In this document: one piece after another, positions 1 through 64,000 of the stretch
How positions within the stretch are numbered: position 1 is the stretch's first letter
Layout: every line of letters begins with the position of its first letter
Source: Saururus chinensis
Taxonomy: Eukaryota; Streptophyta; Magnoliopsida; Piperales; Saururaceae
Assembly (NCBI GenBank): GCA_035235625.1
Contig: CP141146.1
Coordinates: 11,278,501 to 11,342,500, forward strand
Direction: 5' to 3'
DNA: 64,000 nucleotides
Notes under the pieces: model-generated
What the model saw: only the letters and a program-made list of their open reading frames with translations
What the model was told of the DNA's origin: nothing
The model's database searches: none
Position numbers and translations under genes: made by a program

Positions 1-1830
1 TTTGAACTTCAATTTAAGGCAAACTTATGTTATGTTCAATTTAAAAAATGCTTCATATATTATATCAAACTTAGCATTTATGGTATAATGTGCTCCAACA
101 ACTAATGCAATACCACATCTCCATATCATGTTGGGCTAACCATTGTTGCGGCCCAGCATTCCTAAACCAATGTGGATTAGTGTCATGACATTTAAGTAAT
201 ATCTCGTGATAGTGCATAGACTATGAGCATGTTGGATAGGACCTCCCTTGTCCACAAAGATGTTTGGGTTAGAGTCAAGCCTGTGGCACCTTGGGGGAGT
301 TTTTGTGGAAATATTTAAAAAAGAAGGGATATTGAGTAGAAAAAAACCTATCTCATGAGCTAAACTATTTTTACCATACTTTTTTTTTGCTACATCAAGT
401 AAAAAAACCTTGAAATAATTTCAATTGATATGACTCAAAAAATTGGATGATTTATAAAATTCAGGCATTTGCTCATATATTCTTACTAAAGAAGAATCCA
501 TTTTAATTGTTACTGTGTGGGCTGTTCAAATTAGGTTTAGAGATGAAAATTATTATGATTTACTTGTTCCTTAAAATATTCTCTCTCCTGGATGTGGTAA
601 ACAAATGAGAACTCTAATGAGTTTTGAGTTCAGGATGCTACAAGTATTCCAAAAAAACTATACTGACTGAAAAAATTGAATTTATTACAAATTCATACAA
701 ATCCACATAATCTTAATTCCTTTTTGGAAGCGAAAGGGAAAAATAAAAACATACCTTATATTTTATTATAACAACCACAAAAAATTCATTTCCTAAGAGA
801 TTTTCACAACCTCATCATATATAATTAAATCATTAAAGATTTGATCTGATTGATCAAACTACTAATATTGTAATTGTATTTCCATAAATCTAGGACTGAG
901 GTAACTTGTATAAATAAGTCGAGTTAATTCCGCTTCACTATATACAGGTTTTAGCATAAATATGCATGACTTGGTTCTACATAATTCACTATATAGTACA
1001 ATGCGCAATTAAACAATCTATTTGGAAGAAGTTTGTCACTCATGATCATCATTGACACGTTATGATCATGGAATTCCTAATCTGGTGGATTGAGCAGGTG
1101 ATGATGTCGTTAATGGAACTGGTGGAACTGAGCTAGTAAGGCTTAAATAGGCTTATATGCCACCCATAATGCCGACTAATCAAATATCATCTAATCCGAC
1201 CAGGCATTACAGTTTCAAGTCTCCTTGCAATAGAGCTTCAACACCAAACAAGAACATCCTCATCTGCCAGAATTGCTTTTAGATATTCCTCAATTGGTGG
1301 ACATTTTGTTTGAAGGATGCGTTATTACAAAATTCTATGAATTTTTTAGAATATTATTCAAAATCACCAATTGAATGATTAGCTCCTGCATAACATCCTT
1401 TTAATTCTCCAAATTTACAAATTCTATGATTGTTATCTGAATATTATAAATTTGACACCCAAGGAATTTGCAGGCCCCCCTATATTGTTACTTTTTTTAT
1501 GGCAAGTTATAAAAAAATTGACAATGTTTTTTTTCACATGGAGCCCCCATGCTTTCTATCAATTTTTTTAGGAACATGTCTATTTCCCCCAATATATACT
1601 CAATACCCAAAAACAAAAAACAAAAAAAGATTGGGCATTTTATTATCACTCAATCCCCCCGTAGTCACCTCCTGTTTTACTACTAGCCATCTCTGGTGCC
1701 GATCTAAAACTTCTTCTTTCTTCGACGCTGGTGCAAAAAATGATTCAGACAAAATCTAGATACATATTAATATGAAGAAAAAAAGAGGGACATGGTACAA
1801 GGCACAAAGCAAGCGACCTATACATCTTCG
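1..1830. other. AT-rich stretch, no gene recognised
   Basis: A 109-codon plus-strand frame at 1430-1759 has low-complexity, proline/cysteine-rich text of no known family. No element ends were seen before 1831. Confidence 0.45.
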
Positions 1831-2080
1831 CACTACAAAAAACCATCAACATTGATGCTACAATAGCGACGGTAGTTTCAGCCATCCCTAATTGTGATCA
1901 TCTACGACGGCTAACACTATTAGCTGTTGCTACAGATCATTATCTGCGACGGCTTATGTTAGCTGTCGCTGATGACAAATATAGCCGTCGCTATAGATAA
2001 CTTTTTGCGACGACCAATCTGAATAGTCGTCGTCGTTAAATTATTAGTGACGACCTGATCTAGCCGTTGCTGAGGATTTT
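1831..2080 (+). mobile_element. CACTA-type terminus with GACGGCT-rich subterminal array
   Basis: The stretch starts CACTACAAAAAACC, the hallmark end of plant CACTA (En/Spm) transposons. Short direct and inverted copies of GCGACGGCT and its complement follow up to about 2075. Such subterminal arrays are the binding sites for the TnpA-type protein. No tnp2-type transposase is coded nearby. The matching right end was not identified. Confidence 0.6.
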
Positions 2081-2522
2081 TGCCCCCAAATCTACGCGCG
2101 CTTTCCCTTAACCCCGCCAGTATTTCCCTCCCCTTTGCTTTCCCTTCTCCCCCCACTGTGAGTTTCCTCCCCTTTCCCCTTTCCCCCGGCTAGATGTACC
2201 CCTGCCCTTCCCCTCTCCATCGCCACGATTTCGCCTCCCCCGCTGCTCAATTTCCCCTCTCCCCCTCCTCGATTCCCCCCACCCTCACCCTCTTCATCGC
2301 CGGGTTACCCCTCTCCTCCCTCAGCTCAATTTTCTCCTGCCCATCCCCTCTCCGTCGCCGCGATTTCCCTCCCCCAGCTTCTCTTTTGGAATCTGCGTCT
2401 AGAATCTCCGCCGTAAATCCAGATTCTTGACGCTCGATGTAACGACTGCATCCAGACCCTAAATGGGATCGATGACGAGGTCCGGGCCTCGCCAACTTCC
2501 TCATCGTCCTCCAGCTCTTCTT

Positions 2523-3385
2523 GGGACTATTGAGCTCCGGTGACGAGGTGTCGGCGCTGAGGGTCCTGCAGAAGCAAATTTTGCCATTGCAAGTTGACAA
2601 GCATGGGATTTTGTCGGCCGAGGTTAGGGCGGCAGGGATTTGGTTTTGTCGACTGAGGTTGGGGTGAGATCTGGAGGGGTGCTTCTGCACCCAATTAGGG
2701 GTGCCGGTGAGGAGCCTGGAGCATTTGGTTGAAACCGTGGTAATCATGCAGAGAGATGATTCCATACAGCACAACTCCTCGGATGGGATTTCACTGTATA
2801 TGAGGACCATTGTTGTGGGCAGGAACAACTTCCGACCGAGACCGTGCAGGTTAGTGTGGTGCCCCATTTGCAGTAGCCATTTAGGAGAGTAGAAGAACTT
2901 CACTTCTTTGGTTGCAGTAGTTAAATAATTTCTATATTGTTTTGTCACCATGAGTTTATGTTGAGAGCTTCGAAATTAGAGAAATCTATTAATGAAATGC
3001 GCCACTGATAATGAAACCAATAAGCTTGGTAAGATGATTGTGGGGGCAAAATACCTTTACTTGAGTATATGTTATGAGCTTGATATTGCAAGGCTGAAGG
3101 TTAAGAAGAATATGATAAGTTCGAAATTTTACAAACAAATATACAGATAAGTGAGGATTCCATTGGGCGGACCAGTTATTTGGAGGCTTCAATTTTATTG
3201 ACATTATTAGGAAAGGCTCAGTTTTGTATTGATGGGACTTTTATTTTTCCTTATTTGTTTCTAATAATTATCTGTCTTTTTGCAGATATTGGTAGAACAT
3301 GAGAATGAAGTTTGGTTTGTGCAGTTTTCATATAATGAGAAATACCTTGCTTCTTCTTCTAAGTGATTGCACGGCCATTATCTAG
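2523..3385 (+). pseudogene. Captured WDR26-like fragment (CTLH part and first WD40 repeat)
   Basis: Two exon pieces match the plant WD-repeat protein 26 family, an adaptor of CTLH/GID-type ubiquitin ligases. From 2523 the frame reads LLSSGDEVSALRVLQKQILP, a CTLH-type stretch, then hits a stop. From about 2699 it reads VRSLEHLVETVV and HNSSDGISLY. A 2-base insertion then shifts the frame to EDHCCGQEQLPTETVQ, which ends at a donor (CAG|GTTAGT) at 2849. After an intron the acceptor TTTTTGCAG at 3285 leads into EHENEVWFVQFS and YLASSS. A further 1-base shift and a Trp-to-stop change in the DCTAIIW motif follow. The copy is therefore dead, but the intron is kept, so it was copied from DNA and not from mRNA. 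It begins some 700 bp inside a CACTA-type terminus. Confidence 0.82.
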
Positions 3386-3488
3386 ATGATATTGTTTTGG
3401 ATACATACTATCTTAATAAATAATTGAATCTGCAGTTTAGCATCTAGTTAGTCTGTAAGAAAACTGCAGTTCATGTAATTGGTTTCAG

Positions 3489-3711
3489 ATGTTGTCCTTG
3501 TTGCATGTGGAGCTGCAGCAGATGCTGGCATTCGGTCAGTTTGTGTCACAAACTTCAGGTGTGCGGTTAAAATTATGAAGTTCCTTACTTTTTTCTATTA
3601 AAATGTGCTGATTGAATACATCGCTTTCTCTTTCTATTTTACCGCTGGGATTTTATTTATGTAGAATATGTGATGGCAGCTAGATATCATCATCGTTCTA
3701 TTATTTGGCAG
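3489..3711 (+). pseudogene. Captured L-arabinokinase-like fragment, two exons
   Basis: Exon 3489-3558 follows the acceptor GGTTTCAG and reads VVLVACGAAADAGIRSVCVT, ending NF next to a GT. Exon 3646-3711 reads WDFIYVEYVMAARYHHRSII, then WQ, and ends at CAG|GTAAAT. Both match consecutive parts of the plant L-arabinokinase (ARA1) N-terminal half, the enzyme that salvages free arabinose to arabinose 1-phosphate. The acceptor of the second exon has decayed (ACCGC where AG is expected). The fragment lies 100 bp downstream of the WDR26-like piece in the same direction and with introns, so the two make a chimera of unrelated host genes. It covers only a small part of the enzyme and cannot be functional. 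Confidence 0.85.
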
Positions 3712-4864
3712 GTAAATGTCAACTGGTTTTGCTACAAGTTCTTTTTCTTGACTGTATGAGATCATTAGCTTTTTGTTTATATAATACTTACAATATCATA
3801 TCATCTATAGCGAATGAGACAAGTTACATAAAATGACATAAAACAATGAAGAGTATTTTCATTCCTGACTATGTGTTAGATATACACTTCAACATTTTCT
3901 TGTTTTTAAATATTAATGCATGTTGCACATTGCATTGTGTAATTTGAAAAGAGGGGTTTACAACTAGAGTTTTTTAGATGTCTTATATAGATGGGTGGGC
4001 TTGTGTTTTTATGTTGGTAAAATTGTTACACTTAAATTATTGATTCATTAAATTGAGCCAAAGTTTATGGTTATATTACTTGCAAGTACACAAGTGAATG
4101 TAGTCTTACAAAGTCGAATCTATAAGGATTGCCTTTGTTTGATTATTACAATGATTACAAAATAGGAAGAATAAAGAAAAATTAAGAGGGAAGGTAAGAG
4201 AATATTAAGGTAATGAAAGTGTTAAAATGAAATTCAATAATATAAAACAATAAGACATGAAGGATCATTGTAACATCTAATAATGTTATTCATGTGTCAT
4301 GTTATCTCAGTTAGAATTGAATAAAGATTTTATTTAACCGGACGATATAAACATTAAAAGCAAAAATAAAAATAGGAAAAACTTTGGATAGATAAAGGGT
4401 TAAAAAAATATTTTTTTAAAAGTTCTATTATCAAAACCACAAAAGATCAAGAAAGAGAGCATTCAAGCATCTTATGTATTAAGATAAAAAATAAATAAGA
4501 AGAAGAACAATATTAAATAAACATCACTTCAAATAATTAATACTTACTTGAAATCATTAATAAAATATGAATAAAACTCCATTAAATTGTTACAAATCAC
4601 CTTTAGCCTTAGCAAGACATTACAATAAAAATTAAAACAAAAGCTACAAAAGAATATAAGAAAAATAGGAGAAGAGAATTATAAAAAGGAGGAAGTGATG
4701 CTACTCCCACTTTCACCCATCTTTTTATAGGAGTAAAAGAAGTTGCTTCAAATGAGAAGGCCTAATCATATCTATTAATTGCTTCTTGATTGGTTGCTTC
4801 TTTGTCAATGATTATATTCTAAATTAATCAAATAAATCAAAGATGTTTAATGAAAATGAGATAC
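3712..4864. other. AT-rich stretch between captured exons and gypsy relic
   Basis: No exon-like piece found beyond 3711. From about 4075 the text (TTGCAAGTACACAAGTGAAT, then AAAGTCGAATCTATAAGG) recalls a widespread leader-type segment of plant retrotransposons, but I could not define it. Confidence 0.35.
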
Positions 4865-6210
4865 AATATGTTGTCGAAGGTCTGCATCATTGGGCACCTA
4901 GAGTCGGCCCTTCCATTGGATAAGGTCATCTTGCAAAATGAACAAAGGTAAGTCTAAAGCTGTTGTTAGGAGGCGAGTAGCAACACTTGAGCCGTAGAAT
5001 CATCCACATAGGCCCGACGCACATCGTCTAAAAAGGGACAAGTGGGAAGCGAAAGGGCCATGCAAGAGCTCTCCTAAAACTGGCGTGACAGGGCATATAC
5101 TATGGTGTTCTCGTTGCCCTTTTTATAGACCACCTCATAGTCATAGTCGAGTAGCTTGCTCACTCAACATTGCTACGCAGGGGTAGATACTCGTTGCTCC
5201 AGGAAATACTTAATGGGCTTGTGGTCTGTACAAATTAAGGAACACTGACTAAAGAGGTAGGGTCTCTAGTGAAGGAACACTAACTAAAGAGGTAGGGTTT
5301 CTAGTGAGTGACAACATGGATGATAATGAGCATCTTTTTCTTGTAGGCTGGGAGGGTTAGATTGCACCCAGAGAGCGCCTTGCTGAAGAAGGCAATAGGG
5401 CACTCCTACTAAAAAAGGACAACTCCCAACCCTCCATCGGAAGCATCCATCTCTACCAAGAATGACTTTGTGAAATCTAGGAGGACAAGCACCAGAGTGG
5501 CTGCCAGAGACTGCTTCAATTGCTTGAAAGCTGCCTCTGCCTATGCGGACCAGCTGAAAGCACCCTTCTTCATGAGGGCAGTCAATGGGGTAGTGATTGT
5601 ACCATAGTGTACAATGAAGTGGCAGTAGTAGCCAGTCCAGATGAGAGAACCCCTCAATGCCTTAGTGGAACTAGTCTGTGGCCAAGAGATCCTCCACCTT
5701 GACGGGGTCAATAGAAATACCCTCACCGGAAATGATGTACCCTAAATACTCTACCTGCGAATTTCCAAACAACACTTGGAATGTATCAGAAACAACAAAT
5801 GAGCACGAAGGATGGTAAAGACAGACTAGAGGTGTGCTAGATGTTAGTCCCATGTGGAGTTATAAACCAAAATATCATCAAAGAAGTCCAACATCAAACT
5901 TTGGAAGGTGGATGCGGTGTTAGTTGTCCCGAAAGGTATCATAAGAAATTTGTAATGTCCATCATGCGTGCGAAAGGCCGTCTTGTGAACATCCTTGGGA
6001 TACATACAGATCTAATGATAGCCAAAACGAAGATCCAACTTGCTAAATACACAAGACTTGGCCAGCTCATCCAACAACTCCTCAATCACTGGAATAGGGT
6101 ATTTGCCCTTGACAGTGATGGCATTGAGGGTGCGGTAATCGATGCAAGCACTATCCTTCTTCAAGGCAAGAAGAACAAGTGAGGAGTATGGGTTGGTGCT
6201 AGGCTAAATG
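4865..6210 (-). pseudogene. Ty3/gypsy retrotransposon pol relic (RT, RNase H)
   Basis: Minus-strand conceptual translation in shifting frames gives [19 protein letters not shown], then [10 protein letters not shown], then PFGTTN and FFDDILVYN (the polymerase YVDD-type box). It continues with VEYLGYIISGEGISIDP and GYYCHFIVHYG, then EMDASDGGLGVVL and FLEQRVSTPAQQC of RNase H, and ends with a pre-integrase stretch. Several stops and frameshifts make it inactive. Plant LTR retrotransposon family; the LTRs are not assigned. At 6211 it is cut by a sequence starting TGTAATGTCCCC. Confidence 0.85.
5229..5306. repeat. Two-copy tandem duplication of about 37 bp
   Basis: The sequence AAGGAACACTGACTAAAG with its following 20 bases occurs twice in succession with few differences, inside the gypsy RNase H relic. 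This is one of the lesions in that relic. Confidence 0.6.
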
Positions 6211-6660
6211 TGTAATGTCCCCAATTTTTCTACGATTTTATGTGATTTTCTTGCTATTTTTCTAATCATTTTCTGCGGGATAATGTTAAGCTTTTGCGTA
6301 TTTGTATTTGTGTGTTTGACCTCAGTATTATACCTGTAGAGTCAGGTGTGCGTCTTAGTCGCAGGCCACGGACCTCGACATGTGATTTTGGTACGAATTT
6401 TGGATATACGACACATAAACAGGAGGTTAGCACGTGATGGGGACATAAAAGAAAAAAAAGAGAGTATAAAAGTATGGAATGGACAACCAACACATTTTAG
6501 AAACTTTGAGATGTCCAGAACGTCTAGAAAGAACGAGATTGAAATCAATAACATTTTTGGTCACTCTGCCATGCCTCCTCCATCGTCGGCTTGCCGACAC
6601 AAGTATGTTGGTACTAGATAGGTGATGTGCCTGATGCGAGCACAATCGGTACCTAAGAGT
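6211..6660 (+). mobile_element. Possible LTR start inserted in the gypsy relic
   Basis: The pol relic homology stops exactly where TGTAATGTCCCCAATTTT begins, a TG-start typical of plant Ty3/gypsy LTRs. I could not find its far end or a target duplication, so the right limit is a guess. Confidence 0.3.
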
Positions 6661-8190
6661 TCTACGCAGGGAAAGGGAAGGAAGAGGGAAGAAAGGGAAG
6701 CATAATTGGAGTCTTCTATTGCATAACCCACACCAGGGAGGGAGATGACCCTTTTATGGGGAGTTGCACCCTCCTACATTGGGAAATGTGCCACTAGTGG
6801 GCCCATCTATCCCTTGGTCCATTAGCCCGCATGTCAAAGTTTAATAACCAAATACAAATGCAAATCATCCACTAACATAAGGGAAACTAGCCTAATGTAC
6901 CGAAATAAAAATAATAATGTACTGAAATAAAGATAAATGATATATTGTGTGAACGTGCATAACAAGAGGACCGCTGCCATACCCTCCTTGCTCCTCCATG
7001 AGGTACTAGTCTTTCCCTCTCTCACTGTCTAAATTCCTTTTGGGCCACCGGGAGGGCTATTTTGCCATCATTTGCTGACCTTTCACTAGACTTAGCTTTG
7101 TCCAACCACTAGGATCCCATAGGCATCAACCAAGGCCATTGCCATGCTCTCCCTGCGAGCTGCCAGTACTTTTCCTCGTTTTTTTCTTTTCATTGTTTGG
7201 TTCATTTTTGGAGCTGCTGGAGCACTTCCGGCCATCGGCTAGCCTTCAGATCACCTCTATTTGGTCTGTCATGGCTCAGCGGCAGCGGTGGGCCACCCCT
7301 CCCAGCTCTCTCCCAGCCCAGCTAAACCTCCTCCACCCTCCCCTTCTATTTGCTTCTTTGGTATGACCCAACCCGCCCCATTTTTCTCAATTTTGAGCCA
7401 GAGGCTCTGTTTGTTGGTGGCCGGTTGGGGCTGGTTGGCTTTCATTCAGCCCGCCTCGGCATGGCTAGGGCTAACCTCATCTAGCCTAATTTTATCTCTA
7501 TTGGCCTTGTCGCCTTGTCGGCATTAGTCCACCATGCTCCTACCCCTCCGGTGCTAGATGCACAACTGCTTGCACTATTGGTTTTGGTTGTGAATGACAA
7601 TTGACAATGTTGTCGTCTCCGCTGGCCACCACTAGGGCCTTAGCCCTGTTGCCCTTTTTGGGCCTTGAGCTACCACCATCCAACCCTCTTCCCCTCCCCT
7701 TTGGCCGTGTGTGTAAGTGACTACACATGCATTTCAGGGTTTAGGTGTTGCTTTTGCACCACCTAACCATAGGATGGCTCTGTAATAGATTGAGTTGACC
7801 GCTAAAGCCCTCCACCTCTCTTCCATCCTCGAGCGTCACCCCATGCCTTTTGCCCTTATGTGGGCCCTTGTAGACGCGAAATTGACACAGTTGGGTGTTG
7901 TCCACAACTAATTTCAATGTCTTATGACCAACCAAGTATTTCTCAGCCGCCAGCATACCTTCAGTTAGTACATCCTCAACTTCCGGTTGCACCACCACTT
8001 TTTTGGAACGACCTTTCTCCGGCAAGCCTAGTGTGCCACCGTGGATCGCAGATTTTGCTGCGTTGATTTGTGCCACCCCATTTAGCCGTGATTGCTTCCA
8101 GCGCTTCCTAAACCCTCTGGACAACAACTCTTTTAACTAGGGGAATGCTTTTGGCCACCAACTCCGATACCGTCACAGTCATGTGTTCAC
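6661..8190. other. Unassigned stretch, no recognisable gene
   Basis: GC content is moderate and there are proline-, glycine- and basic-rich chance frames on both strands. One minus frame at 7741-8127 gives 128 residues and is followed in the same frame by a second one at 7540-7728, but neither resembles a family I know. It sits between transposon parts and may be degenerate element sequence. Confidence 0.4.
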
Positions 8191-8321
8191 CATCAAACGT
8201 CATGGATTACGAGGTAGGGGAACTTTGAACTCGTAATTTCATGATAACATACTTTGAATGTGTAGCAGCATGCTAGGATTGTATGATTCAATGTTTTGGA
8301 TGCTAAATAACAATCATTTCT

Positions 8322-8425
8322 CTCTCTTCTCTCTTCTCTCTCCTCTCCCCTTCTCTCTCTCTCTCTCTCCCTCTCCTCTTTTCTCTCTCCTCCCTCTCCT
8401 CTCTTTCTTTGTCTCTCTTTCCCCC
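8322..8425. repeat. CT-rich low-complexity tract
   Basis: Nearly pure pyrimidine (TCTC/CCCT runs) on the plus strand. It forms the inner edge of the CACTA-type module ending at 9653. Confidence 0.9.
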
Positions 8426-8429
8426 TTTT

Positions 8430-9653
8430 TTGACGCTTCCAGTGGAAGCGTCGCAAAATCATTTGTGCGGGTGAATTTCACCCATGAACTCTATTATATT
8501 TACCCCACCTCTTTGTCTGTTGACCACCACCGGTGACCACCCCCCAGCTGATTGCCCCCTGGCGACTGCTTCCCTCCCTCTCTCCCCGGTTCCCCCTCCT
8601 AGCCGACCGACCACCCCCTAGTGACCGCCTCCCGCAAACCATGCCCCTAGCTCTCCCCCCCCCCCCCCCTCCACACACACACACACTCACACTCTTTCCC
8701 CTCCCTCCCGCTTTTGAGGCCGGATTCTAGCGAGGGAGCCGACCCGCCCCTCTTCTATTTCTCAAAGGAGGGGGGGGATCGGGGAGAGAGGGGGCACAAA
8801 TTCTAGAATCTAGCTCCCCACCGAGTCGGCCCCCTATCCTTGGTCCCCCTCTCCTCCCTCCCTCCACGGGTCACCCCCGCTCCTCCCCTGCCCCGAGAGA
8901 GAGAGAGAGGGATGCTAGATTCCGGCTGCCAACCGGAATTCGACCCCCTCTCCCCGGTCACCCCCTCTCCCTAGTCACCCCCAAAAGAGGGGGGGGGACC
9001 TGAGGAGAAACAGAGGGGAGGGGGAGAGGGATGCTGAATTCTGGCTCCCTGTCGGAATTCTGCCCCCTCTCCCAGTCCAGGATGCCAGATTCTCGCTCTT
9101 CGCCGAAATCCTGCCCCCTCTCCCATTCTAACGTATTAGCGACTCTTTCTAAAGCATCGCTAATACATAAATATTTTTTTATTAGTGACACTTTCTAAAG
9201 CATCGCTAATACATAAATATTTTTTTAAAATATATTTTTTATTGGCAGCACTTTTCATAAGTGTTGCTAATAAGCTATTTTCTATTTTTTATAAAATAAT
9301 TTTTATATTAGCGTCGCTAATAATCAATTATTAGCTACGCTTATGACTATGCGTCACTATTAAGTTATTATTTAATTTTTTAAAATATTTTATATATTAG
9401 CAACGCTTAATAAAACATTGCTAATGACCAATTATTAGCGTCACTAATAATTTACTATTAGCGACACTTTTTTATGCAATGCAAAAGTAAAATCATTAGT
9501 GATGCAAAGCTTAGTGATATGCGTCGCTAATGAGTAATAACGACTATAATTTTATTCACGTATTTTGTGATGTTTGGTATGCGTCGCTAATAGGTATTAG
9601 TGAGGCTTAGAGTACTATTAGCGACACTGCTTTTAGTCTTTTTTGTTGTAGTG
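8430..9653 (-). mobile_element. CACTA-type element end with GC-rich block and TTAGCGACG array
   Basis: Read on the minus strand it starts CACTACAACAAAAAAGAC at 9653. About 520 bp of short TTAGCGACGC-type motifs and complements follow (9130-9640), then a GC-rich, C/G-run block (8480-9120). The first 19-20 bases are identical to the end at 62437, so both belong to one family. No transposase frame was found. The end abuts a copia-type LTR at 9654 and may have inserted there. Confidence 0.65.
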
Positions 9654-10320
9654 ATGGTGATTCAAGGAAAATTTAAGTTAAGGTTTCTCTCTTTTTCTTC
9701 TCTCAAATAATAATTTTCCTCTCTTTAAATTCATCCAAGTCTAGGCCTTTTATAGATCCTTAAGATGGTTAGGGTTAACAAAACTTAAGATGGAAATGAA
9801 TCTATTCTGGAACCCTAAATTATGTAACTAAAATTGCAAGCAATCAATCATTTCAACTAAGCAATTGATTATTCACTAGTTCAGTTGATCTTTTGACAAG
9901 ACGGTTAATCGGTCTTTGCCTTAGGCTAAAATTTGAAAACTATTCACTTAAAGATTGATCTCTACAAATAATGTGTTCAAGGGTGATCGATCCCTTATGA
10001 ACAATTTTCAAGATTGTTACCTTTTTGCCCCAGAACTTCTAAAATTACTTTTAACAATTATTTCTACTTAAATATAAGTTATTTGTATACTTGAGCGTAT
10101 GTATCTTACCTTTAAACCTTTGACACTCAATGTAGTCTTTAACCATTAACTTTTAGGACACATATGCTCTTATTTTTTAAGTCTTTAAATTCCAAATCTA
10201 ACTTGACCACAATACTAATCTAGTTAGACTTTAAGACTAACAACGTACATAAAGTTTTAACATAATTTTGTTAATCAAAATTCGCTAATAACAAGAACAA
10301 TTTCATCATATATTCTAACA
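9654..10320 (-). mobile_element. Copia-type LTR (truncated by CACTA end)
   Basis: On the minus strand the LTR starts TGTTAGAATATATG at 10320, directly after a purine tract (GAAGGGGAAGAT), the standard polypurine-tract/3' LTR junction. A TATAAAAG box lies at 9747-9754 (minus). The left limit coincides with the CACTA terminus at 9653. No internal pol sequence was seen to its right. Confidence 0.55.
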
Positions 10321-10576
10321 ATCTTCCCCTTCGGCTATTTCGTAAGAGAACACTACAAGTATGAATACAAAAAACTTACAACTTTGACAATTTAGTGCAT
10401 TGACTTTCACATGAACAAAATTTATACTACTCAATTAACACCATTTGGAATTCATCTTGAAAAAATCTTGAAACCTATACTTATCCTATACACTTAACAA
10501 AATTATTTGCATACTACTATTCAATTAAGTATTGAGACAAAGTACTTGATTTTCTATAATTATTTATCCACCTTTT

Positions 10577-10813
10577 TTATACATAGATAAAAAGTGAATT
10601 GATTATTTTAAAAAATACAATAAAGCATGAAAAACGTTGACACTGCAAATTACAGGGCCGATCATGGCATTCCTGTCCATTTTTTATAATTTGTATGTTT
10701 GGATGGGTCATATATATCCCACCCCTGTTACCTACTTTTATTGAATGATAAATCCTAGTGGAAAATGGAAATGCTAGGAAGAAAAAGAAAGCGGAAGAAA
10801 GAAATATCTTCAT
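10577..10813 (-). CDS. Doubtful small secreted-peptide frame, 78 residues
   Basis: The frame starts with a true ATG and a hydrophobic N-terminus like a signal peptide (MKIFLSSAFFFFLAFPFST). Four cysteines follow in a short span (ECHDRPCNLQCQRFSC). The hydrophobic run comes from a purine-rich tract and could arise by chance. It resembles no defensin or RALF pattern I know, and no promoter is evident. Most likely not a gene. Confidence 0.15.
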   Translation of the reverse strand: MKIFLSSAFFFFLAFPFSTRIYHSIKVGNRGGIYMTHPNIQIIKNGQECHDRPCNLQCQRFSCFIVFFKIINSLFIYV

Positions 10814-11112
10814 GACTTTGTAAATCGCATCAAGTTTTGCAGTATTATAATGTTAGTCTACCGAATTAGATTAGATTATAATTCAGTACTGGATTTCCAA
10901 TTGTTTATTCCAAAATGACCAACTTGTCACATGGGCTGGTAGGCCATCGTATCAAATTGATGCTTACCAACTTTGGCATTGACTTGAAAGTTAGAAGACA
11001 ATGTCTTCATATGGTTGGAAGTGCACTCGCTGTTTAATCTTTCTTCCAGAGAAGTTCTGCAGAGAGAGATCAAGACGGAAGGGCAAGAGCTTGCGAAAAT
11101 GGTCGAAGCTCA

Positions 11113-13335
11113 GATGGCTGGAGCTATTGTGGGTGTTGTTGCACAACTGGTAGCCATTATTGTTAAGGAAGAGGTGGAGTTGTTGGGTTGGGTGCGCCAC
11201 GAAGTGCGTGAATTTGAAAGATGTCTAAGAAGCATAAACGCCTTCTTGATGGATGCAGAGTGTATGCAAGAGAGCGGAGAATGAAACAAGTGATAAATTG
11301 GCCTATGACATTGAGGATGTAGTGGACGAGTTCCTACTTCACGCAGGACCAAAAAATGCCTCATGATCAGCCCAGGTTTGTTTGTTGTCCTTATAGATTT
11401 GTCTGCTTTATCAAGAAGTTGAGAGCACAACATCGAATTGGTACAGAAATTAAAAGGATCAAGAGCCGGCTTCCTGGAATTGAAGAGAGGAAAAATATGT
11501 TCGCCACTGCATCTCTAATCAGTGGAGATACCAGCTCCAATGCTTCGTATAACACTCGACGACTGATTCAGCCTTTGTTTACCGAGGATTCAGACATCAT
11601 AGGCATTGAGAAGCCCAAGCATAAGCTGAGAGAGAAATTGCTAAAAGAAGACTCGAAACTTGCAGTGATCTCTGTGTTCAGGATGGGGGGTCTTGGCAAG
11701 ACGAACACTGTTCGGAAAGTCGATGAGAACGAGACGGTGCAGAGAAGATTCAACTGCTTTGCATGGGCTACTAAATCTCAGAGATTTTCCCCAATTATTG
11801 TCTTCAAAAATATATTCGATAGCTTCATGGACATAAAGGGGGAAAATTCCATTGGCATGGATCTCCTAACAAAATCGAGCACATCAAGCAACTAGTCAAA
11901 GATCTCAAGGATTATATGAAGACAAAGAGGTATTTGGTTATTTTAGATGATGTATGCTAAGTTTAATTGTTTCTTATATTTTGGTTCATATCCTGAAGAC
12001 TATGAAGTTAGTAGATTTGAACTTATTCAGCAACGGATTGCTGAAGGTTTTGTAAAGCCAATGAATAAGCAGACCCTCGAAGAATAACTACCTCCAGGAA
12101 CTTGTTCAAAGGAGCTTAGTTGAGGTCGTGGATTTTTATTTTGATGGAAGAATTGGGTATTGCAAGGTTCACGACTTAATGAATTGGCTAATCGGTGAAA
12201 AAGGAAGGAAGAAAATTTCTTTACTTTGGCAAGAGATGACATAGATCCAAATGAGGATGTCCGCCGTCTGTCAGTCGGCATTGGCGACATTGCTCCAACG
12301 GGCAGATAATTCCTAAATTGTTTAGCTTTGGAATGTTGAGAGTGTTGAATCTGAAAGGGGGGAAAATCCAAGTGTTTCCTAGTGAAATTGTGAAGCTTAA
12401 CTTGTGCAAGTTGCAAACTCTCGACCTACGAAGAACGAATGCTACAAAGTTGCCACTGAAATCCTTCATCTACATGCTATTGGCAATTTAGAAGTTATCG
12501 CCTAAAAACTGACAAAATGGTGTGGGGATGCCAACAAGAGTTAGCACATCAAAATGCTTATATTAGTTACACATATTCGGATGGATGGGGGCACAGGGCA
12601 GGCCACAGAGTTGGGGAAACTCACGGAATTGAGAAAGCTAGTCATTACTACAGTGCAATGACAAGATTGGAATGTCATTTGTGATTCCATCACGAAAATG
12701 AGACACATGGAGATCCTCTTTCTCAGAATAAATGAAGGTCATTCGCTATAGACTTCGTGTCAACCCTTTCGCCTACTCTTGAGAGCATAAGGTTCCCCTT
12801 GTGTTGCACAATGGGGACGTGCTTCACTTTGGCATAATCTTTACCTTTCTATATTCCATACCTTTGCAATGAACTTGCTTGGCATGTTACAAAAGGCGAG
12901 CTTTTTCATTGCCTTGAGGTTCTCCACCCCAAATGGAACCCTTTCTAACTTGCAGCACTTGCAAATGCACATCTTAATCAGTTGCGGCATGGCTCCTTTC
13001 CCAATATGCACAAACCTCAAACTCATCTAAGCTCTCAATTATAATTTTTTGAGCCTTAAATGTCATATGGAGGGGATGGCTTTTTGAGGCTCAAGAAATT
13101 ATAATCGAGAGCTTAGATGAGTTGAGGTTTGTGCATATTAGGAAGGAAGCCATGCTACAACTGATTGAGATGCATATTGGCAAGTGTTGCAAGTTAGAAG
13201 GGTTCTATTTGGGGTGGAGAACCCCAAGGCAATGAAAAAGCTCGTCAAGCAAATTCATTGAGAAGGTACTGGATAAATAAGGTGAAGAATATGCTAAAGT
13301 GAAGCACATCCTCATTGTGCAACACAAGTTTTAAA
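11113..13335 (+). pseudogene. CC-NBS-LRR (RPM1/Rx-type) resistance gene, degenerate
   Basis: The intact form would be an intracellular immune receptor. The likely original start is the ATG at 11113 (MAGAIVGVVAQLVAII, Rx-type coiled coil). After a frameshift near 11280 comes the EDVID motif as YDIEDVVDEFLL, then a stop. The P-loop reads VFRMGGLGKTN near 11680-11705 and kinase-2 reads RYLVILDDV near 11930, followed by a stop. The sequence then jumps to FGSYPEDYEV (RNBS-D) and IAEGFVKP, so RNBS-B, RNBS-C and GLPL are deleted. After YLQELVQRSLVEVVDF and VHDLMNW, LRR-like text follows (MLRVLNLKGG, LQTLDLRRTNATKLP). Many stops and shifts rule out function. The end carries an inverted LRR duplication. 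Confidence 0.9.
12790..13335. repeat. Inverted duplication of an LRR segment
   Basis: 12790-13055 is the reverse complement of about 13080-13335 with a short spacer around 13060-13080. In the right arm the plus strand reads LDELRFVHIRKEA, with IGKCCKLEG further on. In the left arm the minus strand reads SLRFVHIGKGAMPQLIKMCI. The arms differ by substitutions and small gaps, so the event is not recent. Confidence 0.8.
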
Positions 13336-13339
13336 GGGA

Positions 13340-15130
13340 TGGGGAAGGTGGAATGTCAATTATCTTACTTGATGAAGGTCAATAATAAACTCTATTTTGA
13401 TTGAAATTTCTATGTGATTATTATCAATCCTATGCTCGCTAGTGGTTAGTGTAAGAGGGAAGTTTAGTAAAAATCCTCACACGGACCGATTTGCAGCAGC
13501 TCACCATCTTTGCTAGGAAATCAAGTCAATCACTGAACTCGCCTCCCTAAACTCTTCTATCCGGTAGTTTATATTTGTAATTTGTTTGCCTTTATTCACA
13601 CTTTTGTTCTTATCATATTTTACTATTGAAGATTTGAGTTGATGTTGGGATGAATTTGGGTATTTATGAATTAATGCTTCTGGTTCTTTGGTTGCCGAAC
13701 TCAATAGGAAAGTTCTGTATTTTTTGTTGTTGTTATTATCCTACAGAAATGTTTCCTTGACTTGAAGAATTTAAGGCTATTATAATTTGTTTAAGATGTC
13801 ACAATATATTCTCTATTGTATTTAGATCTAAATCATCTTAAAAATTGTTTGTTTCATCTGACTGTAAGCAAGGTTTCTCTAACATTACGTGCTAACATTA
13901 TCTTCATCGTTAGCATTATGTAATTTTCATTAGTTTGCCGCCTTCTAATAAATACCAAGGTTCTTGCAGATTGAATTCTTCCCAACTTAGTAGGGCCTGG
14001 TAGGGGTTTAGAAGAAAAAAAACATTTGGAACAACTATTTCTGGAAAACGATTAAGGGGTTCCAGAAAAATAAAAGATAGGAAAATAAAAATTTTGACCC
14101 CCAGGGCACAGTTGGAAAAGCAGGATTTATTTCCCAATCCCCTCCCCTCCCCCCTAATTCCTGCCTACTCATCGACCGTTGTCCTCCTCTGCCCCCTTCT
14201 TTGTCTCTCTTCTTCATCTTTTTTCTCCTTCTATTTTCTTCTTCTTTTGATCCCCTCTCAACTCTCTCTCTCTCTCATCTTAGGGACGAAGATAGGGGCG
14301 AGGAGGGGTCATGTGTCACGAGATATTCGGGAAGGGTCGTCTGTACGGCATTCACAAGGCCAAAATGCCAAGTAAGTTTTTTTGTTAAGGTTATTGCCTC
14401 GTATCATTCGACCGAACGTCTAACTTGTAAAGCCAAGTAACAAACTCATCCAAGGCGGATGTACAGATGTGCCGAAACATTTACCAAGTGAACTAGCCGG
14501 AAGGGGGGACACAACCTTACGATGTACATATCTAACTTAGGCAACTTGGACATCTGAGCACTTTATCTTCGCTAAGTACACGCAATGGTCATTCTTTCCA
14601 ATAAGGCCATAGGGTTGGACGACCGCTCGTACATCGAAGAGCCTCCAACAGATGAGGCTCTTAGCATGATGGCTAGCAACCCAACAAGTTTTCTTTGTTA
14701 TTCGAGACAGCCAATTGCAAGGCTAGGTATCATACCAATAACTCATACATTTTGGCTCATTAAGTCCTCCCTATATAGCATAAGAGATTTCTTACATTCT
14801 ATTTGAGTGCAACTAAGTAGTTGTATAGGTATAGTCCCTCCAAAGTTTGTCAAACGGCCTCAAAACACTCTACAAAACTCTTTAACATTATTTAGGGCGA
14901 AGAGGACATCTTAAGACTCTAATATAAATATGTACTAGCTGACTAAGTATCTTAACATGACCAACTATATGTATACATTGTTACATATATTTTATGCAAT
15001 GTTGCACGCATACGTTACACAATATTGTGAGCCTTACCCTTAATGTTTGCATATATGGTATACAATGTTGTGGGCAATTCCCATGATACATATATATTTA
15101 ATATAGAATACTTATATATATATGGAAAAA
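13340..15130. other. Intergenic stretch, nothing recognised
   Basis: AT-rich sequence with a pyrimidine-rich patch at 14140-14280 and microsatellite-like TATATG runs near 15100. No frame with family resemblance and no RNA gene was seen. Confidence 0.5.
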
Positions 15131-15392
15131 GTTTATATGAGCCCGGGCTCTATGGGCCGTCGGATTTACATCCGGCGACCCATAATACTCATAGGTTACT
15201 TATGGGCATTTAAACCCATGAGTATTATAGGCCGCCGAATGTAAATTTGACAGCCCATAGAGTCCGAGATCACGTAAGCATATATGAGCCCGGACTCTAT
15301 AGGCTATCGAATTTACATCCAGTGGCCTATAGTACTCATGGGCCGCCGGATGTAAATTCGACGGCCCATAGAACCCAAGCTCACATAAACGT
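15131..15392. repeat. Foldback (MITE-like) element
   Basis: The left end TTTATATGAGCCCGGGCTCT is matched in reverse complement at about 15372-15392. Inside are further inverted copies of the motif GGGCCGTCGGATTTACATCC and of a CCCATGAGTATTATAGG-type core. The whole could fold into a long hairpin. No coding capacity. Confidence 0.7.
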
Positions 15393-17084
15393 ATATGAAC
15401 TTGAACTCCTATATATATATATATATATAACCCTATACGTATCCAAGATAATACGTTTCGCTACCCCTAACTAATGTCTCTCCCCCCAAATTTATTATTT
15501 TTTAATAAAATTATATACCATTAAAATGTATAAAAGTCCAAGTAGCCCGCCAACCACCTATGACCCACTCTGAGTCTCTGACTCACCCACCCAACCTACC
15601 CCATCCAACATTATTATACTAATTAATGCATCTGACACAATGTAAGTGGCAATCATGATACTAATTCTTAAAGTGGCGATCATGAATACTAAATTTTATA
15701 AAGGAGTCTAGGGTACTCATCACCTAATTAAATAAGATTTTAACCCTAACTAAAGAGAATTTTACATATCCTTTAAAATACAACCGGAATTGGACTTTAG
15801 ACTCCGTGTTATAAGAATAAAATAGGAATTATAATTGAGTAATTGCCGCCATCTTGCACAGCTTCTGTTTGGGATGCAGGTTTTTGTCTGGTCGTGCGTC
15901 TCTGCTCTTTTCGTTGCGAGTTTTTCTGCACGGGTGTGAACTGCGATATTACTATTCATTCGTAAAGTTTCATTACAAGGTACGAAGGAATTTTAACTTT
16001 TTAATTCTTAAGACACAATACCAATTGTAAATTATGAATTACTGCATTCTCTCACGGGAGGCCTATTTTTGAACATCTCTTTCACAGTATTCTCCCACGC
16101 ACTAAGTGCATATTAAATTTATAATTAAATATTTTTATTAAAATTCTTTTTTATGATTTGGGAAAGAATATACTTGCGAGGTTGCCCCGCCACACCTCCT
16201 TGACCCAAACTAATCTAAGAAAATGAGATACGGCGGGACCTATGCAGAAGACTTAACTATCATTGGTCCTTATCAACAGAGTATACAACACATACCCTTT
16301 GTATAAAAATAAATAGATAAAAAATAATAATAACTAATAATCTTAGTTTAACACAATACTTATATCATCTAAATAATAACATAATCTCAAGTCTTAGGGT
16401 TACACATGTCAAAAGTCGTCATCAGCTAATCATAGTATGAAATAAAATAAAGTATAAGATCATCCTATTACATTACAAGTCTAAAACCGCCCAACATATA
16501 GTCTCTCTCATGGTACAAGTTCATCATCATGCTCTACATAAAAGTTTATCTGGAGTACCTGCATGACACAACATATAGCTCCCCCCCCCCCCAAAAAAAA
16601 AAAAGGGTGAGTTTAGCTTAGTTAGGGTTTAGAATCAAAATATAAGTTCATGAAAACACATTATGCATTCTCAATTTAAACATGCATCGCATATCATTTC
16701 TCTACACCTGTGCATCATGAGATAAATTACGTTTCATATACATTTTCACACCACTTGTGCTTCATAAGGTAAATTACATTCCATACACATTCACACTACA
16801 TGTGCATCATAGGTTTATTCATAATTCATAACATATACGTACACCCTATACAAATATTTAAAATTTCATAGTTTATACACATGAAGTAAGTATCAACAAT
16901 TACATTCACCCTGCATAATCAAGTGCATAAAATACATTCCATCCTATATATTCAAGTGTAGTCATTCTATTTATATTATGTGTAACATAAGAATAATTGT
17001 CCCTATACATAAACCATTTGGCGAATATCTCATAATTAAGAAAATAATTCTGCTTATCTTGGCCGAATCACAAGCAGACATGCT
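15393..17084. other. AT-rich stretch, probable LTR-type remnants
   Basis: A (TA)n run lies at about 15409-15429 and a C10A12 run near 16580-16602. The part 16380-16600 has the look of plant gypsy LTR or leader DNA, but I could not define ends. No gene seen. Confidence 0.35.
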
Positions 17085-20068
17085 CACCCTGAAAATCTTA
17101 ATAAGGAAGTCTTAAGCGGACGAGTAAGATAGGTTTCAGAATTATTTTTTTGAGTTTTAGCTCTATTGAGAAGTTGTTGGTGTGGTCATAAAGTTGCACC
17201 TCACCGTTGGAATGAGCTTTGCATGAGCTAGGCTTACCACCAATTTATTTAGAATCGTTTAGTATACACACATTTAGATTAGATGACATCTTGCTTGGTT
17301 GGCTTTTTTTGCCACTTCTGTTCAGGTACAGTTGTGGGCCATGTCCGTCCACTTCGATTAGGTACTTATGGGCTAGGTTGAATTATGGTACTTCCTAGAA
17401 AATTCCAGGGCCACACTATTGTTATGCATCGACTTTTTAGATTAACTTAAAAGTCTTTTGTAAATTTGTAAGCGAAGAGGCCCGGATCAAACGTGTATAA
17501 ACAATAAGCCCTTAATAGTATTAAAGTATAGTACAAAAATTTAAAATTTAGGGCTATACATGCCATGAAATCATGCTAGCATAAATATACAATGCATACA
17601 AAATATAGTTAAACAAAATCCGGTGTATCGGCTCCTTTTTCCACGGATCGATTTGCTACAGCCCCAAACTGGTATCTATACCTGCAATATCTGAGGGTGG
17701 GTGAGTATAAATTTTTATACTCAGTAGGTAGCATTAAATTCTAGTAACATATAAGGGCGAAATAAATCGTATAACAAATTCATAACTTAGAATTTAAAGT
17801 TAAACCAATTGTATAGCTTTAAACAAATACATTTCATTCACAGAATGTTATCGAAACTAAAACGACATACACCCTATGCTCATGGGGCAATGAGATCAGA
17901 AGAAGAGTGGTTTCCCATGATACCCCAACTCCTAAGTGCGCTAAAGCCTCATTAGGCAGTATCTAGGAGTAATAACTTTGATAGTTCTTGGGTTGTGTGT
18001 CGAAGAACTACCCTTCAAATTTTAAATTTTCAAAATGAACAAAATAACCAAATGATATTCAAATAATTGGTGCTAAAATAATCTCGTAAGTGCAGACCTT
18101 CATCCAGACCCTAACGATATATTAAACTAGTTAAAAGTAAGCTATAATGTATAACTTGAATGAATAAAAAAAAACGGAGCTTAGCCCTAACATGAAGATA
18201 GAATTTAGAACCACCTACCCTTGTGAGGCCTTCGCTCGTAGTCAACTTAAATGTGGTGGCCGACACTTCCCATTGCGCTGAGATAGTCTCCTCGTCCAGC
18301 TCGAGTGAGGTGGGTAGAACCTCCCCTAGTATTGGGATAATCTTCGCTTCTAGGCCGAGAGTTGCGGACAAGGTCTTCTCTTGCCCTAGGTCGTTCTCAC
18401 CTTTTAGAGAGGCTAACTAAAAAATCCGGACCCTCTCACGACGTCGGGTACCCTCAAATTAAGTAAGATAGGTTTTTAAACGGACGAAAACGGTGAGAAA
18501 TGGTGTAGAAACGCGTATTTAAAGCTTAGAAAGGGGGTTAAAACAAAGGAAAAGGGAGGAGAAAGGGGGTAGAGGCGAGTTGGGAACTCCCCTCCTCCCT
18601 CTCCTTAAATAGAGGAGAGCCTATGTTGGATGCACTCCATGTGGCGCGCATCCCATCGTCAACCCACGATATGGGTTGACGTGCAGGCTAGACGCAGGGC
18701 TAGCCTGAGAGAAGGCCTACTGCGGCAGGCATAGCCTACCACAGCAAGCCATGACCAGCCGCAATGTGGCAGGCCATGTCCTGCCACAAACATGACAGGT
18801 GAGCTAATGCCTAGCGTCAGCTTTGGCGTTAGTAGGCTAACAACATTATTATTTTTTATTTTCATTTTTAATGTTATAAACGAAAATTAAAATTTCAATT
18901 GGGCATAGCTTTTTACTTCGAGCTCGGAATAGAGTGTTCTTGGTACCGTTGGACTCATATCAATAAGCACTTTAAAAATAAGACCACACAAGGGTATGTT
19001 TTCTCATAAAAACAATGTGGGTCTTGCCCATGCCACGCTTAACGAGGTCGTATTCTACAATCTCGGTGTCAAAATTTTGCGTTCTTAGGCTCATTACAAC
19101 CGACTCTCTGAGCCCTATAAATGATCTAATAGGTTTAAAAGAAGATTAAGGCTAAAACAATGCCAATTTGATACACAACGCTTGTTAGGCCAAAAACTCA
19201 AAATAAGTTCAAAGGTTTATTTTTCAAAAATTTTGGGGTGTTATAACTATGAATGGCTCTCTTTTAATAAAGGTCCATAGTGGTTGTATCATTTGTCACT
19301 TAAGTTGACATTTGATAAATATGTTTGTCTGTCTTTAGGATTATACGAGAATATTTATTATCGAACTGAGAGATAGTTAATAATATTATTTGATATTGCT
19401 TATTTAATTAGAACAAGTTGAACGATTAAATGACTTGCATAAAATGTAGGTTAGTTGAAGATACTTAAGCATTGCATGTGTGATTGCTATGCATCTTAAA
19501 AAATTGTAGTTTCTAGGTAGAATTACGTTTGGATCCGATCTTGGTGGAAACATTGAAGAAGTTGTTTGATGAGTATGTAGGTAACTAACATCGGGTGATG
19601 TTGGCCTAACCAAAAAATATTAATTAATAATTTTGTTCTTTTGGAAACACTCCTCTAGGGGGGATATTTTGTTGTTGTTTGGTTTTGTTTTGTTGCAAGT
19701 TCTTTAGATGATGATATAGCGAGATCAGGATGTCGGTGGACGATTGAGGATGACATTGTACTAGTGTGATCTAGTTTCTTACTTCTGTAATTTTGTAAGT
19801 AATTGTAATTACTGGCGTGAGAGCCAACTTTACGTGGTTATTTATTTTTAGAAAGATGACAGACTTTTACTTAGAGGGTTAACATACTATTTATCGAATT
19901 TTGATACATATAATGGTATTATATATTTTAATATTTGTATTTGTAAATTCTAGTTATCATGACCTAGATATTTAATTCAATAATTTGTTTTATATTTAAA
20001 GAAAAAAATTCTTATAATTTATTGCATCTCCTTTATTTAAAAGGGTTTTAAAAATCTAAATCGTAACA
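17085..20068 (+). repeat. Copy of dispersed repeat family R, split by an insertion
   Basis: 17085-17414 and 19251-20068 together align with 35290-36403, including GGTACAGTTGTGGG, ACAAGTTGAACGATTAAATG and CATCGGGTGATGTTGGCC. The right end, TCGTAACA at about 20068, matches TGTTACA at 36403. No coding frame. Confidence 0.8.
17420..19245 (-). mobile_element. LTR-like insertion of 1826 bp with 5-bp target duplication
   Basis: ACTAT stands on both sides (17415-17419 and 19246-19250) and removing the insert restores the repeat-family sequence. On the minus strand the insert starts TATAACACCCCAAAATTTT and ends GCATAACA, much like the ends of plant Ty3/gypsy LTRs. A TATA-like TATTTAAGG lies near 18605. 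It holds no pol gene, so a solo LTR is the simplest reading. Confidence 0.75.
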
Positions 20069-20188
20069 TTTCGTATCATAAAATACTACTAATAAATAAT
20101 ATTTTACAAGCAAGAAAAAAAATAAAGTTATTAATTTCTCCTAAATACTAGTTATATAAAAAAAGTTTATTCTTAATTACCATACACA

Positions 20189-20284
20189 ATATGGCATCTA
20201 TGAAAAGGCTAATGCCATGATATGATGGCTAAGGGTATATGGCATTTATGAAAAGGCTAATGCCATGATATGATGGCTAAGGGC
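20189..20284. repeat. 48-bp tandem duplication
   Basis: The unit starting ATATGGCATCTATGAAAAGG occurs twice back to back with one visible difference (ATC/ATT). Confidence 0.85.
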
Positions 20285-20673
20285 TAGGGTTAGCTACCCA
20301 TGAAGCTGCACGGCTGACTAGACAACCACTATAAAACCACGACACATATTATGTATAAATAGATTTATTTCTTGATAATGCTTTAGAAGAGTGCTATTTA
20401 AACCCCTGTTTTATCCCGGTATCCCCCACTACTTGTACACCCCGAGTACAAAAGTAAGAAATGTTTATTTAAACCCCACAACTCCGGGATATTTCACAAC
20501 AATGCAGCTATTATTTTTTAACCCTGTATACCCCGTCATTTCCTCCCTCCAACGGCAGCGGCTCAGAGAACATATCTTCAGCCTCTCCGGTTTCCCCCAG
20601 TGGCGGCGCCTAAAATCGTCGTTCTACCAGAAAAATCCTCCAATTAGCGCCTGAAATCTTCATTCCCCTCCAC

Positions 20674-20925
20674 CGGAACAGCGCCTCATTCCCCTCCGCC
20701 GAAACAGCACCTCGTTCCCCTCCGCCGAAACAACAACTCTTTCACCCCTGCCGGAACAGCGCCTTGTTCTCCTCCGCCGGAACAACGCATCTTTCGCCTC
20801 TGCCGGAACAACACCTCTTTCGCCTCTGCTGGAACAGCGCCTCGTTCTCCTCCGCCGGAACAGCGTGTCTTTCACCTCCGCCGGAACATCGCCTCTTTTG
20901 TCTCCGCCTGAACAGCGCCTCCTGC
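20674..20925. repeat. Minisatellite of about 27-bp units (CTCCGCCGGAACAGC type)
   Basis: About nine degenerate units of the form TTCGCCTCCGCCGGAACAGC-GCCTC run in succession. Plus-strand frames give repeated PPEQRL / RRNSASF peptides, and minus-strand frames give repeated RRRTRRCS. Open frames here follow from the unit length being a multiple of three. Confidence 0.85.
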
Positions 20926-21710
20926 TCCACCTCCACCAGCGACTCCAAAGCTACCGCTGCCATCAAAAAGGTCAGCTTTTTACTTTCTTTCTGTTTTGCG
21001 ACAACACAGAGCCTCACAGGTTTTTACTTTCTTCCTGTTTGGTTTCATCGGCATCGCAATCACAACTTTTGCTGTAATTTCAGTTTTCATTGGCCCTTCT
21101 ACTTGTTCTTTGTTTTTTTTAAAATGCCTAATTTCTTATTTTCTCACATTCTTTGAATTGCCCATGAGGTGGGACACGTTTGGGCATTTTGTTTTCCTTG
21201 TTGATCGCAATAGCGTCTCTTTATTTTATTTTAATTTTATCCTTTATACATTTTCATCTATTCTTCTTGGCTGCCTAATTATTTCATTTTTCAAGCAGGA
21301 CGAGTATCCTATTTCAAATGATTTTTACCTTCCATGTTGTTGTTACTAATTTTTACCTTCCAATTCTGTCACCTGTGTGGAAGTGCCAATGAATTGGATT
21401 GTGAGCATTGGTTTTTTCTGTTCAGTGGTTTTATGGTCTAACTGAGTCTTCATACCATGTAATGATGACTCTGATATTTCTAAAGCGATCGTTTTGATTG
21501 CAATAGTCCATGCTATGATCATATCTCCTCTGATGCTATTTGCATAGGCTTTCTGTAAGGGTAGTAGGTTCTTTATGTTTTTGTGGTTGATATTGTTAAC
21601 GAGCTAACTTGGGCTGGAAGTTTTACCTTACATGTTCTTTGTGCGATGTTCTTTTTTATTATTAAAATGAAGAAGAATGGGTAATTTTGTTAGTGAATTA
21701 TTGATGGACA

Positions 21711-21713
<3 letters not shown>

Positions 21714-21765
<52 letters not shown>
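21714..21765. repeat. (TA)n microsatellite
   Basis: About 26 uninterrupted TA units, shortly upstream of an exon-like frame at 21786. Confidence 0.98.
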
Positions 21766-21769
<4 letters not shown>

Positions 21770-21785
21770 GTTTTCCATTATGCAG

Positions 21786-21986
21786 CTTGTCCACAAGAAA
21801 AAAGCAATTGCCTTGTTACAAGATTCGTTGACGGCTCTTCAAGACAATGAAGGGAAGAGAAAAGTAAGCTTAGCACTTGAAGAGCTTCTTTACGATGAAC
21901 CTATTCTAAGTGACACAGGAAAAAAAATGGCAACTCGAACTAAGACTAGAGCAGTAAAAGGAAAGGGAAAGGGGGTTTCTAAATAG
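21786..21986 (+). CDS. Exon-like frame of unknown function
   Basis: After the acceptor-like TTTTCCATTATGCAG the frame reads LVHKKKAIALLQDSLTALQD, with LALEELLYDEPILSDTG further on, and ends in a basic KGKGKGVSK tail and a stop. The composition is protein-like (charged, helical, lysine-rich tail). I do not recognise the family and found no clear upstream exon; the C-rich minisatellite about 0.9 kb upstream could be a first exon. It may be a terminal exon of a gene fragment carried by an element. Confidence 0.3.
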   Translation, partial: LVHKKKAIALLQDSLTALQDNEGKRKVSLALEELLYDEPILSDTGKKMATRTKTRAVKGKGKGVSK

Positions 21987-22360
21987 CCTCGGATTGTTTC
22001 GTTTGTTGAGACACTTTAATGTCAGTCTTATCTTAGAGACATTTCAAATTCAGTCTTCGAGACCTTTAAATTTCTATTTGTATAAGGGACTTCGGATAAT
22101 TGTTGTGCTACTACAGTTTAGTTGTATAGTGAAAACAGTGGACAGTTTTACTATGTTGAACAGGATGAAAAAATGTGCACCATGTTATTTATATGCTGAA
22201 AACAGTGGACAGGTTATTTGTATATGTTTAATTGTTGTAGTGCTATAGGTTAGTTGTATGGTGAAAACAGTTGAATGAAAAGAAATGTTGAATAGGAAAA
22301 AAAATGTATACAATGGAACCCTTGCATTCCTAATTCGCAAAAGAACCCCCATTATTCAAG

Positions 22361-22774
22361 TTACTGTCTTCGAGTTGACGGGGGGTACCCCACGCCAAAT
22401 TGTGTATGAAGTGGCGGGGGGCAACCCAAGCCCGTAACATTCTTTGAAAACAGACGGGGGGGGTACCCCCCGCCATGAAGAAGACAGTAACTCGAATATG
22501 TTACTGTCTTCCAGTTGACGAGGGGTGCCCCCCGCCAAATTGTGTATGAAGTGGTGGGGGGCAACCCAAGCCCGTAACATTCTTTGAAAACAGACAGGGG
22601 GTACCCCCCGCCACGAAGATGACAGTAACTCGAATATGTTATTGTCTTCCAGTTGACGGGGGGTGCCCCCCGCCAAATTGTGTATGAATTGGCGGGGGGC
22701 AACCCAAGCCCGTAACATTCTTTGAAAATAGATGGGGGGTACTCCCCACCACGAAGATGACAGTAACTCGAAGT
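22361..22774. repeat. Three-unit minisatellite of 138-140 bp made of inverted repeats
   Basis: Units start at 22361, 22501 and 22639; the third is degenerate. Each begins TTACTGTCTTC and ends with a near complement (GAAGACAGTAA in unit 1; GAAGATGACAGTAA in units 2-3). Each holds G/C-rich palindromes such as GGGGGGTACCCCCCGCC. Minus-strand open frames of over 110 codons here are by-products. Confidence 0.9.
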
Positions 22775-22919
22775 GAATTAACTCTTTAAATAAAGTGAAG
22801 ATCTTCCAATTGTATCCAAAATATCATAAACATCTATCCGTAAACACTTTCAATAAATCCCATCTTTAGTTAGGATTCCACTGTCGGCTCTTCAAAACTA
22901 TCACATAGTGAAACCGTCG

Positions 22920-23424
22920 CACACGATGGTGTAAATTGTTTTCATAGTTGTACAATTTGCATGGTCTGCTTCCTTCAAAGATAACAAAATTTGTCGAGGT
23001 TTCAACACTACCTTTGACAAATTCTTCACAATTTCTATCTCTCCTTCTTTAAGACGACCAACATATGCATGCCCTTCTCCAAATTGCCCTGGGGGTGATT
23101 GTGACTACCACAAATTACTTTCAATTTCCACCCAACAACATTGTCAATATACATTTCCCTTGCTTGTAACTTGAATGGGCATCCACATTTCTTTATGGTT
23201 GTTTGTCTATTATGAATATCCGACTTGGGCTTTTGAATAATACTTCTTTTGTAGTAACCTGCCCTTTCATAAGCTAAAGTAACACGTGGTTTCCACTTTT
23301 GGGCATCCAATTTTAGGATAATAGCACTGTACCATGCCTCATACAAATTTCTTTGGCCCATTTTATTAAAGCGTCTCGTGATGGGAACACCTGCAAGTTG
23401 ATAAAAATATATTAATCTTGACAT
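22920..23424 (-). pseudogene. MULE/FAR1-type transposase N-terminal relic
   Basis: The minus strand reads KWKPRVTLAYERAGYYKRS, KKCGCPFKL, GWKLKVICGSHNHPQGNLE, and after a frameshift LKPRQILLSLKEADHANCTT. This is the WRKY-GCM1-like/FAR1 DNA-binding region and following segment of plant Mutator-like transposases. The catalytic DDE part is missing. Confidence 0.8.
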
Positions 23425-24190
23425 TTCTTCAATTAATATGACATATTGTCACGACATTCATGATTTTACCTTATCATCAGAAAATGCAAAAGATATATCC
23501 ATATTTAAGATGTCCTCTGGCTTTGGCCTTCTCTTTCATATACATCCTGTTAACAAAGAGTTGCATCATAAGATTTTCATTTCACAATATTAGAAAATAC
23601 CATAATTCTTTGTGTTGCCTTATATTTTTCTTTTTAGATAGAAAAATGGTCTATACCTCTTTCGAAGACTGGTTTTCTACCTCACCATATGGTTCATTCG
23701 CCTCTATTTGTTTCAATGAACATGGAACAATCTCGTCTATTTCCTCGTTTGAAGCAATACACCCACTTTTCTTGATAATATATGACATCAAATACATAAA
23801 AGATGAAGATTCACCAACAAGATGATCCATTCTTTATTGACTTAATCAATAAGCTATAGTCACCTATAATAACACAAAATAAAGGTAATGAAAACCTAGG
23901 ACAATCATAAATAGACAAATAGTACTTGGCAAGAACTAACAAACGTTTTTAGCCCATCAATATACATTATTGTACTTATAAGTGGGTTATCCCCATGTAG
24001 ATATAATCACATTGTTGCGGGGTTTACCCTCCGCAAGTATACTATTTGAAGCTTTTACTTAGTTAATATGTGGCAGGGGGTGGTCCCCGTGAAGTGAAGA
24101 ACAATGTGGTAGGGGCTAGCCCTTACCAAAAAAATAACAGAAGGTTGCATCTGTAAACGTTCTGGCGGAAAAAAAATCTGACTAACTTGT
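23425..24190. other. Flank of the MULE relic with G/C hairpins
   Basis: No clear gene. Three further short G/C hairpins (GCGGGGTTTACCCTCCGC at about 24017, GGCAGGGGGTGGTCCCCG near 24072, GTAGGGGCTAGCCCTTAC near 24110) recall the palindromes of the 22.4-kb minisatellite. A minus-strand stretch around 23640-23830 could be a decayed upstream exon of the MULE relic. Confidence 0.35.
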
Positions 24191-24193
24191 ATC

Positions 24194-24252
24194 TGGAAGT
24201 GTAAAGACGGTCTTTGGAAGTGTAAAGACGGTCTTTGGAAGTGTAAAGACGT
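24194..24252. repeat. 21-bp tandem repeat, three units
   Basis: The unit GGAAGTGTAAAGACGGTCTT plus T is repeated twice in full and a third time in part, with no difference in the first two. Confidence 0.9.
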
Positions 24253-24826
24253 CATTGATGAACAAAGGAAGAAAACTTACAAAAAAGGTTCAATTGGTAG
24301 GTCGCCGGAGCTTTTCTACCCACCACCGGAGTTTTTAAATCATCGCCGAAGCTAAGGTATATGCCGACGATAGTAATACTTTCTGATCACCGGCGGCTAC
24401 AGTGCTTGCCGGCATTTATAGTGGTCGCCGACGGCCTTAAGAAAGAGGATAAAGTAAAAAATCTCTTTCATTAGGTTAACTTCTTCAAGTAAAAATATGG
24501 GGGAAAAAGAGTAAGTCATGAAAGGGTAAATGGGGGATAAATAAGTAAATTAAGAAAGGGAAAAGTGGGGTATAAAAGTAATATAATATTCAGACTTTTC
24601 ACTTTCGTTTGGAGGATAGTGAGAAAAAACAGAGGTTCAAATAGCTTCAATGCTTTAAGCATTAACAAATTGGTTCACTATCAACAATTCGTTCATATAC
24701 ATAGATTAATAGAAGACAACAAACACAAAAAAAAACAAGAAATGCCCAATCATCCAACCGATGGAAGAATATTAAAGAATTAATTAGACCCAATTGCCTA
24801 GTTACAAAAGAATTGCAAGAAGAGAC

Positions 24827-26368
24827 TCAGCAGCGGTGGACCCCATTGCCGGCGGTGGAGGCCAGGAGGAGGGCGTCGGCGTGTTCCTGCACCACCTTCC
24901 AGGCCTGGTTCACATGGTGCTCCTCCGTGAGGGTGGCCCCCACCGCAAACCGGATCATGTACACTCCCCCCACCACCGCGTGCGTCATGTACGCCTTCCC
25001 CGACGAGTTGATTGACTCCAGCAGCTTGCTGTTGAGTTCGTTCGCCTCCTCTTCCCCGGCAGACACCGTGGAAGGTGGGAGGAGGCGGAAGCACACCATG
25101 GCGAAGGTCCGGGGCACCACCAGCTCGAACCTCCTGTCCTCGGCCACCAGCCCCTCCAACATCTTGGCCATCTTCACGTGGGTCCTGAGGAAGGTGCGCA
25201 GGTTAGCCACCCCGTAGCTCCTCAGCACCATCCACAGCTTCAGCGCCCTGAATCTCCTGCTCAGCGCCACTTGCCAGTCCTTGTAGTCTACCACCTGCTT
25301 TGACTCGGTGGCCTTGTTGCGGAGATATTCGGGGCTGGTGGAGAGAGCCTTCACCAGGGCGGAGGGGTCCTTGACCCACATGCAGCAGCAGTCGAGCGTG
25401 GTGAAGAACCACTTATGGGCGTTGAAGCTCAATGAGTCGGCGTCCTCCACTCCGTCAATGAAGTGTCTGAACTCCGGGCAGATGCAGGCGCTTCCGGCGT
25501 AGGCCGCATCCACATGAACCCACATGCCGTAGTCTTTGGCCACCTTGCAGAGGGGCCCCACCGGGTCCACTGCGGTCGAAGACGTGGTGCCCACAGTGGC
25601 GCAGAGGAAGAGCGGGAGGAGGCCGTTGGCCAGGTCCTGTTCAATGGCGGCGCGGAGATTGTCGGGTGATAGTCCAAAGTGGTCGGACTTGGAGGTCTTG
25701 ACTGCGCGGAAGTTGGCCGGGTTGATGCCGGCGATCTGGGCGGCCTTCTGGAGGGCGCAGTGGGTCTGATCGGATCCATAGACGACGAGGCGGCCGATGT
25801 GCTCCCGGCCAATGCGGTTAAGAAGGCGATCGCGTGCAGCTGTGAGGGTGCAGAGGATGCCCTCGCAGGTGGTGCCCTGCAAAACACCGCCACCTCCGCC
25901 AGAGAAGAGGAAGTCGCTGGGGAGCTTGAGCATCTTGCCGAGCCAGTCCATGACGATACTCTCAAGCTCGGTGGCGGCCGGGGAGCTCATCCAGTTGAAG
26001 CCCACGACATTAAAGCCGGTGCTAAGCATCTCCCCCAGGAAGCCGGCGGTGCTGCCGCTGGAGGGGAAGTAGGCGAAGTAGTTGGGGCTCTGCCAGTGGG
26101 TGATGCCTGGGATAATTTGAGACTGGACGTCCTGGAGGATGGACTCAATGGACTCCGGGTGGTTGGGGGCGGAGTCCGGAAGTAGCTTCTTGAGGTAGCC
26201 GGGCTCCACCTTGCTCCGGACGGGGTACTTCTCGATGTCCCGGTAGTAGTCAGCGAGGAAGTCGACGACCATGTGTCCCTGCCTCCGGAAGTCATCCGGG
26301 TCCAAAGGGTTCAGCTGTATGGCAGCTGCCGGATTGTTGCCCAACACGTCGGCGTGGAGGCTGCCCAT
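24827..26368 (-). CDS. TYDC: Tyrosine/DOPA decarboxylase (PLP-dependent aromatic amino acid decarboxylase)
   Basis: Cytosolic group II PLP enzyme that decarboxylates L-tyrosine and/or L-DOPA to tyramine and/or dopamine, precursors of phenylethanoid glycosides, hydroxycinnamoyl amides or alkaloids. The single-exon frame gives 513 residues, the usual family length. Numbered from the ATG at 26368: His203 stacks on PLP, Asp287 lies in HVDAAYAG, Lys319 in NAHKW forms the Schiff base, and Tyr348 in SPEYLRNKA is the catalytic-loop tyrosine kept in decarboxylases (Phe in aldehyde synthases). Ser370 in WQVALSRRF is the residue that goes with phenolic substrates; tryptophan decarboxylases have Gly there. 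The frame is open 10 codons further upstream, but those begin at a TTG just after an in-frame stop, so the ATG is the start. GC content is far above the surroundings, which is typical of intronless TYDC genes. Activity on tyrosine versus DOPA cannot be told apart here. No frameshift or missing key residue was seen. Confidence 0.95.
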
Positions 26369-26514
26369 AATGCTACCCTCTGCCTGTATGATGATCAAGC
26401 TAAGCTAGCAAAACTTGTATGAGCTGAAGATGATGAATTGAAGGAAGACGATGAGCACCCAGAAAGAATGAAAGAATGATTGAGGCTACTGATGGGAGAT
26501 GAGGAGGGGAGGTG

Positions 26515-26523
26515 CTTATATAG
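26515..26523 (-). promoter_or_regulatory. Probable TATA box of the tyrosine decarboxylase gene
   Basis: Read on the minus strand this is CTATATAAG, about 150 bp upstream of the decarboxylase ATG. A start site about 30 bp downstream would give a 5' leader of roughly 115-120 bases. The position is right for a plant core promoter, but no transcript evidence is available. Confidence 0.6.
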
Positions 26524-26894
26524 GGGAAGGGCTGACTGAGTAGCGGAGGCTGGTCAGTGGGAGGAGCGAGGGAGGAAGGTAGGGGTGACTTGACCGCATT
26601 GGAAGTGTGAAAGCCATTCAACACAAAAAAGCGTGCGCTGACTGCTTCCTATGAAGAAATTTCGCGGGTTGTTGATGACCTAAAATGGACGGTGGATATA
26701 CAATATTTATATAAAATTTGTAGGCTGAATTTTTGTTGCAAAATAGTGTACGCCGTCGATTCTAGGTCATCAAAGGCGGGCCACGGGCGGACTAACAAAG
26801 GAGCCTAAGAATTTAAATAGCCACGTTCTTTATAAAATAAACTTAAATACGCCGGGGAGCTTACCCTCTTTTTTAAAGAAATCTCCATTTGTCC

Positions 26895-27000
26895 CATGTT
26901 TTAACCAATGATTTATTAATTACTAGAATAAAATAGAGTTATTAATATAAAATAAATTTTTTTTAAATAAAATTATTAATTTAAGATGAAAAATTTTTTT
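26895..27000. repeat. Partial Stowaway-like MITE
   Basis: The text AATAAAATAGAGTTATTAAT and the following ATTATTAATTTAAGATGAA match the right half of the MITE at 28995-29215. The left half is missing. Confidence 0.5.
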
Positions 27001-27054
27001 TTTTCTTTAAAATTAAAATTATAAAATATGCGCTAAAAAAAGTTAACAACGAAG

Positions 27055-27345
27055 AACCAATAGCGACGGCTAAAATACTTATCCGTCGTATTATAACCGT
27101 CGCTATTAGTTATTATCTGCTCAGCCGTCGCTAATAGTAAGTTTTTGCGATCGCTATTATCCATCCTGTACGTGACGGCTGGCTGAAGTCGTCACTGATG
27201 ATCCTATTTGTCTTCGTTTTCGGAGTCTTTTTCACATCCCCGACGGCTAGCCACCGCTGAAATTCCCTGCACGAACAGCTACTGATGAACGATTTAGCCG
27301 TCGGTATTAAATTATTTGCGACGGTCTGAGCCGTCGCAGAAGATA
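27055..27345 (+). mobile_element. CACTA-type subterminal array (GACGGCT class)
   Basis: About ten copies of GCGACGGCT, CCGTCGC and variants in both directions within 290 bp, as in the array at 1831-2080. No CACTA terminus was found at its left edge, so the end is lost or diverged. Confidence 0.5.
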
Positions 27346-28990
27346 AACATCTACTGTCCGATCACCCACCGCTGGCGTTTTCCTGGAATCATCGCCTCCA
27401 GAACCACCTCCATCCTCACAAACCACGACCCCCCTCCCCTCTCATTCTCCCCACCCTCCCCCGGCGAATCCTGCCCTTCTTCCTCAATCCATCTTTCCGA
27501 AATGCCCTCCACTCTCCGGCTGCCGAATGCTTGAGAAGGGGAGAGGCGGAGACCTCTTATCCGTGCAGGACAGAGGAGAAGGGCCCTTTTTTCCTTAACC
27601 GTACCCCAAATCGTCGCCACCCTCTTGATCCAGGCCTTCTCCCTTGTTCTCTCCTCCAAATGCTCTCCACTGACCGTCGACCGCCGATATGAACAGCAGA
27701 GAGGAGGACCCTGTACACAAGCATGACGGAGACGGGGAGATTGCTTGGATTCAAGGGCTACTGTTGACGCACCAGATGTTGGGACGAACATGGAGAAAGG
27801 ATGTAGGATTGCAAGTTGACGGACTTCATCGATTTTTCCAAAGAGCTCTGAGAGGAAGTTCCACTTGCCTTCTTGTATTTTTTTCTTCTTCCCTGTCACC
27901 GGTCTAACCACTCTGCTGTTTCATATCTGCTCAAAGTGACAACTGCTGACCCACTGCCGGGATAACTTCCATGTCCCATATCCAGACCCAGCCTGAGGAT
28001 TCTCTATCTCTGCAGGTGGCATTTGATTCAGATTTCAGAGAAACGAAGGCTGGATTCCGGAGCTTGGATCGGTGAATCATAAAATTGTTGAGATGATTTT
28101 TTCTCATTTTGTTCCATTTTCGTTTTGGTCTGTTTTAATTGATTGTTTTATGCTTTGTCTAAATTGGGATTATTACTCGAAAGAGTTATCGGTAGAGCAA
28201 GATTATCAAAGGCTGGTCCTTTCATGCAGTGTCCTCCAATATGCAGCCCTTTACTGAACCGAGGTTTATCCTGTCTCTGGTTTTTTAATTCAAAATAAAA
28301 TCTTTAAGCTCTGCTTAATGCTACGTTATAATTTGTTGTCTTGCTGTGACTTACGTACTGGCTATAGTTAATTAGTTACTTCTGTTATATGTTATATATA
28401 AAAAACATGGTGTTATATCATGGCTCAATTATCTATTTGTCATATAAAAAGAGGAATTTGTTTCTTCTATGTTTTAATTCGTTTGTTTGTAGTACTATTG
28501 ATTTAAGAATGAAGTAATATGTTGTTTGTAGCAGCCAGGTTGATGGGCTTTAACCTGATAACATATATGCTATCATGCAATTGCTTGGCTTGGACCTTAT
28601 AGGTGGTGTTATAACTGAGACCTATTTAGAGTTCAAATGGAATGTCAATACTGGGCATATTGACTTCTAGGTATCAATGGTTTATCCTTGTGAGCTATAG
28701 GGTTCACATCTCAATACGCAGGTGATGTTTCTCATGATCAACCTGTAGACTCATTAGGAGTGTTGGGCTGTGTTTGAAGCTGTTGCAAATAATATCCTGA
28801 CCTTAGATTGCCAAGAATATATAATGCTGATAATTTCTTTCCTTGAATCTGTACGGGCTTGATATTGCTTGTTAGAGTTAGCTTGGTGAGAAATTCCCAA
28901 CATGTTTGACACTAGGTGTACATATTGAGAAGAAGATTTGTGTCATGATTGGTTCTGCTTATGCCATTATGCTGGAAGATATATTCTCTC
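27346..28990. other. GC-rich block and flanking AT-rich DNA after the CACTA-type array
   Basis: 27350-28060 is GC-rich with weak open frames on both strands, as expected for a captured gene fragment, but I could not identify a source. 28080-28990 is AT-rich and featureless. Two 24-bp copies of GAAGATATATTCTCTCCATC lie at 28976-29022. Confidence 0.35.
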
Positions 28991-28994
28991 CATC

Positions 28995-29215
28995 CTAGAA
29001 GATATATTCTCTCCATCCTATATTAATAGCTATATTTGAAAAAATAATAATTTTTATTAAGTGGTGAAACCCACATCTAAGAGAAGGGAAAATAAACTTA
29101 TGATACTCTTTTTTATATACCCAACTACTTAAATTGATCAAAATAGAGCTATTAATATGGAACAAACTTTTTCTTTAAATGAAATTATTAATTAATTTAG
29201 GATGAAGGGAGTATA
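28995..29215. mobile_element. Stowaway-like MITE
   Basis: It starts CTCCATCCTATATTAATAGC and ends TTAGGATGAAGGGAGTA, the CTCCCTCCxTCC terminal inverted repeats of the Stowaway type. The AT-rich core is shared with copies at 41836, 45187 and 50208. Confidence 0.7.
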
Positions 29216-29334
29216 TTTTTGACATCCAAACAAAATCTGTAACAATTCTCTCTCTCCCCTTAGAGATTACTAAAAACTTTATACTCTTTGGTTGCACAAA
29301 TAATGTTAGAAAAAATTAAAACTTTAATCTACCA

Positions 29335-29715
29335 ATTGTGGTAGTGATGGTGGATTTAGCCATGGTGGTGGAGGTGATAGTAGTAGTAGTAGTAGAAGTG
29401 GTAGTGGTTACGGTGGCAGTGGTGGAAATGATGGTGGTGGCGGCGGTGATGGCAATGGTGGTGTTGGCAGTAGCGGCGGCGACGGTGGAGGCAGTGGCAG
29501 TGATGGTAGCTGTGGCAGTGGTGGTGTTAGTGGTGGCGGTGACAGTAGTGGTGGTGGTAGTTGCGGCGGCGGCGGTGATGGTGGCAGTTATGGCGGTGGC
29601 TGCGACGGTGGTGGTGACGGTGGTGACAGTGGTAGTGGGAGTGGCGGCGATAATGGTGGTAGTGGTGGCAGCGGCGGTGATGGTGGTCGGGGCCGTGGTA
29701 GTAGTGACAACAAGA
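29335..29715. repeat. GGT/AGT/GAT triplet-rich low-complexity tract
   Basis: About 380 bp of imperfect GGTGGTAGT-type triplets. The frame starting near 29326 reads a glycine/serine/aspartate chain ending GRGRGSSDNKT and a stop; the next frame reads almost only Val/Ala/Met. The first could be an exon of a glycine-rich protein, but it has no ATG and no flanking splice site that I trust. Confidence 0.7.
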
Positions 29716-30920
29716 CATAATTCTTTGATACACTAATTTTCTCCTAAAATTCATAGGTTGACGGGTGAAAATTTTTAAGGTCAATTTTCTATCCATTTTT
29801 TCTTAGTTTAAACTTTAGTTTCTTTTTCCCAATGCACAAAACAGTAAAAACTGATAAATTTTTAAAAAAATTATTTCATTTCCCTACTTTTCACCGATCC
29901 AAACAAACTGTTACAATTTTATTTATGCATAACAGGAAGGAGCTATAAAGTTGTATTATATTACAAAAGAGGTTGAGTCTTCTATGACCTACTCCAAGGA
30001 ATAAATGGCGGAGTTGAAAGAGCAGATGACTAAGTCATACGAAGCACAACTAAATAAAATTTCTGAAATGATATTTATTTCAATTACTTTATTTCCATTT
30101 TGTAACTTTTCTACCTCCTTATCGTATTTGTGTTAGTTCTCCTGAATGCTGGAATGTGTGCATGTATATATCTTTTCCTTTCACATAATATCCCCTCCCC
30201 TACATCAGTAGGAGCTATTTTTCACTGATTCTAGTTACTTTTAAGTAAATGTCCATTTTTCATAAGGCCAATTTAGGTGATAACATGACTTTCCTATGAG
30301 AATCTCACAAGAGGAAGTTTCTTGTCTCTTCAATGGGCCTATTAGGGGTTATAGAAAAAATAGTCGAAAAATTTGTTTTCCTACCCGCCCCCACCCTCGA
30401 AACGAAATTTTCTGACTATTGGGTTTCTTCTCCGCTTCGCCTCTCGTCCTCTTTTGCCTCTCGTTCCTCTCGGTTTCAGCCGCCTTTAGCCCTCAGGGCT
30501 CCGACATTATCTACTTCGACTCTGACGTAGGCTAGGAGCTCAGTCCTAGCTCCAGTCATCTTTGAGCGTTTCAAGCCCCACCCGCACTTCCGTGGGAACG
30601 AACCCTTCTCCTCAACTTTTTGCCCGTTTCCGGCCATCTTCTCAAGCCGTCCAGATTGACCACTACCTCAGATGCTTCAGAGGTCTATGATCGTTAGTCG
30701 CTGAGGCAAGTCACCCGCTAAGCTATATCTTTGTTGGATCATAGCTTTAACTAGGTTTGTCTTTAGACAACTACATAAGTTTATCAACAACATATTGCTT
30801 CTATTTACTGGACGATTTGACATTTGGGTTTTTCATTTCTTCTCTGTTTATTGTTGTCTCTCTTGTTTAATAGGTATGTGCATTACCATATGTGTCTCCG
30901 GTGAACATATGTATGTTCAT
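29716..30920. other. Unassigned stretch
   Basis: AT-rich DNA with a C-rich patch at 30370-30700 that has weak chance frames. No family resemblance found. Confidence 0.4.
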
Positions 30921-30924
30921 TGGA

Positions 30925-31330
30925 TGATTTGGCAATTGCCTGCAATTTTTTATTTGATGAAATGCTTGTTCAAAGTCCGGCGGCGACCTGGACTGCTATG
31001 AGATTGTTGGTTATGCAAGGATGGGTGACACCAACACCGCTGCGGGTTTGTTTGAACACATGCCAAAGTAAGGATATTGCTTCCTTCAATGCAATGATTG
31101 ATGTCTTCAATAAGGGGAGAATATGGACCTCGCACTCAAGGCTTTAGATGAAATGCCCAATCGAAATGTGGTTAGCTGGACATCCTTGTTATCTGGCTAC
31201 TGAAAAACGGAGATTTGGATGCTGCAATATCATTGTTTGATTCAATGCCCATAAGAAATATATTCTCTTGGAATATAATGATTCGTGCTTTATCAAGGGA
31301 ATTGTTTCATGAATTGCAATCTTATTCATT
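30925..31330 (+). pseudogene. Pentatricopeptide repeat (PPR) gene fragment
   Basis: PPR proteins bind organellar RNA through tandem helical repeats. Across two frames the strand reads NFLFDEM, YARMGDTNTAAGLFEHMP, KDIASFNAMIDVFNKG, LALKALDEMPNRNVVSWTSL, LDAAISLFDSMPIRNIFSWN and MI, that is three to four repeats of the PLS type. At least two frameshifts and an in-frame stop (after LSGY) break it. No start and no C-terminal E/DYW domain are present. It is a fragment, probably carried in an element. Confidence 0.8.
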
Positions 31331-31596
31331 TTTTAATCCAGATAAAATGACTAATGAGTAAAAAGTGCAAGATATGGGGGTAAGATTGCAAGGTGATGGA
31401 GGCCTCGTGTATAGCTTGAATAGTTTTTGTACAAATGTGTGAAAAGTGCTTCTTGTGTGTGCTCTTATCTGCTAGTTAGTATCATTGTTTTTTACGGTGT
31501 ATGCTTCTTTTCCTAGAGGTTACTAATACTGGTTTAAGCTTTAGTTTGTTTCGTGCAAAATTCCCTTTTTCGCCTATATTTCAAACTGTTTTTTTG

Positions 31597-31911
31597 TTAA
31601 CAAAACAGGTCAAAGTGTTGACAAACAACATATTCTAGCAAATTAGTTTCTTCAATATCGTCAGAAAGCTTTTCAGTTTTTGTATGGGGCTGATCATCAC
31701 CAATTCTGGTTTCCTCTTCGGCTGAAGTATCAGTATCTAGCAAATGTTTTGAAGAAGCAACCAAACTTGCTGAAGGCCAAGGTTGGTTTGTCACGTGCAT
31801 AAATGCTTCTCGTAGCTTTTTTTGTTCCTCTATTAACTTCTGCAATTGGCGCGCATTTTCTTCAGCTTGCAGCTGTAAAGATCGCTGAAGTTGCAAAAAC
31901 GGTTTGAACAT
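31597..31911 (-). pseudogene. MYB-CC (PHR1-like) C-terminal exon fragment
   Basis: The frame reads LQLQRSLQLQAEENARQLQK, with LIEEQKKLREAF following, then an acidic tail and a stop. This matches the LHEQLE-type coiled coil near the C-terminus of MYB-CC regulators of phosphate starvation. The MYB domain and the preceding LHEQ sequence are absent upstream. The ATG at 31911 is probably just an internal codon. It is likely an isolated last exon; assignment rests on the coiled-coil pattern only. Confidence 0.5.
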
Positions 31912-32199
31912 GGTAAACGGTGCATCTAATTAATTCACAAGTTCAAACATAAGTATGCATGATGCATTGGAATTCTGACATAGTAACTTAATATAATGAT
32001 CAGCATTAAACCTAAGATACTAGGCTACTTCTATAAATCCATAAATTTCTATGCAGTGTCAAGTATAGCCATGTTATTTCTCAAATCAACTGACAAGTTG
32101 CCTTCAATCACTGGATAATCAATCACCCAAATGTGTAATTTAACTTATAATTACCGTGATTTTATTTTTGACCATATAACTGGTGCAGTTAGAATGTTA

Positions 32200-32820
32200 T
32201 AAAGAAAATCCTTAATGTTCAACTCGTATTTCAACAGAATAAAAATAGCAAATATATATTCAAACAACCAAGCAGAATAAATAAAGAGACACAGAATTTT
32301 AACGTGGAAAAACCCCTAAAATCAAAGGTAAAAAACTATGGGGCGAATCAGTCCAATCAAGCAATCCACTATGATAAGGTTTAATACAACTACTCTCTCT
32401 TACAGATCAATTCTTTATCATAAAGATAAACAAAAAATACATAGAATATGAAAAACCTGAGAAGTTGCTAAGTCTTCTTTTTTTCTCCCCTTACACAAAA
32501 GATGCACCCTTGAACTCTGAAAAACTGATCTGAATAGCTGAGATGAAGATGATGAGAATCTCCCGATCTAGTGTCGCTCGTAGGCACAAAACTTCTCACT
32601 ATCGTCTCTTATTTTTCCCTCTTCACGCACACAACAAACTTCGCTTTGGCTCTGTTTCGTTTTGACACACTCAGGAAGAACCTTTTAATTTTTTGTCATG
32701 CATCCACACCTTTGCCTCGGGTTCGTTTAATATATACCTACCCACTTTTCTAAGAAAAACGTCTTGGCCTTGGATTTGATTTTTCCTCAGTGTCACTCAT
32801 CAACACGGAACGAGAAATGC
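32200..32820. mobile_element. Copia-LTR-like segment
   Basis: The stretch around 32290-32400 (TTTAACGTGGAAAAACCCC, later AATCCACTATGATAAGG) resembles the conserved part of many plant Ty1/copia LTRs. Ends could not be placed. Confidence 0.45.
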
Positions 32821-33267
32821 ATTTTCACATTCTTGAAATCTTCCTGGGAAGATTTGTCAAACCAAATCATTACGTGGGTGGGGCCCATCATGGGGTGGAC
32901 CCCAAACCACAGCAACAGTAAGACCATTTATTTCATCTAGCTTATATTTGATTCTAAAAGTTTTGCTTTACATTTCTCTTGATGCAGTCCATTGGAAATA
33001 AGGCCAGATGTGTGTGTAAGTTAAAAGCGGTGCATTTATAGTTTGGTTTTTAGTCAAATTTGGCCAGATGTGTGTATAAGTTAAATTTTGCTCAAGGATG
33101 TGTGTGTAAGGAAGGATATCATGTTATCACATATTGCCTTAAATCTACTGTGGCAGCAAAGAAAGATTAGCTTGTTTTGAGTGTGGCTTCTGGGGAACTT
33201 ACTCTACCATATTCATTTTATCTAACCTATTACTAATGTCGGGTTGTTCTGTATCTTTCTTCTGCAG

Positions 33268-33401
33268 CAAAACTGGGGAAAGTTGTGTGCCTAGTTGTTC
33301 CATATGAGAATGGAAGCATTAGAGATGCCTATGATCCAAGACACATGATCCGTAACACTGTATTTGTGCCACAGGCTGCTCAACCTTACAACAGTTTTTA
33401 A
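33268..33401 (+). CDS. Exon-like frame of unknown origin
   Basis: After the acceptor TTTCTTCTGCAG the frame reads AKLGKVVCLVVPYENGSIRD, then AYDPRHMIRNTVFVPQ, and ends in NSF and a stop. It looks like real protein, but I do not know the family. It lies about 0.4 kb before a CACTA-type subterminal array, so it may be an element's own last exon or another captured piece. Confidence 0.3.
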
Positions 33402-33764
33402 AGAAATGCTGCACTAAAGTAGTAAAAAATAAAAACAGACTCAACATAGTTAAATAGGGATCTGTCACATGTAAAGCAAGCACATGGAGCTGTCAGAATG
33501 CCTCAACATTTTACCTATCACAGTCGCAACACATTGAAGAACGTATTGATGTATACCCACTTCAGAGGGGAGGCACTGAAGATTTTGATATTGAGCTAAT
33601 ATAGTTAATCTTTAAATATGTCATTAACTGGAAAGAACTCAAATTTTATTGTAAGAATAGATTTTAAATTGTAATTAAGATATGATTGTATTGATATAAT
33701 AAGAAATTATAAATGTACTTTTTGTTTCTATTTAGTGTACCATTTTTTTTAATTTTTCGTTCAT

Positions 33765-34135
33765 TAGCGACGCTCGCATGAGCATCCCTAATGGTTCCTA
33801 TATTAGTGACGCTCATATGCGTCGCTAATAGTCCAATTAGCGACGCTCCCTTAGCATCGCTACTATTTACTTTTACATTCATTGAATAGCGATGCTTTGT
33901 AAGCGTCTCTAATAATCATATTAGCGACGCTTACAAAACGTCGCTAATAGTTGATGTCTTATTCTTACATAGTGACGCTTGCAAAGCGTCACTAATATGA
34001 TTATTAGCGACGCTTTGTATGAGTGTCACTAATGTATATCTTTAATCAAAAAGTCGCTAATACTTATTATTAGCGATGCAAATAAAATAGTTGCTAGTTT
34101 TTATTATTAGCGACAAAATTAAAATTGTTGCTAAT
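33765..34135. mobile_element. CACTA-type subterminal array (GACGCT class)
   Basis: More than a dozen copies of TTAGCGACGCT and its complement within about 370 bp. The outer CACTA terminus is not recognisable. Confidence 0.55.
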
Positions 34136-34329
34136 ACTTTAAAAAAATGACAAATAAAAAGGTTGCTTCATTAAAAAAATGTGTAAAAGGACATAAATAT
34201 GATATTCTCTATTAACACATATTTTTTTATCTAGTAATTTTTTTAAAATATATATTAAAATTTTTTTAAATAAACCCCTAACCATGGAAATATCAATTTC
34301 TATGACAATTTATTTCCATGTAAATATAA

Positions 34330-36403
34330 TTTTCCTAGGAAGTTCTTTGGACCTTGAAAGGTGTTTTAGTATCTTGACTAAGTTTCATGCCAGTGAAAAA
34401 TCCGAGAGGCTATGGAATAACCAATTTACCCTTATGAGTTGAATCGTAGAATATTTTTAATGACCCGATTTAGGAGCTTATAAGTGGGTTTAAAAATTAA
34501 AAAAAATCCCAATGATAGGTGTATGTGTACCCTAATTATAGACCAATTCACAATTTGGGATAAAATTCTATTATAAAGATAAGTGACTATTTTACCCCTA
34601 GGGTTAAGGTAAAATTATTAATTAAACTGGGGTCGATTCAAAGGGTTTACGACCCCGTTATCTAGCAAGGACCATTTAGGGTTAGGGTAAGACTCTAAAC
34701 AAAATGATAAAAATACCCCTATGAGTAGACTGGTTCGCATTCACATAAATAAAATTAACGGGCCAATGTGATACTGAAACCTTTTGAGAGGTTAGAGACT
34801 TACCCGAGAGCGGAAAGGACCGTATCCAATGTAAGAAAATAACCCTAATGCCCTTAAGTGCATGATGACCTATTTTCATAAAAGTTTAATCAGCTAACCC
34901 AAGGAGAGCGCGAACATTTCTAATATCATTATTGAGTTTGGTTCTTGATATTACGATTTGCTTGGACTTATGTTGGTCTATATTATTTATGTTGTTCATT
35001 GTTTTAATGTTTACTATCAATGTTGCGATATTAATTTATCACTAGTTTAAGATTAATAAAAGATTAATCAATGAGGTTAGATAGCTTTGGATTGGGTGAG
35101 AACATTTAATCAAGATAGAGACTAAAATACCCTCAGAGGGGTCTGAGACTAGTTCATAGAGTGAACAAGGTATTTGACCTGACGATTTACCTTGGTTAAT
35201 TAGCCGATGATAGTTTTGAGTTTTTACTTTAGTCTACATGATACTGATAGTGTTTGGGATAGTCATTTGGAATCCTTGCTTGTAGACGAGCAAAACAGAT
35301 TTCAGAATGGTTTTTCAAAGTTTTGGCTCTTTTGAGGAGCTGTTGATTTGATCGTGAAGATGTACCTCCCCATTGGAGGGAGCTCTGTGTGACAGAGCTC
35401 ACCACCGATCTATTGAGGTTCGTAAATTGTACACGTATTTCGATTAGGTGACATCCTGCTTGGTTAGCTTTTCCCGCAACTTCTGTTTAGGTACAGTTGT
35501 GGGTCATGCCCTTCCACTCCGATCAAGAACTTATAGGCTAGGTTGGGTTATAGTACTTCCTGGTGGATTCTAGGGCTGCTTTATGGATGGTTCCCATTGT
35601 TGGAAGGTCCATTGTAGTTGTATCATTTGTCACTTAGGTTGACATTTGATGAGTATGTCTATCTATGGGATTAGACATGAATATTGATTATCAAACAATG
35701 GTTCGAGAGATAATTAATAATATTGTTTGATATTGTTTATTTAATTAGAACAAGTGGAATGATTAAATGACTTGCATAAAATATAAGTTGGTTAAAAATA
35801 CTTAAGCATTGTACATGTGATACTATGCTTCTTAAAATACTGTAGTTTCTAAGTAAAACTACATTTGGATCCAATCTTATTGGAAATATTAGAGAAGTTG
35901 TCTAATGAGTATGTGGGCAACTAACATCGGGTGATGTTGGCCCGATCCAAAAAATATTAATTAATACTTTTGTTCTTTTTAAATGCTTCTCCAAGGGGAG
36001 GAGATGCTTGGTTGTTGTTTGGTCGCAGGTTGTTTAGATGAGGATGTAGCGAGATCAGAATGTCGGTGGGCAATTAAGGACAACATTGCACTAGTGGGAT
36101 CTAGTTTCTTACTTCTACAATTTTGTAAGTAATTGTAATTACTGATATGAGAGCCAACTTTACTTGGTTATTTATTTTTGGACAGATGACAACCTTGTAC
36201 TTAGAAGGTTAACTTGCTATTTATCAAATTTTGACACGTAGAATTGTATCATATATTTTGATATTCATATTTGTGAACCCCAATTATCATGACTTAGATA
36301 TTTAATTAGAGTATTTGTTTTTTATTAATTAAAGAAAAAAATTTCCTCATAATTTATCATGTATCCTTTATTTAAAAGAGTTTTAAAAATCTAGTCTGTT
36401 ACA
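34330..36403 (+). repeat. Copy of dispersed repeat family R
   Basis: The first half aligns with 57960-58620 (for example ACGACCCCGTTATCTAGC against ACGACCCCGTCACACGCC). The second half aligns with 19251-20068 and, inverted, with 59400-60725. It ends TCTGTTACA at 36403. No coding frame; LTR-like by ends only. Confidence 0.75.
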
Positions 36404-37353
36404 TCTTCAATGAACTTACTCACCACAAAGGCATAACTAATACCTTGGCCCCAATATCCACCATTGAAGAGAAAACAAGAAAAATATGAAGAGTGGAAGA
36501 CACATGTGAAGCATAAATACTTGCAAGAGAATCATCATAGTACTTTGGTGAAATCCTTTGTACGGAAAGATAATTCTTGTAGCCTAATTATTCATAGTGG
36601 AGATGTTGCCTAGACTAGGTCCCGTGTTTTTCTTCTTATTGGGTTTTCCAAGCAAATTTTGTTTGTGCTTGATATGTTTTGATTGTGTTATTTAAATTGC
36701 ATACAAAGTTTTATATGATCCCGAGTGATCTGATAGTACATATAACTCAGGGGCAGATTGATTTTTGCCCCCTTGCACCATAAGATCTTGATCCAACGAA
36801 AGCATAAAATGATTCACAAATTCAAATTAGAATCAATGAATTATGTGAAGAGATCTTGATCCTACCTTCAAACTACAAGCTTTAGTTCTCAAACAAACTT
36901 GAATCCTCAAGTTGTAGAAAAGATTACAAGGTGAAATCGAAGATTACGCTATTAGTGATAAAAAAATTTCTGTTGTGCTTAAGTGAATGTGCAACACAAT
37001 TATTAAGATTACCCCTATGAAGCAGTTCTTTTAAGTTAAGTAGATTGAGGATGACCTTAGTTGTGGAAGTATCAAGTCTCCTATTTTTTCAGTTAGGCAG
37101 GTTAGTTTGAATGGATACGGCTAATCTGAGTGTGTCATCAAGCATCAATGATGAGTTAATGGAAATACAATAATCAAAACATTAGTAATTTTTACTAACG
37201 ATTAAATAGTGCACTCCAATCTTGTATTTTAGATTCTAAAACTCCTAGAAGAGTTTGAAAACATTAAGAAGAAAAATGGTTTGGAGGATAATGGATGGCT
37301 AAGATCAATATATGATATTCCTCAAAAGGGAAATATTTTCTATGTTCCCTACC
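36404..37353. other. Unassigned AT-rich stretch
   Basis: No gene, RNA or element signature recognised. Confidence 0.5.
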
Positions 37354-37505
37354 GACAATGAACCTAGCTTATAGAACATATGATAGTTGTATATCCAAAA
37401 AATTGATTGCACATACACTTAGTGCATGTTAGTGTTAGGGATAATGAACCATTAATTTTAAATATTAAAGGCTCCCATGTGTTCTTTATGCTAGGCTCAC
37501 TATCG
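37354..37505. repeat. Foldback element, copy 1
   Basis: GACAATGAACCTAGCTTATA at the left is matched by the complement of TTATGCTAGGCTCACTATCG at the right. Related to the copy at 48261-48432. Confidence 0.6.
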
Positions 37506-38415
37506 CATAGAAAATGCTTCCAGCCAAAAGTAGATATTTTTTATTATGGTAAATACATTCTTAGTTAAGATAAGGAGTAGATAAAGAAGTGGAACAACTA
37601 ATGCACTCTTTTTATATTATATTATCAAAAAGAATACACCGCTTTGTGTTCTTGCCATGACTGAGTTTTGATAAATTGAAGGGAGAATTGTTGAAGAACT
37701 TGAGTTGTTGTCTAAGGTCGCATTCAATGGACCCTTGAGTTTCTTTATTATAACAATTTTATGAAATGCAAACGTTTTATACTATCATAACTACGTGGAG
37801 ATGAGGCCATACAAATAGTAAACAAAATAAAAGTGACTTTAGATATATATCATTCCCAGCTGGGAATAGGAAGTACGGCACCAACGACTACAGGAATGAG
37901 GACGGCACACGTTACTTAGAAAACAGCAAATGCCCACTGACTGAGTTTTGCTTGGCTCGTAGTAATGAACTTCAATCAATATACGTCATTTTCCATCCTG
38001 GCCAAAACAAAACATGGTAAATTATACTCAAATGGGAAAACCGGATCAGCAGCCGGCTGAAAACTGCATCCAAACGACGCTTAACAAAACAAAACCGAGG
38101 AGATGCACTCTAATCGGCTCAGATCACTCTGCTCTGGCTTGATGGAAGACAAATCCACAATGGAGAATCCCATAAATGAACTTGCAATCACCTAATCTTT
38201 GCCGGCTGAATTTGTTGTCTTTTTTGTCAAAAATTTCTTACAGGAAAGAGCCCCACACATTCAGCTTCAAGCAACACAACATGAAGCAGCAGCTTGAACT
38301 TTCGTAAAAATGAAAAAGTTCATGATTCTGGCCTTCTTGAGTATACATACAAGGGATAACGCTAGTGGCTCCTGCTCCTGCTTAGCAAATCCCACCTATT
38401 TCACAAAATCCACCT
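37506..38415. other. Region downstream of the F-box gene
   Basis: The part nearest 38415 presumably includes the 3' untranslated region of the F-box gene. No other feature seen. Confidence 0.4.
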
Positions 38416-39832
38416 TCAAAAACGCTTCCTTAACCGTTGTCCAAAATCCCTTGGGCATATCAAGACAGAATCCACGCAGAGGCCTCCTTTAGGATGCGTA
38501 CAGTCGATCTGGATCATCGAGAACTTGAGTTTCATCGAAGTTTCAGAGTTCTCTACAAAGAAATCGCCCACATGGTAATGAACCCAGGTCCCAGGCTCGA
38601 CTAAATAGCACTGGGACTGGGCATTCTGGCCGTCCGAGGTGGACAGTCGGAACCTCACCGGCTTTTTATCCCAGCCATGGATGTGCTCCGAATTACAGAT
38701 CCGGCGACCAAACCTCTTGGAAGCTTGACCCAGTTGAAGTCTAAAGAAGAGGCTGTATGTCCCAACAGGAAACTGGAACTCGACCTCTCCGCCCACTTCG
38801 AGCCACCAGATTTGCTGAAGATATGCAACTGTCTGAAACCTGTAAGAAGTTCGAAACTTTCACAATAAGATCATCTTCTTCAGACCCAAAATTACAAGCT
38901 TTGAGCGGATGAAACAAATGAAATCTTCAGTTGCAAATGTTTGCGCCGATGCAGTATCTGCTACTGGGGTCATGAAGTTCAGCAAAAACAACAAGATTGA
39001 TATCCATACCGAGATTCGTCCGTCGGAATGTGCTTCCAGTATCTCCGGTCGTCGATCCCTGTTATGGACAACGCCTTCGCCGACAACAACAAGCAGATCC
39101 CACCGGTACTCTTCTCCAACCAAATTTCCTACGAAATACAACAAAACGCCCATCAAAATTGAAACTTCCCGATTCAATTCCATAGCAAAGCAACCACAAG
39201 CCCAGTTTTCAATCTATCGATTGACACCCAATTTTATTCCAACCCCTAAATCCCCACACAAAAAAAAGAGAGGAGAATTCAGATCTCCAAATTCTCAATT
39301 TAAAGATTGCCCCAATTCAATTCGAAAAGCAAAAACCCATCCAAATCAGAAACTCCCCCCTTCAATTTCATATAACAAACAAACAAGCCTAAATCCCAGA
39401 AATTAAAACTCCCAATTCACCAATTTCCAACAGTGATGAACACAAAAAAGAACCAAAAAACCCAGAAATTCAAGCCAACTCAAAAGACAAAATTCTCAAT
39501 TTCATCAAACGCCCACCAACCTTCGTGCCGCCATCAACCAAACTCCTCCGAGCCAGCCGCGCGTAAAGCTCCCTCTTACTCAGCCCCTCAAGACAACCCC
39601 CAAACACCCTCGTGTACAGAGACCCATAATTTTCCGGAAGCTTCGACTCCCACACGCTGTCCGCCGCCGCGGCGCCCCGGAACGTCCGATTGAGGCCTGC
39701 CAGCCCGCAAATCTCCGCCGGGCCGAGATGAACCAGCACCTCCGCCACGCAGCCCTCAGGAATATCGCCGAGACCAGTCCTAGATCCGCCAGCACTCGCC
39801 TCACTCCCAAGCCAAGAGAGCCAGGCCCCCAT
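38416..39832 (-). CDS. PP2-A13: F-box protein PP2-A13-like (F-box plus phloem protein 2 domain), 3 exons
   Basis: Probable substrate adaptor of an SCF ubiquitin ligase: the F-box binds SKP1 and the C-terminal PP2 (lectin-like) domain would bind the target. The exons are 39521-39832, 39010-39128 and 38416-38839, giving 284 residues. Intron 1 (392 bp) opens with GTTGGT and ends TTTCGTAG; intron 2 (170 bp) opens with GTATGG and ends TTCTTACAG. Residues 21-66 are the F-box ([16 protein letters not shown], then [17 protein letters not shown] and VWESKLP). The second exon carries [13 protein letters not shown] and HIPTDES, and the third begins [38 protein letters not shown] and [15 protein letters not shown] are PP2 signatures. 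Frames join without stops or shifts at both junctions. It could equally be a PP2-A12-type paralogue; the third exon reads closer to A13. The ATG at 39832 follows a GA-rich leader. Confidence 0.93.
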
Positions 39833-40016
39833 GAAGAGAACGGCAACGCCCGGCGCGCTTCAGCAGCCTGCGAGGGGCGGGCCGGAGAGGGAGTTGAGGG
39901 TGATGTTGTGGAAGGTGAGGCTGAGCAGGAGGAGGAGACATGGGGAGGCGCTACAGACGGAGAAGAGCGGGCTGTGCTTCCGCCATCGCTCGCCCATTCG
40001 CAGTCGCAATATGAAC

Positions 40017-40063
40017 AGATGAGAGAGAGAGAGAGAGAAAAAGAAAGAAAGAGAGAGATATAG
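40017..40063 (-). promoter_or_regulatory. GA/CT tract upstream of the F-box gene
   Basis: An almost pure GA run on the plus strand (CT on the gene strand) lies about 185-230 bp upstream of the F-box ATG. CT-rich leaders and Y-patch or GAGA-type tracts are common near plant transcription starts. Whether this one is in the 5' leader or the core promoter cannot be settled from sequence. Confidence 0.4.
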
Positions 40064-40829
40064 AGGGAGACGGGGATTTTTATGTAAGAGGTGGATGCTT
40101 CCCGGAAAGTTCGAGGGCTTATTATCCACGCGTGTGTTTGGGGGCTTCGAGCAGAGGCGGGTGATTGGTTGTGGAATGACGAATTTGCCACTGAGGCAGG
40201 ACCAGTGGCCGTGTTGAAATGTCTTGAATGCCCTTAGCACTTGTAATCCTGGTTCGAAGTGTTGTTTAGGTATGCAATCAATTAGTGTCCTTGTTTGTTT
40301 AAAAAAATAACTTTTTTTATACAACAAATAAGCTGAAAGAAGTAACTAGGAAAGATAATTGTACACGTAAAAGCAACCGGACTATAAGGAATATAAGCAG
40401 TGGGAAGGGAAGTTAGTATTTTTCATGCTCCTTAGTCACCGAATATAAAGAATATATATAAAATATTCATTTTTGAGATCGATAAAGCACATACCAATAT
40501 ATATTAGTGCAAATGATACTTACGTTAATGAAGTCTCAACAGAGCGGAGGGCCGATAAAGCCAATAACTTGAATAATCATCCATAATAAAATTTGCTAAG
40601 TTGTTTGCAGATTTTATTCTCTAAAAATGTGAACATAGAACAAGATTCAAATTATATTATTGAATTAAATATATCATGCACAATTCCTTTCATCCGGCAA
40701 TTGATGTTTGTGGTTGATGCTCGAAGATGTTCGATAACGTAGAGTCTTCTTGATTTTTCTACTAAAAATAATAAAAAAAAATATAGAAAAATCAGGGAAC
40801 AAAGCCTTCAGGTAGCACCAGTTGATTTG

Positions 40830-41690
40830 ACTAGTATTTATGTATAATAGCCTGAGTCCACAATGAAGTTTTATTCGAGACCAATTCCCAAACTATCTTA
40901 TGAAGAAGAGCATCATTCATAATCCGATAACGTTGTACGTATGCCCAAACCTTCAATAGGTGGCATCGGTTGTATTCATACGCTTTAGTCGATGAATACA
41001 GAACCAACATATTAGATGAGAAGTACATGCCCGATCTTGAGACCAAAATAAATGCCTAGCTATCTTCTCTAACTCATAAGGGTAGATCGCCCTGCTTGGA
41101 TAAATAACTGACCTTTCGATCCAGCAAGTCGAGATTGCACCTTCAGTAATAACTCAGTACAATGAGTTTTATGCAGCCGGCCTTTTACAATGGAGACTTC
41201 AAGATATTTGGTGAGTTTTGTCCTGAAGTTTAGCAATCATATGCCCCGCAATGTGCTTAAACATCAAGTAACATCATTGATGGAGCAATTGATAGAGCTT
41301 CCTGGACTGATAAAGAGATAGGGAGAGAGTGGATCGCCCTGCCTCAATCCACGTTGAGATAAATAGACTGGCCAGGGCTGCCATTGAGTAAGATCTGATA
41401 ATAAACTGTTGAGACACAAAACATATTAGTATGCACAAATCCAGGATGAAAGCCCGTGTATATGAGTACATTTTTCAAAAAACTTCATTTCACTTGATCA
41501 TATGCTTTGGCCACATCAAACTTGACCGCCACTAGACCACCTTCACGTTTAGGCTTTTTCCTCTTTGAATTAATGGTATGAAAAATTTTATGGGCTAAAA
41601 TGACATTATCACGAAGCGATCTGCCTTTGACACAAGCTGTCGGATGAGGTAAAATTATTTGTTGGTGGTTAAAAAAAGTCATCAGTATAT
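40830..41690 (-). pseudogene. L1-type LINE reverse transcriptase relic
   Basis: The minus strand reads KGRSLRDNVILAHKIFHTI and AVKFDVAKAYDQVK (RT motifs with the SKAYDRVEW-type box). RAIHSLPISLSVQEALS follows, a decayed RQGDPLSPYLF motif. Further down comes ALLHKIVWELVSNKTSLWTQ with AIIHKY, typical of the LINE 3' part. Numerous stops. Confidence 0.8.
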
Positions 41691-41835
41691 GTGTTTGGCA
41701 ACACGATAATCTAGTGTGTCGAACGGATCAAGGCCACACAATTTTAATTGGATGATGCCCGTTATTTGCAAGGCAAATAGGGTTAGATCTACCCCTATTT
41801 GATGATACAATATATATCAACTTTTTATATTATTT

Positions 41836-42032
41836 TCTCTATTTCACATTAATACCTCTATTTAACAAAAAAAATTATTTCGTATTAATAACTTTATTTT
41901 ATTGAATTTAAGTGATTGAGTACTTAAAAAAATATCATAAATTTATTTTCTCTTCTCTTAGATGTGGGTATCACCTTTCAATAAAAATTTTTATTTTTTT
42001 AAATGTAACTATTAATAAAAAATGAAGGGAGC
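41836..42032. mobile_element. Stowaway-like MITE, second copy
   Basis: It shares ATTAATAxCTxTATTTAA at the left and AAATGTAACTATTAATAAAA with AATGAAGGGAGCAT at the right with the copy at 28995, plus the TCTCTTAGATGTGGGT core in opposite direction. Confidence 0.6.
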
Positions 42033-44099
42033 ATCACCTTTCAATTACTTTTCGTACAAATAAAATAAAGAGAAGAAGAAATGTAGAAGAAGAGGATTTT
42101 CGTCCCGTGCAGACTTGCCTAGCTAAATAGATAAGTTAAGCTCATAAAACTAGCACGCCAAACATGGTCAATACACACAGAATGCAAAAAAATTCATCCG
42201 CAAATTAAAAGGCTCCATGTGGATCAACTAGAAGACAATGAGTGGCACCCATTATGTCAATATGAAGTGATATTTGTAGTAGCCGGTGTTGGACCAGGGT
42301 ATGAGCTCGGGCTCATTTTGGTCCATGTTGTTCGCAATTTAGGTAAGCTGGTATGGGTCACGGGGTCCAAGGTTAGTAGGGGCAGTCGCGCCGACCCCAC
42401 ATGAGCCATTGTGATACGAATTCTAATGGGACCTGTATTCGTTGCATACGCACACTAGGCATGTAACTAGGATGTACATTAACATGTTGTGGGACCCGAC
42501 TCACGAATTAAGTATCGATGGTCGGACCCGTAGTTAGGGAGGGGTCAACTCTGTCGCAGGCTTGGCCATGTGCAGGGTCTAAGCCCCCGCCAGCTCTAAG
42601 GAGTAGAGTCCGCTCCCATTATATCAGACCCTCTAATAAGAACCCAGAAATTTTAGCAAGGGTCTAATTAATTAAGCCCGCTTAAAAAACCCAATTAAGA
42701 GAGAAGGATAAGGGCATAAAAGGGAAAGAAGAGGGAGAGGAGTGCCCTAAGTGGTCCCCCCTCATCTCCTCTCTTCCAATCCGCCCCCTCTCTCTCCCCC
42801 CTTTGGTGCGGCCTCCTCTAGGTTTTGGGAAAAACCTTACTGGTCGCCCCTCTCCTCTCCTCTCCTCTCTTCCACTCTTTGACATAGTGATTGAAAGAGA
42901 TCTCTCTCCTTGCTAGTTGGGGCTTTAAAGACAATGTTTAGGACACTCTCCTTGCTGAGATTTTAATCAAGAAGAAGGGTAAAGAGGGATTTACACATAA
43001 TAGGTAAAAACCCTATTACTTGCTTATTCAATTGTGTTACAATTGTAATCGGACAATCATGTGAAGGCTAGCTAGAGGACGTCAAAGGTGCTAATCAGCC
43101 CAAGGTCAGTGCGTAATTGCTACTTTATTTTAGTTTCATTATATGCATGCCCTTGATAGGATGGTTTATTATTTATGTAATTATTTATCCATACTTCTTG
43201 TGTAGTGAATCAATTGAAATATTGAGTTTTTACACTTTGCACATCCCCCTTGGCCTAAGGACTACCACACTTCACTGGTCCGCCACTCTGTGTGGCTGGC
43301 TATTGCAACATGTCTACATCCTTGATATTTTGTCCACCATGAGCCATTAAGAGTTCTAAATGAGGCCAAATGCAACATAATGACTCGTGAGATAAAGACA
43401 CATAGGGTACAATCTAAAGGCACACAATTAGTGGCTCACTTCACACACTCTAAAGTGGACAACTTAGAACTTGCGAAGTTGACACATTACTATGTAGAAG
43501 TGGTGGTGTACAAATGTGTGACCTTGTGCCATGCGGGTCCAAAATTAGCAAAGCCAATCAACTGATCCAGTGAGACCCAGCTAATCCAACACTGGTATTT
43601 GGAAGTAACTGTGTGTACATTGCATTACATTCCAAAAATTAGGAAGGAGTTGCATCTTATGCCTTAAATTAGGGTTCCAATGGCAGTTTAGTAATTAGGT
43701 TGAAAGTTGATGGCATTTCTTCTGTAAACGAAAAGGCGTATCTCCGGAAGGGGCATCCACGTCGGCATGGCTTTTTTGGGATTTTTTTTACGTTCACGTT
43801 AAGTGAAAAGGTCTGGAAGCTTCGCTTTTTCTTCGCGTCTACGCATTTTTTTAAAATTCTCGCCCTTTTCAACGCCGTTAATTACTAAAATAGTAGATGC
43901 GTTGTCGTGATAAATATAAAACCGGACGGTCCGGTAAGAATCGGGTTTCAGGGATATCGTGTATCGGCATAAACGTTATCTTGGACCAGACCGGGCATAC
44001 ATTTAATGCTATGAAGTATTTTTTATGGTCCGCTGTAATAATGAACCGAGCGTAAAAAATATATATATAATATTTATTTTTTAGATCGACAATGCGTAT
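42033..44099. other. Unassigned stretch, possible LTR remnants
   Basis: Moderately GC-rich 42200-42900 with a CT-rich patch, then AT-rich DNA. It has the look of retrotransposon leader or LTR DNA, but no pol motif or terminus was found. Confidence 0.3.
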
Positions 44100-44333
44100 T
44101 ATTTGAGCTAATTCCCCCGTGAAATCTACTTTCTTGCTCTCTACAGACTCTCCCAAAGTCTTTAGTTGTACTCTGTCTTTCTCAAAAGAAAACCCTCCTT
44201 TTAAGAAGAGTAGGCTTACTATAAAAAAACCCTCTACTTACTCTAACCACTTGAACCTAAAGTGGATTAAGTAATGGGCCACCACATGAGGAGGGAAGCC
44301 AAACAATGGGCTCCACATGGAATTGGCCTAACA
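44100..44333 (-). mobile_element. Copia-type 3' LTR (start visible)
   Basis: On the minus strand the purine tract GGAAGGGGGAGAAT precedes TGTTAGGCCAATTCC at 44333. It follows the pol relic in the right order. A TATA-like TTTTTTTATAG lies near 44225. The left limit is a guess. Confidence 0.6.
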
Positions 44334-44429
44334 ATTCTCCCCCTTCCTACTCATGTGGGGCTCCCCATACTACACATAAGAGTCAACCTCATTCATACTG
44401 ACCCAACTTTTACAAAGCTCATGCTTCAC

Positions 44430-45125
44430 CTTCGGGATGATATTAGTCATCATATTCAATAGGTTTTTATCGATATGAATCTTCATCAACTCTAAGAGTT
44501 TCTTCTTCAATACACCCTATATCCAATGGATATCTCACATCAATGTGTTTGCTTCTAAGAGTGAAAACTTGTATTATTACTCAAATGGATGACACTTTGA
44601 CTATCACAATGCACAACATAGTTGTCTTACTTGATACCCAACTCTCTCATAAATCTCTTCATCCATAGAATCTCCTTGCAAACTTCAATAATTGCAATGT
44701 ATTCATCCTCTGTTATAGACAATGTAATTCACTTTTGCAATCAAGCAACCTTGATTGTCATGACATGGCTCCCCCTGCAAAAGTGATTAAGTACACTAAA
44801 GTACTTTTCCTTAAATTAAGATCTCTTGCCATATTTGCACTCGTAAACTCTTCAAGTAAAGGTTTACCATCTCCAAAGCATAAATATACTTTAGAGGAAT
44901 CTCTTAGATACCGAAGAATCCACTTGATCATAGCCCAATACTCTTTCCCCTGGTTTGCATGATGTCTATTAACCACTCCAACAGCTTGTGTAGCATCTCA
45001 CATTATACAAACCATTACATACATTAAATCCCTACCGCCAATGTATAGGGAGTTTTGGCTTTCTCTTCCTTCTTCTCATTTGAAGGACTTTGCTTCTTTT
45101 GCAATTTAAAATGGCTTCCAATTGG
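44430..45125 (-). pseudogene. Ty1/copia RNase H relic
   Basis: Minus-strand text: LMYVMVC, QAVGVVNRHHANQGKEYWAM, IKWILRYLRDSSKVYL, RKSTLVYLITFAGGAMS, then a broken form of the acidic and KHIDVRY motifs. Copia order and motifs are clear; stops and shifts abolish coding. RT, integrase and gag are not present to the right. Confidence 0.85.
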
Positions 45126-45186
45126 CATACTAATATTGTAGCTCATGACTGGTGGGGGTAAATCCCACACTAGACAAATGTTGGTG

Positions 45187-45375
45187 CTCCCTTCATCATA
45201 TATTAATAGCTATATTTAAAAAAATAGTAATTTTTATTAAATGGTGAAATCTATTTTTAAGAGAAGAAAAAATAAGCTTATGATACTTTTTTTAAATACC
45301 TAATTACTTAAATTAAATAAAATAAAATTATCAATATAAAATAAACTTTTTTGTCATTAATTTAAAACTGAGAAA
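45187..45375. mobile_element. Stowaway-like MITE, third copy
   Basis: It starts CTCCCTTCATCATATATTAA and shares the core GGTGAAATCTxTTTTTAAGAGAAG with the copy at 28995. The right terminal repeat has decayed. Confidence 0.65.
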
Positions 45376-48260
45376 ATATCTTAATAAATTCTCTTACCCA
45401 CTACAACTGTGGCCATTTGGTGCAAACTGTGTTCAAACCGTATCGTATGTATCGGGCTAACCCAATATTCATTTCAAAGCACAAAAAGACGAGAGAACTG
45501 ATTGATACAGCCACCACCGCCCTCGCCCTCCCAACATGACATTCCAAGATTCCCACGCAAAGCAAAAAACGTTTTAATTCCATCCCACATGCGAGGCTCG
45601 GCTTGCATTATGCCCTAACCCTTAAGCAGACAATTGGAAAGGAAATATGTAATATCCATAAGCATTGTTCGAGAAACATCCAAATTATAAAGGTGGGTTT
45701 GCCTGCAAAAATTCACAAAATCAGGTTGCCACGCAAGGCGTGTACGGATAACGTTGGGAACCAAGTGGGAAACGCAATTATACGATGCTTCTAAAACAAT
45801 GGGAGCCACAATTGAGAAAAGTCCACCATGCTGCAAACGTGGAACCCAGTCAGCTGGATGTTATCCTACTCTCACCCACTCACAACGTGCCAAACCATCA
45901 GCACAAGGAGAGTGAATGGACGATGTAGGTGTCGACGAGTTGGCTGATTAGCACTAATTAATTTATTATTTTTAATCTAATTTGCTAAACACTACTGTTA
46001 AGTCTCAAGTAGTAGTACTATATCTCACATTACAATCTATTATAGGTATTTGTTGATTTGTAGGCCCTATTATGTCAAAACACGGTGGTGATATATACGT
46101 GAGAATTTAGAAGGAGGAGCATTTTTTATTAAGTTTTATACGGGATGAACCTACGTACTTTTGCACAATGGTAGGTATGTACGTTTGTATTTTCAAAATA
46201 TGGTTATGAGTAAGGCGCAACGCATACATTGTTCCGTATATAACAGTTCGTAGACAATTTTTTTTTGCCAACCATTAGAGATTGAGAGAGACAGGCCAAA
46301 AATTTGAATACAATATATAAGTGAGGGATTTGTGGTCCAATGTGTGTGGCCTTGATTTGTTTAACCTAATTATTAGACAAGTTTGTTGGATTTGGGGTGG
46401 AATTTATGTTTTCTTATGAAATTAAGAAATTATAAGAAAACAGAAATTAGGCGATTTGAATGGGCACTACTATGAATGTGGTCAAGGAACAACTAGAGAA
46501 ACAATGGGCTCTATGGTCTTGTCAACAGATTGATGGGAGCTTGGTCCTGATGAAATGGAGATTTTTCTAGGTCACATTCTAGGTCAAAACAGAGGGGCTT
46601 GCCTCTAGAAGAGCATTCTGGTATCCCACCACAAGATTTTGCTACTTATCCATTTGTTATAAATTTTCAGAACATTAGGTGATGATGATGATAATTGTTT
46701 GAAATTAACTTTTGATTATATAGACTCAATCACCCATGATATTGGGTATAGAGACCTGTTACCTACCATGACAAGACAGAAATTAGGACATATTTGAATC
46801 ATGTGGGAAAGGCAATCAGTTTGTTGATGAACAAAATTATTTTAACTATTAACTATTAACCTTTGTAAGCATCAAAAGGTTGAAATTGTGACTGATGATT
46901 CAATGATTTGAATCTAATTATTGAGTTTTTTTTATAAGTAAGACACATGCACCTTACAATCTATGCGCCATTGGATTCGATCCTGGATCTCTCTCACAGT
47001 GGGAGAGATTTCGCCAGCCCACCAAAGGCTGGATTGGCCGGTTATTGTGATAATTTTTCAGTGAGGTGGGGAGGAGCTTTGACTTGTAAGAACCAATTTG
47101 TAAGAAAGATCATGATCAAGCTTGAAGCTTGTGGGAGGATTCACAATGTTAGGTGATCAACAATTGCCAGCAAAATTAAACCAAATGGTTCACGAAATTT
47201 GTTTCCAAGGCAAAACTAGCTAATACTATTAGTTTATTGAAGTTTAGTGACTAAAAGGAAGGAAAAATTTTGTATGAGCCACGCACGCCATTGTGAGCCT
47301 GGGCATAATGAGCAGTTAGATTGAGATTCGATGGCAGAGGAGGTAGAAAACCAATCTACTCCTTGAGTAATGTTGGCCATTAGATTTCGATCAGATGTAC
47401 ATGAACCTGAGTTCATCTAAATGGGACTCTAAAAGTTCTATATATTAAAGGGTTTTAAGTTTAACCTTAGAAAAATATTGTTACCTAAGAAAGGAATTTG
47501 TTCGTGAAAAGAAAAAACTTTGACAAGGCAGTCATTTCTTCGTCTAATTGGCACCATAATTAAAAATGGAATTATAATTAACCACAATTAATATCACCAT
47601 GTTAGAATAAACATAAGCCAACTGTCTTGGCTTAACCTCAACTGAAGCTCAGTCAAATTTTTGGTTGTTGAAAGATTCAACATGTGTTAATTATAAAAAC
47701 TGCACTCGATGACCCCAGGCCAAAATTGAAATGTTAACTTTATCCTATGTAGTACATGATGTAGATCTTACATAAAATATTGAAGTGTATAGTTGCTATG
47801 GATGGAAGAATTTTCGGTCCTTTCACTTTCATTTTTTAAGGTCTCCTTCACTCTATAGGAACCGGTGATTATCCAAATTGATAACGTATATGCTAGTGTA
47901 TGTTAATACACACATTTATAATATTGATGTAAATTAACATATACACCGTCAATTTTCATGATCAACGACTCCAATAAAGTGGAAGATATTCTGGAGCAAA
48001 ATTTTTTCTATGAAATGATGGTCTACACATCCTACTAGGGTTGGTAAATGGCACTTTCATATGGTTGGAGATTTTGGACAATGCTAATGTCTTACCGAAC
48101 ATGTTCCACCAAAAGGTGGCTAAGGGATTGGTTTGCAATATGTGCAAATTATGTCACATGTATTGCTCATGACCCACATGGTCTAAATATTCTTATCAAG
48201 TAGCTATCAATTTAGGAGTTATGGTACTACACTTGTAGAAGCATTTTTAATGTTTTCTTC
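45376..48260. other. Unassigned intergenic stretch
   Basis: AT-rich, no gene recognised. At 46965-47040 a short GC-rich part with GGATTCGATCCTGG and an inverted CCAGCCCACCAAAGGCTGG recalls element leader DNA. Confidence 0.4.
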
Positions 48261-48432
48261 GATAATGAACCTAGCATATGAAATGTATAGGAGTCCTTTA
48301 TTTATGAGATCAATGGCGCATAAGTTAGTGCACATTAGCACCAGTACTAGTGCTAACATGTACTAACATGTGCGCCATCGATCTCAAATATCAAGGGTTC
48401 CCATGCGTTCTTTATGCTGGGCTCATTGTTAG
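48261..48432. repeat. Foldback element, copy 2
   Basis: The left arm from GATAATGAACCTAGCATATG and the right arm ending TATGCTGGGCTCATTGTTAG are reverse complements along most of their length. The arms meet near CCAGTACTAGTGC at about 48340. Confidence 0.8.
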
Positions 48433-50205
48433 AGTGGTGCATGAAAAACTCTTTATACACTCGTGCCCATGGATGCTTGCATAATGCTCACCACAATGTA
48501 TGGGACCGATGTGCAAGCCCATGCCAATACATGAACTCTATCCCTTTTACTATGGTGAGGCTTTATGTGAGCATCTCTGGACATTAGCATAAGTTGTATT
48601 TTTATACTAATGTAATGGGACTACAAACTAAAGAATAGATGTTAATGATTTTTTTACCTAAATATTAATGAAATTGATTGATAAGATTTTGAGAATGCCC
48701 AATTTAGTGTTCCTTCCCACAAGGTAGTCATGGAGATGTGAATTGTGGCATAACATGGGTTCATTAACTGATGTAGGGTGGGATTAATGGGAAGAACATC
48801 GTTTGACAAATCCGGCTATAGGTACACGCATGATGCAACCTTCCTCTATCGTGAATTTCAATGATACATTCACATATAATAGAGGGAAAACAAAGGAGGA
48901 AAGAATAACCTCTTCTTATTTTTTAGAATATAAAAAAATTACAGAACTTATAGCCAAGTATTTATACAACTCCTAGTGGCATAATTGTAATAAAGAGTCT
49001 AATTTTAACTACCTTATGACCAACTAATAAAAATTAAGAAAAACTAATGAGAAAAGCCATAAATATCAAATAAATATGTAATAAATACTCCTACAAAAAT
49101 AAAATATAAAAAAGAAACTAATTTAAAATTAAATTCTAATCCAAAACAAAATTAAGAATTGTATCGCTATTGAAACGGTCGATCACCCATCAGATCAATT
49201 GATTGTCAACTCTCGACTTCATTTTATATAAATTCGTAAATAGTGACGATTTGCCTTTTGCCCAATTTGATTTTTACAAAGGAATTCCACTAGAGGTGAT
49301 CGATCACCCTTGGATCCCGATCGATCGCTCAAGGGAACTTGGCATATCTTCCTCTTTCGATCCCATTGCTCCTTGTATTTCAAACGAAGTTGATTTACAT
49401 TATTAATTCTAAGCAAATTTGCATGTTTTTTTAAGATATGAACCCCATCATCTCTAAGCCTCTTACAACCTTTATCATTAACTTAATAATGAGGCCAAAT
49501 CAGTTTGTATTAGATAGAAAATAATTAGTTTCCATTGGGTACTGATAATCTGGTACCAAAATCTATCTAAAAAATGTTACACCTGGTATTGATTAGACAA
49601 ATAAAAGTAGGTATGACATGACAATAGATGGGTTAAACTTTCCCCATCCAATCAAAATTAGGCATAAGGTTTCGGATAGATTTTGACCTAGGAAAATCAT
49701 TATCCTTTCCATATGATTTACCTGGTAGACCAACATGGCTATTAATCCAGTTTTCTTGCTAATTTGTCGAGTCATGAATTGTGACATTTTTTTCTCCAAA
49801 AAAATTGTGGCAATTCTTCTTTTTCATTTTCTTTCTTGTAATAACTAAGAGCTACCTTTTTTTTAACATATCAGTTATTTATAATGGCATCGTACTGGGA
49901 CTAAATTATTGAGCTTATTAACATAAATGACTTCTATAATTATGACAATGGAAAGCGCAAAAGGGAAACATTTAAAACTAACTTTCAAAATAGGTTTACA
50001 AAGGTAGGGGAGAACACAAGCTCCCAATCTCTGGCAAGGTGACCCTAAAAACCTGCTAATATAGGTAGATCATAATGTTTGTTGTATCAAAATTTTAGCC
50101 AAAACATATGCTTTTGTGAGAAGATATACTATTTATGACACAAACATATAGCCTTTTTTGTCCATTTTAAATTTAATATTTGAACTATCATCATTGTAAG
50201 ATAAA
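48433..50205. other. Unassigned AT-rich stretch
   Basis: Only short chance frames. No recognisable gene or element. Confidence 0.5.
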
Positions 50206-50207
50206 AC

Positions 50208-50318
50208 ACATTCCCTCTGGCCTATTTTAATAGCTCTATTATGTTTTTCAAAATAAATAAATTTTAGTTTAATTTTAAAAATTTAATAAATATAATTAAT
50301 ATAGGATGGAAGGAGTAC
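50208..50318. mobile_element. Short Stowaway-like MITE
   Basis: It starts ATTCCCTCTGGCCTATTTTA and ends TATAGGATGGAAGGAGTAC, so both terminal repeats are visible. The core is shorter than in the 200-bp copies. Confidence 0.65.
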
Positions 50319-52260
50319 ATATTAGTGCAAGATAACTCTTGTTATCAAAAGTTCAAGCTCTAGGACGAGGCAAGTTGGGGCAATTTCCTCACCAGGCTTT
50401 TCAAGAAAAAAGTGCCCCCTCTATCTTGTTTATATTATTTTATAAAATTAGGTCAATTTATATCCTCTTCAAATTTCAAGAAAGAAATATACTATTTAAT
50501 TATCCTCATAATCATTAAATTTGAAGTTTCTTTTGTATTTAGTTCTATTTTTTAGATATATGGATTGGTTAGATCATGTGTACGTTGAGTTCCCTTGGTA
50601 ATGATGGAACAATTCTGTTTTTTTTTTTACTGAATTCAAAATACCAATTCTTGCCTTATATCCTACTCTAAGATAACCTACATAACATGCATACAAAGTG
50701 CAATATGAAGTGATATTTGAATGAAGTTGCTCGATGAAATGTCTAAAAGAGATTATGTCTTTTATTGATATGTTTCACCTTAAAATTTCTAAATTTTGCT
50801 TTATTTTTTCCCTGCTCAAGCCATGATGAAATGGAAATTTTATTTCTTCATTTTATAATCTAACATACCCTCCGCACTGATACCATATAAGAACCAGTTT
50901 TTAAAAAGCTCAAGCTTTTAAGAAACATAAATTTTATTTATTTATTTTATATTTCAACAATTAGCACTATTTGTGCAACTCACGAGAGATGGATCTACAT
51001 CAGCTACTTCTAACAAAAAGATAGGCTAAAACTGTTTCTTTGGGCTTGTTCAAGCTTTTACGAAGCCCAGAGGAGACGATAAAAAGTAAGGCCATTTTAA
51101 CCTATAATTAAGCTTTCTACTCATGTCTAAAACGTGCATTCAATAAAAATAATGACTAGCGAAGACAAGAGGATTTTTGTTTCTTTTTCTCAATGAGCAG
51201 GCAAGAGCTTGTCTCCTGCCAATATCCTAATCCATGTTCAGCTGCTTCACGTTTTCTCTTTATGGTAAAAATTAGAAAACTTCATTCCACAAGGATTTTA
51301 TATATGCTTCCACTGCCCTTGTAATTTGTTTTAGCATCTCCCTTTTTTTGGGTAACTTTGTGCATTGTTTATGTGTTTCATCAAATAAATACATTTTTAT
51401 GTTGTATATTTAATCAATCATATGTCAACTAACAGTAGGTTATTTAGACGGGCAGTAAGTGTTGGCCAGTGCCATGCAGGCTCAATGTGGCCATTGTAGC
51501 GAGCATGCAGCAAGTAGAGGGGGTATCCTAAGCATTTTCTTGTTTAGATAGATGAACAAAAAACATTTAATGGGTTTTAGAAAGGAGATGATGAGCATTA
51601 GTTTCAACCATCATGTGCATCCATTTCCACCCTAATTGGTAGTACTATTTATCAGCTGTTCGGCCAGACTTGGAAAACCATCCAGCCCTGTGTCAAATGG
51701 GTTTAACTGGTGACGGATTTTATAACCAGGATTGTGACTTTTGAACGATAAAATTTAAGGAAAAAGTAACTAGTAAGCTTCCAATTTTAGCTCAATGAGA
51801 ATAATTTAGAGTCCATGAATTTGGGTGAATGAACGGCGTTCAACAATTTCATTGGAAAAAGTGGATAGAAAGCCTTATCGGAATTAATGGAAAACTTCCA
51901 AATGTCACCTTCATTCTAAATTAACAAGTTTATATAAATTAATAAACTATTTCAAAAAAGTGAATTAATAAGCCATTTCAGAAAGTAAATCTTCACTTTT
52001 AAATTTGTACGAAAGTAATAATTAATATTTGAGATAATAGATAAAAAGATATATTAGATACATATTTTCAAAACATTGAAACAACTCTTAGGTAGTAGTT
52101 TTGTCTATCATTTACTTAGGTTGGGGTGATAGATGGAAATGAATTAAGAAATGGATTGAGTTGGATTTAATTGGGAAAGTATCATTCGTGTAATGGCTTT
52201 AATTAGGTAAATCTCGATACATACACTTGAACGCAAACGATGTTGGTCGATCAAGAGAGA
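50319..52260. other. Unassigned AT-rich stretch
   Basis: Nothing recognised on either strand. Confidence 0.5.
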
Positions 52261-52269
52261 TCATAATAA

Positions 52270-52485
52270 ATTGTAGAGGGAAGAGAGAGAGAGAGAGAGG
52301 GGGAGAGAGAGAGAAGAGAGAGGGGGGGGAAGAGAGACAAGCGAGAGAGAAAAGAGGAGAGAGAGGGTAGAGAGAGAAGGTGAGGAGAGAAAGAGGGAAG
52401 AGAGTGTGTAGAGAGAGGAGAGAGAGGGTAGAGAGAGAAGGTTGAGAAAGAGGGTAGAGAGAGGAGGAAAGAGAGGGAGGGGAAA
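52270..52485. repeat. GA-rich low-complexity tract
   Basis: About 215 bp of GAGA/AGAGGG runs, forming one edge of the CACTA-type module at 52497. Confidence 0.95.
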
Positions 52486-52496
52486 AAGTAAAAATA

Positions 52497-52790
52497 ATAA
52501 TATTAGCGACGCTCTAAAATGAGCGTCGCTAATTGAATAATAACTCGCGATGTTTAGTTCGAAGCGTCGCCACTAATAATAATATTAGTGATGCCCAGAA
52601 TAGAGTGTCGCAAATAGTATTTTTTTTATAAATTTAAGACATTAGCGACGGTTGGCAGAGAACGTCACTAATATCACTTGTATTAGCGACGCTAACTTTT
52701 TACCGTCGCTAATGTATTTACAATTTGCGATGCACGGTCGCAAATGGAAACTTTTTGCGACGCTTCTTTCAAGTGTCGCTAAACATATTA
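52497..52790. mobile_element. CACTA-type subterminal array (GACGCT/GACGGT)
   Basis: About a dozen TTAGCGACG-type motifs in both directions, between a GA tract and a GC-rich block, the same three-part order as at 8.3-9.65 kb and 62.4-64 kb. No terminal CACTA was found. Confidence 0.55.
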
Positions 52791-52845
52791 CTCGGGCGGA
52801 AATTTACCCGAGCGTAAAATTTTGGGCTAGGGCGAATTTCCGCCC

Positions 52846-53202
52846 GTGCCTTTATATTCCAACACCTTTGGCTGCCGTCCCAACTGCGAAACCGGAGCAT
52901 CCTCTCTCCTCTCCTCCGCTTCCACCTTCTTCACCTTGCTTCGTCCCTTCTCCGTCAGCGGCGGGGACAGGAAAGGCGGCGTCTCTGGGTCCGAGGATGA
53001 CAATCTGTCTGGCATCTCCGACAAGCTGGACCAGTCACCCGCGACCTCATCGGAGGAGGTGGGTTTGAAGGGAGATGTGTTCGAGCAGAGAGATGAGGAG
53101 CTCCATTCCAAAGATGGGGCTGATGATGACTGGCTGCGTGGGGAGTTCTATCCTCTAGCTGCCGGTTATTGCATCCTCGCCGTTGGGTGGAAATTCTTCT
53201 AA
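52846..53202 (+). CDS. Cryptic frame in the GC-rich block of a CACTA-type module
   Basis: The plus frame reads TGASSLLSSASTFFTLLRPF, then SVSGGDRKGGVSGSEDDNLS, an acidic serine-rich middle part and YCILAVGWKFF at the end. The composition suggests a captured coding piece more than noise. I do not recognise a family, and the starting ATG may not be the original. The other two plus frames lack such a composition. Confidence 0.25.
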   Translation: MPLYSNTFGCRPNCETGASSLLSSASTFFTLLRPFSVSGGDRKGGVSGSEDDNLSGISDKLDQSPATSSEEVGLKGDVFEQRDEELHSKDGADDDWLRGEFYPLAAGYCILAVGWKFF

Positions 53203-53335
53203 AGGCTGGGAGCCGACGGGCCTTGCCGGACGACGGAAGGCGAAATTTTTTCGCCGCCGACCTCAACAATGGGTTGCCTCAACGCGTTTTTGCGGATCGT
53301 CGATGACCTGCCACCCCTACCCCACACGGGTGCGC

Positions 53336-54439
53336 ATGGCCCCCACCCTTGCTTTTCATAATTTAGTCAAAAAATTTATTTATAATAATTTCTTCACTTC
53401 TAAAACCTAGTTACAACATGAAATCTAAGTGAATTATGTGTGATCAATTTACCTGTGATTTTTTTTTTAAAATATTTACTATGACCACTTTTGAATCTTC
53501 ACAACTCCTTTTTCAAGTACTCAATTCCAAAGACCTTGACTCAATCAAATTACATATATTAAATTAATTCTTTAAGAATCATTTAATACTTAAAAAATAC
53601 ACACAAAGTTTGACATTATTTTATTCATGGAATAATTTAACACTCAAATATCACTTTCAATCCCAAAGCCTGGAGTTCAATCTTTTTCTTCTTTTGATTG
53701 CCTCAAAGTCTCATGTTGCCTGATATGTTTCTCTACTGATTTAGACATGTCTAGATCTGCTTATTTTCATCTAAATTGTTCAATACTCTTTGAGTCATTA
53801 TTGCTTTTCATTCTAAATATTCAGAGAGAGGTGCTTACACGCAAATCAAGTCTCAATTCATTATACTACTTCCGGTGTCTCCTATGAGTAAGTATTTCTG
53901 ATCTTCTGTTTTAATATGAGTATAAGAACATGTATGCATCCTAAGTAGTTAACCTAGGATGTTAAATGAATTATATGCATGCACATCTTAATTAGTGATA
54001 ATAATATACTAATTAAAATGTATGATTTGCACTGATCTGATATGTTTTGATTTGAATTGCTTTATTGTGCTTTATCCGATATGATTTAAAGTGTCTTGAT
54101 ATGCGTTGATGTGATATACTGTTATGATCTTATATGCTCTAATACAATCTTATATGATCTGACGGGATTCGATGTGATTCAATCTACTCTATTATGTTAT
54201 GCTTCGCTCTGTGATAGAACAAGTATGTAATTCTGTTAATTTGTTAGCTTCCGTTTAACTTCGACGATTTAGAAGATTTCTGTTCAACTCCAATGATTTA
54301 TGAGATTTCTATCTGATTTTGATTATTTATATGATTTATGAGACTTTTGTCTGACTTTGATGATTTATGAGATTGTTGTCTAACTCCGTCTAAATATTTG
54401 GATATACATATTTTAATGTATGTGTTTTTGTACTGTCTG
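53336..54439. other. AT-rich stretch, no gene recognised
   Basis: A run of degenerate TGATTTGATATG-type words occurs at 54040-54380, but no unit could be defined. Confidence 0.45.
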
Positions 54440-54620
54440 ATATATGTAATAGCCATTAGGCATAACTACGTTCGGATCCGATTGTATTGGAATAATATTG
54501 TGAATGTTATCCAATACGTACGTAGGCAACCAACGGCAAAGCAATGTTGGCCCGATCCAAATTAATTAGAATTATAATTTTTATTCTGATTTACACGCGA
54601 TGAACTTTGAAGCTTCGTTG
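54440..54620 (+). repeat. Short piece related to repeat family R
   Basis: ACTACGTTCGGATCCGAT and the following CAATGTTGGCCCGATCC match the conserved part of the copies at 19510-19600, 35850-35945 and, inverted, 59775-59860. Confidence 0.55.
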
Positions 54621-55548
54621 TGTGTATATGAACATTACAACTCGAGTGTACGTATGAAGAAGCTTTGAAGCTCCGTAGTGCATAGATAAACATTATACCT
54701 CTCGCACACAAATGATGATTCCTTGTTTAAGGAAGAAAATTTTTCGTCAAGATTTTTTTTGGACCCTGACTTGGGTTGGGGCGTTTTAGCTGCAGATAGA
54801 ATCTCCTCTTACCCGAAGATACTTCTTATTTTCCGTGCCCATAGGCAACAGATAGAATCTCCCCTTACCCAGAGACACTCCTCACTTTCTGTGCAGTAGG
54901 TGAAAGACAGGGCCTCCTCTTTCCTAGAGCTATTTCTCCCCTCTAGAGTACACAACTCAAAGAATAGCCATTGCATGGAGCACACTTCATTTAGTTAAGA
55001 ACGCCTTTTGAATGGACTAAATCGGACTCAGAATGACCAGAAATAGAGAAAATGAAGTCTCACTTGAAAACACCCCTCAAGCCCTTTAAATAGAAAGCAG
55101 CTCGCCGAAACAGCGATGCCACACCACATTTTTGGTGATGCAGCTGTTTCGGCGGCGGTGCCTGCCAAATCACGCATTTGTGGAGAGCGGCCCGATTTTT
55201 AAAAAAAAACATTTATCTTTAAACGTATGTATCTTTCTACCCCAGACTCGAATTCAGGCATTTTTAGTACGGTTGAGCTTGTATCGATGAGCCCTATAAA
55301 ACTAGACCACATAAAACAGTTTATCCCACTCTTTTCATGTGAATCCTGCCCATATTCTATGCTTCCCGAGGTCGTAACTTTCACTCCCGACCTCTATTTT
55401 GCGTGTTCTTTGATTTGCTACGCTCGTTACTTTGAGCTCTAACCATATATAAAGATTTCATCTCTTAAAACCCCCTAAAAATTAACAAAATTTTCATAAT
55501 TACCTTTAACCCTTTGGGTTAGACATAATCGGAAAATGGGGTGTTACA
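54621..55548 (-). mobile_element. LTR of Ty3/gypsy type (start at 55548)
   Basis: On the minus strand the LTR starts TGTAACACCCCATTTTCCG at 55548, exactly where MULE homology ends. A TATA-like CTATTTAAAGG is at about 55085-55097. Two near copies of CAGATAGAATCTCC lie at 54794 and 54849. The left limit is uncertain. Confidence 0.5.
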
Positions 55549-55559
55549 ATGGTAGCCCC

Positions 55560-56769
55560 AGTTGCTGAAACTTTTAGCATGTGCAGCTATGTTCGACCAG
55601 AGTTACTACATTCTATTGAATAAATATCATGTGAATGAGAACATTATAAGTGATTTATCGTGTTATCAAAAACACTACCCATTGACACTAGCCTTACGCT
55701 TACAACTATCGTGTTATTTTAACAGATAAACATACACAAGATTGACGATAAGGTATGAACATACACATGACATTAATTGTATTTTTACCTCATGATATAG
55801 CGAGCTAACCTAGAATTCATACATTGATACCTATAATACATGCACATTTCTTGCTTCTTCTCTTCTTCTTTCAATGTGTTTAGGAGCAAATGGGCTTACA
55901 TCTTCAGTCATATTTTCATATTTTGTCCATTTGTCCGACGTTTCTCGAAGAGTGCAGTTGTGTACTCGCTTGTATGCTCAATCAATTGAGTAATAGGCAT
56001 CGACCTAACTTTTTTGAACATTGCATTAGTAGTTTCAGACCTGTTTGAGCTTAGTGTTCCATATTTTTTTCCTAGAAATGCAACATTGGCCCAGTGCTAT
56101 GCACCTATCTCATTTAGCCAAGCAAATGCTTCATGATTATGTTATTTAATGTTGTTCATTGTTTCATCATACATGTTCTGTCTGAAAGTTTCAGCTACCA
56201 CATGAAGTTGGTTCTTAAGGTAGTTGCCTTTGAATCTGTCCGACATATTTGTAGTCATATGATGGATGCATTATTCGTGGTGTGTAGAGGGAAAATACTA
56301 AGTAACAACATTTTCCAAGCCCTTCATTCTATCAGAAATAATTGTATCCAACTCGGCTAGAGGATAAAAAAATAGATTATTTCTAAGCAATTCAAGAAAC
56401 TAGCTCCATGTTTTCTCACACTCGTTTTCGACCACTGAAAATGCGACACATAGCATATTATTGTTCCTGTCTAGTGCAATTGCTATTAATGGCTGACCAA
56501 AATACTTTGCCTTCAAGAAAGTCACATCTATAGTTAGCAATGACCTCAATGTTGTTCTGAAGGCTCTTGCAACTAGCCCAAACATATATCCATTAGACTT
56601 TTAAAACCATATCTCCTTACAGGTTCCTGAATATCACATGATCTAATTAGAACTACTGAACTACTTAGATTAATCTTTTCTATTTGAATTCTATATGCAA
56701 GAAGTATGCGATAGGATTTGTCTGGGTCCCCATCTATTAAATCACTCAGTGCTTTAGCTGCACAACTGG
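55560..56769 (-). pseudogene. MULE transposase relic (DDE region)
   Basis: Minus-strand text in order: AKALSDLIDGDPDKSYRILL, FRTTLRSLLTIDVTFLKAKY, FGQPLIAIALDRNNNMLCVA with FSVVENECEKTW, LIISDRMKGLENVV-like text, HANV-type WANVAFLGKKYG and SSNRSETTNAMFKKVRSMPI. These are consecutive parts of plant Mutator-like transposase up to the C-terminal zinc knuckle region. Stops and shifts abolish coding. LTR starts flank it on both sides. Confidence 0.85.
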
Positions 56770-58995
56770 TGTAACATCCGAGAATTTTCTAAATTCCCGA
56801 AGTTGACCACGGGAAATTAGGGTGTTGGACCCCTTGAACTTCTTATTTGAATAACTTATTCAATACTTGGAATTGGTGGCTGAAATATATATGGATGGAA
56901 AGTAGATAGTAAGCGCTTCGAAACACCACCAAGAATGCACGAATCAAAGTTCGGATGAGGGAGATACGACCGTTCGAAGTTGAATATATCGTATAGGGCC
57001 CGTTTACCCGAATTGGATGCACGAATTAACCGTTTAAGTCACTATACGGGCCCGATCAATTAGTATTTCGAAATTGTGTTTTTGGGGCCCAATTTGGTTG
57101 CCGAATTGTGGAGGTTTTGGCCCAACTCCTTAGGGATTAAGAACCCTAATCCCTTGCCTGTAACAAGATATAGTTAGGGCTCTTAGGAGGGGGGTTAGCT
57201 TTTGGGGGACGGTTAAGTGAAGGAGGAGGAGCCGTCATTAGAATTTTCCGGTGAGGCGTTGGCGGCGGTGGATCGACGACACCTCGGCCATTGAGGTAGG
57301 ATTCCGAGTCAAGATTAGCATAGGTTTGTAAATTAGAATATAAATCGTATTCTTAATTTACAAGAACAGTTATTTCTGCAATCACTGTTCATGAAGGTTT
57401 TTTTAAGAGTTATTTATTTACTCTCCGACTGTCGGCCAGTTACCGGTTGGCCATCTGCTGACCGCTGGTGGCTGGACCCATTGAGAGAGCGGCTTGCCGG
57501 GCCTGGTGTTGGCCGTGGAGGCCTTGGATTCAGCGGCCTTGGCGGCGGCGGATCGATTGCCATCGGGTCGTCATAGTAGAAAAAAAAGCAGTCGGGCCCC
57601 TGCTTCTCGACCTACGATGGCATCTGGGCACCCGGACTCCCCGTGCGATTGCAGTCCGGTTGATCCAGTCCCTCGCCAAGCCGTGACAAGTGGCCGGCGG
57701 TCGTTTTCGTTGATTTGCAGCAGGACATTAAAAAAAATGGCGCTTTGTCGCCCCGGCCGGCCAACAGTCTGCGGCTAGGCCATGGCTGTCAAAATCACCC
57801 TTGGCCACCACCCTGCCGTGGCAGCCAGGGGCGGCGCCGCCAGAGGCAGAGAAGACGACCGGGACCGGGTTTATATATATAAAAAAAAATAGAAGGATAG
57901 TGAACCGGGTCCGGTTCATGGAGATAAAAAGGTAAAAAAAAATCTAGAAAATTACTCATATATCTAGAGAGGGAATATAGTGTTCTTACCAAGTTTCAAG
58001 TTGAGAAAAAATATTAAAGTATGTGAAATGACCCTTTTACCCCTTGTAGTTAAATTATCGTGTAAAACTACTTACCCGACTTAGGGGCTTCGGTTCAGGG
58101 GCCTAGGAGTGGATTTAAAAATTAGATAAATTTCTAGTAAGATTTTAATATGTACCCTAATTATGGACCAAACCGTGTAGTGAGGAAATATCCCAGTGAG
58201 TGGGTAATTGACTATCTTGCCCCTACGGTTAATCATAAATCGTTAAGTCAACCTAGGTCGGTTCAAGGGGGTTCACGACCCCGTCACACGCCAGGGAAAT
58301 TACACAGTGTCCGTGAAGTCTAGTAGTACCCTTGAGTTCAATTTTGGACCCATTGGATATCAATAAGGCTTTAAACCAAATGACAAAAATACCCCTTTAA
58401 GTGGACCCGCCTACATTCGTGTGAATGGAAGCGTGAGTCGGTTTGAGAGTGGAGCCTTGTGAGAGGTCAATGACTTAAATCAATAGAGGGGCAGTAAAAT
58501 AACCAGAATGACCCAAGGGAGGGTATCATACCCTAGGTGGTAAAATTACCGTAATGCCCTTAGGGGTAATATTTTCTATTTCTGTCGAAATAGATAACCT
58601 AGTTAATCAAGAGTTAGGGTACCCTATAAATGACTTCAAAACGAAGAGGTGTGACCAGCAAGTGACATGAAGACCTTATTAGATCACAGTGTCATGGGAA
58701 ACAAGGGGAACACCCCTAATTTTTAGGGTTTAAAGTAGCGTATTACTCGTGTTTGCAACCCTGTACATCGATCAATTAGAGTATTATATACGCAATTCGC
58801 GTGACACGTTAGAGTTGTTTACACTCTTGGGCTTGGATTCACTGAGCCCTGACTCTGCAAATGAGTGTAACGGGCCTCCGTTTATTATTTATGCACTTGT
58901 GTGACTACATATTATATATGTTGATTATTCTGATGCTTGCATTTATTATTGTTATGTTAAGTTATATCAGTAACTTAACGTTAATAAAGACTAAT
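56770..58995 (+). repeat. Repeat family R copy, 5' part starting TGTAACATCC
   Basis: It starts TGTAACATCCGAGAATTTTC directly at the edge of the MULE relic. A GC-rich patch at 57240-57860 has only chance frames. 58021-58990 is repeated in inverted form at 60726-61690. The ends and non-coding nature suit a long LTR. Confidence 0.7.
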
Positions 58996-59004
58996 CAAGA
59001 GATT

Positions 59005-59397
59005 TAATATGCAGTCACACAAGTGCATAAATAATAAATGGAGGCCCGTTGTACTCATTTGCAGAGCCAGGGCTCAGTGAATCCAAACCCGAGAGTGTAA
59101 AAACCTCTAACATATCACGTGGATTCATATATAATACTCTAGTTGATCAATGTACATGGTTGCAGACACATATAATATGTTGTCTTAAACCCTAAAAATT
59201 TAGGTTTTCCCCTTGTTTCCCGTGACACTGTGACCTGACAAGGTCTTCGTGTCACTTACTGGTCACACCTCTTCGTTTTGATGTCATTTATAGGGTACCC
59301 TAACTCTTGATTAACTAAGTTATCCGTTTTGACAGAAACAGAAAATATTGCCCCTAAGGGCATTAGGGTAATTTTACCACCTATGGTAGGAATTTTT
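59005..59397 (-). repeat. Short inverted copy of 58545-58990
   Basis: Reverse complement of the end of the preceding copy, with shared text such as GAGGCCCGTTGTACTCATTT and GCCAGGGCTCAGTGAATCCA. It forms a palindrome with its arms meeting near 58960-59005. Confidence 0.8.
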
Positions 59398-61690
59398 TTT
59401 TTATTAAATACAAAACAAACCATTTGATTAAATATCTAGGCCATGATAGGTTCACAAATACGGATATCAAATCATATGATATTATTTAACATCTTAAAAT
59501 TCATAAAGAGCAACTCATCAATCTAAGTACAAGTCCATCATCCGTCTGAAAATTCACAACTAAGTTGACTCTCACGCTAGTGAAACACTTACATACCAAA
59601 GTTGCAGAAACACAAAAACTTCATCTTGTGCTCGCCTGTCTTGGTCTCACTTGTCGTCGTCTGAAAAATCTACAACCAGCCAAACCAAACAACCACAACA
59701 ACAACAACAGAACCTCTCTATCTTCAGGAGAATAACTTCTAAAGAACAAAAGGTTTAATTAATAGTTTTTGGATCGGGCCAACATCACCCGATGTTAGTT
59801 GCCTACGTACTCATCAGACAACATCTCCAATGTTTCCAACAAGATCAGATCCATACGTAGTTCTGCCTAGAAACTATTTTATCCTAAGAAGCATAGCATC
59901 ACGCATGTAATGCTTATGTATTTTTAACTAACCTACATTTTAGTAAGTCCTTTAATAGTTCCACTTGTCTAATTAACGAGCAATAACAAACAATCTAATT
60001 AATTATCTGACATCCCTTGTTCGATAATTAATATTATCAAATCTGAAACTCATAGATGACTCGCCCCTTAAGAAATTTCCAAACATAGTACTCCAACCAT
60101 GGAGTAGACTGCTTAACAATAGCTTGACCCAAATCCCTAGGGCTCTCAATAGCCTGCCACGAATATGGAGAAGAGGATCCCAATTGTGCTCATGGACACA
60201 GATTGGCGAGAAGCACAAGCCTTCCATGATGCTCATATAACTCCGCTTTTCGTACGTACTAAATAGTCCTGGGAAGACTTGCGGGAGACGCACGGTAAAG
60301 ACCCTCTAGTCAATACCCAAACCGTTGTAGCGATAAAGAAGCATATCGCAATCTCCACCATTCCCCAACTCTGGGGAAAATGTCTTTTAAGACATTACCA
60401 ATGAATCCATATAAGCCTTATGTCTTTATGACCATTGACTCCCCCAAAACATCTGAAACTTAGACTAAATTATTTTTATCCAATCAATTATTGCCCAACC
60501 ATTGGGTCCTCTTCACCTTCTGAATCAGCCCAACAAATAGCTCATCGACTAAGCTATGACTCAAAGAACATCCCATAACCACCCTCGGTTCATTAACCAA
60601 GGTAAACTTCTATGTCAGGGCCCCGTTCACTCCATGAACTAGTCCCAACCTTAAAGAGGGTATTTTAGTCATTATCTTGATTAGGTGTTCTCCTCACAAT
60701 CCAACGACAACCAAAATTTCTTGATTAGTCTTTATTAACCTTAAGTTACTGATATAACTTAACATAACAATAATAAATGCAAGCATCAGAATAATCAACA
60801 TATATAATATGTAGTCACACAAGTGCATAAATAATAAACGGAGGCCCGTTGCACTCATTTGTAGAGCCAGGGCTCAGTGAATCCAAGCCCAAGAGTGTAA
60901 ACAACTCTAACGCGTCACGCGAATTCCGTATATAATACTCTAATTGATTGATGTACAGGGTTGCAGACACGTGTAATACGCTACCTTAAACCCTAAAAAT
61001 TAGGGGTTTTCCCCTTGTTTCCCATGACACTGTGATCTAACAAGGTCTTCGTGTCACTTGCTGGTCACACCTCTTCGTTTTGAAGTCATTTATAGGGTAC
61101 CCTAACTCTTGATTAACTAGGTTGTTCGTTTCGACAGAAATAGAAAATATTACCCCTAAGGGCATTACTGTAATTTTACTAACTAGGGTATGATACCCTC
61201 CCTTGGGTCATTCTGGTTATTTTACTGCCCCTCTATTGATTTAGGGTTATTGACCTCTCACAAGGCTCAACTCTCAAACCGACTCACGCTTCCATTCACA
61301 CGAATGTAGGCGGGTCCACTTAAAGGGGTATTTTTGTCATTTGGTTTAAAGCCTTATTGATATCCAATGGGTCCAAAATTGAACTCAAGGGTACTACTGG
61401 ACTTCACGGACACTGTGTAATTTCCCTGGCGTGTGACGGGGTCGTGAACCCCCTTGAACCGACCTAGGTTGACTTAACAGTTTATGATTAACCCTAGGGG
61501 CAAGATAATCAATTACCCACTCACTGGGATATTTCCTCACTACACAGTTTGGTCCATAATTAGGGTACTTATTAAAATCTTACTGAAAATTTATCTAATT
61601 TTTAAATCCACTCCTAGGCTACTGAACCAAAGCCCTTAAGTCAGGTAAGTGGTTTTCACACGATAATTTGGCTACACGAAATTGTAAAAA
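59398..61690 (-). repeat. Repeat family R copy, inverted
   Basis: Read on the minus strand, 61690-60726 matches 58021-58990 and 60725-59398 matches about 35040-36360. It therefore joins the two halves that are separate in other copies. It lacks the first part (TGTAACATCC to about 58020) and the last 40 bp. Confidence 0.8.
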
Positions 61691-61950
61691 ATTTATTGGA
61701 ATATAGAAGTTATATATGTGATGATCACACTATTAGAATACTACATTATGTTATTGAAAATAACATCTCCATGTTCATTTAAGCTTTGTAATATATTCAA
61801 TTACAAACATTTTTTAAATAATACTGTTATTTCCAATACTATTAGAATACTATCTTATTTTATCAAAAAGATCATTTGGGCAAAATTGCACCTTGAAAAA
61901 ATGTCAACATCTCACGCAAGTGACTTTCTTGATCAGCTTATTGTGCATTT

Positions 61951-62352
61951 TCACCTTGAGTGTTCTCTAAGTTGATTCAACCTCAATAATTTTGTGTCTA
62001 TATTGTTCATTTCATGAGTATAGTGTGCCCTTTTCTTTTGAATCTCAACAATTTTCACTTTGATCAAGGTTTGTTCATAGCTACTTTCATGAGGAAAGAT
62101 GGAATACTTCTCGATTTCTTCCATACAATTCTTCAAATGGTCAACTTGAAAACCATGAGCCTCTAATTCAACAATTAGCTTAGCATTACCTTCCATAATG
62201 CGACCCACACCCAAGTAGTTAATGTTGTAGAAGCTTTTCACAAGTGACACATAATTAATCATCAACATTATTATCTTATTTTCAAGTGTTGCATCATTGA
62301 GGCAGCTAAAGAGCATGAAATGTGGATGTGGATTTGACTTGAACATATCCAT
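61951..62352 (-). CDS. Coiled-coil frame of unknown function
   Basis: A 133-residue frame with a true ATG and helical, charged composition (VELEAHGFQVDHLKNCMEEI, NNIDTKLLRLNQLRE). It resembles the coiled-coil tails of plant proteins of unknown role, with no diagnostic motif. An in-frame TGA lies 24 bases upstream of the ATG and no promoter is evident. It is probably a fragment of a longer gene or element-borne sequence. Confidence 0.3.
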   Translation of the reverse strand: MDMFKSNPHPHFMLFSCLNDATLENKIIMLMINYVSLVKSFYNINYLGVGRIMEGNAKLIVELEAHGFQVDHLKNCMEEIEKYSIFPHESSYEQTLIKVKIVEIQKKRAHYTHEMNNIDTKLLRLNQLREHSR

Positions 62353-62436
62353 AGAAACAAAGAAATCTCATATAGGGTTGGACTTCTTAACATGACATCC
62401 ACTAGAAGGACCTTGCAAACTCTATGAAACTGATTA

Positions 62437-63545
62437 CACTACAACAAAAAAGACTATTAGCGAAGCATTTAAGTGTCGCTAATAGTCCCATAAGCGTCAC
62501 TAATGACTTTAGCAACTCATAAAACACGTCGCCATAAGCATCGAAAAAAGTCCAATTGCTCTTGCCTATTAGTGATGCTTAACACAAAGCATTGCTAATA
62601 GTGTCACATTAGCGACGCTTATTTATGCATCGCTAATAATTTTCCTTTAGCGACGCATAAAACAACGTCCCTAATAGTAAATTATTAGCGATGCATAATT
62701 CTTAGCTTCGCTAATGATCAGTTATTAGCGACATTATCCTATACATCACTAATATAAAAAATAATTTAAAAATAAATTTAAAATAACTTATTAGCCACGT
62801 ATAATTAGACACGTCACTAATAAATCATTATTAGCCACATTTTTTTATGTGTCGCTAATTTAATAAAGTTTTTTTAAAAAAATTACTTATTCAAAGCACC
62901 GTTAATCATAAAATATATTTAAAAAATTCGTGTATTAGTAACGCTTTAAAAAGTGCCGCTACTACATTGAAAAAAATAAAAACGCTTTAGCTACGCTTAT
63001 GAAATTTTTTTGGAGGGCCCCCCCCCCCCCCTCCCCCACAGAAAATCAGAGGAGGGAGGGAAGGAGGGGGGCAGTGCAGGGGGAAGAGGGAGGAAGGGGG
63101 TGGGGGATCGGAGGATAGTAGGGAGCCGGAGCAAGGTGATGACCAAAGGGGGCTGGCGGATCGGAGGAAGGTGGAATTGGGGACTAGAGGAGGGACGAAT
63201 AGGAGGGAGGAGGGGGGTGGGGGAGCTTTATAAGCTGGCAAAATTTCGTCCGCGTAGGCTATTAGCCTTTCGTATGAAGAGCGTCTCTAATAGCCTTTAT
63301 ATTGTTTTTAAAAATAAATATTATTAGCGATGATCGTACCAAGCATCGCTATTGGTATTAGTATTGGCGACATATATCAAATGCATCGCTACTACATACG
63401 TTAGTAGCGACGCATACGTGTATACATCGCTAATATATTAAGTAGTAGGGACGCATAGTTTTATGCATTGCTACTACCCAGGACTACTAGCGACACATAC
63501 TATTATGCGGCGCTAATATATTTTTTTATTTTTTAAAAATAATTT
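62437..63545 (+). mobile_element. CACTA-type element end with subterminal arrays
   Basis: It starts CACTACAACAAAAAAGAC. TTAGCGACGC-type arrays follow at 62450-62990 and 63245-63540, with a G/C-run block at 63015-63230 between. The first 19-20 bases equal those of the end at 9653. The element continues past the window, so its other end and any transposase are not visible. Confidence 0.7.
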
Positions 63546-63559
63546 ATAATTTTAATTAT

Positions 63560-63985
63560 CTCTCCTTTCTATTTCTCCCTCTCCCCCCCTCACACTCTCT
63601 CCCCTCCCTCTCTCCTCTCTCTCCCCCTCGCTCAATCTCTCTCCCCCTCACTGTCTCTCCTCTCCCTCCCTCTCTCTCTCTCCCCCTCGCTCGATCTCTC
63701 TCTCCTCTCTCTCTCCCCTTTCTATCTCTTCTCCCTCTCTCTCTCCCCCTCCCTGTCTCTCCTCTCTCTCCCCTCCCTCCCTCTCTCTCTCTCCCCCTCG
63801 CTCGATCTCTCCATCTCTCTCTCCTCTCTCCTCTCTCTCTCCCCTTTCTATCTCTTCTCCCTCTCTACTCACCCTCTCTCTCCTCTCTCTCTTCTCTCTC
63901 TCCCTCCTCTCTCTCTCTTCTCTCTCCCTCCTCTCTCTCTACTCACCCTCTCTCTCCTCTCTCTCTCCCCACTACCTCTTTTCAA
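63560..63985. repeat. CT-rich low-complexity tract
   Basis: More than 400 bp of TCTCTCCC-type sequence with larger inner duplications (CCCCCTCGCTCGATCTCTC recurs). Frames on the complementary strand read only Arg/Glu/Gly. Confidence 0.95.
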
Positions 63986-64000
63986 TTAATTTTTAAAAAA

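Follow-up and report, generated by a model that had tools for sequence, protein, structure and literature searches.

A decayed, one-ended Pack-CACTA remnant, in which two separately packaged gene pieces were joined and the right part was then lost, is probably the best explanation of the structure found near the start of the window. By the window we mean the whole stretch of 64,000 nucleotides of Saururus chinensis that was analysed (C7:11278501-11342500), and the genome searched is that of the same plant (516,460,831 bases in 11 contigs). The two pieces, one from a WDR26-type gene and one from an L-arabinokinase (ARA1) gene, both lie in sense orientation behind a CACTA-type left end. The features are collected in Table 1. 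Other loci of the genome that were compared are numbered with the prefix L.

Table 1. Features of the element remnant and of the sequence that follows it (positions in the window).
Feature	Position	Strand	Basis and remarks
CACTA-type left end, "family A"	1831..2080	+	Terminus CACTACAAAAAACC and subterminal repeats
C-rich leader of the element family	2081..2385	+	Ten loci with leader; not found at the WDR26 parent
WDR26-type gene piece	2386..3465	+	78.6% to C6:35093028-35094160; alignments; tblastn
WDR26/ARA1 junction zone	3462..3475	+	Homology switches from one parent to the other
ARA1 (L-arabinokinase) piece	3470..4023	+	88.5% to C10:27637994-27638543; alignment; tblastn
Repeat beginning TGTTACAC, LTR-like	4024..4860		Truncates the ARA1 piece; broken off near 4832-4860
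Apparent remains of a different retrotransposon (RT-like piece; limits by eye)	4863..6210	-	RVT_1, E=0.003

The initial annotation placed a CACTA-type end at 1831, and this is borne out in several ways. The window reads CACTACAAAAAACC at that position, which is a CACTA-type terminus. When the genome was searched with 1831-2470 as the query, eight of the 23 non-self rows started at query base 1 or 2, so that 1831 is a real repeat terminus. The motifs GACGG, CCGTC, GCGAC and GTCGC number 10 per 250 bp from 1801, where 20 first-order Markov shuffles of the window gave maxima of 2-5 per 250 bp; the same density is reached at two more spots in the window, near 27051 and 52501. Two features that characterise Pack-CACTA elements are thereby seen, namely the terminal inverted repeat of the left end at 1831 and the subterminal repeats, with 10 motifs per 250 bp against a shuffle maximum of 5. 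A search for mates of the family A left end, allowing up to 2 mismatches, gave no convincing pair in L021, L024, L026, L027, L028, L029 or L030.

There are other CACTA ends in the window. A second, diverged A-like end lies at 27029-27400 (58% alike over 264 aligned bases), and is followed by a C-rich stretch of its own and by sequence that looks spliced. A different CACTA family, with the terminus CACTACAACAAAAAA and TTAGCGACGC-like subterminal repeats, has ends at 9133-9653 and 62437-63500, of which one is a right end and one a left end. A single element running from 1831 to 9653 was considered and rejected: the end at 9653 is of the CACTACAACAAAAAA type (family B) with other subterminal repeats, and the flanking triplets are unlike, with TCG directly before 1831 and ATG directly after 9653.

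The C-rich leader described earlier also exists, with 51% C and 10% G over 2085-2385. It is present in L028, L030, L037, L038, L039, L040, L041, L044, L045 and L046. It does not appear to be the 5' sequence of the WDR26 gene, since it was not found in the 10 kb around the WDR26 parent (L020). Nor does it appear to be the 5' sequence of a LysM gene. In two relatives, L044 and L045, the leader precedes a piece of a LysM gene (PF01476, E about 5e-11) and there is no WDR26, but the probable LysM gene places on C1, read as intact genes, match from query base 204 on only, that is, behind the leader. The leader therefore appears to be a property of the element family, and not part of the WDR26 or LysM genes.

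The WDR26-like exons with an intron, originally placed at 2523-3385, were confirmed and belong to a wider piece. The alignment with the parent puts the start of the homology at about 2380-2386 and its end at about 3465. The piece consists of an exon part to about 2850, an intron (about 2851-3285), an exon (about 3286-3392) and the start of the next intron. A tblastn search with the WDR26 protein gave scores of 47.4, 32.0 and 48.1 bits, the best of 200 shuffles of the query reaching 31.6. The identity of both pieces was also tested against the DNA of genes in the same genome, which provides support independent of the WDR26 and ARA1 protein queries. The WDR26-type parent on C6 is apparently intact as far as it was matched: four blocks, covering residues 56-556 of the query, are free of stops.

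Relative to this parent, the WDR26 exons of the window carry several indels whose lengths are not multiples of three, and TAG replaces a parental TGG. Eight open frames within 2417-3756 were searched against Pfam: seven gave no family and the eighth matched WD40 with E=0.0003, below the family cut-off. There was no transposase family among these eight frames, the right part of the element being lost. In a PDB sequence search with the WD40 frame, a chain of WD repeat-containing protein 26 came twelfth (E=0.0072) among the best 60 of 76 matches (E<=10), with other WD40 proteins ahead of it. The same search gave no match for the WDR26 frame 2668-2889, nor for one of the two ARA1 exon frames.

The ARA1-like exons with introns are likewise confirmed, and here too the piece (about 3470-4023) is wider than the 3489-3711 first given. 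It has two exons (to about 3556, and about 3647-3712) plus introns. The tblastn scores with the ARA1 protein were 51.2 and 47.0 bits, and the best of 200 shuffles was 28.9. The parent on C10 looks intact as far as matched, the comparison being with the N-terminal part: residues 7-363 of the query matched in 13 rows, of which 12 are free of stops and one weak row has one stop. The decayed splice sites that had been reported are seen at the second exon, where the acceptor AG of the parent reads CG in the window, so that the acceptor is lost. In its present state, the window copy can encode neither protein piece.

The initial annotation had suggested a search for intact parents, with comparison across exons and introns, and had named parents lying side by side elsewhere as an observation that would count against it. 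Both parents were found, with 78.6% DNA identity for WDR26 and 88.5% for ARA1, introns included in each case. They lie on different contigs, C6 and C10, and a copied pair of neighbouring genes is thus excluded. Copied host gene pieces with parents elsewhere are a further characteristic of Pack-CACTA elements.

The left half of the structure is found repeatedly. Besides the parent and the window, WDR26 pieces are present at at least eight loci (L021, L027, L028, L029, L030, L037, L038 and L040). The window, L030, L037, L038 and L040 have the join between leader and WDR26 in common, if small deletions at that point are disregarded. In L028 the end and leader lie 2.7 kb ahead of the WDR26 piece, and in L021, L027 and L029 the piece occurs with no detected leader, L029 having a related end 0.4 kb upstream of it. 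The sequence behind WDR26 varies with the locus. In L029 it is a piece of a glutamate synthase gene (PF01645, E=2.2e-15), which L027 shares at 88.9% DNA identity. In L037, L038 and L040 it is one common gene piece, the frame of which in L038 has no Pfam family; L038 additionally contains a piece of a chlorophyll-binding gene (PF00504, E=8.6e-7 and 3.5e-5). In L040 one frame matches a methyltransferase weakly (E=0.11, below the cut-off). Across the element family, the gene pieces that lie in sense come from WDR26, ARA1, glutamate synthase, chlorophyll-binding and LysM genes.

The family around the window copy is more interesting than that copy itself, which is ordinary decay. The member at L038 (1001-1519, minus strand; C8:32.34 Mb) has the family A left end, the leader and the WDR26 exon piece, and a 173-codon open frame runs from the WDR26 piece into an exon of another gene. 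The same stretch in L037 and L040 has stops in every frame, and the tail of the L038 frame may be intron. This frame is the one sign that some member of the family could make a fusion protein.

The ARA1 piece also has relatives, at at least two loci besides the parent and the window (L024 and L026, among the best 40 of 1600 candidates). Both of them leave the parental ARA1 sequence at one and the same base and then continue into a common sequence that has similar subterminal motifs. The CACTA terminus of this shared sequence, read inward, is CACTACAAAAAAATTGGG in L024 and, in decayed form, CACCACAAAAAAATTGGG in L026. In a genome search with this right end, the last base was reached by 22 of the 44 non-self rows. 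This L024-type right end agrees with the A-type left end in the first 12 bases but not beyond them. The 10-kb loci of L024 and L026 yielded no WDR26 piece, and the ARA1 piece of the window starts at another parent base than that of either locus.

One intron stretch of the ARA1 parent (L022 7624-7957) is missing from the L024 copy. This gap was not taken at face value as a deletion, because a portion of it (about 7650-7746) is repeated in L031 (16-116), which lies some 10 kb upstream of the window, and it may instead be an insertion in the parent. It is possibly a transposon that entered the parental intron after the capture.

The left module and the module of ARA1 with a right end both recur in the genome; the fusion itself was not met a second time, as far as searched. 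A search of the genome for a second copy of the WDR26-ARA1 fusion found none (14 rows, 10 candidates), and no other relative has both pieces within the locus stretches that were compared. The rows of both end searches, inspected by eye, include no A-type left end with an L024-type right end in one orientation less than 20 kb apart; the nearest such pair, a partial one on C8, is separated by about 24 kb. Further copies of the chimera with shared ends, which had been proposed as a check, were thus not encountered (all 10 candidates were scored). The lack of both a second copy and a right end, which had been named as evidence against the proposal, is literally what is found, with the ARA1 piece cut at 4024. 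Of the transduplicated chimera, what stands is the two unrelated, intron-bearing pieces from C6 and C10 behind a CACTA left terminus; what is not supported is a single captured unit, since no other place among the 10 candidates has both pieces and no right end was recognised.

Behind ARA1 in the window, neither an A-type nor an L024-type right end was recognised, because another repeat cuts the ARA1 piece at 4024. At this boundary, 31 of 42 genome rows begin at query 2512-2527, corresponding to window 4011-4026 (best 40 of 1600 candidates). The point at which the window copy of the repeat is broken off comes from a comparison of five copies. A BLAST search of the window (E 1e-5) found neither the sequence of the L024 right end nor the final 86 bp of the ARA1 piece. 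The RVT_1 match in the apparent retrotransposon remains that follow is below the family cut-off and comes from one of the three frames searched.

Several other repeats were noted in the window. The stretch 12798-13328 is 80% alike to itself read in reverse complement, over 549 aligned bases; it adjoins a decayed gene read as NBS-LRR type and could form a long hairpin RNA. Inverted copies at 58045-59005 and 60714-61676 are 95.5% identical over 963 bp, and are apparently younger than most of the repeats around them. At 29340-29710 there is a GGTGGT-rich low-complexity array.

The noncoding divergence from the parents is similar for the two pieces: K80 distances are 0.127 (423 sites) and 0.194 (76 sites) for the WDR26 introns, and 0.091 (83 sites) and 0.135 (302 sites) for the ARA1 introns. 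The exons differ strongly, with 0.23 (469 sites, first exon) and 0.103 (116 sites) for WDR26, and 0.054 (77 sites) and 0.072 (74 sites) for ARA1. For these reasons, the attempt to order the two captures by divergence was abandoned. An older capture could account for the strong divergence of the first WDR26 exon, as could more rapid decay of an exon rich in CpG. Methylation-like decay is visible in the WDR26 piece, where C>T/G>A changes affect 24 of 99 CpG sites against 43 of 398 other C/G sites. This CpG excess is absent from the ARA1 piece (0 of 10 CpG sites, 22 of 180 others). A comparison of four ARA1 sequences is star-like, the three possible groupings being supported by 3, 4 and 1 sites; the descent shared by the ARA1 pieces of the window, L024 and L026, and hence their origin in the same capture, is something that we infer.

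On the basis of these observations, the evidence favours the joining of two separately packaged pieces over a side-by-side capture. The left and right halves each occur without the other, which makes capture in one event less simple, and the finding that WDR26 is followed by different sequences at different loci also counts for the joining of two elements. The left half (CACTA end, C-rich leader and WDR26 piece) would be a module that this CACTA lineage carries elsewhere too, while the ARA1 piece would come from a second packaging event, whose other descendants adjoin a CACTA right end. We infer that the two were joined by the fusion of neighbouring Pack-CACTA-type elements, each with its gene piece. 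The fusion would later have decayed, giving the frameshifts, the stop and the lost splice acceptor, and a retrotransposon-type repeat together with loss of sequence would have removed the right part. The similar noncoding divergence of the two pieces and the CpG decay of WDR26 also count for this explanation. What speaks against it is that the right end is missing from the window, and the hybrid is therefore never seen whole. The lack of a locus pairing the A-type left end with the L024-type right end among the rows and loci compared, the star-like ARA1 comparison, the far greater divergence of the first WDR26 exon than of the ARA1 exons, and the absence of a CpG excess from ARA1 count against it too. 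A closely overlapping account, in which two adjacent CACTA insertions were fused in place by a later deletion, drops only the last step, movement of the fusion as a unit. It is a serious possibility: it agrees with the absence of a second fusion copy from the genome and of a recognised right end from the window, and no specific point stands against it, the sequence fitting it equally well.

Joining of two packaged pieces also has to be set against repeated capture, in which an A-lineage element already carrying WDR26 took ARA1 directly from the C10 gene, independently of L024 and L026. The star-like relationships of ARA1, the different parent base at which the window piece starts, and the several other 3' neighbours of WDR26 pieces all count for it; but it needs the same small region of ARA1 to have been captured at least twice, and L024 and L026 show that this region was already mobile, so that we consider it unlikely. 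Helitron and Mutator-like elements also carry adjacent gene pieces. Helitrons have a 3' hairpin and a CTRR end and insert between A and T, and Pack-MULEs have long terminal inverted repeats and a 9-bp duplication. Helitrons and Pack-MULEs are both named in section 7 of PMC13317346, but it is very improbable that an element of either kind made the capture and that the CACTA end is incidental, given that the end or leader recurs with the WDR26 piece in L030, L037, L038 and L040, and that ARA1 recurs ahead of a CACTA right end. The exons are short, which might suggest chance similarity or ordinary local pseudogenes; the probability of this is negligible, since DNA identities of 78.6% and 88.5% extend through the introns to genes on other contigs.

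The window copy most likely has no present function, and would be a silent remnant containing gene pieces. For the family a bolder reading may be offered, doubtful as it is: the left module (CACTA end, leader and often the WDR26 exon piece) might act as a portable cassette of promoter plus first exon. This idea comes from the presence of at least five gene types, all in sense behind the left end, and from the open frame of L038. Transcription from the leader, if it occurs, would make the family a system of exon shuffling that favours sense fusions. Because a single left module has various sequences behind it, the order of the joining steps and any bias toward sense fusions would be measurable. 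In the open-licence literature searched, no paper combined CACTA with arabinokinase or CACTA with WDR26.

In the CACTA-like elements of Chenopodium a domain called TAD is present, which we take to be the transposase-associated domain. These elements (PMC8978399) resemble the window element in having host gene fragments in their 5' region and subterminal repeats; their fragments lie upstream of the TAD domain, whereas no TAD was seen in the window frames tested. CACTA elements with several unrelated gene pieces are already known. Tgm-Express1 of soybean (Zabala and Vodkin 2007, PMC1947982) carries five unrelated host gene fragments with exons and introns kept, and is in this respect like the window element; it is, however, inserted in a gene, and chimeric transcripts have been demonstrated there, whereas the window element is broken and known from sequence alone. 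The closest comparison is with Pack-CACTA and other Pack-TYPE elements, for which the merging of two adjacent packed elements is reported as the way in which new DNA is acquired (Gisby and Catoni 2022, PMC8903248); in this model the 3' end of one element and the 5' end of the other are lost (PMC8903248 section 9; PMC13317346 section 7). The detailed example given there, groups AB and BB in PMC8903248, is Pack-Mariner, with similar CACTA cases mentioned. The window element differs from those described in PMC8903248 in being decayed, single-copy where searched, and lacking a right end and a target-site duplication; it resembles them in combining DNA transposon ends with host gene pieces. It provides a natural case in which the left and right partners of a two-gene fusion are each found alone in the same genome, and partners found separately are what the neighbour-fusion model of Pack-TYPE shuffling predicts.
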